Assembly (NCBI GenBank): GCA_902575835.1
Contig: CACGSX010000001.1
Location: 1 to 64,000 of the forward strand
Direction of reading: 5' to 3'
Source of the DNA: an uncultured Pelagibacteraceae bacterium
Lineage (GTDB): Bacteria > Pseudomonadota > Alphaproteobacteria > Pelagibacterales > Pelagibacteraceae
Length of the DNA stretch: 64,000 nucleotides
Part shown: positions 1-64,000 of the stretch, piece by piece
How the letters are laid out: each line of letters begins with the position of its first letter
Numbering within the stretch: the first letter of the stretch is position 1
Notes under the pieces: model-generated
Seen by the model: the letters and a program-made list of their open reading frames with translations, nothing else
What the model was told of the DNA's origin: nothing
The model's database searches: none
Translations under genes and position numbers: made by a program

Positions 1-4
1 TTTA

Positions 5-1303
5 TCAATTTTGTAATAAATTATACTGATACGCTCTTGCTTCAACAATTTGTTTTGGTAAATTAAGATCAACATCATCTAAACATATAAATTCATCTTT
101 CTTGATGTCTTTTTTTAAAGTAGCATTATCAGTATAACCCATAGGTAAAATTTTTTCTTGTTTTGATCTGTTTGAAGAAATTAGTCTTCCCCTTGCACAA
201 TAACCCCCTTCTCCATCAAGTTTTTGTCCAGCTTTTAAATCTTTCTTTGCAACACTAGCTATTTCAGCATTAAAATTTTTTGTATGACCTGTTGCTTTAT
301 TATCAAGCACTATTGAATAAATTGATTGAGCTAATTCTAATCCAATATAATGATAAGGTCTCCAAATGGCTGAATAACTTCCCGAAGAGTCTGTTACCAT
401 TCCATAGTCTTTAAAACAGTTTTTCACATACTCATTTTGGGCTTTAATAACAATATACACACCCCATCTAAGATCATTTGGGATATCTTTTTTATTTAGA
501 TCAATACTTGAAATAACTTCTACTTGACCAGAATAATCTAATAAACCTCCTTCAGATTTTGGAATTAATTTTTTAGCAATGTCATAAACTCCAATTGGAG
601 GATATGTTAATCCACTATTTGGACATTTTAAGTCTGTCGCATTACTAACAGCACACATTTCTATTGATGATTTATCCCCACATAAAAAACTATTAAACAT
701 TTTAGGGTTCATTCCAGATTCATTTTCAGCTCTTTCTTTAGTTAAGCCGTAGTGGCCCCAGACTGTTTCTGGTGTCGAATATTCAAAAGATGGATGATAT
801 TTTGTTCCCTTACCTGCACATATAACTTCAAAACCATTTAATTTTGCCCATTCAATTTGTTCTAAAATTAACGATGGTTGATCACCATAAGCCATTGAAC
901 AGATCACATTATTTTTCTTTGCCAAATCTGACAAATACTTTCCACATAAAACATCTGCCTCAACATTAACCATTATTACATGCTTTTTGCTTTCTATGAT
1001 TTTCTTTGCATGTAATGTGCCTGCTATAGGGTTGCCTGTAGCTTCAATAAATACATCAATTTCTCTATTAAAAACTTTGTCTAAATTATCTGCAAAATTA
1101 ATCTTTTGTATAGTTTCACTAGATAATCCACTATTTAAACAATTTTTTTTTGCTCTCTCGATATCAAGCTCTATGATTGTGTCTAAAATGATTTTGTTTA
1201 ATTGATTATATTGAGCTAGAAACATTGAAACAAATTTCCCACAGCCAACAAAAGCAACTCTAATTGGTTTTTTTAAATTTTGAAGTTTAGTATATAAATA
1301 CAC
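5..1303 (-). CDS. NAD(P)-binding homoserine dehydrogenase-like oxidoreductase with C-terminal SAF-like domain
   Basis: ORF 432 aa; N-terminal Rossmann-type VAFVGCGKFV, IEATGNP; C-terminal SAF-like segment (VAKKDLKAGQKLDGEGGYCARGRL). Confidence 0.75.
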   Translation of the reverse strand: MYLYTKLQNLKKPIRVAFVGCGKFVSMFLAQYNQLNKIILDTIIELDIERAKKNCLNSGLSSETIQKINFADNLDKVFNREIDVFIEATGNPIAGTLHAKKIIESKKHVIMVNVEADVLCGKYLSDLAKKNNVICSMAYGDQPSLILEQIEWAKLNGFEVICAGKGTKYHPSFEYSTPETVWGHYGLTKERAENESGMNPKMFNSFLCGDKSSIEMCAVSNATDLKCPNSGLTYPPIGVYDIAKKLIPKSEGGLLDYSGQVEVISSIDLNKKDIPNDLRWGVYIVIKAQNEYVKNCFKDYGMVTDSSGSYSAIWRPYHYIGLELAQSIYSIVLDNKATGHTKNFNAEIASVAKKDLKAGQKLDGEGGYCARGRLISSNRSKQEKILPMGYTDNATLKKDIKKDEFICLDDVDLNLPKQIVEARAYQYNLLQN

Positions 1304-1307
1304 GGAT

Positions 1308-1625
1308 CTATCTTAATAAGAAAAAAATAATAAACCAATAAGATAATAATCCTGAAACAATAGTGGCGATTACACTTCTTGAGTAAAATCCAACAACTAA
1401 AGCAACAATTGCACCATAAATTTTTGGATCTGTGATTTCTACAAACAAACCAAAATCATTAAAAAAAACTCCAGGAAATATTATTGCTGGAAATACGGCT
1501 GATGGAACATAATTAAGAACTTCTTTAACTTTTGTTCCTAGCATTTCTCTGTCAATTAAAGCGACCATGGCCATTCTGGAAAAATAAGTTACAATTCCAG
1601 AAATTATAATTGAAAACCAGGTCAT
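1308..1625 (-). CDS. azlD: AzlD family branched-chain amino acid exporter subunit
   Basis: 105 aa hydrophobic ORF overlapping an AzlC-like ORF; FSRMAMVALI and YVPSAVFPAIIFPGVF typical of AzlD. Confidence 0.75.
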   Translation of the reverse strand: MTWFSIIISGIVTYFSRMAMVALIDREMLGTKVKEVLNYVPSAVFPAIIFPGVFFNDFGLFVEITDPKIYGAIVALVVGFYSRSVIATIVSGLLSYWFIIFFLLR

Positions 1626-2308
1626 TTTTTAAACCTCAACATTATAAATGCAGCAATTAGAGCGACTAAAGGAGATAATATTATGTAAGATTTAAATGGC
1701 GCATTAAATAAAATTAATGATGCAAATCCAGATACCAACATCACAAAAACATGATCTAATTTTCTTAAGTCATTTACTATAATCGCTAAAAAAGTTAGAG
1801 GGATTGCAAATTTTAAACCCAATTCTTCGGGTATAAATGAGCCCAATATAATTCCAATAATTGTGGATAACTGCCAGCAAAACCAAAGTGTTACTCCTGT
1901 ACCAAGAACATAATAATGTGGATTAGATAAATTTTTATTCTGTTTAATGTACTTGTTAGACTCTGCAAAACCTTGGTCTACAATAAAATATGATATAAAT
2001 AATTTTTTTATAAAACTTAGTTTTTCAAGATATTCAGATAAAACTGCTCCATATAATAAATGTCTAGAATTTATTACTCCAACTGATGTAATAGCTACTA
2101 ATGAAGAGGCTCCACCCGATAAAAGTTGCATAAATATTATTTGTGATGCGCCACCAAAAATAATCAATGAAGTTGCATAAACTAAAATTGGATCAAAACC
2201 TAATTCAACGCCAATAGCTCCAGTTATAATTCCAAAAGGAATTACTGATAGCATATGAGGTAAAACAGCAACCGTGCCTTTAAAAAATATTTTTGATTTT
2301 GAAAGCAT
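1622..2308 (-). CDS. azlC: AzlC family branched-chain amino acid exporter
   Basis: PFGIITGAIGVELGFDPILVYATSLIIFGGASQIIFMQLL, SRHLLYGA typical of AzlC. Confidence 0.85.
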   Translation of the reverse strand: MLSKSKIFFKGTVAVLPHMLSVIPFGIITGAIGVELGFDPILVYATSLIIFGGASQIIFMQLLSGGASSLVAITSVGVINSRHLLYGAVLSEYLEKLSFIKKLFISYFIVDQGFAESNKYIKQNKNLSNPHYYVLGTGVTLWFCWQLSTIIGIILGSFIPEELGLKFAIPLTFLAIIVNDLRKLDHVFVMLVSGFASLILFNAPFKSYIILSPLVALIAAFIMLRFKK

Positions 2309-2311
2309 TAA

Positions 2312-2716
2312 TTAAAAATTCACTAAAGCTTTTTTGAGATATTTTTGATTTAATTTACAATCTTTATAGCCTTGCTTAACAACGTTTAGATATCTTTCGG
2401 TTGGATATCTAAAAATTGTTTTTTTAGGCATTATATAAGTCATCACAGTATTGTTATAATACTTAAAATACATTTTCTTATAAAGAATTGGATAATCTTC
2501 ATAAATATCAAGTTTTTTTTCATCACTTTTTGATATCTCATACAATCCACCAGGCACAATGGAATTATTTTTCTTTTCTATATCAGCTGCACGATACTTG
2601 CTTCTGAAATTAAGTGTATATCCTTTTAAATTTATCTTTTTAATAAATTTGGAATCTTTACATCTTCTTTTCATTTGAAAATGATTAAGATTACTTCCGT
2701 AAGCAAAATAAAGCAT
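2312..2716 (-). CDS. gamma-glutamylcyclotransferase-like family protein
   Basis: N-terminal YFAYGSNLNHFQMKRRC motif. Confidence 0.75.
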   Translation of the reverse strand: MLYFAYGSNLNHFQMKRRCKDSKFIKKINLKGYTLNFRSKYRAADIEKKNNSIVPGGLYEISKSDEKKLDIYEDYPILYKKMYFKYYNNTVMTYIMPKKTIFRYPTERYLNVVKQGYKDCKLNQKYLKKALVNF

Positions 2717-2718
2717 AA

Positions 2719-3468
2719 TTATCTCTCAACTATTTCAATTTCTTTATCTTTAACAAACTTAAGTATTTCTGAATTACATTTATCAATTTTTGTTTTATCT
2801 ACTGATCTCACAACAATTGATACTCCTAATTTTCCAGCTTTAAAAAAAGGATAACTTCCGATTTCAACTTCAGAATTATTATTTTGGACCTCTGTTAAAG
2901 ATTTAGCTATTTCACTCTCAACAGTTCTTAAATTAATTGTTTCGCTTAATATTGGCTCCCCTCCAACTATAAGGTTATTTAAACTTCCAAGCATAGCCTT
3001 CATAATAGATGGAACTCCTGGAAGACAAAATACATTTTCAACATAAAAGCCAGGTGCACCACTAGATGGATTTAAAATTAAATTAGCGCTGACAGGCATT
3101 TTAGCCATCTTTTGTCTACCTTCATTAAATTCTCCTGGCTTATAATAATTTTCTAGTATTGAAAAAGCCTCTTTGTGAAAACCGTATTCAATATTAAATG
3201 CTTTAGATACAGACTCTGCGGTAATATCATCGTGGGTTGGCCCTATTCCTCCTGTAGTAAATATATATGAATGTTTTTTTCTAAGTTCGTTGACTGTGTT
3301 AATAATAATATTTTCATCATCAGGAATGACTCTAACTTCTGCAACAGATATACCTAATGAATTTAACCAAATAGCTAATGTACTTGTATTAACATCTTGT
3401 GTTCTACCTGATAAAACTTCGTTACCGATAATTAAAATACCAGCATTTATCTCTTTTTTATTTTGCAT
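2719..3468 (-). CDS. competence/damage-inducible CinA N-terminal-like (molybdopterin-binding domain) protein
   Basis: AGILIIGNEVLSGRTQDVNTSTLA, FTTGGIGPTHDDITAESV, PSSGAPGFYVENVFCLPGVP; no CinA C-terminal domain. Confidence 0.85.
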   Translation of the reverse strand: MQNKKEINAGILIIGNEVLSGRTQDVNTSTLAIWLNSLGISVAEVRVIPDDENIIINTVNELRKKHSYIFTTGGIGPTHDDITAESVSKAFNIEYGFHKEAFSILENYYKPGEFNEGRQKMAKMPVSANLILNPSSGAPGFYVENVFCLPGVPSIMKAMLGSLNNLIVGGEPILSETINLRTVESEIAKSLTEVQNNNSEVEIGSYPFFKAGKLGVSIVVRSVDKTKIDKCNSEILKFVKDKEIEIVER

Positions 3469-3490
3469 ATGTAAATATAAGTAAATTTAT

Positions 3491-4177
3491 ATGAAATTTA
3501 CAAATAGCCTTATTAAAGGAAAATTATTAAAAAGATATAAAAGATTTTTCGCCGATATAAAAGTAAATAGCAAGATTATAACGGCACATTGTCCTAACAC
3601 TGGATCTATGCAGGGTCTCTTAGATGAAGGTAATGAAGTTTTACTTACAGAACACAATGATCCAAAAAGAAAACTGAAATTCACATTAGAAATTATTAAA
3701 GCAAAAAAAAGATTTGTTGGAGTCAATACTCATAGAGCTAACAAAATCGTTAATCATGGATTAGAAAATAAATTAATATCAGAATTTAAAACTATTAAAA
3801 ATATTAAACCAGAATTTAAATTTAGTGATGATACAAGATTCGATTTTTTATGTGATAGTTATTTAATAGAAGTAAAGAATGTTACATTATTTAGAGAAAA
3901 TGATATTGCAGAATTTCCTGATGCGGTAACATCAAGAGGAACAAAACATCTAAATATGTTAATTAAATCAATTAAAAAAGGATATAAACCATATGTCTTA
4001 TTTTTAACGCAAATTCAAAATATAAATAAATTTAGAATTGCAAAAGATATTGACCACATTTATTTTGAAAACTACAAAAAAGCAAAAAAGGCAGGAGTAA
4101 AATTTCTAGCTTACAGATGTAAGCTTAGTTCTAAAGAGATTAAAGTTGAAAAAAAAATTAATATTATAGATGATTGA
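3491..4177 (+). CDS. sfsA: DNA/RNA nuclease SfsA
   Basis: AHCPNTGSMQGLL, RFDFLCDSYLIEVKNVTL, FPDAVTSRGTKHL. Confidence 0.9.
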   Translation: MKFTNSLIKGKLLKRYKRFFADIKVNSKIITAHCPNTGSMQGLLDEGNEVLLTEHNDPKRKLKFTLEIIKAKKRFVGVNTHRANKIVNHGLENKLISEFKTIKNIKPEFKFSDDTRFDFLCDSYLIEVKNVTLFRENDIAEFPDAVTSRGTKHLNMLIKSIKKGYKPYVLFLTQIQNINKFRIAKDIDHIYFENYKKAKKAGVKFLAYRCKLSSKEIKVEKKINIIDD

Positions 4178-4940
4178 ATATAAAGAAAAATTTGAAAAGA
4201 TGAGAATTGCTGGAAAGCTTGCATCAAAGACTTTAGACATGCTTACAGACTATATTAAACCAGGAGTATCAACAGATAAGATCGATAAGTTGGGCTATGA
4301 ATTTATAAAAGATAATGGAGGCTATTCAGCTCCATTATTTTATAGAGGTTTTGAAAAATCACTCTGTACATCATTAAATCATGTAGTTTGTCATGGAATA
4401 CCTTCAGAGAGAATTTTAGAAGATGGTGATGCAGTCAATATTGATGTGACGGCAGTTGTTGATAATTATTATGGGGATACAAGTAGAATGTATGAAATTG
4501 GTAATGTACCGGTTAAGGCAAAAAATTTAATTGAAGCCACCTACGACTCATTAATGAAAGCAATATCAATTTTACAACCAGGTAAAAAACTTGGTGATAT
4601 AGGATTTGAAATTCAATCTTTTGTTGAAAGCAAAGGTTTTTCAGTTGTTAGAGATTTTTGTGGTCATGGAATAAGTAATGTTTTTCATGAACCTCCCAAT
4701 ATTCTTCATTATGGATCTAAAAATACCGGCAAAGAAATATTGCCTGGTATGACGTTTACCATTGAACCAATGATAAATTATGGAAAATATGAAACAAAAG
4801 TTTTAAATGATGGGTGGACTGCAGTAACTAAAGATAAATCATTATCAGCACAATTTGAGCATACTGTTGGTATCACAGAAGATTCATATGAAATTTTCAC
4901 AGAATCTGTTAAAGGTTATAGGAGGCCCCCATATAATTAA
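4170..4940 (+). CDS. map: type I methionine aminopeptidase
   Basis: NHVVCHGIPSERILEDGDAVNIDVT, YYGDTSRMY, CGHGISNVFHEPPNILHY, FTIEPMIN. Confidence 0.95.
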   Translation: MIEYKEKFEKMRIAGKLASKTLDMLTDYIKPGVSTDKIDKLGYEFIKDNGGYSAPLFYRGFEKSLCTSLNHVVCHGIPSERILEDGDAVNIDVTAVVDNYYGDTSRMYEIGNVPVKAKNLIEATYDSLMKAISILQPGKKLGDIGFEIQSFVESKGFSVVRDFCGHGISNVFHEPPNILHYGSKNTGKEILPGMTFTIEPMINYGKYETKVLNDGWTAVTKDKSLSAQFEHTVGITEDSYEIFTESVKGYRRPPYN

Positions 4941-6230
4941 TGATATCAAGATATTCTAGAAAAGAACTTGTCAGTATTTGGTCTGAAGAAAATAAATATA
5001 AGATTTGGCTAGATGTAGAAATCGCTGCAGCTGAGGCTATGGAAAAATATAAAATTATTCCTAAAGGAGTTGCATCATTAGTTAAAAGAAAAGGTAAAAT
5101 CAAAGTTAAAAGAATTCATGATATAGAAGCAAAAGTTAAGCATGATGTAATTGCTTTTTTGACATCAATTACAGAACAAGCCGGTCTTAAAGCAAGATAT
5201 CTTCATCAAGGTATGACCTCATCTGATGTTTTAGATACAACTTTAAATGTTCAATTAGTTCAATCAGGAAACATCTTATTAAGAGATATTGATAAAATTT
5301 TATCTGTTCTAAAAAAACAGGCTAAAAAATATAAAATGACTCCTTGTATTGGAAGAAGTCATGGAATTCATGCGGAACCTATTACTTTTGGACTAAAATT
5401 AGCTTCATTTTATGAAGAATTTAAAAGAAATAAATTAAGACTAAAAGATGCAATAGAAAATGTATCAACATGTGCAATTTCAGGAGCTGTTGGAACGTTT
5501 GCAAATATAAATCCTAAAGTAGAAACTTATGTTGCAAAAAAATTAAAATTGAAAGCTGAGCCAATCTCAACTCAAATTATTCCAAGAGATAGACATGCGC
5601 ATTATTTTTCAGTGCTTGGGATTATTGCTGGATCTGTTGAAAGAGTCGCAACAGAAATAAGGCTTTTACAAAGATCAGAAGTTTATGAATTACAAGAATA
5701 CTTTTCAAAAGATCAAAAAGGTTCCTCTGCTATGCCTCATAAAAAATCCAATATTAAGTGAAAATCTTACAGGACTTGCAAGGATGGTGAGAAGCTATGT
5801 AATTCCAGCTTTAGAAAATATTTCTTTGTGGCATGAAAGAGATATATCTCACTCTAGTGTTGAAAGAAATATTGGTCCAGATGCAAATATAACTCTAGAT
5901 TTTGCTTTAGTTAGACTGTCAGGAATTTTAGAGAAAATGATTGTTTATCCTAAAATGATGATAAAAAATTTAAACTTAACAAGAGGTCTTGTTTTTTCTC
6001 AAGAGGTAATGTTAGAACTTACTAAATCAGGTATCACTAGAGAGAAAGCTTATAGATTGGTTCAGTCTCATGCAAAAGCTAGTTTTGCAAAGAATACAAA
6101 TCTGTTAACACTTTTAAAAAATGATAAATCTATCACTGGTAAAGTAAGTGAAAAAAGATTAGATAAAATCTTTACATATGACAAACACTTAAAAAATGTA
6201 AATTATATATTTAAAAGAGTATTCAAATAA
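4940..6230 (+). CDS. purB: adenylosuccinate lyase, frameshifted in this sequence (ORFs 4940-5761 and 5685-6230)
   Basis: Frame 1 ends GSSAMPHKK-SNIK*; the other frame continues as NPILSENLTGLARMVRSYVIPALENISLWHERDISHSSVERNIGPDA, the PurB C-terminal half; break at the A6 run 5741-5746. Confidence 0.9.
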
Positions 6231-7015
6231 TGAAAAAAGGAAAAAAATTATACGAAGGTAAAGCAAAAATAATTTTTGCAAGTAACGATAAAAAATATGT
6301 TATCCAACATTTTAAAGATGATGCAACCGCATTTAATAATCAAAAAAAAGCAGTGATGGATGGTAAAGGAATTTTAAACAACAGAATTTCTGAACATATA
6401 TTAACTCAATTAAACAATGTTGGTATCAAAAATCATTTAGTAAAACGTTTAAATATGAGAGAGCAACTGGTTCAACATGTTGAAATTATACCTATTGAAT
6501 TTATTGTAAGAAATATTGCAACTGGATCATTAACTAAAAGATTGGGAATTGAAGATGGTACAGTCTTAGATAATCCATTAATAGAGTATTGCTTAAAAGA
6601 TGATGCTTTAGGAGATCCGTTAGTAAGTACTGAACACATCTTGGCTTTTAAGTGGATGGAAAAAGATGAATTAAACTTAATAAATAAAGAATTAAATAGA
6701 ATTAACGATTTTCTACAAGGCATGTTTAGAGGTGTTGGAATTAAACTTGTAGATTTTAAAGTAGAGTTTGGAAGATACGAAAAAAATGGAAAAAAAGAGA
6801 TCATACTCGCAGATGAAATAAGTCCAGATACCTGCAGACTATGGGATGTAAATAGTGATAAAAAACTAGATAAAGATAGATTTAGAAAAGGCCTTGGTAA
6901 TCTAATTGAGGCTTATCAAGAAGTTGCAAGAAGATTAGATATACTTCATGAACAATCAAATATAAGACCATTAAAATATACAAAGCCACAAGCAGTAAAG
7001 ATTAAAAAAAAATAA
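6230..7015 (+). CDS. purC: phosphoribosylaminoimidazolesuccinocarboxamide synthase
   Basis: LYEGKAKIIF, FKDDATAFN, IPIEFIVRNIATGSL, LADEISPDTCRLWD. Confidence 0.95.
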   Translation: MKKGKKLYEGKAKIIFASNDKKYVIQHFKDDATAFNNQKKAVMDGKGILNNRISEHILTQLNNVGIKNHLVKRLNMREQLVQHVEIIPIEFIVRNIATGSLTKRLGIEDGTVLDNPLIEYCLKDDALGDPLVSTEHILAFKWMEKDELNLINKELNRINDFLQGMFRGVGIKLVDFKVEFGRYEKNGKKEIILADEISPDTCRLWDVNSDKKLDKDRFRKGLGNLIEAYQEVARRLDILHEQSNIRPLKYTKPQAVKIKKK

Positions 7016-7248
7016 TGAAAATTAAAGTAATTGTAACTCTTAAAAATGGGGTTTTAGATCCTCAAGGGAAGGCAATTCAACAAACTCTTAATGGTATGAA
7101 CTTTGGAAATGTAGAAGATGTAAGACAAGGTAAATATTTTGAAATTGAAGTTAAAGAGAAAGATGAAAAAAAAGCAAAGTCTTTAGTCGATGATATGTGT
7201 AAAAAACTATTAGCCAATCTTGTTATTGAGGATTACAAAATAGTTTAA
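7015..7248 (+). CDS. purS: phosphoribosylformylglycinamidine synthase subunit PurS
   Basis: 77 aa; VTLKNGVLDPQGKAIQQTL, VRQGKYFEI; between purC and purQ. Confidence 0.95.
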   Translation: MKIKVIVTLKNGVLDPQGKAIQQTLNGMNFGNVEDVRQGKYFEIEVKEKDEKKAKSLVDDMCKKLLANLVIEDYKIV

Positions 7249-7251
7249 TTA

Positions 7252-7935
7252 ATGAGATCATCAGTCATTATATTTCCAGGATCAAATTGTGATAGAGACA
7301 TGGATGTAGCTTTAAAAAAATTTGGTTTTAAAAATCAAATGGTTTGGCATAATGATCTATCTATTCCAAAATCAGATTTAATAGTATTGCCAGGTGGCTT
7401 TTCCTACGGTGATTATTTAAGATGTGGAAGCATTGCTTCTAAATCAAAAATTATAAAATCAGTAATTGATTTTGCTAATTCTGGAGGTTTGGTATTAGGT
7501 ATTTGTAATGGATTTCAAATTTTAACTGAAACTGGCTTACTAAAAGGAATTTTGCAACAAAATAAGTTTCTTAATTTCATATGCAGCAATGTTTTTGTAA
7601 AAGTTAAAGATAAACAAAATAAATATTTTAAAGATTTAAAAAAGGATGTTTTAGAACTTCATATTGCCCATAATGAAGGAAATTATTTTTGTAGTGATGA
7701 TGAATTAAAATCATTGGAAGATAATAATCAAATAGCTGTAACATATTGTGGAGACGATGGTACAGAAAATGAAACAACTAATCCAAACGGAGCAATTAAA
7801 AATATAGCGGGAATTTTTAATAACAATAAAAATGTTCTTGGAATGATGCCTCATCCTGAGAGAATGATAGATAAATATTTATCAGGTGAAGATGGTTCAT
7901 TATTTTTCAAAAATATTTTAGATAACTTTAAATAA
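7252..7935 (+). CDS. purQ: phosphoribosylformylglycinamidine synthase subunit PurQ
   Basis: VIIFPGSNCDRDMD, LPGGFSYGDYLRCG, GICNGFQIL, MMPHPERM. Confidence 0.95.
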   Translation: MRSSVIIFPGSNCDRDMDVALKKFGFKNQMVWHNDLSIPKSDLIVLPGGFSYGDYLRCGSIASKSKIIKSVIDFANSGGLVLGICNGFQILTETGLLKGILQQNKFLNFICSNVFVKVKDKQNKYFKDLKKDVLELHIAHNEGNYFCSDDELKSLEDNNQIAVTYCGDDGTENETTNPNGAIKNIAGIFNNNKNVLGMMPHPERMIDKYLSGEDGSLFFKNILDNFK

Positions 7936-10127
7936 TGGAAGTCACAGAAGCAGTTGCGGTAGACCACGGATTAAAAAAAGAAGAATTTTCTAAAATATGT
8001 AAACTTCTTAAGAGAATACCTAATTTAACTGAGCTTGCAATATTTTCTGCGATGTGGAATGAACATTGCTCCTATAAGTCTTCTAGAAAACATTTAAAAA
8101 AAATGCACACCAAAGGAAAACAGGTCATCCAAGGACCTGGAGAAAATGCTGGTGTTATTGATATTGGAGATGACGATGCAATTGTATTTAAAATTGAAAG
8201 CCATAATCACCCTTCATTTATTGAACCTTATCAAGGTGCGGCGACTGGAGTTGGTGGTATCATGCGTGACGTATTTACAATGGGAGCAAGACCAATAGCA
8301 AATCTAAATTCAATTCATTTTGGTTCACCACAACATAAAAAAACAAGAAACTTATTAAGAGGAGTTGTTAAAGGCATAGGTGGATATGGAAATTGTATTG
8401 GAGTTCCAACAATTGCTGGTCAAACAACTTTTGATGAGTCTTACAATGGAAATATTTTAGTAAATGCCATGACTCTTGGTTTAGTAAATAAAAATAAGAT
8501 TTTTTACTCAAAAGCAGCCGGTTTGGATAAACCAGTAATATATGTAGGTTCGAAAACTGGAAGAGATGGAATTCATGGCGCCAGTATGGCTTCAGCAACA
8601 TTCGATGACAAAATTGACGAAAAAAAACCAACAGTTCAAGTTGGAGACCCATTTACTGAAAAATTACTACTTGAAGCTTGCCTAGAATTAATGGCTGATA
8701 ACTCAATTATTGCAATTCAAGATATGGGTGCAGCAGGATTAACTTCTTCTAGTGTTGAAATGGCCTCAAAAGGAAATCTTGGAATTGAATTAAATCTAAG
8801 CAAAGTTCCTTGTAGAGAGGAAAAAATGACACCTTACGAAATTATGTTATCTGAAAGTCAAGAAAGAATGCTTATAGTTCTTGAAAAAGGAAAAGAAGAT
8901 CACGCTAAGAAAATATTTGATAAATGGAACCTAGATTTCGCGGTTATAGGTAAAACAACTAATTCAAAAAAAATAGAATTAATATTTGATAATAAAAAAG
9001 TTGCTGAAATACCGATTGATCTTCTTGCTGAAAATGCTCCAATCTATGATCGTCCTTGGAAAAAAACTAAATTACCTCAAAAATTAAATTTTGATAAAGA
9101 CGAATTTAAATCTCTAAAATTATCAGATTGCTTGAAGAAGATCTTAAGTAATTCAAACATTTCTGACAAAAAATGGATATGGGATCAATACGATCATACA
9201 GTAATGGGTGACACAATTCAAAAACCTGGAGGTGATGCTGGTGTTGTTAGAATTCATGGGACCAATAAAGCGGTAGCGGCATCAGTAGATTCTTCTGCAT
9301 TATATTGTTTCTCGCATCCATTAACTGGAGGAAAACAAATAGTTTGTGAGAGCTATAGAAATCTTATTTCGGTAGGAGCTAAACCTATTGCTATTACAAA
9401 TTGTTTAAACTTTGGAAATCCAGAAAAAGAAAAAAATATGGGTGAATTCGTAGAATGTGTTGAAGGAATTACAGAAGCAAGTAAATATCTAAATTTTCCA
9501 GTCGTATCTGGAAATGTTTCGTTTTATAACGAAACAAAAGATAAAGGCATAAAGCCAACACCGACAATTGGTGGTGTAGGGCTAATCTCTGACTATCAAC
9601 ATATGCTTACAATGGAATTTAAAACTGAAGGAAACTTAGTTTATGTAATTGGTAAAACTGATGGGCATTTAGATCAAAGTATTTTTGCAAGAGAGCTTTT
9701 AAATGAAAAAAAAGGTCCACCACCAACCGTTAATTTATTTAATGAAAAAAACATAGGTGAGACTTTATTAGATTTATCTAGGAAAAATCTTATTGTGAGC
9801 TGTCATGATGTTTCGCTAGGTGGAATTTTAACTGCAATATCAAAAATGTGTATTAAAGGAAAAAAAGGAATAAAAATTAATTCACTTAAAGGTTTAACAA
9901 ATAAATATGAATATTTTTTTGGTGAAGATCAGGCTCGATATATTGTTGAAATACCTAGAGCTAGTTTGAAGAAAGTAATCGAGATTTTAAACAAATATTC
10001 AGTACATTTTGACGATTTAGGAATAATAGATGGTAATTCCATTAAATATAATGATGATATCAATTTGCCTATTGAAGAATTGGCAGATGCACATAAATAT
10101 TGGTTAAAAAAGTATATGGATAGCTAA
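7935..10127 (+). CDS. purL: phosphoribosylformylglycinamidine synthase subunit PurL
   Basis: 730 aa; WNEHCSYKSSRKHLK, KIESHNHPSFIEPYQGAATGVGGIMRDVFTMGARP, QDMGAAGLTSSS. Confidence 0.97.
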   Translation: MEVTEAVAVDHGLKKEEFSKICKLLKRIPNLTELAIFSAMWNEHCSYKSSRKHLKKMHTKGKQVIQGPGENAGVIDIGDDDAIVFKIESHNHPSFIEPYQGAATGVGGIMRDVFTMGARPIANLNSIHFGSPQHKKTRNLLRGVVKGIGGYGNCIGVPTIAGQTTFDESYNGNILVNAMTLGLVNKNKIFYSKAAGLDKPVIYVGSKTGRDGIHGASMASATFDDKIDEKKPTVQVGDPFTEKLLLEACLELMADNSIIAIQDMGAAGLTSSSVEMASKGNLGIELNLSKVPCREEKMTPYEIMLSESQERMLIVLEKGKEDHAKKIFDKWNLDFAVIGKTTNSKKIELIFDNKKVAEIPIDLLAENAPIYDRPWKKTKLPQKLNFDKDEFKSLKLSDCLKKILSNSNISDKKWIWDQYDHTVMGDTIQKPGGDAGVVRIHGTNKAVAASVDSSALYCFSHPLTGGKQIVCESYRNLISVGAKPIAITNCLNFGNPEKEKNMGEFVECVEGITEASKYLNFPVVSGNVSFYNETKDKGIKPTPTIGGVGLISDYQHMLTMEFKTEGNLVYVIGKTDGHLDQSIFARELLNEKKGPPPTVNLFNEKNIGETLLDLSRKNLIVSCHDVSLGGILTAISKMCIKGKKGIKINSLKGLTNKYEYFFGEDQARYIVEIPRASLKKVIEILNKYSVHFDDLGIIDGNSIKYNDDINLPIEELADAHKYWLKKYMDS

Positions 10128-10357
10128 TGGCAATGGATTTAAAAGAAATTGAGGGCTTAATTAAAGAAGGATTACCTGACGCAAAAGTTGAAATTCAAGA
10201 TTTAGCAGGTGATGGAAATCACTATTCTGCTACAGTGACATCATCTGAATTTTCAGGTAAAAGTAAAATAGAACAACATAAAATGGTGTATAATTCTTTA
10301 AAAGGTAAAATGGGAAATGAGCTTCACGCTTTAGCAATTAAAACAAAGGAAATTTAA
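10127..10357 (+). CDS. BolA family protein
   Basis: 76 aa; IEGLIKEGLPDAKVEIQDLAGDGNHYSATVTS; HALAIKTKEI; followed by a monothiol glutaredoxin. Confidence 0.9.
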   Translation: MAMDLKEIEGLIKEGLPDAKVEIQDLAGDGNHYSATVTSSEFSGKSKIEQHKMVYNSLKGKMGNELHALAIKTKEI

Positions 10358-10696
10358 ATGGAACAAGAGACAAATGATTTAATAAAAAGTGAAATTGAAA
10401 ATAACGATGTATGTCTTTTTATGAAAGGCACGCCTGATGCACCTCAGTGTGGATTTTCAATGGCAACTTCAAATATTTTGAAGGTTCTTGAAGTAAATTT
10501 TAAAGGTGTAAATGTTTTAGTGGATCAAAAACTAAGAGAAGGTATAAAAGTATTTAGTGATTGGCCAACCATTCCTCAATTATATGTTAAAAACGAGTTT
10601 ATTGGTGGATGTGATATCGTAAAAGAAATGTATGAGAGTGGAGAACTCGCTAAACTTTTTGAGTCTAAAGGAATAAACTTTAAGGCTAAAAATTAA
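10358..10696 (+). CDS. grxD: Grx4-type monothiol glutaredoxin
   Basis: LFMKGTPDAPQCGFSMATSNIL (CGFS), DWPTIPQLYVKNEFIGGCDIV. Confidence 0.95.
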   Translation: MEQETNDLIKSEIENNDVCLFMKGTPDAPQCGFSMATSNILKVLEVNFKGVNVLVDQKLREGIKVFSDWPTIPQLYVKNEFIGGCDIVKEMYESGELAKLFESKGINFKAKN

Positions 10697-11314
10697 TTAT
10701 CTAGAGTAATATTCAATTACTAAATTTGGCTCCATCACAACTGGATAAGGCACTTCCTCAAAAGATGGAACTCTTACAAATTTAACTTTTTTATTCTTTT
10801 CATCTAATTGTAGATATTCTGGAACTTCTCTTTCTTTGTTAGCAAGAGCAATATCGATTAAAGCAAGTTGTTTAGATTTATCTCTAATTTCAATCGTATC
10901 TTCTTCTTTAACCTGATAACTTGCTATATTAACTTTTTTTCCATTTACTTTAACATGACCGTGGTTAATCAATTGTCTTGATGAAAAAATAGTGTTTGAT
11001 AACTTTGACCTATAAATTACAGCATCTAATCTTCTCTCTAATAATCCAATTAAGTTTTCAGCAGTATCGCCCTTTTTCATAATCGCTTTTTTATAAACAT
11101 TTCTAAACTGTCTTTCATTCATATTTCCATAATAAGACTTTAATTTTTGTTTTGCCTGAAGTTGAATTCCATAGTCTGAAGGTTTGCCAGCTTTTGTTTG
11201 TCCATGTTGTCCTGGAGGATAAGCTCTTGTATTAAAAGGACTTTTGGGTCTCCCCCATAAATTTACTTTTAATCTTCTATCTACTTTGTGTTTAGAGTTT
11301 AATCTTTTTGTCAT
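10697..11314 (-). CDS. rpsD: 30S ribosomal protein S4
   Basis: [59 protein letters not shown]. Confidence 0.97.
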
Positions 11315-11349
11315 TAATAGGAGGTCTTATAAGCCTAAGTTATGTTTTG

Positions 11350-12072
11350 TCAATCAACCTTTTCCTTACTTAAACCAGCAAATACGCTTGATAAAATACG
11401 AGTTTCTTTTTCTGATAGATTGAGTTTGTAGAAAATACTTCTTAAATTTTCCATCATGATTGGTTTTTTTTCAGGTGGGTGAAAAAAATTCTTATTTTCT
11501 AAATTATTAATGCATAAATTTAACATTCTTTGAATATCAGTCTTATTTGCACTTTTAATTTTTTTTGACTTTTCAAAGGTAAACTTTTTATTTGAAATTA
11601 GTCCACTTACTATTTGTGCTACAATAATTAGACTATGAGACAAATTTAAGGATCTAAAATTCTTATTACTTGGGATTTGTAAAGTATAATCAGCATAACT
11701 GACTTCATTATTTGATAACCCAGATGCTTCTGATCCAAAAAGAAAACCAACCTTTTTTTTGTAATTAATCTTATTTAGATCAGTTATTGAAATGTGTTTA
11801 ATATTTTTATTTCTAAATCTTGCTGATGTTGCAACCAATATATCTAAATTGCTTAATGATGTTTCTAAATTTTCATATACTTTTGCTTTTTTAATAACAT
11901 CTTTTGCACCTACAGATGTTGCAATAATTTTATCATTTGGAAATGATGGTTTTGGATTAACAACTGATAGATTGGTAAAATTAAAGTTTTTTAAAGCTCT
12001 AGCACAAGCTCCTATATTTTCTGACAACTGAGGTTTATGTAAAATGAAAGTTATATTTCTTAATGACATCAA
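11350..12072 (-). CDS. TrmJ/SpoU-type RNA 2'-O-methyltransferase
   Basis: ITFILHKPQLSENIGACARALKNF, VGFLFGSEASGLSNNEV, SLNLSHSLIIVAQ. Confidence 0.85.
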   Translation of the reverse strand: MMSLRNITFILHKPQLSENIGACARALKNFNFTNLSVVNPKPSFPNDKIIATSVGAKDVIKKAKVYENLETSLSNLDILVATSARFRNKNIKHISITDLNKINYKKKVGFLFGSEASGLSNNEVSYADYTLQIPSNKNFRSLNLSHSLIIVAQIVSGLISNKKFTFEKSKKIKSANKTDIQRMLNLCINNLENKNFFHPPEKKPIMMENLRSIFYKLNLSEKETRILSSVFAGLSKEKVD

Positions 12073-13682
12073 GTACTAGCAGGAGCATTATCCTTGAAAA
12101 GCTTATAATCCAAACTATCAACAAGAGCTTTAAAAGATGCATCAATAATATTTGGAGAAACTCCTATTGTGAACCAATTACCATGTTTTGAGTCTGCACT
12201 TTCTATTGAAACTCTAGTAACTGCTCCAGTTCCTGTATTTAAAATTCTAACTTTGTAATCAACTAACTTTAAATCTTTTAAATATTCTGAATATTTTTCA
12301 AGTTTATTTACATTTTTTCTTATCGCATTATCTAATGCATTAACGGGTCCATTGCCCTCGCCTTCACATAATATTTCATGACCATCTACTTCAAGTTTTG
12401 CTTTTGCAAATGATACAACTTCACCAGTTGAATCTTTCTTAACCGAAACATCATACTCATTAATTGAAATATATCTTGGTATTTCCCCCATCAATCTTCT
12501 AGCCAATAGTTCAAAAGATGCATCTGCACCATCGTAACTATATCCTATGAACTCTCTATCTTTTACTTCATGAAGAAGTTTTTTAATTTTTGGATCGTCT
12601 TTTTTAATATTAATACCAATTGCATTTAATCTAGACATTATATTAGATTGTCCAGATTGATCAGAAACAACAATATTCCTAGCATTACCTACTTCATCAG
12701 GATTAATATGTTCATAAGTTTTCGGATCTTTTTGTACAGCTGATACATGCATTCCACCTTTGTGTGAAAATGCAGATGCACCCACATAAGGTAAATGTTT
12801 ATTTGGTTTTCTATTCAGTATTTCATCTAATAATCTTGAACATTGAGTTAAATTTTTAATGTTTTCAGGTTTAATATTAATTTCATATTTGTCTGAAAAA
12901 TCTTTTTTTAAAAAAAAAGTTGGGATCAAAGACATTAAATTTGCATTACCACATCTTTCTCCAAGTCCATTTATTGTGCCCTGAACCTGCCTAACTCCTG
13001 CTTGTACAGCTACTAAACTATTGGCAACTGCATTTTCAGTATCGTTGTGGGCATGAATTCCTAGGTTTTTTCCAGGTATATGCTTTGTTACTCTTTCAAC
13101 AATTTTAGAAACTTCGTGAGGCAATGTTCCTCCATTGGTATCACATAACACAATCCATCTTGCACCATTATCATATGCAGCTTTTAAACATGATATTGCA
13201 TATTCAGGATTAGATTTATAACCATCAAAAAAATGTTCAGCATCAAACATAAATTCTTTACCTGAATTAACTATATGCTTTGCACTCTCGCTTATATTTT
13301 CTAAATTTTGATCGTTTGAAATACCCAAGGCGACATCCACATGAAAATCCCAACTTTTACCAAATAAACAAACTGATGAACTCTTTGAATTAAGCAGAGA
13401 TGACAACATAGGGTCATTTTTTGCACTATGCTCTGATTTTTTAGTCATACCAAAAGCAGTAAGATTAGCGTTTTTAAAATTTAGATCCTTATTGAAAAAT
13501 TCTGTATCTGTTGGATTTGCTCCTGGCCAGCCGCCTTCGATATAATCAACTCCTAAGTTATCTAAAGATTTGGCAATTTTTTCTTTTTCATTTAATGAAA
13601 AGTCAACGCCTTGAGTTTGTGCCCCATCTCTAAGTGTTGTATCAAATATATAGATTTTTTCTTTGCTCATTTTAATTTCCAC
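12069..13682 (-). CDS. cimA: citramalate synthase
   Basis: IFDTTLRDGAQTQGVDFSLNEKEKIAKSLDNLGVDYIEGGWPGANPTD; GNANLMSLIP; LeuA-type C-terminal regulatory region. Confidence 0.9.
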   Translation of the reverse strand: MEIKMSKEKIYIFDTTLRDGAQTQGVDFSLNEKEKIAKSLDNLGVDYIEGGWPGANPTDTEFFNKDLNFKNANLTAFGMTKKSEHSAKNDPMLSSLLNSKSSSVCLFGKSWDFHVDVALGISNDQNLENISESAKHIVNSGKEFMFDAEHFFDGYKSNPEYAISCLKAAYDNGARWIVLCDTNGGTLPHEVSKIVERVTKHIPGKNLGIHAHNDTENAVANSLVAVQAGVRQVQGTINGLGERCGNANLMSLIPTFFLKKDFSDKYEINIKPENIKNLTQCSRLLDEILNRKPNKHLPYVGASAFSHKGGMHVSAVQKDPKTYEHINPDEVGNARNIVVSDQSGQSNIMSRLNAIGINIKKDDPKIKKLLHEVKDREFIGYSYDGADASFELLARRLMGEIPRYISINEYDVSVKKDSTGEVVSFAKAKLEVDGHEILCEGEGNGPVNALDNAIRKNVNKLEKYSEYLKDLKLVDYKVRILNTGTGAVTRVSIESADSKHGNWFTIGVSPNIIDASFKALVDSLDYKLFKDNAPAST

Positions 13683-15028
13683 AAGGTTGTACCATCTTTA
13701 TCTTCAATTAAAATACCCTTATCTAAAAGATCTTTTCTAATTTTGTCAGCTAATTCATAATTTTTTTCATCTCTTGCTTTATTTCTCTCAACTATTTTTG
13801 AATTAATTTCATCTTCTGAAAGAGAAATTGTATTTTTTTTTGTTTGTAGCCACTCTTCCGAAGTATCAGTTAATAAACCTATAAAATTGCAAGCTTTTAC
13901 AAAAGTTGCTTTATCCTCGTTCGTTCCAGTTGAAGCTTTACTATATAAAGAATGTAAATTAGCAATATAGCCTGGGGTGTTTAAATCGTCATATAAAGGA
14001 TCTAATAATTCGTCTGGTAATATTGTACTTTTACGAACATCAGAATAGGCTGAATACCATTTGCTTAAAGTCTTCTCACATTCTGATATTAGTTTTTCAT
14101 TCCAATCTAATCCTTGTCTATAGTGAGCACTAATTAATGCTAATCTTAAAACTTGACCATTATATTTATTTTTAAAATCTTTTATTTTTAAAATATTTCC
14201 CTGTGATTTTGCCATTTTTTCATTAGAAAGAGTTATAAATCCATTATGAACCCAATAATTTGCAAATGAATTTGTTTCATTTGCACATCTTGATTGAGCA
14301 ATCTCATTTTCATGATGAGGAAAAATCAAGTCTCTACCGCCCCCATGAATATCAAATTCTTCACCCAAATATCTTTTAGACATAACCGAACATTCTAAGT
14401 GCCAACCTGGTCTGCCTTTGCCCCAAGGAGATTCCCATGAAGGCTCTTTATCTGTTGATGGTTTCCATAATACAAAATCTTCAGGATTTTTTTTTATTTC
14501 TGAAACCTCTACTCGTGAACCAGCTATTAATTCATCTAACTTTTTATTAGATAGTTTTCCATAATCACTAAATTTTTTTACTTCAAAATAAACATGCTTA
14601 TCCTTTGAATATGCAAACCCTTTTTTCTCTAGTTCTGTGATCATTTCAATCATTTGTTTTATATTTTCTGTTGCCTTTGGTTCGCTGTTTGGTGTTTCAC
14701 ATTTTAAGTACTTACAATCTTCATGAAAGTTTTCAGTAATTTTTGAAGTTAAGTCATTTATAGAAATATTTTGATCATTAGATGCTTTGATTATTTTGTC
14801 ATCTATGTCTGTAATATTTCTGATATATTTTACAGATGTTGATCCATATCTATTTTTTAAAATTTTATACAGAATATCAAAAACGACTAATGGTCTAGCA
14901 TTACCAATATGTGGATCATCATAAACTGTAGGACCACAAACATACATGCCTATGGATTTTTCATTTTTGGGAGTAAATTTTTCTTTCTTACCACCTAGAC
15001 TATTAGTTAAAAATATATCTTTAGCCAT
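13667..15028 (-). CDS. cysS: cysteinyl-tRNA synthetase
   Basis: MYVCGPTVYDDPHIGNAR, GRPGWHLECSVMS, HGGGRDLIFPHHENEIAQS, KMAKSQGN. Confidence 0.97.
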   Translation of the reverse strand: MAKDIFLTNSLGGKKEKFTPKNEKSIGMYVCGPTVYDDPHIGNARPLVVFDILYKILKNRYGSTSVKYIRNITDIDDKIIKASNDQNISINDLTSKITENFHEDCKYLKCETPNSEPKATENIKQMIEMITELEKKGFAYSKDKHVYFEVKKFSDYGKLSNKKLDELIAGSRVEVSEIKKNPEDFVLWKPSTDKEPSWESPWGKGRPGWHLECSVMSKRYLGEEFDIHGGGRDLIFPHHENEIAQSRCANETNSFANYWVHNGFITLSNEKMAKSQGNILKIKDFKNKYNGQVLRLALISAHYRQGLDWNEKLISECEKTLSKWYSAYSDVRKSTILPDELLDPLYDDLNTPGYIANLHSLYSKASTGTNEDKATFVKACNFIGLLTDTSEEWLQTKKNTISLSEDEINSKIVERNKARDEKNYELADKIRKDLLDKGILIEDKDGTTLWKLK

Positions 15029-15073
15029 ACAACTAGGAATATACTTAAATTATAGATTTGTGAATCTATTTGA

Positions 15074-15811
15074 TTAATTGGGAATTTTGCATACTGGAAT
15101 TGGTTCCATTTTATGCAAATTTGCACTTCGAATTGAATTATATTTATCTCTATTTACAGAATTTTCATTATCCATTGCTTCTTCTAATTCTTTATATGAC
15201 AAACCAAGCTGTCCCTCATCAGTACGACCATCATCCCATAAACCATCTGTCGGAGGAGCATCAATAATCTCTTTTAAAATTCCAAGTTCTTTACCAAGTT
15301 CCCATACCTCAGTTTTATTACAATCTGCTATTGGAGAAATATCTACTCCACCATCACCATATTTTGTATAAAAACCAACTCCAAAATCTTCTACTTTATT
15401 TCCTGTTCCAACAACTATCCCATTGTTTGCGGCAGCTACTTGATAAAGCGTTGTCATTCTTAATCTTGCTCTAGAATTTGCCATTCCATGTTCACTACCA
15501 AAATTGTTTAATGTTCCTTCAAATGTTTTAAATAAACTATCTAATTCTAATGTGTGTCCCTCTACATTGCTAAAATTCTTCTTTAACCATTCTTGATGTG
15601 CCAAACTTAAATCATGTTGTGCAGATTTTTGTTTTATAGGCATTGATAAAACAATTGTTTTTAAACCTGTCATTGCACTTAATGTACTTGAGACAGAAGA
15701 GTCTATTCCACCAGAAATACCAATCACTAAAGATTGAGCTTTTTTTGGCATAGAATTTACATAATCTGAAATCCAGTTTTTAATATGATTTACTTTATCT
15801 TTAGGGTTCAT
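15074..15811 (-). CDS. nadE: NAD synthetase, NadE domain only (ammonia-type length)
   Basis: VIGISGGIDSSVSST, GTGNKVEDFGVGFYTKYGDGGVDISPIADCNKTEV; 245 aa with no glutaminase domain. Confidence 0.92.
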   Translation of the reverse strand: MNPKDKVNHIKNWISDYVNSMPKKAQSLVIGISGGIDSSVSSTLSAMTGLKTIVLSMPIKQKSAQHDLSLAHQEWLKKNFSNVEGHTLELDSLFKTFEGTLNNFGSEHGMANSRARLRMTTLYQVAAANNGIVVGTGNKVEDFGVGFYTKYGDGGVDISPIADCNKTEVWELGKELGILKEIIDAPPTDGLWDDGRTDEGQLGLSYKELEEAMDNENSVNRDKYNSIRSANLHKMEPIPVCKIPN

Positions 15812-15848
15812 AATTCAAATATAAGAAAAAAAATTTATTTTTAAACTG

Positions 15849-17228
15849 TTAAGATGCCGCTTTAATTGCAGATTTAGAATACAAACTATTCTTTTTTATC
15901 TCATCTGAAATTAGAAATGCTAATTCTATAGCTTGGTCGGAGTTCAATCTTGGATCACAGTGGGTATGATATCTGCTTGATAAGTCTGCATCAGATATTT
16001 TTTTTGCTCCACCAGTACACTCTGTCACATCTTGCCCCGTCATTTCTACATGAAGACCTCCTGCATAGGAACCTTCAGCTTGATGAACTGCAAATACATT
16101 TTTAACTTCGCTTACAACATCATTAAACGGTCTAGTTTTAAAACCAGTAGTTGATTTAATTGTATTCCCATGCATTGGATCACATGACCAAACAACATTT
16201 AATCCTTCTTTTTTAATCCCTCTAATTAATTTTGGTAAGAATTTTTCAACGTTTTGATGACCAAATCTTGAGATTAAAGTTATTTTTCCTTTTTCATTTT
16301 TAGGATTAATTACCTCACATATTTTTGCAATCTCATCAGGTTTTGAAGTTGGACCACATTTGATGCCAATTGGATTTTCTATTCCTTTACAAAATTCAAC
16401 ATGTCCTCCATCTAATTGTCTTGTTCTATCTCCTATCCAGACAAAGTGAGCTGAGGTATCATGATATTCACCCGTGGTTGAGTCTACTCTTGTCATGCTT
16501 TCTTCAAAAGGTAAGTGTAAAGCTTCATGAGAAGTCCAAAAGTTAACTGTGTATAATCTATTATTAAAATCAGATGTAATTCCACAAGCATCCATAAAAG
16601 CTAATGCATCTGCTATTTTATCTTCTAACTCTTTAAACTTCTTAGCTTGAGGACTTTTCTTAATATAATCTAAATTCCATAAATGAACCTTGTTTAGATC
16701 AGCAAAACCACCTTTTGAAAATGCTCTTAAAAGGTTTAAAGTTGAAGCAGATTGAGAATAAGCCTTAAACATTCTTTTTGGATCAGGTCTTCTAGCTTTT
16801 TCATTAAAATCTATCGCATTTATATTATCTCCCAAATAACTTGGTAATTCTTTATCACCTTGTTTTTCAGTTGGAGCACTTCTTGGTTTTGAAAATTGTC
16901 CAGCAATTCTTCCAAGTTTTACAATAGGTAAAGAAGCTGAGTAAGTCATCACTAAAGCCATTTGAAGAATAACTTTAAAGGTATCTCTTATATTGTCAGG
17001 ATGAAATTCTGCAAAACTTTCAGCACAATCACCACCTTGCAAAAGAAAAGCTTTACCATCATTGACCATTGCCAACTGATCTTTCAAATGTCTTGTTTCA
17101 CCCGCAAAAACTAATGGAGGAAAGGTTTTCAATTTATTTAAAACCATCTCTAATTCCTTCTCATCTTCATATTGAGGAATATGTTTGACAGGGTATTTTC
17201 TCCAGCTATTTATTTTCCAATTTTTCAT
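15849..17228 (-). CDS. class II 3-deoxy-7-phosphoheptulonate synthase
   Basis: WKINSWRKYPVKHIPQYED, LLQGGDCAESF, GRIAGQFSKPRS, WSCDPMHGNT, HVEMTGQDVTECTGG. Confidence 0.95.
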   Translation of the reverse strand: MKNWKINSWRKYPVKHIPQYEDEKELEMVLNKLKTFPPLVFAGETRHLKDQLAMVNDGKAFLLQGGDCAESFAEFHPDNIRDTFKVILQMALVMTYSASLPIVKLGRIAGQFSKPRSAPTEKQGDKELPSYLGDNINAIDFNEKARRPDPKRMFKAYSQSASTLNLLRAFSKGGFADLNKVHLWNLDYIKKSPQAKKFKELEDKIADALAFMDACGITSDFNNRLYTVNFWTSHEALHLPFEESMTRVDSTTGEYHDTSAHFVWIGDRTRQLDGGHVEFCKGIENPIGIKCGPTSKPDEIAKICEVINPKNEKGKITLISRFGHQNVEKFLPKLIRGIKKEGLNVVWSCDPMHGNTIKSTTGFKTRPFNDVVSEVKNVFAVHQAEGSYAGGLHVEMTGQDVTECTGGAKKISDADLSSRYHTHCDPRLNSDQAIELAFLISDEIKKNSLYSKSAIKAAS

Positions 17229-17262
17229 TTCAACTCAGAATTGTTTTAACAGACTTTATTAT

Positions 17263-19083
17263 TTATTCAACAGTGACAGATTTAGCTAAGTTTCTTGGTT
17301 TATCTATATCGTATCCTTTATCTAGTGCAGAGTAATAAGCTAACTTTTGTAAAGGTATAGTGGTCAAAAAAGGAATGAGTTCATCTGATATATGCTCAAC
17401 TTCTATTTGCTCCCATATATTTTCTGAATAAATCTCATCAGTACTTTTATTTGTTATTAATAAAACTTTTGCACCTCTAGAAATAACTTCTTGCATATTT
17501 GAAATAGTTTTTTTGTAATGTTCATCTCTTGGAGCAATTACCACTACAGGCATACCTTCTTCTATTAGTGCAAGAGGTCCATGCTTCATTTCTCCTGCTG
17601 GATAACCTTCGGCATGAACATAAGCAAGCTCTTTTAGTTTTAAAGCACCTTCAAGTGCAATTGGATATGAATAACCTCTACCCAAAAACATTGATCCTTT
17701 AGAATTAGCAAAATCTTTTCCAAGTGTTTGAATTTTATCTTCAATATTTAGTGTATTTTTTGCTGATTTAGATAAAGATAACAAATCTTTTATCTTCTTT
17801 TGATAATCCTTTTTATTAATTGATTTTTGTTCATAAGAAAGTTTAGTGCACAATAAATAAAGAACTAACATTTGTCCTAAAAAAGCCTTTGTCGATGCAA
17901 CGCCGACTTCTGGGCCACAATGAATAGGTAAAACTAGATCTGCATCTCTTGCAATTGAACTTTCAACAACATTTACTACTGCACAAGTTTTAACATTATT
18001 CTTTTTGCACAAATCTAATGCTGCAAATGTATCTGCAGTTTCTCCTGATTGTGAAACAAACACATAAAGACAATCTTTTTTAAATTTAATTTTTCGGTAT
18101 CTAAACTCAGAAGCTATATCAACACTAACATCTAAACTTGTATTTTGTTCAAACCAATACTTAGCAACAAGACATGAGTGATATGCTGTTCCACATCCAA
18201 TTAGAACCACTGATGAAATTTCACTTATATTCCAAGGAAAATTGTAAATATTTATTTCTTTGTTATGTTTATCGATGTACTCATTAACACAATTTTTTAG
18301 AGTAATTGGCTGCTCGTCTATTTCTTTGGCCATATAATATTTGTAATCTCCTTTTTCATAATTTTGATCATCTTTAGAAAGATTTAAGATTTTTTTGTTT
18401 ACTTTGGTTCCATCAGTATCAAAGAATTCTACTTGATCTTTTTTTAATATGCAAAATTCTCCATCATTTAAATATGAAATTTTATTAGTCATTGACTTTA
18501 ATGCATAAGAATCTGATCCAAGATAATGTTCGTTTGGACCATAACCAACTGCAAGAGGAGAGCCTCTTCTTGCCCCGACTATTAAGTCTGGTTGATCTTT
18601 GAATATTATTCCTAGTGCAAAACTACCATGTAATTTTTTTAAAACTTTTATAATTGTATTTTTAAGGTTATTTTTTTTTAAATAATCAGTTACCAAATGA
18701 ACAATTACTTCTGTATCTGTTTGGGATTTAAACTTATAGCCTTTGTTTTCTAACAACTTTTTTAGAATAGTTGAATTTTCAATTATACCATTGTGAACTA
18801 CAGATACATCTTCTGATGAATGAGGATGTGCATTTATTGAACTGGGTTTACCATGTGTAGCCCATCTAACGTGTCCGATACCAATAGAGCCAGATATTTT
18901 AGTTTGTATAATGTTTTTCTCTAAAGCGTCTACTCTACCCTCACATTTGACTTCATTTATATTTCCATTTGAAAGAGTTGCTATACCTGCAGAGTCATAA
19001 CCTCTATACTCAAGTTTTTTTAATGAACTTATAATTCTGGGAGTAACCTCTTTAGAGCTTGTAATTCCAACTATTCCACACAT
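17263..19083 (-). CDS. glmS: glutamine-fructose-6-phosphate aminotransferase
   Basis: MCGIVGITSSKEV, LEYRGYDSAGIA, HVRWATHGKPS, SQSGETADT, KSVTVE C-terminus. Confidence 0.97.
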   Translation of the reverse strand: MCGIVGITSSKEVTPRIISSLKKLEYRGYDSAGIATLSNGNINEVKCEGRVDALEKNIIQTKISGSIGIGHVRWATHGKPSSINAHPHSSEDVSVVHNGIIENSTILKKLLENKGYKFKSQTDTEVIVHLVTDYLKKNNLKNTIIKVLKKLHGSFALGIIFKDQPDLIVGARRGSPLAVGYGPNEHYLGSDSYALKSMTNKISYLNDGEFCILKKDQVEFFDTDGTKVNKKILNLSKDDQNYEKGDYKYYMAKEIDEQPITLKNCVNEYIDKHNKEINIYNFPWNISEISSVVLIGCGTAYHSCLVAKYWFEQNTSLDVSVDIASEFRYRKIKFKKDCLYVFVSQSGETADTFAALDLCKKNNVKTCAVVNVVESSIARDADLVLPIHCGPEVGVASTKAFLGQMLVLYLLCTKLSYEQKSINKKDYQKKIKDLLSLSKSAKNTLNIEDKIQTLGKDFANSKGSMFLGRGYSYPIALEGALKLKELAYVHAEGYPAGEMKHGPLALIEEGMPVVVIAPRDEHYKKTISNMQEVISRGAKVLLITNKSTDEIYSENIWEQIEVEHISDELIPFLTTIPLQKLAYYSALDKGYDIDKPRNLAKSVTVE

Positions 19084-19089
19084 TGCTTA

Positions 19090-19698
19090 TTATTTCCTTT
19101 TATAATTTTTCTTTTCTTTTTGATTTGATCTGGTTAATGCCAACGACCCTTTGCTTACATTTTTAGTAATTACTGAACCTGCTCCTATAACACTTTTTTC
19201 ATTTAAAGTAACTGGTGCTACTAAAGATGTATTTGAACCTACAAATACTTTATCCTTGATGTTTGTTTTACTTTTTTTTCTTCCATCATAGTTACAAGTT
19301 ATTGTTCCAGCTCCAATATTAACGTCCTTCCCCACTACTGCATCTCCAATATATGATAAATGATTAACTTTAGAATTTTTATTTATTGTGCTTTTTTTTA
19401 CTTCAACAAAATTTCCTATCTTTGATCCGGATTTAATTTTTGTTCCAGGTCTTAAACGAGCATATGGACCAACACTCACGTTACTGTCTATTTTAACACC
19501 CTCAAGATGAGAGAAAGACAGAATTTTAACGTTGTTTCCTATTTGAACTTTATCAGCAAAGACAACATAAGGTTCTATCTCTACATTCTTTCCAATTTTA
19601 GTATCTTTAGAAAAAAAAACTGTCTCAGGCCCCTTCATTTTGACACCTTTTTTTAAAAATTTATCTCTAAGTTTATTTTGTAAATTTTGACTATTCAT
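19090..19698 (-). CDS. GlmU-like left-handed beta-helix acetyltransferase domain only (no uridylyltransferase domain)
   Basis: 202 aa hexapeptide-repeat protein; [66 protein letters not shown] match GlmU C-terminal half. Confidence 0.85.
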
Positions 19699-19767
19699 TA
19701 GATAGTTGTATATAACTGGGAATTAAATTAATTAATTCACAATTTATTTCTTATTAATACTTTTTAA

Positions 19768-20448
19768 ATGACACAAAAATTCACAGTTGTTTTTGATTTA
19801 GATGGCACGTTGGTAGACACAGCACCTGATCTAATGCTTGCTCATAACCATGTTATGAAGAAATTTGGATACCCCACAAAATCTCTTGATGAACTTAAAA
19901 ATACTGTTGGTCAAGGAGCTGGGGCAATGATTGGTAGATCTATATGGAGCCAGGCCAAAAAAGAATTAACTTCGATTAATGAGAAAATTAAAAATGAAAT
20001 GACAGATGAATTTATTTCTTATTATGGAAAAAATATTTTAAATGAAAGTACTCTGATGCCTGGTGTAAAAAATTTTTTAAATTGGTGTAAAAAAGAAAAT
20101 ATATCAATGGCTGTATGTACGAATAAAACGGAACATCTTGCAGTAGATCTTCTAAAAAAAATTGGGATATATGATTACTTCGAGTATGTTGCTGGTTATA
20201 ATACTTTTGATTATTGTAAACCTGATCCGAGACATATAACAACAATCATCGAAATTTTAGATGGTAGTAAAAATAAATCAATTATGATTGGTGATAGTGA
20301 GTCGGATGCAAATGCAGCTAAAGCGGCGGATATTCCAATGATTTTATTAGAGGATGGATATACTGAAAAAAATATTGATGAAATTTATCATAATCACTTA
20401 ATAAAAGACTTTGTAGATATTGAAAAAATTGTATCTCAATATCTTTAA
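19768..20448 (+). CDS. gph: phosphoglycolate phosphatase-like HAD hydrolase
   Basis: VFDLDGTLVDTAPDL, MIGDSESDANAAKAA. Confidence 0.9.
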   Translation: MTQKFTVVFDLDGTLVDTAPDLMLAHNHVMKKFGYPTKSLDELKNTVGQGAGAMIGRSIWSQAKKELTSINEKIKNEMTDEFISYYGKNILNESTLMPGVKNFLNWCKKENISMAVCTNKTEHLAVDLLKKIGIYDYFEYVAGYNTFDYCKPDPRHITTIIEILDGSKNKSIMIGDSESDANAAKAADIPMILLEDGYTEKNIDEIYHNHLIKDFVDIEKIVSQYL

Positions 20449-20501
20449 TATTGATTAATTTATTTTAACTATTAAAACAAAATCACAAATTAGGAGTTAT
20501 T

Positions 20502-22004
20502 TTGTTATTGCATACAATTAAAGTATATCCATCAAAAATAAATCTTCCAAAGAAGAAACAGCTTGCTTGGAAAATAGCAGAGATAGCAAGTGATAATGCT
20601 AAATTAAATAAAAATTCAGTAGAAATGGTTATTAATAGAATTATTGATAACGCTTCTGTTGCTATAGCTTCTTTAAATAGAAGACCTGTAATATCTGCAA
20701 GAGAAATGGCAAAAAAACATGTTAGAAAAAATGGTTCTAATCTTTTTGGCATAAATTCAAAACTTAAATTTGATTGTGAATGGGCTGCGTGGGCAAATGG
20801 AACTGCTGTTAGAGAATTAGATTTTCATGATACATTTCTAGCAGCTGATTACAGTCATCCTGGTGATAATATTCCTGCTCTTTTAGCAGTGGCACAACAA
20901 TTAAAAAAAAATGGAAATGATTTATTAAGAGGAATTATAACTGCTTATGAAGTGCAAGTTAATCTTGTAAAAGCTATTTGTCTTCATAAACACAAGGTTG
21001 ATCATATCGCTCACTTGGGACCAAGTGTTGCTGCTGGTATTGGATCTATGTTAAAATTAAATACAGAAACTATTTATCAAGCTGTTCAACAAGCATTACA
21101 TGTGAGTGTTTCAACAAGACAATCAAGAAAAGGTGAGATTTCAAGTTGGAAGGCATATGCTCCAGCTCATGCAGGAAAATTAGCAATTGAAGCTGTTGAT
21201 AGAACGATGCGAGGTGAAGGTGCTCCAAGTCCTATTTACGAAGGTGAAGATAGTGTGATAGCAAGAATATTAGATGGAAAAAATGCTAAATATTTTATTC
21301 CTTTGCCTAAAAAGAACGAAGAAAAAAAGGCTATTCTTGAAACATATACAAAAGAATATTCTGCAGAATATCAAGCTCAAGCATTAATTGATATTGCAAA
21401 AGCACTTAATAAAAAAATTGATAATTTAAATACAATTAAAAAAATAGATATACATACAAGTCATCATACTCATTATGTAATAGGAACTGGAGCTAATGAT
21501 CCACAAAAAATGGATCCGAATGCTAGTAGAGAAACTTTAGATCACTCAATAATGTATATTTTTGCAGTAGCTTTAGAAGATGCAGATTGGCATCATGTAA
21601 AGTCTTATACTAAAAAGAGAGCTACCAAAAAAAGTACAATTAAAATATGGAGATCAATTAAAACTCATGAGGATAAAAAATGGACAAAGAAATACCATGA
21701 TCCTGATCCAAAAAAGAAATCTTTTGGTGCAAAGGTTATAGTGACATTAAATAATGGGAAAAAAATTATTGAGGAATTAGAAAGAGCAGATGCTCATCCT
21801 TACGGGAAAAGACCTTTTAAAAGAAAAGATTATATAAATAAATTTAAAATTTTAACAGAAAGTATTATTTCTAAAAAAGAAAGTGATAGATTTTTAAAAG
21901 ATGTTCAAAATTTAAAAAAATTAAAAAATAATCAGCTTACAAAACTAAATATTGAAGTAAGTAGAAGATACTTAAAATCGAATAATAAAAAAGGAATATT
22001 CTAG
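20502..22004 (+). CDS. prpD: 2-methylcitrate dehydratase (MmgE/PrpD family), TTG start
   Basis: [46 protein letters not shown]; upstream of prpB and prpC; GGAG-TTATT-TTG start context. Confidence 0.93.
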
Positions 22005-22900
22005 TGCACTTTGTTGAAAAAAAACCTGAAGAGAAAAGAATTGATTTAGATAATAAACTAAAATCAAATAAAATTTTAAGAATACCTGGTGCATATAATC
22101 CATTAACAGCAAAAGTTATTGAAGAAATTGGATATGATGGTGTTTATGTTTCTGGAGGTGTTATGTCTAATGATTTGGGTTATCCAGATATAGGATTAAC
22201 AACTCTTAATGATGTCAGTAACAGATCAAAGCAAATTGCACGTGTTACAAATCTTCCAACAATTGTTGATGTTGATACAGGTTTTAAATCTTGTAAAGAA
22301 ACTGTTCAAACATTTGAAAATATTGGTATTTCAGCAATTCATTTAGAAGATCAGATAGAACAGAAAAGATGTGGTCATCTAGACAATAAAGAATTGATAT
22401 CAAAAGAGGATATGACAAAAAAAATCAAAGAATGTGTAGAAGCAAGATCAGACAAACAATTTAAAATCATTGCACGTTCTGATGCTAAAAGTGTGGAAGG
22501 AATTGATAAGATGATTGATCGTTGCAAATCTTATATTGACGCCGGCGCAGAGATTGTTTTTCCAGAAGCATTAAAAGATGAAGCTGAGTTTGAAAAGGTT
22601 AGAAAATCCCTGGATTGTTATCTTTTAGCAAATATGACCGAGTTTGGTAAATCGAAGCTACTAGATTTTAAACAATTAGAAGAGCTCGGTTACAATATTG
22701 TAATTTATCCAGTTACTACACAAAGACTGGCGATGAAAAGTGTTGAGGATGGTCTACGTGCCATTTTTGCGGATGGACATCAAAATAATATTATAGATAA
22801 GATGCAAACTAGAAAAAGATTATATGATCTAGTTGAGTACGAAAAATACAACTCTTTAGACGAAAAGATATATAATTTTAGCACAGAGGGACACGAATAA
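22004..22900 (+). CDS. prpB: 2-methylisocitrate lyase
   Basis: RIPGAYNPLTAKVIEEIGYDGVYVSGGVMSNDLGYPDIGLTTL, HLEDQIEQKRCGHLD. Confidence 0.95.
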   Translation: MHFVEKKPEEKRIDLDNKLKSNKILRIPGAYNPLTAKVIEEIGYDGVYVSGGVMSNDLGYPDIGLTTLNDVSNRSKQIARVTNLPTIVDVDTGFKSCKETVQTFENIGISAIHLEDQIEQKRCGHLDNKELISKEDMTKKIKECVEARSDKQFKIIARSDAKSVEGIDKMIDRCKSYIDAGAEIVFPEALKDEAEFEKVRKSLDCYLLANMTEFGKSKLLDFKQLEELGYNIVIYPVTTQRLAMKSVEDGLRAIFADGHQNNIIDKMQTRKRLYDLVEYEKYNSLDEKIYNFSTEGHE

Positions 22901-24024
22901 TGAGTGAAGAAGTAAAAAAAGGTTTATTAGGAATTGTTGTTGATGAAACAGAAGTTTCTAAAGTTATGCCTGAGATTAACTCATTAACCTATAGGGGTTA
23001 TGCCGTTCAAGATCTGTGTGAATTTTGTAGATTTGAAGAAGCTGCATATCTTATTTTAAAAGGTGATTTACCAAATAGTATTGAGCTAAGACAATTTGAA
23101 AAAATTGAGAGAGGACATAGAGATTTATCAAAAAATCTTTACGAAATAATCAAACACATGCCAAAAAAGTCTCATCCCATGGATGTTGCTAGAACAGCAG
23201 TTAGTGTAATGGGATTAGAAGATAAAGAAACTACAGATAATTCTCAGGAAGCAAATACAAGAAAAGCTCTAAGAATTTTAGCCAAAACTCCAACTGCTTT
23301 AGCAGCGTTTTATAGAATTCGAAAAGGTAAAAAGATTATTAAACCAAAAAAAGAATTAACTTTTGCAGAAAACTTTTTCTACATGTGTTTTGGAAAAGTA
23401 CCTCAAAAAGAAATTGTAAAAGCTTTTGATGTATCTTTAATTTTATACGCAGAGCACAGTTTTAATGTTTCAACTTTTACAGCTAGAACTATAACAAGTA
23501 GTTTATCTGACATTCATGGTGCTATAACAGGTGCTATAGCTAGTCTAAAAGGACCATTACATGGTGGAGCAAATGAAGAGGTCATGCATATGATGAATAA
23601 AATTAAAAAACCTGAGAATGCTTTAAAATGGATCAATAATGCATTAAAAAAAAAAGAGGTTGTGATGGGTTTTGGGCACAGGGTTTATAAGAGTGGAGAC
23701 TCTAGAGTTCCAACAATGAAAGAGTATTTCAAAAAAGTTGCTAAAATTAAAAAAGATAAAAAGTTTTTAAAGATTTACGATATTGTTGAAAGAGTAATGA
23801 TTAGTAAAAAGAATATTCATCCAAACGTAGATTACCCTACAGGACCTACTTATCATCTAATGGGTTTTGATACAGATTTTTTTACACCAATATTTGTAAT
23901 TTCAAGAATTACTGGATGGTCGGCTCATATAATGGAACAACATTCATCTAATAAACTAATTAGACCATTAGCCAAATACAAAGGAAGTAAATACAGAAAA
24001 GTAATGCTTTTGAACCAAAGATAG
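22900..24024 (+). CDS. prpC: 2-methylcitrate synthase / citrate synthase family
   Basis: SLTYRGYAVQDLCE, YAEHSFNVSTFTARTI, LKGPLHGGANEEVM, GFGHRVYK; follows prpD-prpB. Confidence 0.93.
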   Translation: MSEEVKKGLLGIVVDETEVSKVMPEINSLTYRGYAVQDLCEFCRFEEAAYLILKGDLPNSIELRQFEKIERGHRDLSKNLYEIIKHMPKKSHPMDVARTAVSVMGLEDKETTDNSQEANTRKALRILAKTPTALAAFYRIRKGKKIIKPKKELTFAENFFYMCFGKVPQKEIVKAFDVSLILYAEHSFNVSTFTARTITSSLSDIHGAITGAIASLKGPLHGGANEEVMHMMNKIKKPENALKWINNALKKKEVVMGFGHRVYKSGDSRVPTMKEYFKKVAKIKKDKKFLKIYDIVERVMISKKNIHPNVDYPTGPTYHLMGFDTDFFTPIFVISRITGWSAHIMEQHSSNKLIRPLAKYKGSKYRKVMLLNQR

Positions 24025-24072
24025 GTCTAATTTACTCATTTAAAAATATTTAATCATTGCCATATATAATGT

Positions 24073-24735
24073 ATGGAAAATTTAAATAGACATCATAAAC
24101 CCCAAAACTTGAGTGATAAAATTGCTTTTGGATTCACAAAATTTTTAAGATTCTTGGCTGATACTTTTTTTAAAAAAAAATATGGGCATAGAGCAGTTGT
24201 TTTAGAAACTGTAGCAGCTGTTCCTGGTATGGTAGCTGGAATGTTACTTCACCTAAAATCTTTAAGAAAAATGCAAGATGATAAAGGTTGGATAAAAATT
24301 CTATTAGATGAAGCTGCAAATGAAAGAATGCATTTAATGACTTTTATTAAAATTGCAAAACCTACGTTTATAGAAAGATTAATTATAATGGTTGCACAAT
24401 TTATATTTATTTTGATGTATCTATTTATATATTTGATTTCACAAAAGACTGCTCATAGAATTGTTGGGTATTTTGAAGAAGAAGCCGTCATAAGCTACAC
24501 TGAGTACCTAAATGAAATAGAAGAGGGTAAAATTGAAAATATTAAGGCTCCAGAGATAGCAATAAATTACTGGAACCTTCCGTTAAATTCTAGACTAAAA
24601 GATGTAGTAAAAGTGATAAGAGACGATGAAGCTGGGCATAGAGATGTGAATCATAGTTTTGCTGACATTTTAAATACAAAGAAGAACAAAGTTTCTAATG
24701 AAGAAGCAAATTATGAAGATAAAGAAAAAATTTAA
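24073..24735 (+). CDS. aox: alternative oxidase (AOX)
   Basis: Diiron motifs VVLETVAAVPGMV, NERMHLMTF, EEEAVISYTEYL, DDEAGHRDVNH. Confidence 0.93.
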   Translation: MENLNRHHKPQNLSDKIAFGFTKFLRFLADTFFKKKYGHRAVVLETVAAVPGMVAGMLLHLKSLRKMQDDKGWIKILLDEAANERMHLMTFIKIAKPTFIERLIIMVAQFIFILMYLFIYLISQKTAHRIVGYFEEEAVISYTEYLNEIEEGKIENIKAPEIAINYWNLPLNSRLKDVVKVIRDDEAGHRDVNHSFADILNTKKNKVSNEEANYEDKEKI

Positions 24736-24781
24736 TTATTTAAATTTAATTAGTTAATCATCTTTACTTATAAAATATATT

Positions 24782-25030
24782 CTATTTAGATTGTTTTTGT
24801 TTATACAAAGAAATGCCTTTTTCAATTTTGTTTTTGTAAGACATTTTAAAGCTCTCTAATTGCCAACCTGAAAGTCTGTTTTCGATTTCTTTTAGATTGT
24901 TATTTTTCCAATCATCTGTTGTTTCAGGATCTTTCCAAATTTTCTTTTCTTCATCAGATCTACCACATCCATAGCATAGGCCTGATACTGGATCAGTTTT
25001 ACAAATACTTATACAGGGACTTACTATCAC
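24782..25030 (-). CDS. DUF1289-like small Cys-rich protein
   Basis: SPCISICKTDPVSGLCYGCGRSDEEKKIW; 82 aa. Confidence 0.85.
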   Translation of the reverse strand: MIVSPCISICKTDPVSGLCYGCGRSDEEKKIWKDPETTDDWKNNNLKEIENRLSGWQLESFKMSYKNKIEKGISLYKQKQSK

Positions 25031-25036
25031 TTAATC

Positions 25037-26059
25037 CTAGGAGAAAGCGTCTATCCAGTTACCTTGTGTGGATGCTTTTGAATATTCAGTGGCTCTACCT
25101 TCAAAGAAGTTCATATGCTCAACTGCATTTAACATCGTGTCTAACCATGTTAATGGATTTTTCTGGACATCATATATTGGCTCAAGACCTAACTGAGTTA
25201 ATCTTCTGTTTCCAATGAACCTTATATAATCTTTAACTTCTTGAGCTGTTAAACCCTGCATTGGACCCATTTCGAAAGCTAGATCAATAAATGCATCCTC
25301 ATGTTCAATTATAGTTCTGCAAGCTTCATAAAGTTCTTTTTTAAGTTTCGGAGTCCAAATTTCAGGGTTCTCTTTAATGAACTCTTTAAAAATTCTAATC
25401 ATAGAATTACAATGAAGAGTTTCATCTCTTACTGACCAAGTAACTATCTGACCCATTCCTTTAAGTTTGTTATGTCTTGGAAAGTTTAATAAAATTGCAA
25501 AGCTTGCAAACAATTGAAGACCTTCTGTGAAGGCGCTAAATACTGCAACAGTTTTTGCGATATCTTCTTTTGAATTTACATTGAAGTTTTGCATGTAATC
25601 ATATTTATCTTTCATCTCTTTGTATTTCATGAATGCAGAATATTCAGATTCTGGCATTCCAATTGTATCTAATAGATGTGAATAAGCTGCTACATGGACT
25701 GTCTCCATAGAGGCAAATGCTGTCATCATCATTAAAACTTCTGTAGGTTTAAATACAGTTGTGTAATGTCTTAAGTAACAGTTATTAACTTCAACATCTG
25801 CTTGAGTAAAAAATCTAAAAATTTGAGTTAGTAAGTTTTTTTCAGACTCAGAAAGATTTTTTTGCCAATCTCTAACATCGTCACCGAGTGGAACTTCCTC
25901 TGGTAACCAATGAATTCTTTGTTGAGTTAACCAAGCATCATAACACCATGGGTATCTGAATGGTTTATAGACTGGGTTCTCAACTAATAAACCCATTTTT
26001 TTTGGTTCTACAATTTTTTGTTTTGCATCTTTTAGACTTTCTACTGACATGATAAACAC
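25037..26059 (-). CDS. nrdB: class I ribonucleotide reductase small subunit
   Basis: FFTQADVEVNNCY, FASMETVHVAAYSHLL (E..H...Y), FTEGLQLFASF, VRDETLHCNSM; start likely MSVES a few codons inside the track ORF. Confidence 0.93.
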   Translation of the reverse strand: MFIMSVESLKDAKQKIVEPKKMGLLVENPVYKPFRYPWCYDAWLTQQRIHWLPEEVPLGDDVRDWQKNLSESEKNLLTQIFRFFTQADVEVNNCYLRHYTTVFKPTEVLMMMTAFASMETVHVAAYSHLLDTIGMPESEYSAFMKYKEMKDKYDYMQNFNVNSKEDIAKTVAVFSAFTEGLQLFASFAILLNFPRHNKLKGMGQIVTWSVRDETLHCNSMIRIFKEFIKENPEIWTPKLKKELYEACRTIIEHEDAFIDLAFEMGPMQGLTAQEVKDYIRFIGNRRLTQLGLEPIYDVQKNPLTWLDTMLNAVEHMNFFEGRATEYSKASTQGNWIDAFS

Positions 26060-27978
26060 TCCTCATATTCTGGTTGTTGATTTTCTTGTTTCTTAGATTT
26101 GTAAACATTTGCAGTTACATCTGTAGAATTTGCATCGTTTACGTTTTCCGCTCTTTGTATTGATTTAGATCTGCAGTAATAAAGACTCTTCAATCCTTTT
26201 TTCCAAGCTTGGAAATGGATTTGGTGTAAGTCCCTTTTATGAATATCTGCAGGTATAAATATATTTATTGATTGTGCTTGAGAAATATGAGGAGTTCTAT
26301 CTGCACCTAACTCCACGATCCATTTCTGGTCTAGTTCAAAAGCTGTTTTAAATACGTCTTTTTCTTGTTGTGTTAAAAAATCAAGATGAGAAATTGAACC
26401 TTGATTGGTTGTGATACTTGACCATGTTTCATCATCATTTTTACCGTGCTTCTCTAATAATTTACTTAGATATTTATTTCTAACATTAAATGATCCGGAC
26501 AAAGTTTTATGTGTATAACTATTTGCTGCAATTGGTTCAACACCTGGAGATGTTCCACCACAAATAATTGAAATTGAAGCAGTTGGAGCTATTGCAGTTT
26601 TATTTGAAAATCTTTCATTAATACCATAATCAGCAGCATCTGGACATGCACCTCTTTCATCAGCTAAATCTTTAGAAGCTTGATCAACCTGTTTTTGGAT
26701 GCTTTCAAATATTTTTTTATTCCAAACTTTACTCATCACAGATTCAAAAGGAATCATTTTTTGTTGGAAGAATGAATGAAGTCCCATAACACCTAGGCCA
26801 ACACTTCTCTCTTTTAATGCTGAATAAACTGCATCACTAAATGACTCAGGTGCTTTTTCAGTAAAGTCCGTTAATACATTATCTAAAAATCTCATTACGT
26901 CTGGAACAAAGTTTTCATCGTCTTTCCATTGATCATAAGTTTCTAAATTTAAAGATGATAAACAACATACTGCCGTTCTATCTCTGCCCTCTTTATCAAT
27001 TCCTGTTGGTAAAGTTATTTCACTGCACAAGTTAGACGTCTTAACAGTTAAACCAGCAAGCTTATGATGTTGAGGTATCATTCTATTAACTGTATCAATG
27101 AAAACAATATAAGGTTCTCCAGTTTCAATTCTTGCAGTTAATAATCTAATCCATAAATTTCTTGCAGAAACAGTAGCTTGTACTGATTGATCTTTTGGAC
27201 TTTTTAGTGCCCATTGTTCATCTAGCTCTACGGCTCTCATAAATGCATCTGAAACTAAAACACCGTGGTGTAAATTTAATGATCTTCTATTTGGATCACC
27301 ACCAGTTGGTCTTCTCATTTCAATAAATTCTTCTATCTCTGGATGATCAATTGGAAGATAACAAGCTGCAGATCCTCTTCTTAAAGAACCTTGACTGATC
27401 GCCATTGTCAAAGAGTCCATAACTTTGATGAAAGGAATAATGCCTGAAGTTTTTCCAACTCTTCCAATTTTTTCTCCAATAGATCTTAAGTTGCCCCAAT
27501 AACTTCCAATACCTCCTCCTTTGGCAGCCAACCAAACATTTTCACTCCATAGATCTAATATTCCAGTTAAGCTATCCCCTGCTTCATTTAAGAAACAAGA
27601 AATTGGTAAACCTCTTTTTGTTCCACCGTTTGATAAAACTGGTGTCGCTGGCATGAACCACAAATTACTTATGTAGTTGTAAAGTCTTTGCGCGTGTAGG
27701 TTGTCATCTGCATAATGACTCGCAACTCTTGCAAATAAATCTTGGAAAGACTCGTTTTCTCCAAGGTATCTGTCACTTAGTGTTGCTCTTCCAAAATCTG
27801 TTAAATTATTATCTCTAGATCTATCTATTTTAATAGTTATCCCTTTAGAATTTTGAAACAACTCTGTGTTGTTATTTAGTGAAAATAAGTCCGGCCTTTT
27901 GTCATTATTGCTGATTTTTTCCGCTGGTTTATAATCAGAGACAGCCTTCCTGATTGCCTGAGACAATATTTTGTTCAT
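26041..27978 (-). CDS. nrdA: class I ribonucleotide reductase large subunit lacking an N-terminal ATP-cone
   Basis: FMPATPVLSNGGT, GLPISCFLNEAGDSL, AKGGGIGSYWGNLR, SNLCSEITLP, CLSCQ C-terminus; 645 aa. Confidence 0.93.
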   Translation of the reverse strand: MNKILSQAIRKAVSDYKPAEKISNNDKRPDLFSLNNNTELFQNSKGITIKIDRSRDNNLTDFGRATLSDRYLGENESFQDLFARVASHYADDNLHAQRLYNYISNLWFMPATPVLSNGGTKRGLPISCFLNEAGDSLTGILDLWSENVWLAAKGGGIGSYWGNLRSIGEKIGRVGKTSGIIPFIKVMDSLTMAISQGSLRRGSAACYLPIDHPEIEEFIEMRRPTGGDPNRRSLNLHHGVLVSDAFMRAVELDEQWALKSPKDQSVQATVSARNLWIRLLTARIETGEPYIVFIDTVNRMIPQHHKLAGLTVKTSNLCSEITLPTGIDKEGRDRTAVCCLSSLNLETYDQWKDDENFVPDVMRFLDNVLTDFTEKAPESFSDAVYSALKERSVGLGVMGLHSFFQQKMIPFESVMSKVWNKKIFESIQKQVDQASKDLADERGACPDAADYGINERFSNKTAIAPTASISIICGGTSPGVEPIAANSYTHKTLSGSFNVRNKYLSKLLEKHGKNDDETWSSITTNQGSISHLDFLTQQEKDVFKTAFELDQKWIVELGADRTPHISQAQSINIFIPADIHKRDLHQIHFQAWKKGLKSLYYCRSKSIQRAENVNDANSTDVTANVYKSKKQENQQPEYEECLSCQ

Positions 27979-28018
27979 TAAACTCCCTTTTATTCTTTAT
28001 ACTAAAAAATCTAGTAAA

Positions 28019-28034
28019 TAACTAGATATAGTGT
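28019..28034. promoter_or_regulatory. NrdR-box-like element 1
   Basis: TAACTAGATATAGTGT compared with palindromic consensus-like ACACTATATATAGTGT, 13/16 matches. Confidence 0.75.
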
Positions 28035-28049
28035 GTAGATTTACCTGAT

Positions 28050-28065
28050 ATACTATATAAATTGT
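28050..28065. promoter_or_regulatory. NrdR-box-like element 2
   Basis: ATACTATATAAATTGT, 13/16 matches to the same motif; exactly 31 bp from element 1. Confidence 0.7.
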
Positions 28066-28139
28066 AAATCAATAGAACATTTATAGAACTTATTAAATAT
28101 TTATCAATAAAAATTTTAAAAAAATGTACATATATCCAC

Positions 28140-29594
28140 ATGAATAATTCGGGAAAAATTGATCCCTACGGCTTTCGGGAATATGACGCACGATGGGTAT
28201 ACGAAAAAGACATAGATGACGATGGAATCGTTCAACTTGGTAAAGGTCTTGGAACTCAAATAATTAATCATACAAAGAAAAACAATCCTAGAATTATAGT
28301 TGGCCAAGATTATAGGTCTTACAGTGAACATATCAAAGAAAAATTAAAAGAGGGCATGGTTTCAACTGGGTGCAAAATCGAAGATATAGGATTATCTTTA
28401 TCCCCAATGGTTTACTTCGCACAATTTAATTTAAATTCAGATGCAATAGCTATGGTTACAGCTAGTCATAATGAAAATGGTTGGACGGGTGTAAAAATGG
28501 GTATCAAAAAAGGACTTACTCATGCACCTGAAGAAATGAAAGAACTAAAAGATATTACTCTTAATCAAAAATTTATTAATGGTAAAGGTAATGTTAAAAA
28601 AATTGATGATTTTCAGAATGTTTATAAAAATGATTTGATAACAAAAAACCCATTAAATAAAAAAATTAAAGCTGTAGTTGCTTGTGGCAATGGAACAGCA
28701 GGAATATTTGCACCAGAAATTTTAAGAAGTATTGGGTGCGAGGTAATTGAACTTGATTGTGAACTTGATTGGACTTTTCCAAAATACAACCCAAATCCTG
28801 AAGACTTAGAAATGTTACATGCAATTTCTTCAGCAGTTAAAGAAAATAATGCAGATATTGGATTTGGTTTTGATGGAGATGGGGATAGAGTTGGGGTTAT
28901 AGATGATAAAGGTAATGAAATCTTTTCAGATAAAATAGGGCTATTAATTGCTAGAAATCTTTCGAAAGATCATAAAAATAGTAAATTTATTGTTGATGTA
29001 AAATCGACAGGACTTTATTCCAATGACAAAATATTAAAAGAAAATAAATGTGAAACAATTTATTGGAAAACCGGTCATTCCCATATCAAAAGAAAGGTAA
29101 ATACCGATAACGCTTTAGCAGGATTTGAAAAAAGTGGTCATTTCTTTTTTAATAAACCTTTGGGATATGGCTATGATGATGGAATTAATTCAGCAATACA
29201 GGTCTGTAAGTTACTCGATAAAAATAACAAAAAAATGAGTGAAATACTTGGTGAATTACCAACAACTTATCAAAGCCCGACAATGGCTCCCTATTGTAAA
29301 GATAGTGAAAAATATGATGTAGTTGAGAATTTAGTTACAGAAATAACAAATATTAAAGAAAATAAAACTAAAGTAGATGATCAAGAAATCAGAGAAATAT
29401 TAACTGTTAATGGAGTAAGATTTTCTTTTGATGATGGGTCTTGGGGATTAATTAGAGCATCTTCTAATAAACCATCTTTAGTTGTAGTTACCGAAAGTCC
29501 AACCTCCGAAGATAGAAAAAAGAAGATTTTTGACTTTATTGATAATCTCCTTCAACAAACAGGTAAAGTTGGGGATTATGATCAAAAAATTTAA
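28140..29594 (+). CDS. phosphomannomutase/phosphoglucomutase
   Basis: GFREYDARW, VTASHNENGWTGVKMG, GFGFDGDGDRVGVID, GFEKSGHFFF. Confidence 0.92.
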   Translation: MNNSGKIDPYGFREYDARWVYEKDIDDDGIVQLGKGLGTQIINHTKKNNPRIIVGQDYRSYSEHIKEKLKEGMVSTGCKIEDIGLSLSPMVYFAQFNLNSDAIAMVTASHNENGWTGVKMGIKKGLTHAPEEMKELKDITLNQKFINGKGNVKKIDDFQNVYKNDLITKNPLNKKIKAVVACGNGTAGIFAPEILRSIGCEVIELDCELDWTFPKYNPNPEDLEMLHAISSAVKENNADIGFGFDGDGDRVGVIDDKGNEIFSDKIGLLIARNLSKDHKNSKFIVDVKSTGLYSNDKILKENKCETIYWKTGHSHIKRKVNTDNALAGFEKSGHFFFNKPLGYGYDDGINSAIQVCKLLDKNNKKMSEILGELPTTYQSPTMAPYCKDSEKYDVVENLVTEITNIKENKTKVDDQEIREILTVNGVRFSFDDGSWGLIRASSNKPSLVVVTESPTSEDRKKKIFDFIDNLLQQTGKVGDYDQKI

Positions 29595-29647
29595 AATTCA
29601 ACTATAAAGAGTTAAGAAAAAATTAGAGAATCGATTAATATGAAGAT

Positions 29648-29683
29648 GAGGTGGCGGAGGGAGACTGAAACCACCTCGTCTCC
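29648..29683. other. GC-rich inverted-repeat element at convergent gene junction, partly resembling a tRNA/tmRNA 3' end on the minus strand
   Basis: GAGGTGG (29648-29654) pairs with CCACCTC (29671-29677); overlapping alternative GGAGAC (29660-29665) with GTCTCC (29678-29683); minus strand reads TTTCAGTCTCCCTCCGCCACC. Confidence 0.55.
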
Positions 29684-30516
29684 TAAGTCACTAAAAATCT
29701 ATATAGAAATAAAGTACCAATAACATAAAGAAAAACACCAAATAATCTTTGTGTTTTAACTCTATCTAGATCTTGAACTGTTTTTGCTCCAATCCTTGCC
29801 ATGAATGTTGTTATTGGAACAAATATTATAAATGCAGGTATATTAATAAACCCTATGCTTAATGGGATATCAGCTTTTAACATCAAACCAGATGTAAAAA
29901 ATCCAATTGATCCAAATAAAGCTATTATAAATCCAATGGCTGCAGAGCTTCCTATTGCTAAGTTAATAGGATAACCAAAGTATCTTAGTATTGGAACATT
30001 CATCATAGCTCCTGTTATGCCCATAGGAGCAGATATTAATCCTGACAAAAATCCAAATATTATTCTTGGGAAAATATTGAATTTTTTCTTAATTTTTTTT
30101 TTCTTTTCACTTTGTAACAACAAGTAAGCTCCAAAAAAGTAAACAACTGCAGAAAAAAAAAATAACAATGTTTTAGTATTCATCAATGCCGCCATCAATG
30201 TTCCAGAGAAAACTCCAATTATTACAAATGTTCCATAATTTTTAATAATATTAAAATCAACAGCATTATATTTTCTGTGAGTTAATACTGATGCTGTAGC
30301 AGTTAGAATTGTTATTGAAAAAGCTGTCCCTACAGATAAATGCATTAAATAATCTTTATCAACGTCAAATGCTTCAAATACAAAAAATAAAAATGGAACT
30401 GAAATTAATCCTCCTCCGATACCAAAAAAACCTGCAAAAAAACCAACCGGAACAGCGGCTGCCATCATTAAAAAAATAAAATAAATATTATTAATCTCTA
30501 AAAGAGTATTATTCAA
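29683..30516 (-). CDS. TauE/SafE family sulfite exporter-like permease
   Basis: AAAVPVGFFAGFFGIGGGLISVPFLFF, LSGLISAPMGITGAMMNVPIL. Confidence 0.85.
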   Translation of the reverse strand: MNNTLLEINNIYFIFLMMAAAVPVGFFAGFFGIGGGLISVPFLFFVFEAFDVDKDYLMHLSVGTAFSITILTATASVLTHRKYNAVDFNIIKNYGTFVIIGVFSGTLMAALMNTKTLLFFFSAVVYFFGAYLLLQSEKKKKIKKKFNIFPRIIFGFLSGLISAPMGITGAMMNVPILRYFGYPINLAIGSSAAIGFIIALFGSIGFFTSGLMLKADIPLSIGFINIPAFIIFVPITTFMARIGAKTVQDLDRVKTQRLFGVFLYVIGTLFLYRFLVT

Positions 30517-31510
30517 TTTGCCCTGCCGATATACTTTGTGGATTAAATTTTACTTTATCCATTATGTGATCAATTTTCTTAACATCGGCGTCTCTTACAC
30601 ACATATTTTCACTTAAATATCTTTTCCAAAAACTAGAACCTATTTGTCCATGGAATAAACCAAGAGTATGTCTCATGATTTGATTTAATCTTGTACCTTT
30701 TTTAATTTCTTCTTTTACATACTTAATTAGTTTCTCAACAACTTCTTGTCTTGTCAAAATTTCACTATTATTAAAAATTTGGTTCTCAATATCTGCTAAC
30801 ATGTAAGGGGAATGATAAATTGACCTTCCAATCATCACACCATCTACATTATCTAAATGTTCTTTGATTTGATCAGTAGACGTTATTCCTCCATTAATTA
30901 TTATTTCTAAATCTTTAAAATCTTTTTTCAATCTATTTACGTATTCATATTTCAAAGGTGGAATATTTAAATTTTGTTTAGGTGTAAATTTTCCTAACAT
31001 TGCTTTTCTGGCATGAATTATAAAAGTTTTAACACCTGTTTCTTTTAAAATATTCACAAAATTATATAAATTTTCGTATTGATCAACATTGTCATATCCA
31101 ATTCTAGTTTTAACTGTTACAGGAATTGATGTTTTTGAAATCATTTCACTTAGACAATCAGCAACAAGATTAGGTTCTTGAATTAAACAAGCCCCAAATC
31201 TATTTTTCTGAACTTTTTTACTTGGACAACCTAAATTTAAATTTATTTCATCATAACCAAATTCTTCACCTAAATATGCTGCATTTCCTAATAGTTTTGG
31301 AGAAGAACCACCAAGTTGCAGAGCAACAGGTTTTTCCCTCATATCAAATTCTAATAGTTTCTTTTTATCTCCTCTATCAATAGCTTCTGAGACAATCATT
31401 TCAGTATAGAGAAGAACATTTTTACTGATTAATCTTAAGAAAAATCTTTCATGTTTGTCTGTGCAATCCATCATAGGAGCAACAGAAACTGTTCTATTTA
31501 ATCTAGACAT
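30509..31510 (-). CDS. dusA: tRNA-dihydrouridine synthase, DusA type
   Basis: VAPMMDCTDKHERFFLRL, LNLGCPSKKVQKNRFGACL, FIIHARKAMLGKFTPKQN, GVMIGRSIYHSPYML. Confidence 0.93.
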   Translation of the reverse strand: MSRLNRTVSVAPMMDCTDKHERFFLRLISKNVLLYTEMIVSEAIDRGDKKKLLEFDMREKPVALQLGGSSPKLLGNAAYLGEEFGYDEINLNLGCPSKKVQKNRFGACLIQEPNLVADCLSEMISKTSIPVTVKTRIGYDNVDQYENLYNFVNILKETGVKTFIIHARKAMLGKFTPKQNLNIPPLKYEYVNRLKKDFKDLEIIINGGITSTDQIKEHLDNVDGVMIGRSIYHSPYMLADIENQIFNNSEILTRQEVVEKLIKYVKEEIKKGTRLNQIMRHTLGLFHGQIGSSFWKRYLSENMCVRDADVKKIDHIMDKVKFNPQSISAGQIE

Positions 31511-32810
31511 ATTTTTTGAGTTTGCTTGATAAATTAATTTTCTTTTCGTTTACATACTCTTGATGATTTTGCTCAATTTTTCCAAGTTCATATTTGTAAT
31601 TAACCATTATTCCAAATGATCTTTTAAAACCTACATCGGACACATTTGCATTTATTACAATATCGTCAATTTCTGCACCGTTGTTTAGATGAAATCTACA
31701 AACATCATTAATTGGAAAACCTAGATCATTTTTTTGAATAGCTAAATAATTTAGAGCAATTTTTGTAAGTAAATCTTTATTGTCTATAAATTTTCTATCT
31801 CCAATTTTTAATCCTAATGATTTTAGAAATTCAACTTTAGGAAAGTTTTCTTTTTTAACTATTTCTCCTAATTTTTCATTATCTAAAGACTTAACCCAAT
31901 CGGCAAAACCTATCATTGGAGAGAGTGTTCCAAAATTCTTTACATCAGTTAATTCTTCTTGCAACTCATAGACTACTCTTTTGATTAAAAAATTTCCTAA
32001 AGTAACCCTAGATAGTCCCTCTTGACAGTTGCTAATTGAATAAAATGTTGCGGTGTCATAATTTTCTTTTTTCTCATTATTAGGTCGTGTCAACTCTTGA
32101 ATGGACTTAGCCAAACCTTTGGTTAATGCAATCTCAACAAAAATAATTGGTTCTTCATCTAAAGCAGGGTGAAAATAAGCAAAAAATCTTCTATTTTCTC
32201 CAAGTCTAATTTTTAATTCATTCATATCTTTCATTGAATGAACTTTCTCATATTTTAGTAATTTTTCTAATATTGCTGCTTTAGTATCCCATGTAATTTT
32301 TCTTAATTTTAAAAATCCAGGATTAAACCAATTTTTAAAGATATCTATGAGATCATAGTCTAAATCTTTTAATTCTGGATTTTTAATTAGAAAAGTTTGT
32401 AAATCCTCTCTTAAAGAAACTATTTCTGGTGTACCATTTGGTGCCATATTTAATCTTTTAAATAATTCTTTTCGTTTACCTGATGATATTCTTGATAAAT
32501 TTAAAATTGACCTACTATTTTTGTTTTGACTATAATCTTTTATTGCCTCATCTATGCTATCTGAATTTGGTTTATATTTTTCATTAACTTGTAATAAGAA
32601 TTTTAATTTTTCATCGTAAGACAAGTTATGATACCTAAACAAGACATCTCTTGCTAATGTAATTCCAAAAGCTGCTCCTTTTGATGACAACAGGTCATCA
32701 CATAGCTCAATCAAATCTCTTTTTTTAGAGAATTTTTTTAATGATTTTTTCTCTAAAATTTTTTGACCAGCATCAGCAATTGTCTCGAATATTCTTTTTA
32801 TATTTAGCAT
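31503..32810 (-). CDS. malonyl-CoA decarboxylase
   Basis: LKLRKITWDTKAAILEKLLKYEKVHSM, RRFFAYFHPALDEEPIIFVEIAL, ATFYSISNCQEGL, FHLNNGAEI. Confidence 0.92.
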   Translation of the reverse strand: MLNIKRIFETIADAGQKILEKKSLKKFSKKRDLIELCDDLLSSKGAAFGITLARDVLFRYHNLSYDEKLKFLLQVNEKYKPNSDSIDEAIKDYSQNKNSRSILNLSRISSGKRKELFKRLNMAPNGTPEIVSLREDLQTFLIKNPELKDLDYDLIDIFKNWFNPGFLKLRKITWDTKAAILEKLLKYEKVHSMKDMNELKIRLGENRRFFAYFHPALDEEPIIFVEIALTKGLAKSIQELTRPNNEKKENYDTATFYSISNCQEGLSRVTLGNFLIKRVVYELQEELTDVKNFGTLSPMIGFADWVKSLDNEKLGEIVKKENFPKVEFLKSLGLKIGDRKFIDNKDLLTKIALNYLAIQKNDLGFPINDVCRFHLNNGAEIDDIVINANVSDVGFKRSFGIMVNYKYELGKIEQNHQEYVNEKKINLSSKLKKYV

Positions 32811-32825
32811 TGTGTTTTTTATATA

Positions 32826-34157
32826 TTAAAAACCTAAACTTTTACCCATTATTTTGTCAGGTAACCAGGTCACAATCTCAGGAAAAATACACAAAATAAG
32901 TATAGCTAAAGCCATAATTATCATAAATGGTATAGATCCCTTTAAAATTTCTGACAAACTTACATCTGGAGTTATACCTTTGATTATATAAAGGTTTAAT
33001 CCGACTGGTGGAGTAATTAATCCAATTTCCATATTGATTGTAAATACAATTGCAAACCAGTAAGGATCAAATCCCAGCTGAGTTATAACTGGCAGTAAAA
33101 TTGCTGAAGTCATAACAATAACTGCAACTGGAGGTAAAAAGAAACCTGCAATCAACAGAAATATATTTATTAAAATAAATACAACCCATTTATTAGAGCT
33201 CATCTCTACCATGCTTTGGGCTAATGATTGAGTTACGTAAAGTTGTGATAATGTAAATGCAAAAAGATAAGAAGCTGCGATGATAAACATTATCATCACA
33301 CTTTCTTTCATGGAAACTTTAACAATATTCCATATTTTTTTTGGTTGGTAAATTTTGTAGACGACTGCAATCAAAACAAAAACTAAAAAGGCTCCAACCC
33401 CTGAAGCTTCTGATGGAGTAGCAACACCACCATATAAAACATATAAAACACCAGCAATGATTGCTAAGAAAGGAAGTATCCTTGGTAAAACCTCAATTTT
33501 TTCTTTAAAAGTTGGTGGTGTTCTATTCTTTAAAGCTTTAGCTGAATCTTTATCTATAAAGTAACTATGTATCAGTGCCCAGATAGCAAACATACCTGCA
33601 AGCATAAATCCTGGTATCAATCCGCTTAAAAATAATCTTCCAATCGATGTTCCGGTAGCAATACCATAAACAATTAACACAATGCTTGGAGGTATTAAAA
33701 CTCCTAATGTTCCGCCCGCTGCTATAGTGCCTGTTGCAATTTGGTCTGAGTATCCTCTTTTTCTCATTTCAGGAATTCCCATGGTACCAATTGCAGCACA
33801 GGTTGCAGGACTTGATCCACTAAGTGCAGCAAAAATTGAACAAGCTCCTATATTAGAGATAACTAGTCCTCCAGGTACTCTCCATAACCATCTGTCTAAT
33901 CCTGTATATAAATCTTTTCCTGCTGGAGAATTAGCAACTGCCATTCCCATTAAAATAAACATTGGTATTGACAGAAGAACAAACGAATTCAATCCTGCAT
34001 AAAAAGTTTCAGCAAAGACATCTAACATTTGGAAACCTTCGAAAGCAACTAAAAGAGCTATTGATACAAAGCTTAAACCAAAAGCAATTGGTATTCCCGA
34101 AAACAAAACTATTAAAGTAAAAACAGCTACGATTATTGCAATTATTAATGGATCCAT
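32826..34157 (-). CDS. dctM: TRAP transporter large permease, DctM
   Basis: PMFILMGMAVANS, FAALSGSSPATCAAIGTMGIPEM, GTLGVLIPPSI, ITPPVGLNLYIIKG. Confidence 0.93.
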   Translation of the reverse strand: MDPLIIAIIVAVFTLIVLFSGIPIAFGLSFVSIALLVAFEGFQMLDVFAETFYAGLNSFVLLSIPMFILMGMAVANSPAGKDLYTGLDRWLWRVPGGLVISNIGACSIFAALSGSSPATCAAIGTMGIPEMRKRGYSDQIATGTIAAGGTLGVLIPPSIVLIVYGIATGTSIGRLFLSGLIPGFMLAGMFAIWALIHSYFIDKDSAKALKNRTPPTFKEKIEVLPRILPFLAIIAGVLYVLYGGVATPSEASGVGAFLVFVLIAVVYKIYQPKKIWNIVKVSMKESVMIMFIIAASYLFAFTLSQLYVTQSLAQSMVEMSSNKWVVFILINIFLLIAGFFLPPVAVIVMTSAILLPVITQLGFDPYWFAIVFTINMEIGLITPPVGLNLYIIKGITPDVSLSEILKGSIPFMIIMALAILILCIFPEIVTWLPDKIMGKSLGF

Positions 34158-34651
34158 TAGTTAGTATCCTGTTCGTCTGTAAGCTTAATAATCTCTGCTA
34201 TATATTGTAAAATCATTAACGCAGCACCTATCATCATTGAGGAATATGGTACCCACAAAGGAGGATCCCAAACAGTTCCCGTTGAGTAATTTTTAGTAAA
34301 AGCTTCCTCAACCATTAGAAAACCAAAGTAAAATAAGATTAAGAAGAATAACAAACTGACTAAAGAGGTAAAAATTTTAAGTCTTAAAATATTTTTTTTT
34401 GATAGAAAATCATAAATCCACTCCATGCTAACATGAGCTTTTTCACTTAAAACATATGCACTTCCTATAAATGTTGAAGCAACTAGGAGCATTGTAACTA
34501 GCTCAGTTTGCCAAGTGATTGCTCTTTGAAAAAAGTATCTTTCAAAAACTAATTCGACAATAACAAGAATTGATAAAAGTAAAGCTAATACAGCAAAAGC
34601 TCCACAAGCTCTTGCAACGTAATCACAGAATTTTAAGTATTTTTCTTTCAT
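34157..34651 (-). CDS. dctQ: TRAP transporter small permease, DctQ
   Basis: FFQRAITWQTELVTMLLVASTFIGSAYVLSEKAHVSMEW; between dctP and dctM. Confidence 0.9.
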   Translation of the reverse strand: MKEKYLKFCDYVARACGAFAVLALLLSILVIVELVFERYFFQRAITWQTELVTMLLVASTFIGSAYVLSEKAHVSMEWIYDFLSKKNILRLKIFTSLVSLLFFLILFYFGFLMVEEAFTKNYSTGTVWDPPLWVPYSSMMIGAALMILQYIAEIIKLTDEQDTN

Positions 34652-34687
34652 AAAAAAACCCCTACTTATAGAGAATAAATAGGGGTT
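34652..34687 (-). terminator. intercistronic rho-independent terminator-like hairpin between dctP and dctQ
   Basis: Minus strand AACCCCTA...TAGGGGTT 8-bp perfect stem (34680-34687 with 34657-34664) running into a T-run that ends at the dctQ ATG. Confidence 0.85.
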
Positions 34688-34701
34688 CTTTATATATTAT
34701 T

Positions 34702-35712
34702 TTATTTAACTGCTAAAGCCATTTCCATTAGCTTATCGCCACCTGGAACTTTTTCAGCAAAAGCTTTGTGAGATGATTTTATTGCAATATCAACCCATGC
34801 AGCATGATCATCAGCATCCATATACACTAATTTAACACCCGCAGCTTTGTATGCTTCCTCAAACTTTTTATCTAAGTTTTCTACTTGAGCTGTCATATAT
34901 TTCTCAGCAACTTTTCCTGCTTTCATTAAAGCCACTTGCTGGCTTGAATTTAATGCATTGTAGCTTTTCTTAGACATTAAAATTGGCTCATACATAAACC
35001 ATAAACCAAATTTTCCTGGAGGGGTTGCACATTTTACTTGTTCATAAATTTTGTAACTTACAAAACTTCCTGAACTAGTATTTGCACCTGTTAATACACC
35101 AGTTTGTAATCCAGTATAAATTTCAGATGATGGCATACTTTGAATACCTGCACCAGCAGCCTCTAACATTTGGTTGAAAGCTTTTCCTGCAGCTCTCATC
35201 ACTTGTCCTTTAGCATCACTTGGATTTTTGATACATTTAGTTTTTGATGCAAAACCACCACCTAACCATGCATCAGATAGTACTACAACACCAGCATCAC
35301 TGATTATTTTTTTAATCTCAGTCATCATTGGACCTTTATTAAATCTCAATGCATGCTCATGATTTTTTACAGTTCCTGGCATTAATGTAGCATCAAACTC
35401 TGGATGGAATTTTGATGCATAAGCTAATGGGAAAGCAGAAATATCTAATTGACCTGTAGTCATAGGTTTCCACTGTTCTTTTGGCTTATAAAGTGACTTA
35501 GCTGGATAAATTCTAATTTCTAAATCAACGTTTGCTTTTTTTACTTCATCAGCAATAATTTGTACCATTTCATGACGTGGGTCAAAAGAGCCGTCAGCTC
35601 TTGGTGTTCCTGGCCATTGGTGACTTGCTTTTAATGTAACTGCATATGCAGATCCTACTATTGAAAAAGCTATAATTATTGAAGACAAATATAATGTTAT
35701 TTTTCTTAACAT
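34702..35712 (-). CDS. dctP: TRAP transporter substrate-binding protein, DctP family
   Basis: Signal peptide; KASHQWPGTPRADGSFDPRHEMVQIIADEV; FPLAYASKFHPEFDATLMPG; upstream of dctQM. Confidence 0.92.
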   Translation of the reverse strand: MLRKITLYLSSIIIAFSIVGSAYAVTLKASHQWPGTPRADGSFDPRHEMVQIIADEVKKANVDLEIRIYPAKSLYKPKEQWKPMTTGQLDISAFPLAYASKFHPEFDATLMPGTVKNHEHALRFNKGPMMTEIKKIISDAGVVVLSDAWLGGGFASKTKCIKNPSDAKGQVMRAAGKAFNQMLEAAGAGIQSMPSSEIYTGLQTGVLTGANTSSGSFVSYKIYEQVKCATPPGKFGLWFMYEPILMSKKSYNALNSSQQVALMKAGKVAEKYMTAQVENLDKKFEEAYKAAGVKLVYMDADDHAAWVDIAIKSSHKAFAEKVPGGDKLMEMALAVK

Positions 35713-35794
35713 AGTTTTCCCCTTTTTATTTATAAAGATGATATTAAATTGAACTTGAGCAGAAGAGTCAATATAAGGAAATGACGTACTTATT

Positions 35795-36937
35795 ATGGAT
35801 GGTCCTTTAAAAAATTTATTAGTTGTTGATCTTACTAGGGTTTTAGTAGGTCCATATTGTACAATGATTTTATCTGATCTCGGTGCACGTGTAATTAAAG
35901 TAGAAGCACCAGAAATTGGTGACGATTCAAGAAAATTTGGACCTTTTGTTAAAGATTATTCAGCATATTTTATGTCGCTAAATAGAGGAAAAGAAAGTAT
36001 TGCTCTTAATTTAAAAAATGAAGATGATAAAAAAATCTTTGATAAAATTTTAGCAAAAGCAGATATTTTAGTAGAAAATTTTAAACCAGGTACTTTGGAA
36101 AAATGGGGATATGGTTGGAAAGATGTAAGCAAAAAATATCCAAAATTAATATACGCATCTGCATCTGGTTTCGGTCAGACTGGCCCTTTAAAAGAATTAC
36201 CCGCTTATGACATGGTCGTTCAAGGAATGGGTGGACTGATGAGTGTTACAGGTCATCCAAATAGTGAACCAACAAGAGTTGGAACATCAATTGGTGATAT
36301 TACAGCAGGCCTTTTTACTGCAATTGGAATTAATGCAGCTTTGTATGATAGACAAAAAACAGGTAAGGGAATGTTTATAGATGTTTCAATGTTAGACTGC
36401 CAAATTGCGATTTTAGAAAATGCAATTGCAAGATATTTATCTAAAAATGAAATTCCTAAACCGATGGGATCTAGACATCCTTCGATTGCTCCGTTTGAGG
36501 CATTTAAAACAAAAGATAGTTATATAATCATTGCCGCAGGTAACGATAAATTATATGAAAAACTTTGTGAAGTATTAGGAATACCTGAAATGGTCAGTGA
36601 CAAAAGATTTAATACTAATTCACTCAGATGTGAAAATATGAATGAACTAAAATCAATTTTTGAAGATAAACTTTCTTCAAAAAATACTTCTGAATGGGTA
36701 AGTGAAATGGAAAAATTAAAGATACCTTGCGGACCAATATTTAATATTAAAGAAGCTGTAGAAAATCCTCAAATCGAAGCAAGAAACATGATTGTTAAAG
36801 CCTATCATAAAGTGGTTGGTGATTTTAGATTAGCAGGCAATCCTATAAAAATGTCTTCATACGAAGATAAAAGTACTAGAGGGGATATTCCTGATCTTGA
36901 TGAACACAGGGAACAAATATTAAAAGAGTTTTCTTAA
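35795..36937 (+). CDS. CaiB/BaiF (type III) CoA-transferase
   Basis: GPLKNLLVVDLTRVLVGPYCTMILSDLGARVIKVEAPEIGDDSR, YFMSLNRGKESIALNLK, YDMVVQGMGGLMS. Confidence 0.93.
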   Translation: MDGPLKNLLVVDLTRVLVGPYCTMILSDLGARVIKVEAPEIGDDSRKFGPFVKDYSAYFMSLNRGKESIALNLKNEDDKKIFDKILAKADILVENFKPGTLEKWGYGWKDVSKKYPKLIYASASGFGQTGPLKELPAYDMVVQGMGGLMSVTGHPNSEPTRVGTSIGDITAGLFTAIGINAALYDRQKTGKGMFIDVSMLDCQIAILENAIARYLSKNEIPKPMGSRHPSIAPFEAFKTKDSYIIIAAGNDKLYEKLCEVLGIPEMVSDKRFNTNSLRCENMNELKSIFEDKLSSKNTSEWVSEMEKLKIPCGPIFNIKEAVENPQIEARNMIVKAYHKVVGDFRLAGNPIKMSSYEDKSTRGDIPDLDEHREQILKEFS

Positions 36938-37465
36938 TTAAGAATTGTTTTCTTCGTCGCTTACGTTATCTGAAACTTGCTCTTCTGCTTCTGAAACTTG
37001 ATCTAAAGAAACGTCATCACTTTCTTCAGCCTCGCTTGGAGCTTCTACATTAACATCAGGTTGAGCTGATGGTGATAATTCAGCAAGATCTTCTTTTGAA
37101 ACTTGAATTTTTTCTGGAATTTTCCTAGCTCTTTTCGAAGGAAGTATTGGTACACCACTTTTTGAGATTTCACCCTTGTACAAATTCTCAAAATCGTCAC
37201 CAATATCTTCATCTTCCTCAGCAGTATCATCGATTTGTTCTACATGTTTTCTTAGTTTGTAAACTGCAGCTTCAGTTAAATCTGGAACTTTAATTGTTTC
37301 TTCAGCTATCTCTCTTAATGCAATAACTGTATGCTTGTCGTTATCTCTATCTAATGTAGGTTCAATTCCTGAATTAAGTTGAGTAGCTCTTTCTTTAGCA
37401 ACCAAAACTAATTCATAAGGGCTATCTACTTTATCTATACAGTCTTCAACGGTAACTCTTGCCAT
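36938..37465 (-). CDS. rpoZ: RNA polymerase omega subunit with long acidic C-terminal extension
   Basis: [41 protein letters not shown]; Asp/Glu/Ser-rich C-terminal half. Confidence 0.92.
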
Positions 37466-37507
37466 GGGCGATTAAATATACTCCAAGATCAACAAAATCA
37501 AGTATTT

Positions 37508-38716
37508 TTATACTAAAATTGGATTTAATTTTTTTCTAACTAAAAAAAGAAGAACAAAAGAAATAAGTATATAAAGTGCAGAAATTAAAGCAATTTTCTC
37601 AATTGAAAATCCAATATCAATTAAAATTCCAAAAAGAGCTGTTCCAAAAGCAGTTGAAAAAACCATTAGAGCAGTAGTTAAAGCTTTAATAGATCCAATA
37701 TGCTTTACACCATAAACTTCAGCCCAAGTAGAAGATCCCAAAACGTTTGCCAAACCATTTGATATTCCAATTAAACCTAAAAATATAAATGCAGTAAATT
37801 GTGCATCAAAATTAATAATTACAAAAGTCGACAGAAATAAAGGAATATTCATAAAAATTAAAAGTTTTCGACTTGTGAATTTATCAATTAAGAAACCAGA
37901 TATTAAAAGTGTAATTACTGAAAATACTGAATAAGACATAAAAGACTGAGCAATTACAAATGGTCCCCAGTTTTTTGATTCAGTAATAAATGATTGGTAA
38001 ACAAATACACCAGTTGCAATCCAAGGCATTGCAAGCATATTCATGCTTACGATATAAAATTTATAATCTTTTATTACTTCAATTCTTTTCCATTGCTTAA
38101 TATTTTCCTCTTTAAATTCTTCACCTTCAGTGCTTTCTCTCGTATCAAGTTCAACAGTTCGAACTAAAAAGAATGATGCAATCGGTAAAAATATTAAAAT
38201 TAATAAAGCAATTACTGTCCAAATATTTTGCCAAGTTGTTAATGACAACAAAAATACCATTAAAACAGGTAAAATAAATTCAGCACTAGATAAACCAAAC
38301 CAGCAAATACTTAATGCCCTACCCCTAGATTTTGTAAAATATCTTGAAACTGTTGTTGTTGCAGTATGAGACATCATTCCTTGACCTGAAAATCTCATTA
38401 AAAAAATTGCAATGAATAAAAAAACTATTGATGAAATTTTTGAAAAGAAAAAACAAGAAAAAGATAAAAGTAATGTTACATAGATTGCAAATCGAAAAAT
38501 ATTTATATCATCAATTTTCTTTCCAACCCAAATAAGTAATAAACTACTGCACAATGTTGCTGATGCATATATTGAGCCAAATTGTCCATGAGTTATCGAG
38601 AGTGTCTCTCTTATACTTGTATTGAATATTCCAAGAAAAAAACTCTGTCCAAAGCTTGAAAAAAATGTAAATATAAATCCAAATACAATTACTTTTAAAC
38701 TTAAATTTTTAAACAT
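37508..38716 (-). CDS. MFS transporter
   Basis: 12-TM hydrophobic pattern; MMSHTATTTVSRYFTKSRGRALSICWFGLSSAEFILP. Confidence 0.85.
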   Translation of the reverse strand: MFKNLSLKVIVFGFIFTFFSSFGQSFFLGIFNTSIRETLSITHGQFGSIYASATLCSSLLLIWVGKKIDDINIFRFAIYVTLLLSFSCFFFSKISSIVFLFIAIFLMRFSGQGMMSHTATTTVSRYFTKSRGRALSICWFGLSSAEFILPVLMVFLLSLTTWQNIWTVIALLILIFLPIASFFLVRTVELDTRESTEGEEFKEENIKQWKRIEVIKDYKFYIVSMNMLAMPWIATGVFVYQSFITESKNWGPFVIAQSFMSYSVFSVITLLISGFLIDKFTSRKLLIFMNIPLFLSTFVIINFDAQFTAFIFLGLIGISNGLANVLGSSTWAEVYGVKHIGSIKALTTALMVFSTAFGTALFGILIDIGFSIEKIALISALYILISFVLLFLVRKKLNPILV

Positions 38717-38724
38717 AAAAAAAT

Positions 38725-39600
38725 ATGACTTCTAAAGTTGCTTTCATAGGTCTTGGTGTAATGGGTTATCCAATGGCAGGATATATATCAAAAGCAGGAC
38801 ATAATGTAACTGTTTTTAACAGAACAAAATCAAAAGCAGAAAAATGGATTGTTGAATACAAAGGTAATATGGCTGATACACCATCTGAAGCTGCTAAAGA
38901 TGCTGATTTTATTTTTACATGTGTTGGGAATGACGATGATTTAAAACAAGTATCTTTAGGAGAACACGGATTATTTCATAATGCCAAGGAAGGATGTGTA
39001 TATATAGATAATTCAACGGTGTCTGCTGAAATTTCTAGAGAACTTTATAAAGCTGCAAAAGATAAAGGATTTGGTTTTTTAGATGCTCCTATATCTGGAG
39101 GACAATCAGGTGCTGAAGGTGGAATTCTAACTGTGATGGTTGGGGGTGATGAAAATGATTTTAAAAAAGCAGAGCCAATAATTGATTGTTATAGTAAAAA
39201 AGTAACTTTAATTGGACCATCAGGTAGTGGACAATTAACAAAAATGGTTAATCAAATGTGTATTGGTGGTTTGGTTCAAGGATTATCAGAAGCAGTAAAT
39301 TTTGGAATTAATGCAGGTTTAGATATGGACAAAGTTATGGAAACTATCTCTAAAGGTGCAGCTCAATCTTGGCAAATGGAAAATAGATATAAAACTATGG
39401 TAGCAGATAAATTTGATTACGGATTTGCTGTAGATTGGATGAGAAAAGATTTAAAAATTTGTATTGAAGAGGCAAAAAGAAATGGTTCACCTGTACCAGT
39501 AACAGAAATTGTTGACGGTTATTATGCTGAAGTTCAAAAAATGGGTGGAAATCGTTGGGATAGCTCTAGCTTAATAGCTAGATTAAAAAAGAAAAAATAA
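38725..39600 (+). CDS. 3-hydroxyisobutyrate dehydrogenase-type NAD(P)-dependent oxidoreductase
   Basis: VAFIGLGVMGYPMAGYISKAGHNVTVFNRT, FLDAPISGGQSGAEGGILTVMVGG, KMVNQMCIGG. Confidence 0.92.
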   Translation: MTSKVAFIGLGVMGYPMAGYISKAGHNVTVFNRTKSKAEKWIVEYKGNMADTPSEAAKDADFIFTCVGNDDDLKQVSLGEHGLFHNAKEGCVYIDNSTVSAEISRELYKAAKDKGFGFLDAPISGGQSGAEGGILTVMVGGDENDFKKAEPIIDCYSKKVTLIGPSGSGQLTKMVNQMCIGGLVQGLSEAVNFGINAGLDMDKVMETISKGAAQSWQMENRYKTMVADKFDYGFAVDWMRKDLKICIEEAKRNGSPVPVTEIVDGYYAEVQKMGGNRWDSSSLIARLKKKK

Positions 39601-39602
39601 TT

Positions 39603-40208
39603 GTGTCTACCACTGTTCCCTACTACGAGGATTTTTCCGAAATAAAAAAGAAAATTTGGTTAATGCTAACTGATGCAGTTACTAATAGGTCTTCACCATT
39701 TAGAATACCTGTTTTTTCGTGTGGAAGTGAAGATAATATTGAAAGTAGAATTGTTGTTCTTAGAAAATCAGATGAACAAAATAATTTAGTTCAATTTCAC
39801 AGTGACATTAGATCTGATAAAATTAAAATCTTAGAAAAAAACCCAAATTCATCTATGTTATTTTATGATAAAGATGAAAAAATTCAGGTTAGATTAAAAG
39901 TTGAAGCAATTATCAATCACAATAATGATATAACAAAACAATCTTGGGAAAAAACTCAACATATAAGTCGTAAGTGTTACTTAGTAGATAATGGACCAGG
40001 TACAGAGTCTGATATTCCAACATCTGGCTTAAAACCTGAATTAGATAATTTTGATTACACAAAAGAACAAAGCGAAGAAGGATATAAAAACTTTACTGTT
40101 ATACAGTGTAAAATTAAATCTATAGAATGGTTGTACTTAGCTGCAAAAGGTCATCGACGAGCTAGATTTGATGTTAATAATAATAAAGATACTTGGCTAG
40201 TTCCTTAA
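39603..40208 (+). CDS. pyridoxamine 5'-phosphate oxidase-like flavin-binding protein
   Basis: PFRIPVFSCGSEDNIESRIVVLRKSD, SDIRSDKIKILEKNPNSSMLFYD, WLYLAAKGHRRARFD. Confidence 0.75.
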   Translation: MSTTVPYYEDFSEIKKKIWLMLTDAVTNRSSPFRIPVFSCGSEDNIESRIVVLRKSDEQNNLVQFHSDIRSDKIKILEKNPNSSMLFYDKDEKIQVRLKVEAIINHNNDITKQSWEKTQHISRKCYLVDNGPGTESDIPTSGLKPELDNFDYTKEQSEEGYKNFTVIQCKIKSIEWLYLAAKGHRRARFDVNNNKDTWLVP

Positions 40209-41134
40209 CTAAAGATATCCTGTATTTTCAATGTCTTACTTGGAAGTATTTTTTTAAGATCTTTTCTTTTGTATTTACTTAACCTTTTATAAAATTCATC
40301 CAAAGTCATACCAAAAGTATTTTTAAAAGTAGTTTGCCAATTCCAGCCTGAAGGTTGTTTAGCCCTTTGTATCCAGAATTCTCTAAAAACTAATTCAAAT
40401 GCTTTTTCTTCAGAAATATTATTTTTTTTTAATTCGTTAACTAATGCCAGTACTATGAATGCAGAGCCAGCATAATTGCTATCAAATCCATTTTTTTGTG
40501 GTGATGTCTTATGTTTTTCGTATAAATGAGGTTCTTTATTAACCTTTTTAATGCTCCATCTTTTACTCTCTTTAATGTCGCTCTTTAAAAGATCTTTTTT
40601 ATAATATTGCCTTGAATAGATCTCTTCTAAAACTTTAGCACCTCCCTCGACCAACCACTTTGCACTGTTTTCAGACAGACACCTATCTCTGTGAGAAAGT
40701 GCGTTTTGATAAACGTGAAAATACTCATGGACAATAACAGTGTAAGTGCGAATTTTATTAATTGAACTTGTAAAATCTTTTGGAAATATGTCTAGTTGCA
40801 TCCATGGTTCAGGTGAATTACATCCTTCAATACCTGAGTACTTCATATTGGCACGCTTTTCCGGAAAAGGATTTTTTGTGCTTTGCCATGCATAGATATC
40901 CATATTATAGCCCTGTTTCATGTTTGTTAATTTCATATTATTTTTGACCCAATTGTTAGTATTCTCATTTATAGGCATAACTTCTTGCACAATATTCATT
41001 ATATTTTTGAATTCAGTAACCCATTTCTCTGGTAAATTTTCATGCAAGTTATATTTGAACTTAAATTTTTCAACAGCGACAACTGAATTAGAATAAAAAA
41101 ATAAAGAGATAAAAATTATAAATATTGTTTTCAT
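40205..41134 (-). CDS. secreted putative zinc metallopeptidase (gluzincin-like HEYFH...E)
   Basis: Signal peptide; VIVHEYFHVYQ and downstream WLVEGGAKVLEE. Confidence 0.6.
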   Translation of the reverse strand: MKTIFIIFISLFFYSNSVVAVEKFKFKYNLHENLPEKWVTEFKNIMNIVQEVMPINENTNNWVKNNMKLTNMKQGYNMDIYAWQSTKNPFPEKRANMKYSGIEGCNSPEPWMQLDIFPKDFTSSINKIRTYTVIVHEYFHVYQNALSHRDRCLSENSAKWLVEGGAKVLEEIYSRQYYKKDLLKSDIKESKRWSIKKVNKEPHLYEKHKTSPQKNGFDSNYAGSAFIVLALVNELKKNNISEEKAFELVFREFWIQRAKQPSGWNWQTTFKNTFGMTLDEFYKRLSKYKRKDLKKILPSKTLKIQDIFS

Positions 41135-41158
41135 TTAATATTTAATGATCTATGGATT

Positions 41159-42469
41159 TCAATTATACGCTCTATTGGCCTGTTCGTTATTAAATAATTT
41201 CATAACTCCAGTACCAGCTCTGTCCCAATAATTAAACTTACACCCAGATCCACCACTTCTATAATTCCACTTACCTTTTTTAAGATCGCTTATCTGTTTT
41301 TCTCTAAGTTCAACAAGTTTTTTATGATTATATTTTCCCCACTCATTTAAACATATAAGTTTAAACGGATCATAAGGATCTTTTGATGTTGGAGTTAAAT
41401 AAACAGTATCCTCTCCTTTTGGACAACCTTCAACATCATGAACATAAGCTTTTCCAAAAAACATATGTTTTGCATCAGTATCTTGGCCGCTTGAAAAATG
41501 AGCTTTTTTATTCATACCTGGGACACAAGCAAAACCTCCCCCCATCGCATGATGCACTTCATGAAGAGCTGTTTTAACCATATTATTTATATTTTTATTA
41601 TGTTTATTTTTAAGAAACATTGATGCCATTCCAACACCACCTTCTCCACCATCAACACTCGTTACATCAGCAAAGGTAAAATAAACTTTTTTTGGATTAT
41701 TAAATCCATTTAACCAAAGGTAACCACGATAATTGTTATTTATATGTTTATGAAGTTCTTTTCTTTTTTTATCTAACCTTATAAAGGTAACATCTAATTT
41801 TCCATCTTTTCGATAATCGTATTTATATTTTTTTACACCTGAAGATCCTTTTGTTTTTTTACTAAACTTTTCAACAAGAGCGTTCATTTTGTTAGCGTAT
41901 TCTTCAATTTTACCATTTATATCTAGCTCACGATCTTTATCACTGGCTGTCAGCATGTATATGAAATGAATTTGATAATCATCATTTACATCAGGTTGAT
42001 CCTCAAAAAATCTTCCTGGTTTTTTATCCATCTTTGCATTTTTTTCTTTTAGCATTTTTGTTTCTGCTATTTTTGTTTCTAATGCGGCCGATGCTTTAGC
42101 CTGGTCATATTTCCAAACAATTTCTTCATTTACTGCATACAAATAACATTCTTTACCACCAGTATATTTCTTAGAATATTTCATGCATTTTTTGTATGTT
42201 TTTTTATGAAGATTCTCTAAATCTTTACCTTTATTATAAGCATATGAATAGCTACCAGAATCACAACTAGCATAGAAAACAAAGTTTGTTTTTTTTTCTT
42301 TAATTTTTTTAAGTGATTTTTCTATATGTTTTTTGTAATTATATTTAAATGCTCCAGCACACTCTCCTTTAATAGAAGTTACTCCAGGCTCATTAACACC
42401 TGCATAAGCATAACCACTGAACAACACATTAAGAATTAAGAATGTAAAAATTACAAATACTTTTTTCAT
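41159..42469 (-). CDS. secreted protein of unknown function with HEVHH zincin-like motif
   Basis: Signal peptide; TALHEVHHAMGGGFACVPG; Lys-rich. Confidence 0.55.
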   Translation of the reverse strand: MKKVFVIFTFLILNVLFSGYAYAGVNEPGVTSIKGECAGAFKYNYKKHIEKSLKKIKEKKTNFVFYASCDSGSYSYAYNKGKDLENLHKKTYKKCMKYSKKYTGGKECYLYAVNEEIVWKYDQAKASAALETKIAETKMLKEKNAKMDKKPGRFFEDQPDVNDDYQIHFIYMLTASDKDRELDINGKIEEYANKMNALVEKFSKKTKGSSGVKKYKYDYRKDGKLDVTFIRLDKKRKELHKHINNNYRGYLWLNGFNNPKKVYFTFADVTSVDGGEGGVGMASMFLKNKHNKNINNMVKTALHEVHHAMGGGFACVPGMNKKAHFSSGQDTDAKHMFFGKAYVHDVEGCPKGEDTVYLTPTSKDPYDPFKLICLNEWGKYNHKKLVELREKQISDLKKGKWNYRSGGSGCKFNYWDRAGTGVMKLFNNEQANRAYN

Positions 42470-42473
42470 ATTG

Positions 42474-42763
42474 TTAAATACCTTTAATTATTATATTTGT
42501 TCCCTCAGCATTATCTAGTCTTATTTGCTTTATTGGTTTGTACTCTTCAGAATTATACCACTCTAGTGCTTTTCATAAGAAGGAAATTTAAGAATAATAA
42601 TTCTAGGAAATTTTGTCTTACCATCAAAAATTTGAAATTCACCAGCTCTTACTAAAAATTCTCCATCAAATTTTTTTACAATTGGATTAACTTTTTCAAT
42701 GTACTCTTTATAATTCTCTGGATTAGTTACTCTTAATTGTGCAATTACATACCCAGCTGGCAT
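42474..42763 (-). CDS. DUF1330 family protein, frameshifted in this sequence
   Basis: Frame 1 MPAGYVIAQLRVTNPENYKEYIEKVNPIVKKFDGEFLVRAGEFQIFDGKTKFPRIIILKFPSYEKH*; the other frame continues ALEWYNSEEYKPIKQIRLDNAEGTNIIIKGI*; break at 42570-42573. Confidence 0.85.
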
Positions 42764-42764
42764 A

Positions 42765-43277
42765 TTAAAAAACAGTTTTTACGTATCTTTTCCAATTATC
42801 TTGATAATGTTTTGCGTTCTCAGTAATTTTACCTATTTCTTCATCAGTAAGTTTTCTAACTACCCTGCCAGGGGCTCCAACTACTAATGAGTTATCCGGA
42901 ATTTCTTTGTTTTCAGTTATTAAAGCTTTTGCACCAATGATGCAGTTTTTACCGATTTTTGCATTATTTAAAATTACAGCTCCAATACCTATTAAACTAT
43001 TTTCTCCAATGGTACACCCATGGAGCATAACTATATGTCCGATGGTTACATCTTTACCAATTCTTAAAGGGCAACCTGGGTCAGTATGCAAAACGCTCCC
43101 GTCTTGAACATTTGAACCTTCTCCAACATGAATATTTTCATTATCCCCTCTAATTACAGCATTAAACCAAACACTAGAGTTTTTTTCTAATGTGACATCT
43201 CCAATAATAGTTGCATTTGGTGCTACCCAATTTTCGCCAGAGTTTTTTGGTTTTTTATCTTCCAAATCGTAAAACAT
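42765..43277 (-). CDS. gamma-carbonic anhydrase-like hexapeptide-repeat protein
   Basis: WVAPNATIIGDVTLEKNSSVWFNAVIRGDNENIHVGEGSNVQDGSVLHTDPG; GHIVMLHGCTIGENSLIGIGAVILN. Confidence 0.92.
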   Translation of the reverse strand: MFYDLEDKKPKNSGENWVAPNATIIGDVTLEKNSSVWFNAVIRGDNENIHVGEGSNVQDGSVLHTDPGCPLRIGKDVTIGHIVMLHGCTIGENSLIGIGAVILNNAKIGKNCIIGAKALITENKEIPDNSLVVGAPGRVVRKLTDEEIGKITENAKHYQDNWKRYVKTVF

Positions 43278-43297
43278 AATTTATATATTATTACATT

Positions 43298-43852
43298 ATG
43301 CCTATTAAAACACCAGTATGTGATTTTGGAAAAAAAGCAGAAAACTTTGAATTAAAATCTACAGAGAACAAATTAATATCATTAAATGATATCAAAGGTG
43401 AAAATGGAACGTTGATAATGTTTATCTGTAATCATTGTCCATATGTAAAAGCAATTATAAAAGATGTGGTGGAGGATTGTACTAAACTTAATGATTTAGG
43501 AATAAATTCAGTTGCAATATGCTCTAATGATCCAATTAATTATCCAGAAGACTCTTTTGAAAAAATGATAGAGTTTGCAATTAAACATAAGTTTAATTTT
43601 CCTTACCTAATTGATGAAACACAAGACATTGCAAGAAAATATGATGCTGTATGCACTCCAGATTTTTTTGGTTATGATAAAGATTTTGGTCTTCAATATA
43701 GAGGAAGAATTAGAGAATTAAGGGAACTAAAACCTGTTAGATCAGGAGACAGTGATTTATTTATTGCTATGAAACAAGTTTCCGAAACAGGTAAAGGTCC
43801 TGAAGAACAATTCCCAAGTATGGGTTGTGGTATTAAGTGGTCATCTAATTAA
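43298..43852 (+). CDS. thioredoxin-fold redoxin family protein
   Basis: IMFICNHCPYVKAIIKD (CxxCP), GINSVAICSND, YDAVCTPDFFGYDKD, PSMGCGIKW. Confidence 0.88.
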   Translation: MPIKTPVCDFGKKAENFELKSTENKLISLNDIKGENGTLIMFICNHCPYVKAIIKDVVEDCTKLNDLGINSVAICSNDPINYPEDSFEKMIEFAIKHKFNFPYLIDETQDIARKYDAVCTPDFFGYDKDFGLQYRGRIRELRELKPVRSGDSDLFIAMKQVSETGKGPEEQFPSMGCGIKWSSN

Positions 43853-44934
43853 TGTATTTAATAATAACTAGAACTTTTCCACCAGACGTTGGTGGTATGC
43901 AAAATCTAATGTGGGGATTGGCAAGATCTTTATCAAAAATTGATATGGTTAAAGTTTTTGCCGATTATCACGAAGATCATAAAAAGTTTGATGATAAAGT
44001 TTCATTTACAATTGAAAGAGTTAGTGGAGTTAAATTATTAAGAAAATATAGAAAATCTTTGCTTATAAATGAATATTTAAATGAAAATAAAAACGTGAAT
44101 TGTATCATTGCAGATCACTGGAAAAGTTTAGAACTTATAAAATCCCAAAAAAAGAAAATATGTCTAATTCATTCTAAAGAAATTAATCACCCTAAAGGAT
44201 CTAGATTAAACAAAAAAGTTTTAGAAGTTTTAAATAAAGTTGACCACGTGGTGGCAAACTCAAACTTTACAAAAAATTTAGCGGTTAGTCTTGGAATTGA
44301 AGAAAAGAGATTAATAGTCATAAATCCAGGTATAGATCCCGTTGAAGAAATTCCAAAAGATTACCTTAAACAAGCAGAAGAAATGCTTAAAGGAAAAAAA
44401 CAAAGGCTAATTACTGTATCTAGATTTGACAAAAGAAAAAATCATGAAAAAGTTATTATGGCTATTAGGAATTTAAAAGAGAAATATCCAGACATTACTT
44501 ACACCTGTATAGGATACGGAGATGAAGAAGAAAATTTAAAAAAATTAGTGATAGAATTAAAACTTGATAAATATGTAAATTTTTTAAGCGATATATCTAA
44601 TGAATTAAAAAATGCATTAATTGCAAAATCTAATATTTTTATAATGCCATCAATAATTCACAAAACCTCAGTTGAAGGCTTTGGAATTTCTTTTATTGAA
44701 GCTGCACAATATGGGATTCCATCTATAGGTGGTAAAGATGGTGGTGCTTCTGATGCAATTGTTCATAATAAAACAGGATTAATTTGCGATGGCAATAGCC
44801 TAGATGATATTTATTCAAGCATAGATAATTTATTTGTAGGTAATAAATATATTGAGTTTGGAAAAGAGTGCAAAACACACTCTGAAAATTTTCTTTGGGA
44901 CAAGATAATTGAAAACTACAAAAGAATCTTATAA
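43852..44934 (+). CDS. GT4-type glycosyltransferase
   Basis: LIITRTFPPDVGGMQNLMWGLARSL; RLITVSRFDKRKNHEKVI; IMPSIIHKTSVEGFGISFIEAAQYGIPSIGGKDGGASDAI. Confidence 0.92.
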   Translation: MYLIITRTFPPDVGGMQNLMWGLARSLSKIDMVKVFADYHEDHKKFDDKVSFTIERVSGVKLLRKYRKSLLINEYLNENKNVNCIIADHWKSLELIKSQKKKICLIHSKEINHPKGSRLNKKVLEVLNKVDHVVANSNFTKNLAVSLGIEEKRLIVINPGIDPVEEIPKDYLKQAEEMLKGKKQRLITVSRFDKRKNHEKVIMAIRNLKEKYPDITYTCIGYGDEEENLKKLVIELKLDKYVNFLSDISNELKNALIAKSNIFIMPSIIHKTSVEGFGISFIEAAQYGIPSIGGKDGGASDAIVHNKTGLICDGNSLDDIYSSIDNLFVGNKYIEFGKECKTHSENFLWDKIIENYKRIL

Positions 44935-44943
44935 AGTTAAATC

Positions 44944-45363
44944 ATGTTAGATAAATTTAATGGAATAATTTATTTAATTATTTTTATTGTTCATTTTTTG
45001 GTTTATGCAGTTTATGCTTTTAGAACCGTCGTTGGGACTAAAGCGTTTATGGATCAATATAAAATAGATCATAGTGCTGCAGTAATGGTAAGATTTTTTG
45101 GAGCAGCATTTATAGGCTCTATATTAATGGCCATATACATAATGTTTGTTAGAGATGGTGGGGTAAATGGAACTTGGGGTTTCTTTAATTTAATATTTGT
45201 TCAAAACCTAATGTATTTTGTAGTTGGTGTTTACACTATATACATTAATAAATTAGGTCATAATGAGAAAACAAATAGCGAAGGTGTAGTAGCTTCTGCA
45301 GCTCTAACAATTTTAAGTGCTGTTCTAATTTATGGTCTTTCAGACAAAATTTATATTAGTTAA
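44944..45363 (+). CDS. small integral membrane protein of unknown function
   Basis: 139 aa with about four hydrophobic segments. Confidence 0.7.
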   Translation: MLDKFNGIIYLIIFIVHFLVYAVYAFRTVVGTKAFMDQYKIDHSAAVMVRFFGAAFIGSILMAIYIMFVRDGGVNGTWGFFNLIFVQNLMYFVVGVYTIYINKLGHNEKTNSEGVVASAALTILSAVLIYGLSDKIYIS

Positions 45364-46859
45364 GTTTTTTTTCTAAATGTTGAAAATATCTGCCAAAAGA
45401 TAATCACAATAGTTATAATTAAGATAATCAATGTTATAGGTCTGTCCCATAAGAAATTAGGCGAACCATCACTTATTAAAAGTGATCTTCTCAATGTTTC
45501 CTCCATTAATCCCCCGAGTACAAAAGCCAATATTAAAGGTGGCATGGGGAAATCATAGAGCCTTAAAAAAGTTGCCACAACTGCAATACCTATCATTAAA
45601 AAAATATCAAAATTATTAAAAGACATTAAATATATTCCTGTTACTGAAAAAAATAAAATTAGAGGAATTAAATAATTTCTTGGTACTGCTAAAATTCTAG
45701 CAATATAGGGAATTAATGGTAAATTTAAAATTAATAGCACGACCATACCAATGTACATTGACATGATAACTGACCAGAAAATTTCAGGGTTGGTTTGATA
45801 AAGTCTTGGTCCAGGCTGAATACCAAATCCTAAAAGAGCTCCGAGCATTACAGCAGTTGTACCACTTCCAGGAATTCCTAATGTTAGCAATGGTACAAAA
45901 GAACCAGAGCATGCAGCATTATTTGCTGTCTCTGGTGCTGACAAACCATGAACGCTTCCTTTTCCAAATTTTTGTTTCTCCTCTTCGTTTACGTAATTTC
46001 TCTCCATTCCATAAGCTAAGAAAGATGCAATAGTTGCACCTGCTCCAGGTAAAACACCAATTAAGAAACCAAGTATAGAAGACCTGGGTATTGTTTTGGC
46101 CATTTTAATTGTTTCCTCTTTGTTTACTTTAATTGAGCCTAATTCTGTTAATGAAATTTGTTTTGCAGCTCTGTTTGGATCTTTCCCTCTAAAAATAATC
46201 GTTAGAGCTTCACTCATTGCAAATGTTGCCATTACAATTAATACAAAGCTTATTCCATCAGTTAAATTCATATTGTTAAAAGTAAATCTTGTAATATCTG
46301 ACAAAGAGTCTTGTCCTACTGTTGCTAGCATTAATCCTAAAATTACCATCATCATTGCTTTTAAAAACTGTCCTTTAGATGAGAACGCAGAAATGGCTGT
46401 TAAACCTAAGATCATTAATGCAAAATAATCAGGTGATCTAAAAGCTAAACTTACTTTTGATAAACTAGGTGCCGCAACTAACAAAAAAATTGCAGAAATT
46501 GTCCCACCAGCAAATGAACTATAGGCTGCAATAGCTAAGGCTTTACCAGCTTTTCCTTGTTGTGCCATTGGATAACCATCAAAAGCAGTAGCAACAGTTC
46601 CTGGTATTCCAGGAGCATTTAACAAAATTGAAGATGTAGATCCTCCAAATACTGCACCATAGTAAACTCCTGCCATTAAAATTAAACCTGTTGATGGGTC
46701 AAAGCCGTAGGTAATTGGTATCATTAATGCAATTGCAGTCATTGGTCCAAGTCCTGGCAACATTCCAATTATTGTTCCTGCAAAACATCCAACCATCACC
46801 ATTAAAATATTTGTTAGAGATAAAGCAGTTGATAATCCGATAAGTATTCCTTCGATCAT
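45360..46859 (-). CDS. tctA: tripartite tricarboxylate transporter permease, TctA
   Basis: GTIIGMLPGLGPMTAIALMIPITYGFDPSTGLILMAGVYYGAVFGGSTSSILLNAPG; GIPGSGTTAVMLGAL. Confidence 0.96.
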   Translation of the reverse strand: MIEGILIGLSTALSLTNILMVMVGCFAGTIIGMLPGLGPMTAIALMIPITYGFDPSTGLILMAGVYYGAVFGGSTSSILLNAPGIPGTVATAFDGYPMAQQGKAGKALAIAAYSSFAGGTISAIFLLVAAPSLSKVSLAFRSPDYFALMILGLTAISAFSSKGQFLKAMMMVILGLMLATVGQDSLSDITRFTFNNMNLTDGISFVLIVMATFAMSEALTIIFRGKDPNRAAKQISLTELGSIKVNKEETIKMAKTIPRSSILGFLIGVLPGAGATIASFLAYGMERNYVNEEEKQKFGKGSVHGLSAPETANNAACSGSFVPLLTLGIPGSGTTAVMLGALLGFGIQPGPRLYQTNPEIFWSVIMSMYIGMVVLLILNLPLIPYIARILAVPRNYLIPLILFFSVTGIYLMSFNNFDIFLMIGIAVVATFLRLYDFPMPPLILAFVLGGLMEETLRRSLLISDGSPNFLWDRPITLIILIITIVIIFWQIFSTFRKKT

Positions 46860-47326
46860 CCCATAACTCCAATGTATTTTAAAAACGGATCACGAAGATA
46901 AATGTTTAATAATCCGTGTAACAAATACATAAATGCGGCAACAAATGGGAAAGATAAAATAAACATCAGTCCCCATCTTCTTTCACCTAAGAAATAGTAG
47001 GATGCAAAAAGAAATAAAGAAGTTGATATAAAATATCCAATTTTTAAAATTACTGCTGCATATATTAATGAGATAATAATTAAATAGATTATACTTTTAT
47101 AATCTAAGTGTTTATGATTTACCTCTGTAGTAACTTTCTCAGGTAAAATTATTTTTAAACTCGACAAAATAATTCCTGCCCAACCTAAATATATTGGAAA
47201 AGTCCTAGCATTGAATGGTGCATTCTCATCGAATGCAAACACTTGAATATTGTAAGCTGTGTATAGATAAAATACTGATAAAACAAAAAAAAGCAGTGAG
47301 ATAAATTTTGTAGGACTTATTCTCAC
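46856..47326 (-). CDS. tctB: tripartite tricarboxylate transporter TctB family protein, GTG start
   Basis: 4-TM small protein between TctC and TctA; GTG start at 47324-47326. Confidence 0.85.
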   Translation of the reverse strand: MRISPTKFISLLFFVLSVFYLYTAYNIQVFAFDENAPFNARTFPIYLGWAGIILSSLKIILPEKVTTEVNHKHLDYKSIIYLIIISLIYAAVILKIGYFISTSLFLFASYYFLGERRWGLMFILSFPFVAAFMYLLHGLLNIYLRDPFLKYIGVMG

Positions 47327-47331
47327 TGCTT
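47285..47331 (-). terminator. rho-independent terminator-like hairpin overlapping the tctB start
   Basis: Minus strand AAGCAGTGAGA (47321-47331) pairs perfectly with TCTCACTGCTT (47291-47301), 11 bp, followed by a T-run; includes the tctB GTG. Confidence 0.8.
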
Positions 47332-47356
47332 TACATTCATTAATAATCTATAAAGA

Positions 47357-48331
47357 TTATATTACTCCAAGTTTTTTCATCAGAGCTGTCATTTCAACTG
47401 TTTGTTTTTCCAAGAATGCATCAAATTTAGAACCTGGGTTATAAATATTTACCCATGCATTTCTTTTTCTAACAGCTTCCCACTCTGGTGTTTTTTGAAC
47501 GTCGCCAAGCATTTTAGAGATTTTGTTATAGTCACTCATACTCATGCTTTTTGGTGCAAAGAAACCTCTCCAGTTAACAAACTGAACATCATATCCTTGC
47601 TCTTTTAATGTTGGAGCATCTGGTGCATCACCTACTCTCTCAGGAGCAGTGATACCGATTATTCTTACTTGATCTCTAGCACCCATTACTTCACCTAAAC
47701 CCGTTGAAAGTATTTGAGTTTCTCCAGATAAAAGTCCAGCAAGTGCTTTTCCACCAGCATCATATGGAACATAAATCACATCGTTTGGATTTGCTCCAGC
47801 TGCTTGGAAAGCTAAGGCTCCAATTAAGTGGTCCATGCTTCCTCTTACAGATCCACCAGCCATTTTAATTGATTTTGGATCTTTTTGATATTGATCAACC
47901 GCATCTTTGAAATTTTTGATAGGTGAATTTTTTGCTACAACTATTGCACCATAATCTCCAATTACACCTGCTATTGGTTTAACATCTTTATAAGATAATG
48001 TACCAGTACCTTTTACATAACCTTTATGTCTTGTAATAGATCTTAATACCAATGGTGTTGACTGAACTAAAACTGTATCTTTTGGAGCGTTATTGATTAG
48101 GTAAGCCAAAGCTTTACCACCTCCACCACCTGACATATTTTCAAATGATGCACTTTTCAAAAAACCAGCTTTTGTTAATGCTTCTCCAGTACCTCTAGCA
48201 GTTCCATCCCAACCACCTCCAGCACCACCGCCAATTAAAAAATGTAATTTTTCAACTGCAAATGAGCTTGTTGATGAAAATAGAAGGAAAGCAGAGAATA
48301 AAACTGAAATAAAAGTTTTAATTAGTTTCAT
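47357..48331 (-). CDS. tctC: tripartite tricarboxylate transporter substrate-binding protein, TctC
   Basis: Likely start MKLIKTFISVLFSAFLLFSSTSSFA (signal peptide, upstream GAGG); LHFLIGGGAGGGWDGTARGTGEAL; track ORF extends to 48373. Confidence 0.92.
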   Translation of the reverse strand: MKLIKTFISVLFSAFLLFSSTSSFAVEKLHFLIGGGAGGGWDGTARGTGEALTKAGFLKSASFENMSGGGGGKALAYLINNAPKDTVLVQSTPLVLRSITRHKGYVKGTGTLSYKDVKPIAGVIGDYGAIVVAKNSPIKNFKDAVDQYQKDPKSIKMAGGSVRGSMDHLIGALAFQAAGANPNDVIYVPYDAGGKALAGLLSGETQILSTGLGEVMGARDQVRIIGITAPERVGDAPDAPTLKEQGYDVQFVNWRGFFAPKSMSMSDYNKISKMLGDVQKTPEWEAVRKRNAWVNIYNPGSKFDAFLEKQTVEMTALMKKLGVI

Positions 48332-48392
48332 TATTTCCTCTCTTATTATATTTATGAAATCATCATTAAACATAAGTTATAAATTTTAGTCA

Positions 48393-49472
48393 ATGCTCAA
48401 TTATAATCTCTCAAAAAATATTAAAGAATATTTCTTAGCTTTAATAGGTAGTTATAGGGCTCTTTTTATAGGACTTATCGGTGGATACCTGGGTACATTA
48501 ATTAATTTACCTTTACCATGGTTATTGGGTTCTTTAGGTTTGAATTTATGTTTTGCTTTTACTAATTATAAAATAATTTTTCCAACTAAATTGTTAAATC
48601 CTATATTTTTGATCGTTGGTATAATTCTTGGTGGAACTTTAAACGTAACACTGTTGTATAAAATTCATTTGTGGATTTTTTCGTCATTAGCGATGTTAAT
48701 CTGTACAATAGTCAGTACTATTCTTGCTGGTTATTATTTTTTTAAAGTTTGTAAGTTTAGTAAATTCATTTCAGTTTTGGCAGCTCTTCCAGGTGCATTT
48801 GTTCCAATATCTGCAGCTTTATTGGAATTTGGTAAAAGTAAAAATGATAAAGGTGTTTTGATTCCTCAGGCTACTAGAGTGATATTTATAGTAAGTTTTG
48901 TTCCTATTTTTTTTATAAATAATTTAGGGTTCTCAGAAATGGCAGGTTACAATTATGAAAATATATATGACAAAAGATATTTTTTAGAAATATTATTTTT
49001 ATTAATAATCTGTTTCATTTTTGCAAACATCTTAAAAAAATATAAAATTCCATCACCTACTTTAGTTGGTGCGATGGCATTATCTGGTGCTTTTTATACC
49101 TTTGAAATAATTAATGCCAGATTCCCGGATGCATTTATAAATATTGCATTTATATTTCTTGGAACAGCTTTGGGCACAAGATTAAATGGATTAAAAATTA
49201 AAGAATTATTATTTTTTATATTTCATGGAATAATTGTTAGTTCAATTCTGGTAATTGTTGCAATGATAACTGCTTATTTGCTCACTTATATAGGGTTTGA
49301 ATTTATCCCAACTTTTTTAAGTTTTGCTCCTGGAGGAATTCATGAAATGGTTGTTATTAGTGTTGCTTATAACATTGACCCAATATTTGTGAGCTACCAT
49401 CATTTTCTAAGAATTTTTATAATAGTTTTATTTTTACCTTACTTATTATCAAAATTTAAAAAAACTAATTAA
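48393..49472 (+). CDS. AbrB family putative transport membrane protein
   Basis: GGYLGTLINLPLPWLLGSLGLN; VLAALPGAFVPISAALLEFG; FLSFAPGGIHEMVVISVAYNIDPIFVSYHHFLR. Confidence 0.85.
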   Translation: MLNYNLSKNIKEYFLALIGSYRALFIGLIGGYLGTLINLPLPWLLGSLGLNLCFAFTNYKIIFPTKLLNPIFLIVGIILGGTLNVTLLYKIHLWIFSSLAMLICTIVSTILAGYYFFKVCKFSKFISVLAALPGAFVPISAALLEFGKSKNDKGVLIPQATRVIFIVSFVPIFFINNLGFSEMAGYNYENIYDKRYFLEILFLLIICFIFANILKKYKIPSPTLVGAMALSGAFYTFEIINARFPDAFINIAFIFLGTALGTRLNGLKIKELLFFIFHGIIVSSILVIVAMITAYLLTYIGFEFIPTFLSFAPGGIHEMVVISVAYNIDPIFVSYHHFLRIFIIVLFLPYLLSKFKKTN

Positions 49473-50406
49473 TGGCTTCTTGCATTCTTTGGAATACTTT
49501 ATCTGCTGATAGCTTGGTCAAATCTGAAACTTGAATTGCTTTAAAATGTTCTCGTTCAATACTAACTTTTTTAGCTGTAGTATGTGATCCAAATAAAACC
49601 AATCCTTTTACATTTAAATGTGCCGCCATATGTGCTGGGCCAGTATCATTAGATATAACAAAATAACTATCTTTTATTAATGATGAAAGTTGAGAAATAC
49701 TTAATGCTTTATCATTATCTAAAATAATATTAGCATCAATATCATTTGCCAATTTGATTTCATTTGGACCAGGGGCAATTAATATTTGGATTTCATCTTT
49801 AAAAGAAGATTTAATTTTTTTTATCAATTCATTGTAATATGGCCATCTTTTTACAGTTAAATGGGATGATGAAAAAGGGAATAAAACTATATATTTATTT
49901 AAATTATATTTTTTTTTTATTTCTGAAATATCCGCACAGCTCCACGAAAAATCTGGATTGATTACTTTATCTGTTTTGATACCAGACACACTTAATTGAT
50001 GTTCAAAACGATTTAAAACAGTATCTTTGTCAAAATCTGTCTTATTAGTTCCCTCTGGAAGAGTTGTTTCAGTTGAGGACCAAACATCTGATGAAGCTTT
50101 AGGGTAAAGAATTTTTTTATAAAAACTTGTTCTTTTAGAATTTTGAAGATCATATACTTTAACAAATTTATATTTTTTTATTTTTCTCATTAAGAAATAC
50201 AAATAAATTAAGTTAAATCTAGAGAGTCGTTTATCCAAAATAACATCTGTTATATTTGGATTCTTTTTTAATAAATTATGATAAGGTTTGGTTGATAGTA
50301 TATATAGATCGTCGTTTGGATGGTTATCAGATATATCTTGAATTGCACCACTAGCTTGGGCTATATCTCCTAATGAACCATGTTTAATTATAAGTATATT
50401 AGACAT
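49465..50406 (-). CDS. glycosyltransferase family 9 (heptosyltransferase-like)
   Basis: ILIIKHGSLGDIAQASGAIQDI; KRWPYYNELIKKI; DSYFVISNDTGPAHMAAHLNVKGLVLFGSHT. Confidence 0.9.
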   Translation of the reverse strand: MSNILIIKHGSLGDIAQASGAIQDISDNHPNDDLYILSTKPYHNLLKKNPNITDVILDKRLSRFNLIYLYFLMRKIKKYKFVKVYDLQNSKRTSFYKKILYPKASSDVWSSTETTLPEGTNKTDFDKDTVLNRFEHQLSVSGIKTDKVINPDFSWSCADISEIKKKYNLNKYIVLFPFSSSHLTVKRWPYYNELIKKIKSSFKDEIQILIAPGPNEIKLANDIDANIILDNDKALSISQLSSLIKDSYFVISNDTGPAHMAAHLNVKGLVLFGSHTTAKKVSIEREHFKAIQVSDLTKLSADKVFQRMQEAIN

Positions 50407-50438
50407 ATTTTAAACAACTTAACATAATATACACTTAT

Positions 50439-50828
50439 ATGAATAAAATTTTAGTTGAGGTATCTGTTGGTGAATTATTAGATAAAATCTCTATCTTAGA
50501 AATTAAAATTGAAAAAATTAAAGATCCTGAAAAACTTAAATTTATAATTGATGAAAACAAAATTCTAAAAGAACAATTGGAATTGAACGTTAAATTAAAC
50601 GATGAAATTGAAAAATTATATAAAGAGCTAAAAAATATTAACTCAAAACTATGGATCATAGAGGATGAAAAAAGGCTGTGCGAAAAAAATTCTGACTTTG
50701 GGCATAAATTTATAGAATTATCAAGAGATGTGCATTTTTTAAACGATAAAAGGTCAAAGATTAAGTTAAATATAAATAATAAAACAGGTTCTAAAATTAA
50801 AGAGATTAAAGAATATACTAATTATTAA
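50439..50828 (+). CDS. DUF6165-like small protein
   Basis: MNKILVEVSVGELLDKISILEIKIEKI...KLWIIEDEKRLCE; 129 aa; beside a GT9 gene. Confidence 0.7.
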   Translation: MNKILVEVSVGELLDKISILEIKIEKIKDPEKLKFIIDENKILKEQLELNVKLNDEIEKLYKELKNINSKLWIIEDEKRLCEKNSDFGHKFIELSRDVHFLNDKRSKIKLNINNKTGSKIKEIKEYTNY

Positions 50829-50830
50829 TA

Positions 50831-51559
50831 TTATTCCCAATCAAACCTTTGAAAAGAGTCAAATATCCTAAAAATACCCTGAGACCATTGAGTACATACT
50901 TTAGAAAATTCAGGATCGTTCATATTAAGACATTTGAGAGAAGCAATTTTAATCTCATCTTTTTTTATCACAGCAAAGTCTATTGGTGGACCAACAGTTA
51001 AATCACTTTTTAATGTAGAGTCCATTGATATCAATGCACATCTCGATGCATCTCCAATTGAGACTTTTGGTGTAATCACTCTGTCTAAAATCGGTTTTCC
51101 ATATTTAACTTCTCCAATTACTAAATATGGTTTGCTGTCTGCTGGACGAATATAATTACCTTGGGGGTAAACTAAATATAGTTGAGGTGTTTGATTTTTT
51201 ATTTGACCACCAACAATAAAGGTGGATCCTAGTAAAACACTATCAGTATTAATTCCTTGTGGAGAAGAATGTTCAATATTTAAGGAGCCTATATACGAAG
51301 CAATTTGTTCAAAATCACTGCATGTATTTAAATTCATAATACCTGTTTCACTTTTTAAATCTTTTTTAATTGAATTATAAACAGCTTGGGAAGTTCCAAG
51401 ATTTCCTGAAGTAACAATTACAATTGATCTATCTCCAACATCGTGTGTTAGCATTTTGGAGTATATATTTACATTATCAAGTCCAGCGTTTGTTCTAGAG
51501 TCTGATGCAAATACTAATCCAGTCTCTGTTTTAATACCAATACAATAAGTCATGATCAA
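50831..51559 (-). CDS. proteasome-type peptidase (Anbu/BPH family)
   Basis: MTYCIGIKTETGLVFASDSRTNAGLDN; IVIVTSGNLGTSQAV; 242 aa. Confidence 0.9.
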   Translation of the reverse strand: MIMTYCIGIKTETGLVFASDSRTNAGLDNVNIYSKMLTHDVGDRSIVIVTSGNLGTSQAVYNSIKKDLKSETGIMNLNTCSDFEQIASYIGSLNIEHSSPQGINTDSVLLGSTFIVGGQIKNQTPQLYLVYPQGNYIRPADSKPYLVIGEVKYGKPILDRVITPKVSIGDASRCALISMDSTLKSDLTVGPPIDFAVIKKDEIKIASLKCLNMNDPEFSKVCTQWSQGIFRIFDSFQRFDWE

Positions 51560-51667
51560 TTAACTGTTTAAATTATATGTTATCACAATAAAACCCATTT
51601 ATTTCATATCAGGTATCTAATTTAATCATTTGCTTATTTGAGCCTTATGTAAAAAAATTAAGCAATT

Positions 51668-53116
51668 ATGTCGGATTTTTGGAAAAATTATGATTCAAAA
51701 TCAACTTTTGACGGATACATTAGTAAAGATAAAAAATTAAGAAGTCATGCTAAAATTATTTCAAGTATTCTCGAAAAATATGGAAAAAAGAGACTTCAAG
51801 AAATTGAGTTAAATTGCCAAAGTACAATAAATGCTAGGGGAATAAATTTTAGAGTTTATTCTGCAAGTAATAGAGCGGAAGAAAAAAAATGGCCTTTAGA
51901 TATTATACCAAGAATTATAACGAAATCGCAGTGGAAAACGGTATCTATAGGATTATCCCAAAGAATTAAGGCGTTAAATTTATTTATAGATGATGTATAT
52001 AATCAAAAAAAAATATTTAAAGACAAAATAATTCCAAAAGAATTAGTTTTTAATTCTCCACAATATTTGAAAGAATGCGATGGTTTTTCACCGAAACATA
52101 AGGCTTGGGCTAATATTTCTGGAACAGATTTAATTAAAAATATAAATGGAAATTTTTTAGTGCTTGAAGATAATCTTAGGGTTCCATCTGGTGTTTCATA
52201 TATGTTGGAAAATCGAATGGTAATGAGAGATATTTTTCCTGAATTATTTACAAGATATAAAGTATCTTCAGTTCATCAGTATGCGAACAAATTATATAAT
52301 TGCATGACTGAATGCATTCCAAAAAAAACTAATAATCCACATATGGTTTTATTAACTCCAGGAGTTTATAATTCAGCTTATTTTGAACATGAATTTTTAG
52401 CGGAACAAATGGGTATAGCTTTAGTTGAAGGCAAAGACCTATTTGTTGAAAATGACAATGTCTATATGAAAACTGTCAAAGGGCCTCTAAAGGTAGATTG
52501 TATATATAGAAGATTAGATGATAATTTTATTGATCCAAAAGTGTTCTTTAAAGGATCTCTTTTAGGAGTTCCTGGTCTATTTAAATGCTGGAGAAAAGGT
52601 AATGTGGGTATCATAAATGCGTTAGGAACTGGGGTCGCAGATGATAAAGCAGTCTATTCGTATGTAGAAAAAATGATTGTATATTATTTAGGAGAACAAC
52701 CAAAAATTGATCAGGTTGAAACTTTTTTATGTAATATAAAAACACATAGAAATCATGTTATTTCAAATATATCTAAATTAGTTGTGAAACCCGCTAATGC
52801 ATCTGGAGGATATGGTATCATGATTGGCCCTAAGGCATCTAAAAAAGAAAAAGAGGAAATGATAAAAAAAATTAAGAGAGATCCAAGAAATTATATTGCA
52901 CAACCATTGGAAATTCTTTCTACTGTTCCTACAATTACACCTGATAACATCGAACCAAGACATTTAGATTTAAGACCTTTTATTTTAACAGGTAAATCAA
53001 CTTATGTAACAACCGGTGGATTAACTAGAGTTGCTCTAAAAAAAGGTAGTACTATAGTTAACAGTTCTCAAGGTGGTGGATCTAAAGATACATTGATTGT
53101 GGATAGTAGAAATTAA
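51668..53116 (+). CDS. circularly permuted ATP-grasp type 2 protein (COG2308-like)
   Basis: ISGTDLIKNINGNFLVLEDNLRVPSGVSYMLENR; LLTPGVYNSAYFEHEFLAEQMGIALVEGKDL; IINALGTGVADDKAVYSYV; NSSQGGGSKDT. Confidence 0.93.
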   Translation: MSDFWKNYDSKSTFDGYISKDKKLRSHAKIISSILEKYGKKRLQEIELNCQSTINARGINFRVYSASNRAEEKKWPLDIIPRIITKSQWKTVSIGLSQRIKALNLFIDDVYNQKKIFKDKIIPKELVFNSPQYLKECDGFSPKHKAWANISGTDLIKNINGNFLVLEDNLRVPSGVSYMLENRMVMRDIFPELFTRYKVSSVHQYANKLYNCMTECIPKKTNNPHMVLLTPGVYNSAYFEHEFLAEQMGIALVEGKDLFVENDNVYMKTVKGPLKVDCIYRRLDDNFIDPKVFFKGSLLGVPGLFKCWRKGNVGIINALGTGVADDKAVYSYVEKMIVYYLGEQPKIDQVETFLCNIKTHRNHVISNISKLVVKPANASGGYGIMIGPKASKKEKEEMIKKIKRDPRNYIAQPLEILSTVPTITPDNIEPRHLDLRPFILTGKSTYVTTGGLTRVALKKGSTIVNSSQGGGSKDTLIVDSRN

Positions 53117-53898
53117 ATTAGACTTGGTATTATTTTTCTTAAATCCATGGAAAGCTTAGGATTAATTTTTGAATATATCACTCCCTTACCTATTTTTTTT
53201 AATGCTAATATTTTTCCATCTGGTGAAATAATAGCCGTATGACCAAATGTTTCTCTTTTAGGGGTATTTTTTCCAGTTTGAGCTGGTGCAAATATATAAC
53301 AAAAATTTTCAATCGCTCTTGCTCTTAAAAGTGTTAACCAATGTTTTTGTCCAGTAAACTTTGTGAAAGCTGATGGAACAGCAATAAAACTCAAATTTTT
53401 TTTTGATAAATTTCTGTAAAGTTCTGGAAATCTCAGATCAAAACATATTGTAAAACCTATTTTACCCCAAGGTAAATTGGCAGATACTAATTTATTTCCT
53501 GCTTTAAAAGTTTTGCTTTCTTTATGCTGTTCTTTATTTGGAATTTTAACATCAAACATGTTAATTTTGTCATAATATTTGACAATTTTTCCATTCGGTC
53601 CAACCAATATCGATCTATTTCTGAGTTTATTTTTAACTTTAACGCAAATTGACCCGAGCAAAATCCATTTTTTATATTTTTTTGAAACTTCTTTAATTTT
53701 CTTTAAAATTGGATCTTTATTCATTTCAAATGAAAATTTAAATAATATTTCTCTACTGCTAGACATCAAAGAGGAGGTTTCGGGTGTAATGATTAAATCT
53801 GATTTATTTTTTATAGCTTGATTTACATATTTAAGAATATCTTTAAAATTATCTTTATAATTTTCTCCACTAGATAATTGTATGCATGCTATTTTCAT
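53113..53898 (-). CDS. carbon-nitrogen hydrolase (nitrilase superfamily)
   Basis: IACIQLSSGENYKDN; IITPETS; YDKINMFDV; IGFTICFDLRFPELYR; GHTAIISPDGKIL. Confidence 0.92.
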   Translation of the reverse strand: MKIACIQLSSGENYKDNFKDILKYVNQAIKNKSDLIITPETSSLMSSSREILFKFSFEMNKDPILKKIKEVSKKYKKWILLGSICVKVKNKLRNRSILVGPNGKIVKYYDKINMFDVKIPNKEQHKESKTFKAGNKLVSANLPWGKIGFTICFDLRFPELYRNLSKKNLSFIAVPSAFTKFTGQKHWLTLLRARAIENFCYIFAPAQTGKNTPKRETFGHTAIISPDGKILALKKIGKGVIYSKINPKLSMDLRKIIPSLI

Positions 53899-54572
53899 GT
53901 TTGAAACCCATATTTTTTTTCTAAATATTTAATTACATTATGAATTATAAAAGTCATAAACAAGTAAATACCTCCAGCAACGATAAACACCTCTACCGGC
54001 TTAAATGTCGTTGAAATTATGTATTTTGCAACACCTGTTAAATCCATTAGTGTGACTGTGCTTGCTAGAGATGTTCCTTTAAGCATCAAAATAATTTCAT
54101 TCCCGTAGGCTGGTAAAGACTGTTTAATTGCAATAGGTATTTGAATTTTTGTAAAAATTATTTTTGAAGGTATACCCAAACTTTTTCCAGCTTCTAAATA
54201 TCCCAGTTTTATAGTTTGAAAAGCTGATCTCAATATTTCTGAAGTATAAGCCCCTGTATTTAATGAAAATGCTATTATCGCACACCAGTATGGTTCTTTT
54301 AAAACTACCCATAAAAAGGTTGTTCTTAAATATTCAATTTGACCTAATCCAAAATATATTATGAAGATTTGTACCAATAAAGGTGTTCCTCTAAAAATAT
54401 ATGAATACCCGTAAGCAAATTTATTAATCAACTTATTATTATTCATTCTCAAGATTGCAAAACCTAATCCAATAAAAAGACCAAGAATTAGGGATACAGA
54501 TAATAGTTTAAGAGTAATCAAAGTTGCGTTCAACAACTTAGGAAAACTATTTATCATTAATTCAATATCCAT
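53895..54572 (-). CDS. polar amino acid ABC transporter permease (HisM-like)
   Basis: YIFRGTPLLVQIFIIYFGL; GAYTSEILRSAFQTIKLGYLEAGKSLGI; ILMLKGTSLAS. Confidence 0.92.
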   Translation of the reverse strand: MDIELMINSFPKLLNATLITLKLLSVSLILGLFIGLGFAILRMNNNKLINKFAYGYSYIFRGTPLLVQIFIIYFGLGQIEYLRTTFLWVVLKEPYWCAIIAFSLNTGAYTSEILRSAFQTIKLGYLEAGKSLGIPSKIIFTKIQIPIAIKQSLPAYGNEIILMLKGTSLASTVTLMDLTGVAKYIISTTFKPVEVFIVAGGIYLFMTFIIHNVIKYLEKKYGFQT

Positions 54573-55264
54573 TAATAACCTTTGCTATATTTTGTTTCTA
54601 ATCTATTTAATAATTGCATACTTAAAAATGTAAGCATTAAGTATAGAACTGCTGCAAATGAGTAAAAAAATAATGGATCTCTAGTTGAACCAGCTGCAAT
54701 ATAGGATTGTCTCATTATTTCAACTAAACCCGTTACAGATATAAGAGAAGTATCTTTTAATGTAATTTGCCAAACATTGCTTAAGTTTGGAATTGCTAAT
54801 CTAAGCATTTGAGGCAAAATAATTTTAAAGAAGTAAATATATTTATTAAAACCTAAAACTTTTGCAGCCTCGAACTGCCCCTTATCGATAGATTGTAGGG
54901 CTCCTCTAAATACTTCGGTTGAGTATGCTCCCGATATTATCCCTATTGAAAATGAACCAGTTAAAAAAGCATTAATTTCGATGTAATCATTATAACCAAA
55001 TATTGAAGCAACAAACATAATTGCTCCACTTCCACCAAAGAAAAATAAATAAATTACTAGAAGCTCTGGCACACCTCTAATAACAGTGGTGTATGCATTA
55101 CCAATAGAATTAAGAAATTTATTATTAGATAATTTTAATGGAGTAAATAAAGCAGCAAATATAAAGCCAATTATCATTGCGGTTATTGAGACTGCAATTG
55201 TCATTAAGGTTGCAAAGAATAACTCGTCTCCCCAACCTTTATCACCAAAATATAGAAGTTCCAT
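54572..55264 (-). CDS. polar amino acid ABC transporter permease (HisQ-like)
   Basis: VIRGVPELLVIYLFFFGG; GAYSTEVFRGALQSIDKGQFEAAKVLGF; TLKDTSLISVTGL. Confidence 0.92.
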   Translation of the reverse strand: MELLYFGDKGWGDELFFATLMTIAVSITAMIIGFIFAALFTPLKLSNNKFLNSIGNAYTTVIRGVPELLVIYLFFFGGSGAIMFVASIFGYNDYIEINAFLTGSFSIGIISGAYSTEVFRGALQSIDKGQFEAAKVLGFNKYIYFFKIILPQMLRLAIPNLSNVWQITLKDTSLISVTGLVEIMRQSYIAAGSTRDPLFFYSFAAVLYLMLTFLSMQLLNRLETKYSKGY

Positions 55265-55270
55265 AATATA

Positions 55271-55290
55271 GGTGGCTAATTGTAGCCACC
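55271..55290 (-). other. intercistronic perfect hairpin between amino-acid binding protein and permease genes
   Basis: GGTGGCTA-ATTG-TAGCCACC, 8-bp perfect stem and 4-nt loop; no T-run on the transcribed strand. Confidence 0.75.
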
Positions 55291-55303
55291 CATAAATAAT
55301 TTA

Positions 55304-56143
55304 TTACATAGAAGCGTCAAAACCAAAATGTTTTATTGCAAGCTTACTAATAATGCCATCATCTCTAGCTTTATCAATTGCTGCATTGAAATCATTTAAA
55401 AGTTTAGAGTCACCTTTTCTAATACCAACACCAACACCATTACCAAAATCTCCACCTGCAAATGTTGGTCCAGTTAATACAACTGCTTTACCAGATTTCT
55501 CTGCATAATCTGTAAAGGCAACTGCTGCAGCTAATGCCGCATCTATTCTACCTGCAGATAAATCTAAGTTTACTTCGTCTTGAGTTTTATAAGTTCTTAT
55601 TTTTACGTTACCCATTAAACCAGACTCTAAAAAATTCTGGTGAATTGTTGCTGTTTGTACACCAATAGTTTTACCTTTAAATGCTTTAGTCAAAACATCT
55701 AGTGTTGATTGTTCATCAGCACTTACGTCAGACAAATTAATAGCTGACATTGTTTTAAGGCCTTCATTTTTTGATCCTTTCATAACAGCTAATGATGCAA
55801 CTTCATCAGCATAACCTTGAGAAAAGTTTATTGTTTTCATTCTTTCACCAGTTATTGACATTCCTGCCATGATGGCATCAAATTTTCTTGAGACTAAAGC
55901 TGGTATCATTCCATCCCAGTCTTGCTCTACAATTGTGCAATCATGATTCATAATTTTGCATAATTCATTTGCTAATTCGACTTCAAAGCCAATCAAATTT
56001 CCAGCTGAATCTTTAGAATTCCAAGGTGGATATGCACCTTCAGTTCCTATTTTAATTTGATCTGCAATTGAAGAAATTGTTAGAAATGATGATATTAAAA
56101 TACCAAGTCCTAATACTTTTAATTTTTTCATTTTTTCCTCCAA
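55304..56143 (-). CDS. polar amino acid ABC transporter substrate-binding protein
   Basis: Signal peptide; IKIGTEGAYPPWNSKDSAGNLIGFEVELANELCKIM; WDGMIPALVSRKFDAIMAGMSIT; likely start MKKLKV a few codons inside the track ORF. Confidence 0.93.
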   Translation of the reverse strand: MEEKMKKLKVLGLGILISSFLTISSIADQIKIGTEGAYPPWNSKDSAGNLIGFEVELANELCKIMNHDCTIVEQDWDGMIPALVSRKFDAIMAGMSITGERMKTINFSQGYADEVASLAVMKGSKNEGLKTMSAINLSDVSADEQSTLDVLTKAFKGKTIGVQTATIHQNFLESGLMGNVKIRTYKTQDEVNLDLSAGRIDAALAAAVAFTDYAEKSGKAVVLTGPTFAGGDFGNGVGVGIRKGDSKLLNDFNAAIDKARDDGIISKLAIKHFGFDASM

Positions 56144-56189
56144 AAATTTTGAAGATTATTTCATAAAATTATTGTTTTAAAAAGAAAAA

Positions 56190-57230
56190 TTAATGATTTA
56201 TTGACGAGGAAAAATTCCAAGAACAATCGAAACTTGGTATATAAATTCTTGAAAGTTTTGTATTTCCAAAATTTTTGTTAAAAACATTTAACCAATTTTC
56301 GACCTGTTTTGGCTTTTTGTCTTGGCTTCCAACTTGAGCAGTAATTACACCTTTTGGTTTTAATATTCTTTCTAAAGATGACATATTTTTTGCAGCCAAA
56401 TCTATACAAAATTGATCATCATTAAGATCTACAAATATTTGATCATAAGTATTGTCTTTGACAGATTTAATACTTTCAAAAGCATCTCCCCAAACGCATT
56501 TAACTGAATTCTTTTCTGTGGCCTTCTCACCAATTTTGCTTAGATGTTTGTCACATACATCTACGACTTCAGGGTCTAATTCATACCAATCTATAAAGCC
56601 GAAGTTTTGTGAAATGCATTCTCTTGCAACACCTCCATCACCCCCACCAATAATTGCAGCTTTTTCTTTGTTAGAATTTAAATTAAGACCTGAATTTACA
56701 AAGGTTGAGCTATATAAATGTTCATCACTTTCAGCTACTTGTATTTCATTATCGATAAATAAAGCTTTTCCAAATTGTTCTAAATCAAGTATTTCAATAT
56801 ATTGACCGACATTAGATTTAAAATTTTCTAAAACTTTATTAACAACATATGATTTTTTTAAACCTGGAGAGCTATAATTGTCATGATAAAGATCAATAGT
56901 ATCTCTATTAAATTCTTTAATAATGATATTTGTATGTTCCATCTCGTCTTTTATTATATCTAGAGATACTTTTGGTGATACTTTTCCACATGTAAAAAAA
57001 TCAAAGCTTACAATTTCTTTTTCTGGGAAAGTATGAAAACTAATGTGGCTTTCAGCAAGCAAAGCGACCAATGTAAATCCTTGTGGCTCGAATTTATATT
57101 TAGAAATTTTTAAAACTGTAACTTTTGCTGCTTTAGCAATTTTATATACTAACTTTTCATAAAATTCGGGAGTATATTCCTTTTTAGTTCCAACTATATC
57201 CAATGTTATATGTTCCCCAACTTTTTCCAT
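56190..57230 (-). CDS. fused S-adenosylmethionine decarboxylase (SpeD) - spermidine synthase (SpeE)
   Basis: N-terminal LLAESHISFHTFPEKEIVSFDFFTCG (AdoMetDC processing site and Cys motif); C-terminal IEILDLEQFGKALFIDNEIQVAESDEHLYSSTFV, IIGGGDGGVARE, FVDLND. Confidence 0.9.
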   Translation of the reverse strand: MEKVGEHITLDIVGTKKEYTPEFYEKLVYKIAKAAKVTVLKISKYKFEPQGFTLVALLAESHISFHTFPEKEIVSFDFFTCGKVSPKVSLDIIKDEMEHTNIIIKEFNRDTIDLYHDNYSSPGLKKSYVVNKVLENFKSNVGQYIEILDLEQFGKALFIDNEIQVAESDEHLYSSTFVNSGLNLNSNKEKAAIIGGGDGGVARECISQNFGFIDWYELDPEVVDVCDKHLSKIGEKATEKNSVKCVWGDAFESIKSVKDNTYDQIFVDLNDDQFCIDLAAKNMSSLERILKPKGVITAQVGSQDKKPKQVENWLNVFNKNFGNTKLSRIYIPSFDCSWNFSSSINH

Positions 57231-57319
57231 AAGAATCTAATATATATCTTTTTTAACTAACGAAATTTTTTACTTCTTTCAAACAAAAAACTATTATAAT
57301 AATTTATTGAGGATAAACA

Positions 57320-59353
57320 TTGAAAAACAATTGGTCAGATAACGAAGCTAAAAAATATATTAAAAAGTATAAGAAATTGGGTCATTCTGAAGATATGGCT
57401 TTAAGAGTTTATACAACTAGACTTCTAGGTAGAAATCCAGAATTGGTATTGCATGGTGGTGGCAATACATCAGTTAAGACAAAAATCAAAGATATAGATG
57501 GTAAATACTATGATGTTCTTTGCGTAAAAGGCAGCGGATGGGATATGGCCGAAATTGAACCAGCAGGTTTACCAGCTGTTAAATTAAATCCGTTGCTTAC
57601 TATGAAAAAAAAGAAAACTCTTTCTGACGATGACATGGTTGCTTTTCAAAAAAAAAATTTAATAGATACAAAATCACCCAATCCATCAGTTGAAACTTTT
57701 TTACATGCATTTTTACCGTTTAAATTTGTTGACCACACTCATTCTGATGCAATTATGAAAATTACTAATAGACCAAATGGAGAAATGCTATCAAAAAAAA
57801 TATTTGGTAAAAAAACTGCAATAGTGCCATATGTAATGCCAGGATTTAAATTAGCTCAAAAAATAAATGAAGTTTATTCTAAAAATCCAGATATCAATTG
57901 TTTGATTTTATTAAACCACGGTATTTTCACATTTGCTGATAATGCGAAAGATGCTTACAGTTTAATGATTAAGTACATATCTGATGCTGAAAAAACTTTA
58001 ACCAAACTAAAAAAGAAAAAAATAAAACAGATAAAGAAAACTAAATTTAATTTCTCAACTGCAGATGTGGCTCCTATATTGAGAGGTCTTTTATCTGAAA
58101 AAAATGATAACAAATTTATCTTAAATTTCAAAAAAAATAGTAGGTTAGATTATTTTATTAATGGTAAAGATATAAATAGGTATTCAAATGAAGGAACAGC
58201 TACTCCTGATCATGTTATTAGAGTTAAACCATTTCCCTTAATAATATCACCAAAAGCAAACTGTACATTAGATGAATTTAAAAATTTAGCTGAAAAAAAA
58301 TTCAAAGAATATAGGCAAAAATATAAAAAATATTTTGAATCTAATAAGAAAAAAACTAAAGAAAAAAAAGTAATGCTTGATACATCTCCTAGAGTAATTC
58401 TAGTTCAGAATTTTGGTTTATTTACAGTAGGAGATACCTTAAAAGCTGCAAAAATTGCAGGTGATTTAACTCAAACTAATGCCAATGTAATTTCAAGCGT
58501 TGAAGAGACGTCCAAATATAAATTCTTATCAAAAAAAGACTTATTTAATGTCGAGTATTGGTCCTTAGAACAAGCAAAATTAAACAAAGCAAAAAAAGAA
58601 TTGCAAGGCAATGTTGTTGTTATCACTGGTAGTACAGGTGAAATTGGTAAAGCAACCTATAAATTATTTAAAAAATATGGAGCTGAAGTTGTTTTGCTTG
58701 ATATTAATAAAAGTAAGATAAATGATTTACAGACAAAAATAGGTGATCTTTGTATTCACTGTGATGTAACTAACAAACAAAGCGTAAAAAAAGCATTTAA
58801 TAAAATTTTGGAAATATATGGAGGTGTAGATATTTTAATATCTAATGCTGGTACTGCTATAGGTGGATCAATTGCAGAAGTTAATGATGAAATACTTCGA
58901 AAAAGTTTTGAAGATAATTTTTTCTCACACCAAAATTGTGCTTCAGAGGCTGTAAAAATTATGAAAAAACAAAATATAAATGGGTGTTTGTTATTTAATA
59001 TATCTAAGCAATCAGTTAATCCTGGTAAAAATTTTGGACCATATGGATTGCCTAAGTCTGCGCTTTTAAATTTATGTAAACAATATGCAGTTGATTATGG
59101 ACACCTTGGTATTAGATCAAACGGTGTAAACGCTGATAGAATTAGAAGTGGTTTATTAAATGACAAAATGATTAAACAAAGAGCAAAAGCAAGAGAAGTA
59201 ACTACGGATCAATATATGAGTGGAAACCTACTGTTAAGTGAGGTCAAAGCAGATGATGTGGCCAAAGCTTTTTATCATCTTGCGATATCAAAAAAATCAA
59301 CTGGAGCAGTACTAACCGTAGACGGTGGAAATATTGCAGCTTCTTTAAGGTAA
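57320..59353 (+). CDS. bifunctional class II aldolase / short-chain dehydrogenase fusion, TTG start
   Basis: Aldolase: LVLHGGGNTSVK, PSVETFLHAFLPFKFVDHTHSDA, LLNHGIFTF; SDR: VVITGSTGEIGKATYKLFKKYGAEVVLLD, ISNAGTAIGG, YGLPKSA. Confidence 0.93.
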   Translation: MKNNWSDNEAKKYIKKYKKLGHSEDMALRVYTTRLLGRNPELVLHGGGNTSVKTKIKDIDGKYYDVLCVKGSGWDMAEIEPAGLPAVKLNPLLTMKKKKTLSDDDMVAFQKKNLIDTKSPNPSVETFLHAFLPFKFVDHTHSDAIMKITNRPNGEMLSKKIFGKKTAIVPYVMPGFKLAQKINEVYSKNPDINCLILLNHGIFTFADNAKDAYSLMIKYISDAEKTLTKLKKKKIKQIKKTKFNFSTADVAPILRGLLSEKNDNKFILNFKKNSRLDYFINGKDINRYSNEGTATPDHVIRVKPFPLIISPKANCTLDEFKNLAEKKFKEYRQKYKKYFESNKKKTKEKKVMLDTSPRVILVQNFGLFTVGDTLKAAKIAGDLTQTNANVISSVEETSKYKFLSKKDLFNVEYWSLEQAKLNKAKKELQGNVVVITGSTGEIGKATYKLFKKYGAEVVLLDINKSKINDLQTKIGDLCIHCDVTNKQSVKKAFNKILEIYGGVDILISNAGTAIGGSIAEVNDEILRKSFEDNFFSHQNCASEAVKIMKKQNINGCLLFNISKQSVNPGKNFGPYGLPKSALLNLCKQYAVDYGHLGIRSNGVNADRIRSGLLNDKMIKQRAKAREVTTDQYMSGNLLLSEVKADDVAKAFYHLAISKKSTGAVLTVDGGNIAASLR

Positions 59354-60430
59354 TTAATTAAATAACTTTTTTAAGCCCTCAGAAGAAGCATCACAAACTC
59401 CTTTTTCTGTTATTAATGCAGTAACATATTTAGCAGGTGTTACATCAAAGGCTAAATTTAATGATTTGCTTTTTTCGGGATATATTAAAACTTTATCCAC
59501 TTTATTATCTTTGTTAATTCCATCCACATGAGAAAGTTCTCTTGGATCTCTTTCTTCTATTGGAATATCTTTAGAGTTTTTTAAATTCCAATCTATAGTT
59601 GAACTTGGTAAAGCAACATAAAAAGGAACCTTATTATCATGAGCAGCAAGAGCTTTTAAATATGTGCCGATTTTATTGCACACATCTCCGTTAGATAATG
59701 TCCTATCTGTTCCAACAATACACATATCAACCTGTCCTCTTTGCATTAATATTCCACCTGTATTATCTGCTATAATTGTATTTGGAATTTCTTCTTCATT
59801 AAGTTCATATGATGTAAGGTTTGCTCCTTGATTTCTTGGTCTAGTTTCATCTACCCAAACATGTATTGGTATTCCTTTTTTATGTGCATGATAAATAGGA
59901 GATGTTGCTGTTCCCCAATTTATTGTGGCTAACCAACCTGCATTGCAATGTGTAAGAATATTTACGGTATCTTTCTTTTTATTATATATATCTTCAATAA
60001 TATTTAATCCATTTTTACCAATACTTTTACAAAATCCCTCGTCTTCTTTACAAATTTCTTTAGCTTCATTGAGTGCAACATTAAATAAATTTACAGGTTC
60101 AACAAATGATAATTTGTTATTCATTCTATGTATTGCCCATTGGAGATTTATTGCTGTTGGTCTAGATGCAACTAATTCCTCTGAACTTTTTTTTATAAAA
60201 TCTAAACTGTTATTTTCTTTTATAGCTAAAACTAACCCAAATGCAGCTGTGCCTCCGATTAATGGAGCACCTCGAACTTCCATTGTTTTAATAGCATTTA
60301 TAGCTTCTTTAACTGAACTTAATTCCTTTATTGTAAATTTATGTGGCAGCTTTGTCTGATCTATAATTTTTACAATTTGTTTTTCTTCATCAAACCAAAT
60401 TGTTTTATATTCAACACCATTAATTTTCAT
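59354..60430 (-). CDS. mtnA: S-methyl-5-thioribose-1-phosphate isomerase
   Basis: MEVRGAPLIGGTAAFGLVLAI; NILTHCNAGWLAT; VWVDETRPRNQGANLTSYEL; MCIVGTDRTLSNGDVCNKIGTY. Confidence 0.94.
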   Translation of the reverse strand: MKINGVEYKTIWFDEEKQIVKIIDQTKLPHKFTIKELSSVKEAINAIKTMEVRGAPLIGGTAAFGLVLAIKENNSLDFIKKSSEELVASRPTAINLQWAIHRMNNKLSFVEPVNLFNVALNEAKEICKEDEGFCKSIGKNGLNIIEDIYNKKKDTVNILTHCNAGWLATINWGTATSPIYHAHKKGIPIHVWVDETRPRNQGANLTSYELNEEEIPNTIIADNTGGILMQRGQVDMCIVGTDRTLSNGDVCNKIGTYLKALAAHDNKVPFYVALPSSTIDWNLKNSKDIPIEERDPRELSHVDGINKDNKVDKVLIYPEKSKSLNLAFDVTPAKYVTALITEKGVCDASSEGLKKLFN

Positions 60431-61362
60431 TATTTTATTCTTGAAGCAATGTATTCTTTAATTGTTGGATTATAATATTGAAAACAATCAGCCTGGTTCA
60501 TTTCATGACCTGGATTTTTCTGAGCTGAGATTTTTTTTTGCCAATCAACTCCTTTAACAACACAAGATTTTCCTTTAATTTTATAATCTTCAGAAATAAC
60601 AATTCTTTTAACTCCTGGAACTTCCTCTAGCCAGTCAGATAACAATCCCTCCCATTTATCCTTCGGGTGAGTGAAAGCTAAAACAGAAACATTATCAGAT
60701 TGTTTAATATTATTAATTATTCTTGCTCTTAATTCAGCAGGGCCTGGGTATTTTTTAGCAAATTTTTCTAATGCCTTTTCTGGGCCTACTTTTTTTACTT
60801 TATAAGTTTTAGAAAGCTTACCAAAACAAGCTTGCATATATGATATGCCCCCGCCTACTTTTTCTGGGTAAGCTGATAACAACATTAGAGTTAATAGACC
60901 CCCACATGAATGACCTGATATGATAATTTGTTTTCTTGGAACTCCAATACTTATAAATTTTTCAACTAATTCTAAATTTTTTTCAATCCTTTTGTCTAAC
61001 TTATGTTTACCCACATAAGGAGTTTTGGACTTCCACCAATGTTTTTTTAATGACATATCACCTGCAAAATCATTTGAGCAGAAATTATAAACCATAATTT
61101 TTTTACCATTAATTTCCTCATCAACTAATGAAGCTTGATTTCTTATTTGATTTACCCAAATACATTCATTCTTGTGTGCTTTATCATTTGAATTTTGACC
61201 ATGATTATAAATAATTATAATTTTGTTTTTTGGATCTTTTACGTCCATACCCTCCTCTACTGAAGCTGATTTAGTAAAAAATCCACTTTTTAAAATTTTA
61301 CCGTTAGCGTAAGCGTAAGTAGAAATAATAAAAAATAGTACAATTAAAAATAGTTTCTTCAT
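60430..61362 (-). CDS. secreted alpha/beta-hydrolase fold protein of unknown specificity
   Basis: Signal peptide; IIIIYNHGQNS; IIISGHSCGGLLTLML (GxSxG). Confidence 0.7.
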   Translation of the reverse strand: MKKLFLIVLFFIISTYAYANGKILKSGFFTKSASVEEGMDVKDPKNKIIIIYNHGQNSNDKAHKNECIWVNQIRNQASLVDEEINGKKIMVYNFCSNDFAGDMSLKKHWWKSKTPYVGKHKLDKRIEKNLELVEKFISIGVPRKQIIISGHSCGGLLTLMLLSAYPEKVGGGISYMQACFGKLSKTYKVKKVGPEKALEKFAKKYPGPAELRARIINNIKQSDNVSVLAFTHPKDKWEGLLSDWLEEVPGVKRIVISEDYKIKGKSCVVKGVDWQKKISAQKNPGHEMNQADCFQYYNPTIKEYIASRIK

Positions 61363-62231
61363 TTATTTAAAACCCTCCCTGCAATCGTTTTTAATTTATC
61401 TTTGGTTTTTTGTGTTCTTTTTTCTGAAGCTGTAATTATTGCTACATCTAAGCAATTATTAGTTGGATCATTTGGATCAATGTGATTTTCAAAATTCTCT
61501 ATCAAATTTTTAATCATATTTTTAGCTTTTGCTGCATTATCTAAAAGTACTTTTATTACTTGTTGAACATCAACATTCTCGTGATCTGGATGCCAACAAT
61601 CATAATCTGTTACCATCGATACTGAAGCATATCTGATTTCAGCTTCTCTTGCTAGTTTAGCTTCTGGCATATTTGTCATTCCAATAACATCTGCTTTCCA
61701 TGATCTATATAGGTTTGACTCTGCTAATGTAGAAAATTGTGGACCTTCCATTACAACATAAGTTCCACCTCTTTGATAAGGAATATTCTCTTTTTTTATA
61801 GCATCTTCGCAAGCATTCATTAGCCCATTTGAAGTAGGGTGTGCCATTGATACATGCGCAACAATTTCATCATCGAAAAAAGTTTTGTTTCTTGCAAAAG
61901 TTCTATCAATGAATTGATCAACGATAACAAATTTACCTGGGGGCAAATCTTCTTTTAAAGATCCAACGGCTGAAACAGAAACTATGTCAGTGATACCTAG
62001 TTGTTTAAGTGCATCAATATTGGCTCTAAAATTTATTTTTGAAGGAGAAATGAAATGACCTTTTCCGTGTCTTGGAAGAAAATAAATTTCTTTATTATTA
62101 TATATTGCCTTTAATATTAAATCTGAGGGTTTTCCCCATGGAGTGTTTAAATCTAAAGTTTCTCTATCTTTAAACTCTTCAACATCATATAGCCCACTTC
62201 CACCAATAATTGCTAATTTATTATTTGCCAT
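61359..62231 (-). CDS. mtnP: S-methyl-5'-thioadenosine phosphorylase
   Basis: LAIIGGSGLYDVEEF; FLPRHGKGHFISPSKINFRANI; VVMEGPQFSTLAESNLYRSWKADVIGMTNMPEAKLAREAEI; DYDCWHPDHENVDV. Confidence 0.94.
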   Translation of the reverse strand: MANNKLAIIGGSGLYDVEEFKDRETLDLNTPWGKPSDLILKAIYNNKEIYFLPRHGKGHFISPSKINFRANIDALKQLGITDIVSVSAVGSLKEDLPPGKFVIVDQFIDRTFARNKTFFDDEIVAHVSMAHPTSNGLMNACEDAIKKENIPYQRGGTYVVMEGPQFSTLAESNLYRSWKADVIGMTNMPEAKLAREAEIRYASVSMVTDYDCWHPDHENVDVQQVIKVLLDNAAKAKNMIKNLIENFENHIDPNDPTNNCLDVAIITASEKRTQKTKDKLKTIAGRVLNK

Positions 62232-62259
62232 AATACAATTTAGATTATAATTAAGTTTT

Positions 62260-62787
62260 ATGGATTTAAAAGAACATATTAGGTCAATTCAAGACTATCC
62301 TAAAAAGGGAATTTTATTTAGAGACATCACAACACTTATTAAAAATGAAAAGGCATTCAAAGAATGTATTAACCAAATTGTTGAAAGATCAAAAAAATTC
62401 CAGTTTGATAAAATTGCAGCTGTAGAATCTAGAGGCTTTGTTTTTGCATCAGCTATTTCTTATATACTTGATAAACCATTCATAATGTTGAGAAAGAAAA
62501 ATAAACTACCTGCTGATGTTCATTCAGTAGACTTTGAGCTTGAGTATGGAACTGCCACAATAGAAGTTCATAAAGACTCATTCGATGAGGGTAACAAAGT
62601 CTTAATAATAGACGATTTAATTGCTACTGGCGGCACTGCAGAAGCAGCTGCTAAATTAATAGAAATATCAAAAAGTAAAGTAGCTGGATTTATATTTGTA
62701 ATAAATCTTTTTGATTTAGGTGGTACAGATAATCTAGTTAAAAAGGGATATTCTGTTGAAAATCTTTTAGATTTTCCAGGCCATTAA
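62260..62787 (+). CDS. apt: adenine phosphoribosyltransferase
   Basis: IRSIQDYPKKGILFRDITTLIKN; AVESRGFVFASAISYIL; VLIIDDLIATGGTAEAAAKLI. Confidence 0.95.
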   Translation: MDLKEHIRSIQDYPKKGILFRDITTLIKNEKAFKECINQIVERSKKFQFDKIAAVESRGFVFASAISYILDKPFIMLRKKNKLPADVHSVDFELEYGTATIEVHKDSFDEGNKVLIIDDLIATGGTAEAAAKLIEISKSKVAGFIFVINLFDLGGTDNLVKKGYSVENLLDFPGH

Positions 62788-63650
62788 TTTGCAGACATTA
62801 TTGCTTGAAAAGGTCCACTACCAATAAATAATTTATTACTACCACCATTAACAAGGTGCATTCCCTCACCCACATTAAATGTCATACTTATAGAAGTAGT
62901 ATCTGCTGTCACGACTACTGGATTTGCAAATGTTACTAAACCTTCTAGTTTATCAACTTCAGCCGCATTTGCTGCTCTATGTTCATTAGTGTCAACTAAA
63001 TATCCAGCAATATCCGCTGTAGTTCCATTAATATTTTCAGCTTCAGCTTTTGATAGAAAAGCGTCTCCTACTCCAGCAAAATGTTTTAAGGTTTCTACAA
63101 ATTTTCCTGGAGTGATAGTACTTGAGCCACAAACTGAACTATTAGTATGAGTGCTAGCTTGTGCATGTGTTCCTGAACCAGCTACAGTTCCACAAAAAAC
63201 TCCTGTGCCTCCTGTCATGCCAGTCATTGATGCACTGAGCTCACCTGCCCAAGTTATACCAAAAGTATTATCCATATAAGCGTATCCATGAGTATAAGTC
63301 CCTGCTGGAGGTCTTGTATAAGTTCCATCTAAAACTATTTCTGCTCCTTGAGTTACAGACGCAGTTGCTCCGCTTGAATTATTAAAAATTTGTGTGCATG
63401 GAGTTAAAACAACTGTAGATGACGTGGTAGCTTCTGTTGGAGCACTTGTACATAAATATATTTTATAAATTACTACTTCATAAAGAGTTGGAGCTTCATC
63501 GCATCCATCATCAATAAAATCAGCACCATCACCACTTGCCTTTGCCACAACTCCACTATTAACTGTGCATGCCTTTGCTTGGTTAGAATTTACTATCTCA
63601 AAAACAAAGAATAATGATAAAACTAAAAATAAATATTTAATATTTTTCAT
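62784..63650 (-). CDS. secreted Thr/Ser/Gly/Ala-rich protein of unknown function
   Basis: Signal peptide MKNIKYLFLVLSLFFVFEIVNSNQAKA; several Cys residues; no family recognised. Confidence 0.65.
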   Translation of the reverse strand: MKNIKYLFLVLSLFFVFEIVNSNQAKACTVNSGVVAKASGDGADFIDDGCDEAPTLYEVVIYKIYLCTSAPTEATTSSTVVLTPCTQIFNNSSGATASVTQGAEIVLDGTYTRPPAGTYTHGYAYMDNTFGITWAGELSASMTGMTGGTGVFCGTVAGSGTHAQASTHTNSSVCGSSTITPGKFVETLKHFAGVGDAFLSKAEAENINGTTADIAGYLVDTNEHRAANAAEVDKLEGLVTFANPVVVTADTTSISMTFNVGEGMHLVNGGSNKLFIGSGPFQAIMSAN

Positions 63651-64000
63651 TTAAAATCCTCCTGCTTTAACTGTAAAACCTGCTCCTTTTTTCTTTATGA
63701 TATTTTCTCTTCTAACCTTTTCGTAAATTCTATCTTTCATGGAAATTCTTTCAAAGGCCTCACTACTAAATAAAGATGTACCAGGATTTTTTATACTATT
63801 GCTATATCTAAGATTAATAAAACTTTGATCATTGTGATGATCGTAATCAGTGTGACCAATTTCAAATGATAATCCAGAATTCGGTACTTTAAATAGTGTG
63901 GAGAATTCTAAACCCTGAAAATCATTTCCACCAGGAACTTCAAAATCGAAAGCTTTCAAATAAGCTTTCATAGATGGTATGTATGGAAGATGTGCACCTA
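63651..64000 (-). CDS. C-terminal part of an outer-membrane beta-barrel protein (inverse-autotransporter-like); 5' end beyond window
   Basis: Frame stays open upstream of the track ATG to the window edge (...GAHLPYIPSMKAYLKAFDFEVPGG); alternating strands, FERISMKDRIYEKVRRENIIKK terminal motif. Confidence 0.5.
   Translation of the reverse strand, partial: GAHLPYIPSMKAYLKAFDFEVPGGNDFQGLEFSTLFKVPNSGLSFEIGHTDYDHHNDQSFINLRYSNSIKNPGTSLFSSEAFERISMKDRIYEKVRRENIIKKKGAGFTVKAGGF

Follow-up and report, generated by a model that had tools for sequence, protein, structure and literature searches.

The window, a stretch of 64,000 nucleotides with about 30% G+C within a Pelagibacteraceae (SAR11) genome, carries on its minus strand a tripartite tricarboxylate transporter (TTT) operon in the order tctC, hairpin, tctB and tctA (Table 1). 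The relatives retrieved for comparison are also named Pelagibacteraceae. A membrane protein gene of the AbrB family (PF05145) lies divergent from tctC on the plus strand (48393-49472), and in several further genomes a more distant AbrB homologue (27-31% identical) is found only a few kb away from tctB.

Table 1. Features of the tctC-tctB-tctA operon and parallel hairpins elsewhere in the window
Feature	Position	Strand	Evidence or remark
tctC, solute-binding protein of tripartite tricarboxylate transporter	47357..48373	-	Pfam PF03401
Mini-ORF ATG AAT GTA AAG CAG TGA	47323..47340	-	present, unconserved
Hairpin	47290..47332	-	perfect 12-bp stem and 19-nt loop; read from sequence
tctB GTG start codon, inside 5' arm	47324..47326	-	GTG in 51/51 and 80/80 relatives
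tctB, 156 aa	46856..47326	-	Pfam PF07331 (TctB), E=4e-15
U-run	47285..47292	-	8 T directly 3' of hairpin; 3 pair with stem base
tctA, large membrane subunit	45360..46859	-	Pfam PF01970; 4-nt overlap with tctB
Hairpin and T-run between TRAP dctP (35712-34702) and dctQ (ATG 34651)	34657..34687	-	Pfam DctP, DctQ
Hairpin between SBP_bac_3 gene (56143-55304) and ABC permease gene (55264-54572)	55271..55290	-	no good U-run

The tctC stop codon occupies 47359-47357 and the tctB GTG lies 30 nt further on. We accept this GTG (47326-47324) as the tctB start because it is the first ATG, GTG or TTG in the TctB frame, because the spacer between the tctC stop and the GTG ranges from 18 to 34 nt among relatives with indels that change it by non-multiples of three, and because a Shine-Dalgarno sequence, AAAGGAGGAGCGGTG, precedes the GTG in two sister-genus loci (L150 and L220). 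Other tctB starts were rejected on these grounds. The Shine-Dalgarno sequence is missing from the clade to which the window belongs.

The minus strand reads ATGAATGTAAAGCAGTGAGAATAAGTCCTACAAAATTTATCTCACTGCTTTTTTTTG through the hairpin region. The two arms of the stem, AAAGCAGTGAGA and TCTCACTGCTTT, pair positions 47332-47321 with 47301-47290 around a loop at 47320-47302, and five of the pairs are G-C. A sequence-only reading of this DNA had described an 11-bp perfect stem ending in a T-run, with the tctB start codon inside the 5' arm. The perfect stem, the T-run and the location of the GTG within 47332-47321 are all borne out, while the stem is in fact 12 bp long. The 5' arm includes codons 1-2 of tctB, the 3' arm is made of codons 9-12, and codons 12-14 span the U-run. 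The predicted minimum free energy (MFE) is -19.7 kcal/mol, compared with -7.3 +/- 2.35 kcal/mol for dinucleotide shuffles (z=-5.3; 0/200 shuffles equal it), and no other hairpin followed by T residues scores as high on either strand of the entire 64 kb. The hairpin begins 24 nt past the tctC stop and has the sequence hallmarks of an intrinsic terminator, namely a G+C-containing stem of at least 7 bp with a U-rich tract immediately after it. A generic terminator scan, which accepts loops of 8 nt or less only, did not call it. Thus, the earlier description of a terminator-like hairpin containing the tctB start holds by sequence and by fold, and the core of the stem is conserved as well. A riboswitch or other known RNA family was ruled out for the hairpin, as Rfam models gave 0 matches at gathering score within the window; a tRNA or other stable RNA was likewise ruled out, none having been found. 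The tctC stop codon is overlapped by a separate, short inverted repeat that is rich in A+T (TAATC..GATTA, at about 47361-47341 on the minus strand); the letters of this repeat vary, and its pairing recurs in most relatives (TAATCC/GGATTA, TAACC/GGTTA).

The same sequence-only reading had pointed out a five-codon open reading frame that ends in a GTGA overlap with the tctB start, and had proposed that ribosomes completing this mini-ORF would melt the hairpin and so link termination to translation. The mini-ORF and its overlap are indeed present at 47340-47323. However, its ATG occurs in only 1/51 tctB loci of the genus, that one being the window's own, and in 0/80 tctB loci from named assemblies (the two sets have some genomes in common). 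Among the 80 loci the corresponding site holds a bare ATG-TAA start-stop in 56 and no such ATG in 24, the latter including every member of a more distant, 74%-identical group. The conservation check suggested at the outset has thus been run with a divided outcome: the stem is kept in relatives and the mini-ORF is not. As the ATG is confined to the window genome while all other examined genomes retain the hairpin without it, melting driven by the mini-ORF cannot be a conserved function. We regard translation of the mini-ORF as a very improbable means of opening the hairpin, and the mini-ORF itself is probably not functional, an accident of one genome.

The stem core and the GTG that it encloses are kept in essentially all examined Pelagibacteraceae tctC-tctB junctions of this tctB family (tctB1). 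The hairpin is also present in a single-contig genome, G181 (locus L221). A codon comparison across 51 relatives with TctB identities of 66-99% shows that codons 10-11 are TCA-CTG in 51/51 and that codon 12 is solely CTT or CTC. CTG and CTC account for only 2.0% and 2.2% of Leu codons in the genome, and the remaining conserved Leu positions of tctB use two to six synonymous codons. Loop codons vary synonymously (for example ACT, ACA, ACC or ACG at codon 5), and this region is therefore coding and structured at once. Among 60 distinct sequences the stem pairs are all kept or replaced by G-U, save for one G-A cell, and 5-7 T are found within the 8 nt past the stem. One pair, -5/36, is G-C in 41 of these sequences and A-U in 19; a tctB tree from which the hairpin was left out places at least three double switches at this pair. 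The covariation seen in this alignment is real yet rests on a single pair, and the case depends mainly on codon use and invariance. Taken together, these comparisons indicate that the stem is under strong selection at the RNA level. A chance inverted repeat next to the T-rich codons of a membrane helix might be considered, as Phe-rich N-termini in AT-rich genomes would be expected to yield T-runs, but the fold score (z=-5.3), the invariance of rare codons and the doubly switched pairs make coincidence an extremely improbable account.

A second tctB gene of this genome (L205, G000:C7:33800-36900) has an unrelated 12-bp hairpin followed by 8 T (C7:35256-35229, minus strand), and here hairpin and T-run lie within the gene's own codons 8-18. 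Across 19 sequences of this tctB2 hairpin two pairs are exchanged on both sides (GGGAC/GTCCC to AGGGC/GCCCT), and these exchanges alter the protein (Gly to Arg, Thr to Ala, Ser to Pro and Leu to Phe). In the tctB2 family (L268, L271, L277 and others) another inverted repeat, GTACATT...AATGTAC, recurs and has the start codon in its loop. Stems within the 5' coding region also occur in further tctB paralogues and in one dctQ, some of them without a U-run; in the dctQ of L208 (G000:C3:105500-108900) the first codons contain a long-looped stem of about 12 bp that has no U-run. Most sister hairpins of the genome sit upstream of the start codon, and the unusual feature of the tctC-tctB element is that its stem takes in the start codon of the downstream gene.

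We surveyed 828 kb of this genome in separate stretches. Eighteen strong hairpins were picked between same-strand genes, and 15 of the 18 come after a solute-binding-protein (SBP) gene. The junctions concerned are of the types TctC-TctB, DctP-DctQ, TAXI (NMT1_3)-DctM and ABC systems with binding proteins of SBP families 1, 3, 5 and 8 and Peripla_BP_6; in one case an OpuAC protein precedes a MORN gene. The three exceptions lie downstream of proteorhodopsin, an SSF symporter and RecA. The strongest of the tandem hairpins outside transporter operons (L241:10320-10378; G000:C2:86340-86375) is the one after proteorhodopsin, 2 nt before a ferredoxin-like gene.

A second survey started from permease genes found by profile searches. 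It replaced a list of binding proteins obtained with phmmer, which was set aside because its seeds were hairpin-positive genes and would have biased it. The 828 kb contain 18 tandem junctions with a permease gene downstream and a non-permease gene upstream. An MFE of -17.7 kcal/mol or lower is found at 13/13 of the SBP-to-permease junctions, which span TTT, TRAP and ABC systems, and at 0/5 of the junctions with another upstream gene. Two of the 13 binding-protein calls (C3:105877, DctP, and C7:20567) were made without a Pfam scan of the called gene and rest on a profile hit, or on a signal-peptide-like N-terminus together with length and position. The median MFE of all junctions leading into a permease is -20.7, compared with -10.0 for 561 other tandem junctions (P=6e-9). 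Across the genus a strong stem is present at 29/30 dctP-dctQ junctions, as against 19/600 shuffles, and in most cases a T-run extends from it up to the ATG; the lone junction scored as having none (L197) probably did so only because it lies so near the start of its contig that the scanned stretch was misplaced. The dctP-dctQ junction of one more TRAP system, the sixth, which lies on a short contig (L207, G000:C19), also has a strong hairpin, CAGGCCCTCtaccaGAGGGCCTG; nine A, and no U-run, stand between this hairpin and the dctQ ATG. The tctC-tctB hairpin is thus one case of a genome-wide rule.

We propose that the hairpin is a 3'-end element of tctC set inside the tctC-tctB-tctA operon. It is probably an intra-operon terminator, an mRNA 3'-end protector or both, and would keep the tctC binding protein above the translocator. 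Partial intrinsic termination at the U-run would stop many transcripts after tctC, the hairpin would shield the 3' end of the tctC mRNA from exonucleases, and a minority of transcripts would read through into tctBA. The result would be a periplasmic binding protein made in excess over the membrane subunits. The position of the tctB start in the stem presumably reflects the streamlining of SAR11 genomes, in which the downstream gene would have moved into the element, such that the 3' arm and U-run double as Ser-Leu-Leu-Phe-Phe codons. A start codon held in the stem may additionally reduce tctB initiation on read-through mRNA. The 19-nt loop exceeds that of typical terminators, which counts against the termination reading.

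Several sister junctions lack a usable U-run (55290-55271 in the window, the dctP on C19, where an A-run stands instead, and the dctQ on C3). Consequently, termination cannot be the sole common function, and protection from decay is a serious partner or rival. In its pure form, protection would mean that transcription continues, that an endonuclease cuts within tctBA and that 3'-5' exonucleases halt at the hairpin, leaving a stable tctC mRNA for which the U-run is incidental. The hairpins without a U-run fit such a stabiliser. On the other hand, the tctB1 and tctB2 families and most dctQ families keep a U-run directly after the stem, and the hairpin starts 24 nt past the stop, as opposed to about 107 nt into the next gene. 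We consider stabilisation acting by itself a realistic possibility of rather less than even likelihood. A promoter inside tctC may drive tctBA, which would count against the proposed element.

The enclosed GTG allows a further reading in which the attenuator is gated by its own downstream gene. This is the one form in which termination could still be coupled to translation, with the fold competing against a ribosome on the tctB GTG. A ribosome that started on this GTG ahead of synthesis of the 3' arm would block the fold and polymerase would proceed; otherwise the hairpin would terminate, so that only translated tctBA mRNA is made. In the tctB1 family the occupancy of the start codon would itself be the antiterminator, with the GTG-bound ribosome and the terminator fold mutually exclusive. 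The GTG is retained in the stem in all examined relatives, and in the sister-genus loci the base of the 5' arm holds the Shine-Dalgarno sequence. However, most sister hairpins lie upstream of the start codon, which indicates that this geometry is unneeded for the general function, and the window clade has no Shine-Dalgarno sequence. We therefore hold such gating, and with it an antiterminator role for the start codon, to be unlikely. If correct, each full-length tctBA mRNA would by construction have begun tctB translation, and the compact SAR11 genome would use a dual-coded switch without any sensor RNA. Our confidences in the terminator and protector we favour, in the stabiliser and in the self-gated attenuator overlap, because termination, stabilisation and gating can act jointly.

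SAR11 bacteria rank among the most abundant marine cells and have proteomes rich in solute-binding proteins. Their binding proteins are detected disproportionately in metaproteomes (reviewed in PMC5000673). A simple conserved feature could set the ratio of binding protein to translocator in TTT, TRAP and ABC systems, and this would explain by what means a genome with little regulation does so. The tctB cases are coding sequence bent to retain an RNA hairpin and clearly exemplify overlapping information in a streamlined genome. In the literature searched, subscription journals being outside its scope, we found neither this arrangement in SAR11 nor a lineage-wide hairpin rule spanning three transporter classes.

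The closest parallels are the internal terminators of SBP operons in cellulolytic Clostridia (PMC9045158). There too a single stem-loop with no sensor domain closely follows the binding-protein gene and precedes those for the translocator, as it does on one strand in tctC-hairpin-tctB-tctA, and it is proposed to set the excess of binding protein; when such stem-loops were assayed with a reporter in Clostridium, 20.7-96.1% of transcripts terminated (PMC9045158). The clostridial elements are intergenic and belong to ABC operons, whereas SAR11 also has them in TTT and TRAP systems and the SAR11 element overlaps the downstream start codon or coding sequence. Structures that act in differential decay in E. 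coli (PMC5927463; malEFG, puf) and in selective RNA processing and stabilisation (SRPS; PMC4423207, PMC10667835) are likewise internal to operons, favour the upstream gene and are often coded inside the downstream ORF, with SBP genes among their targets; for example, E. coli has protective structures within downstream coding sequence in a set that includes SBP operons (PMC5927463). The tctC-tctB hairpin is likewise a stable conserved structure that bounds the upstream gene and lies partly inside the downstream ORF. However, the mean position of the differential-decay structures is 107 nt inside the downstream ORF, and that study excluded any operon with an intergenic intrinsic terminator, whereas the SAR11 tctB hairpin has a U-run and the start codon itself in its stem. 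Leader-peptide (uORF) attenuators share a short ORF beside a terminator-like hairpin. In those systems a conserved short ORF controls the hairpin; the ORF at the tctB junction has its ATG in the window genome only and contains no run of regulatory codons, and the element occupies a junction between two genes, not the leader of an operon. Among the structured-RNA candidates of 'Ca. Pelagibacter ubique' (PMC2704228) there are conserved SAR11 hairpins, some with poly-U, but that search covered long intergenic regions only and would skip hairpins within coding sequence; tricarboxylate transporters are not named in its text. In comparison with these systems, the tctC-tctB hairpin is an element of a known kind with an unusual overlap.
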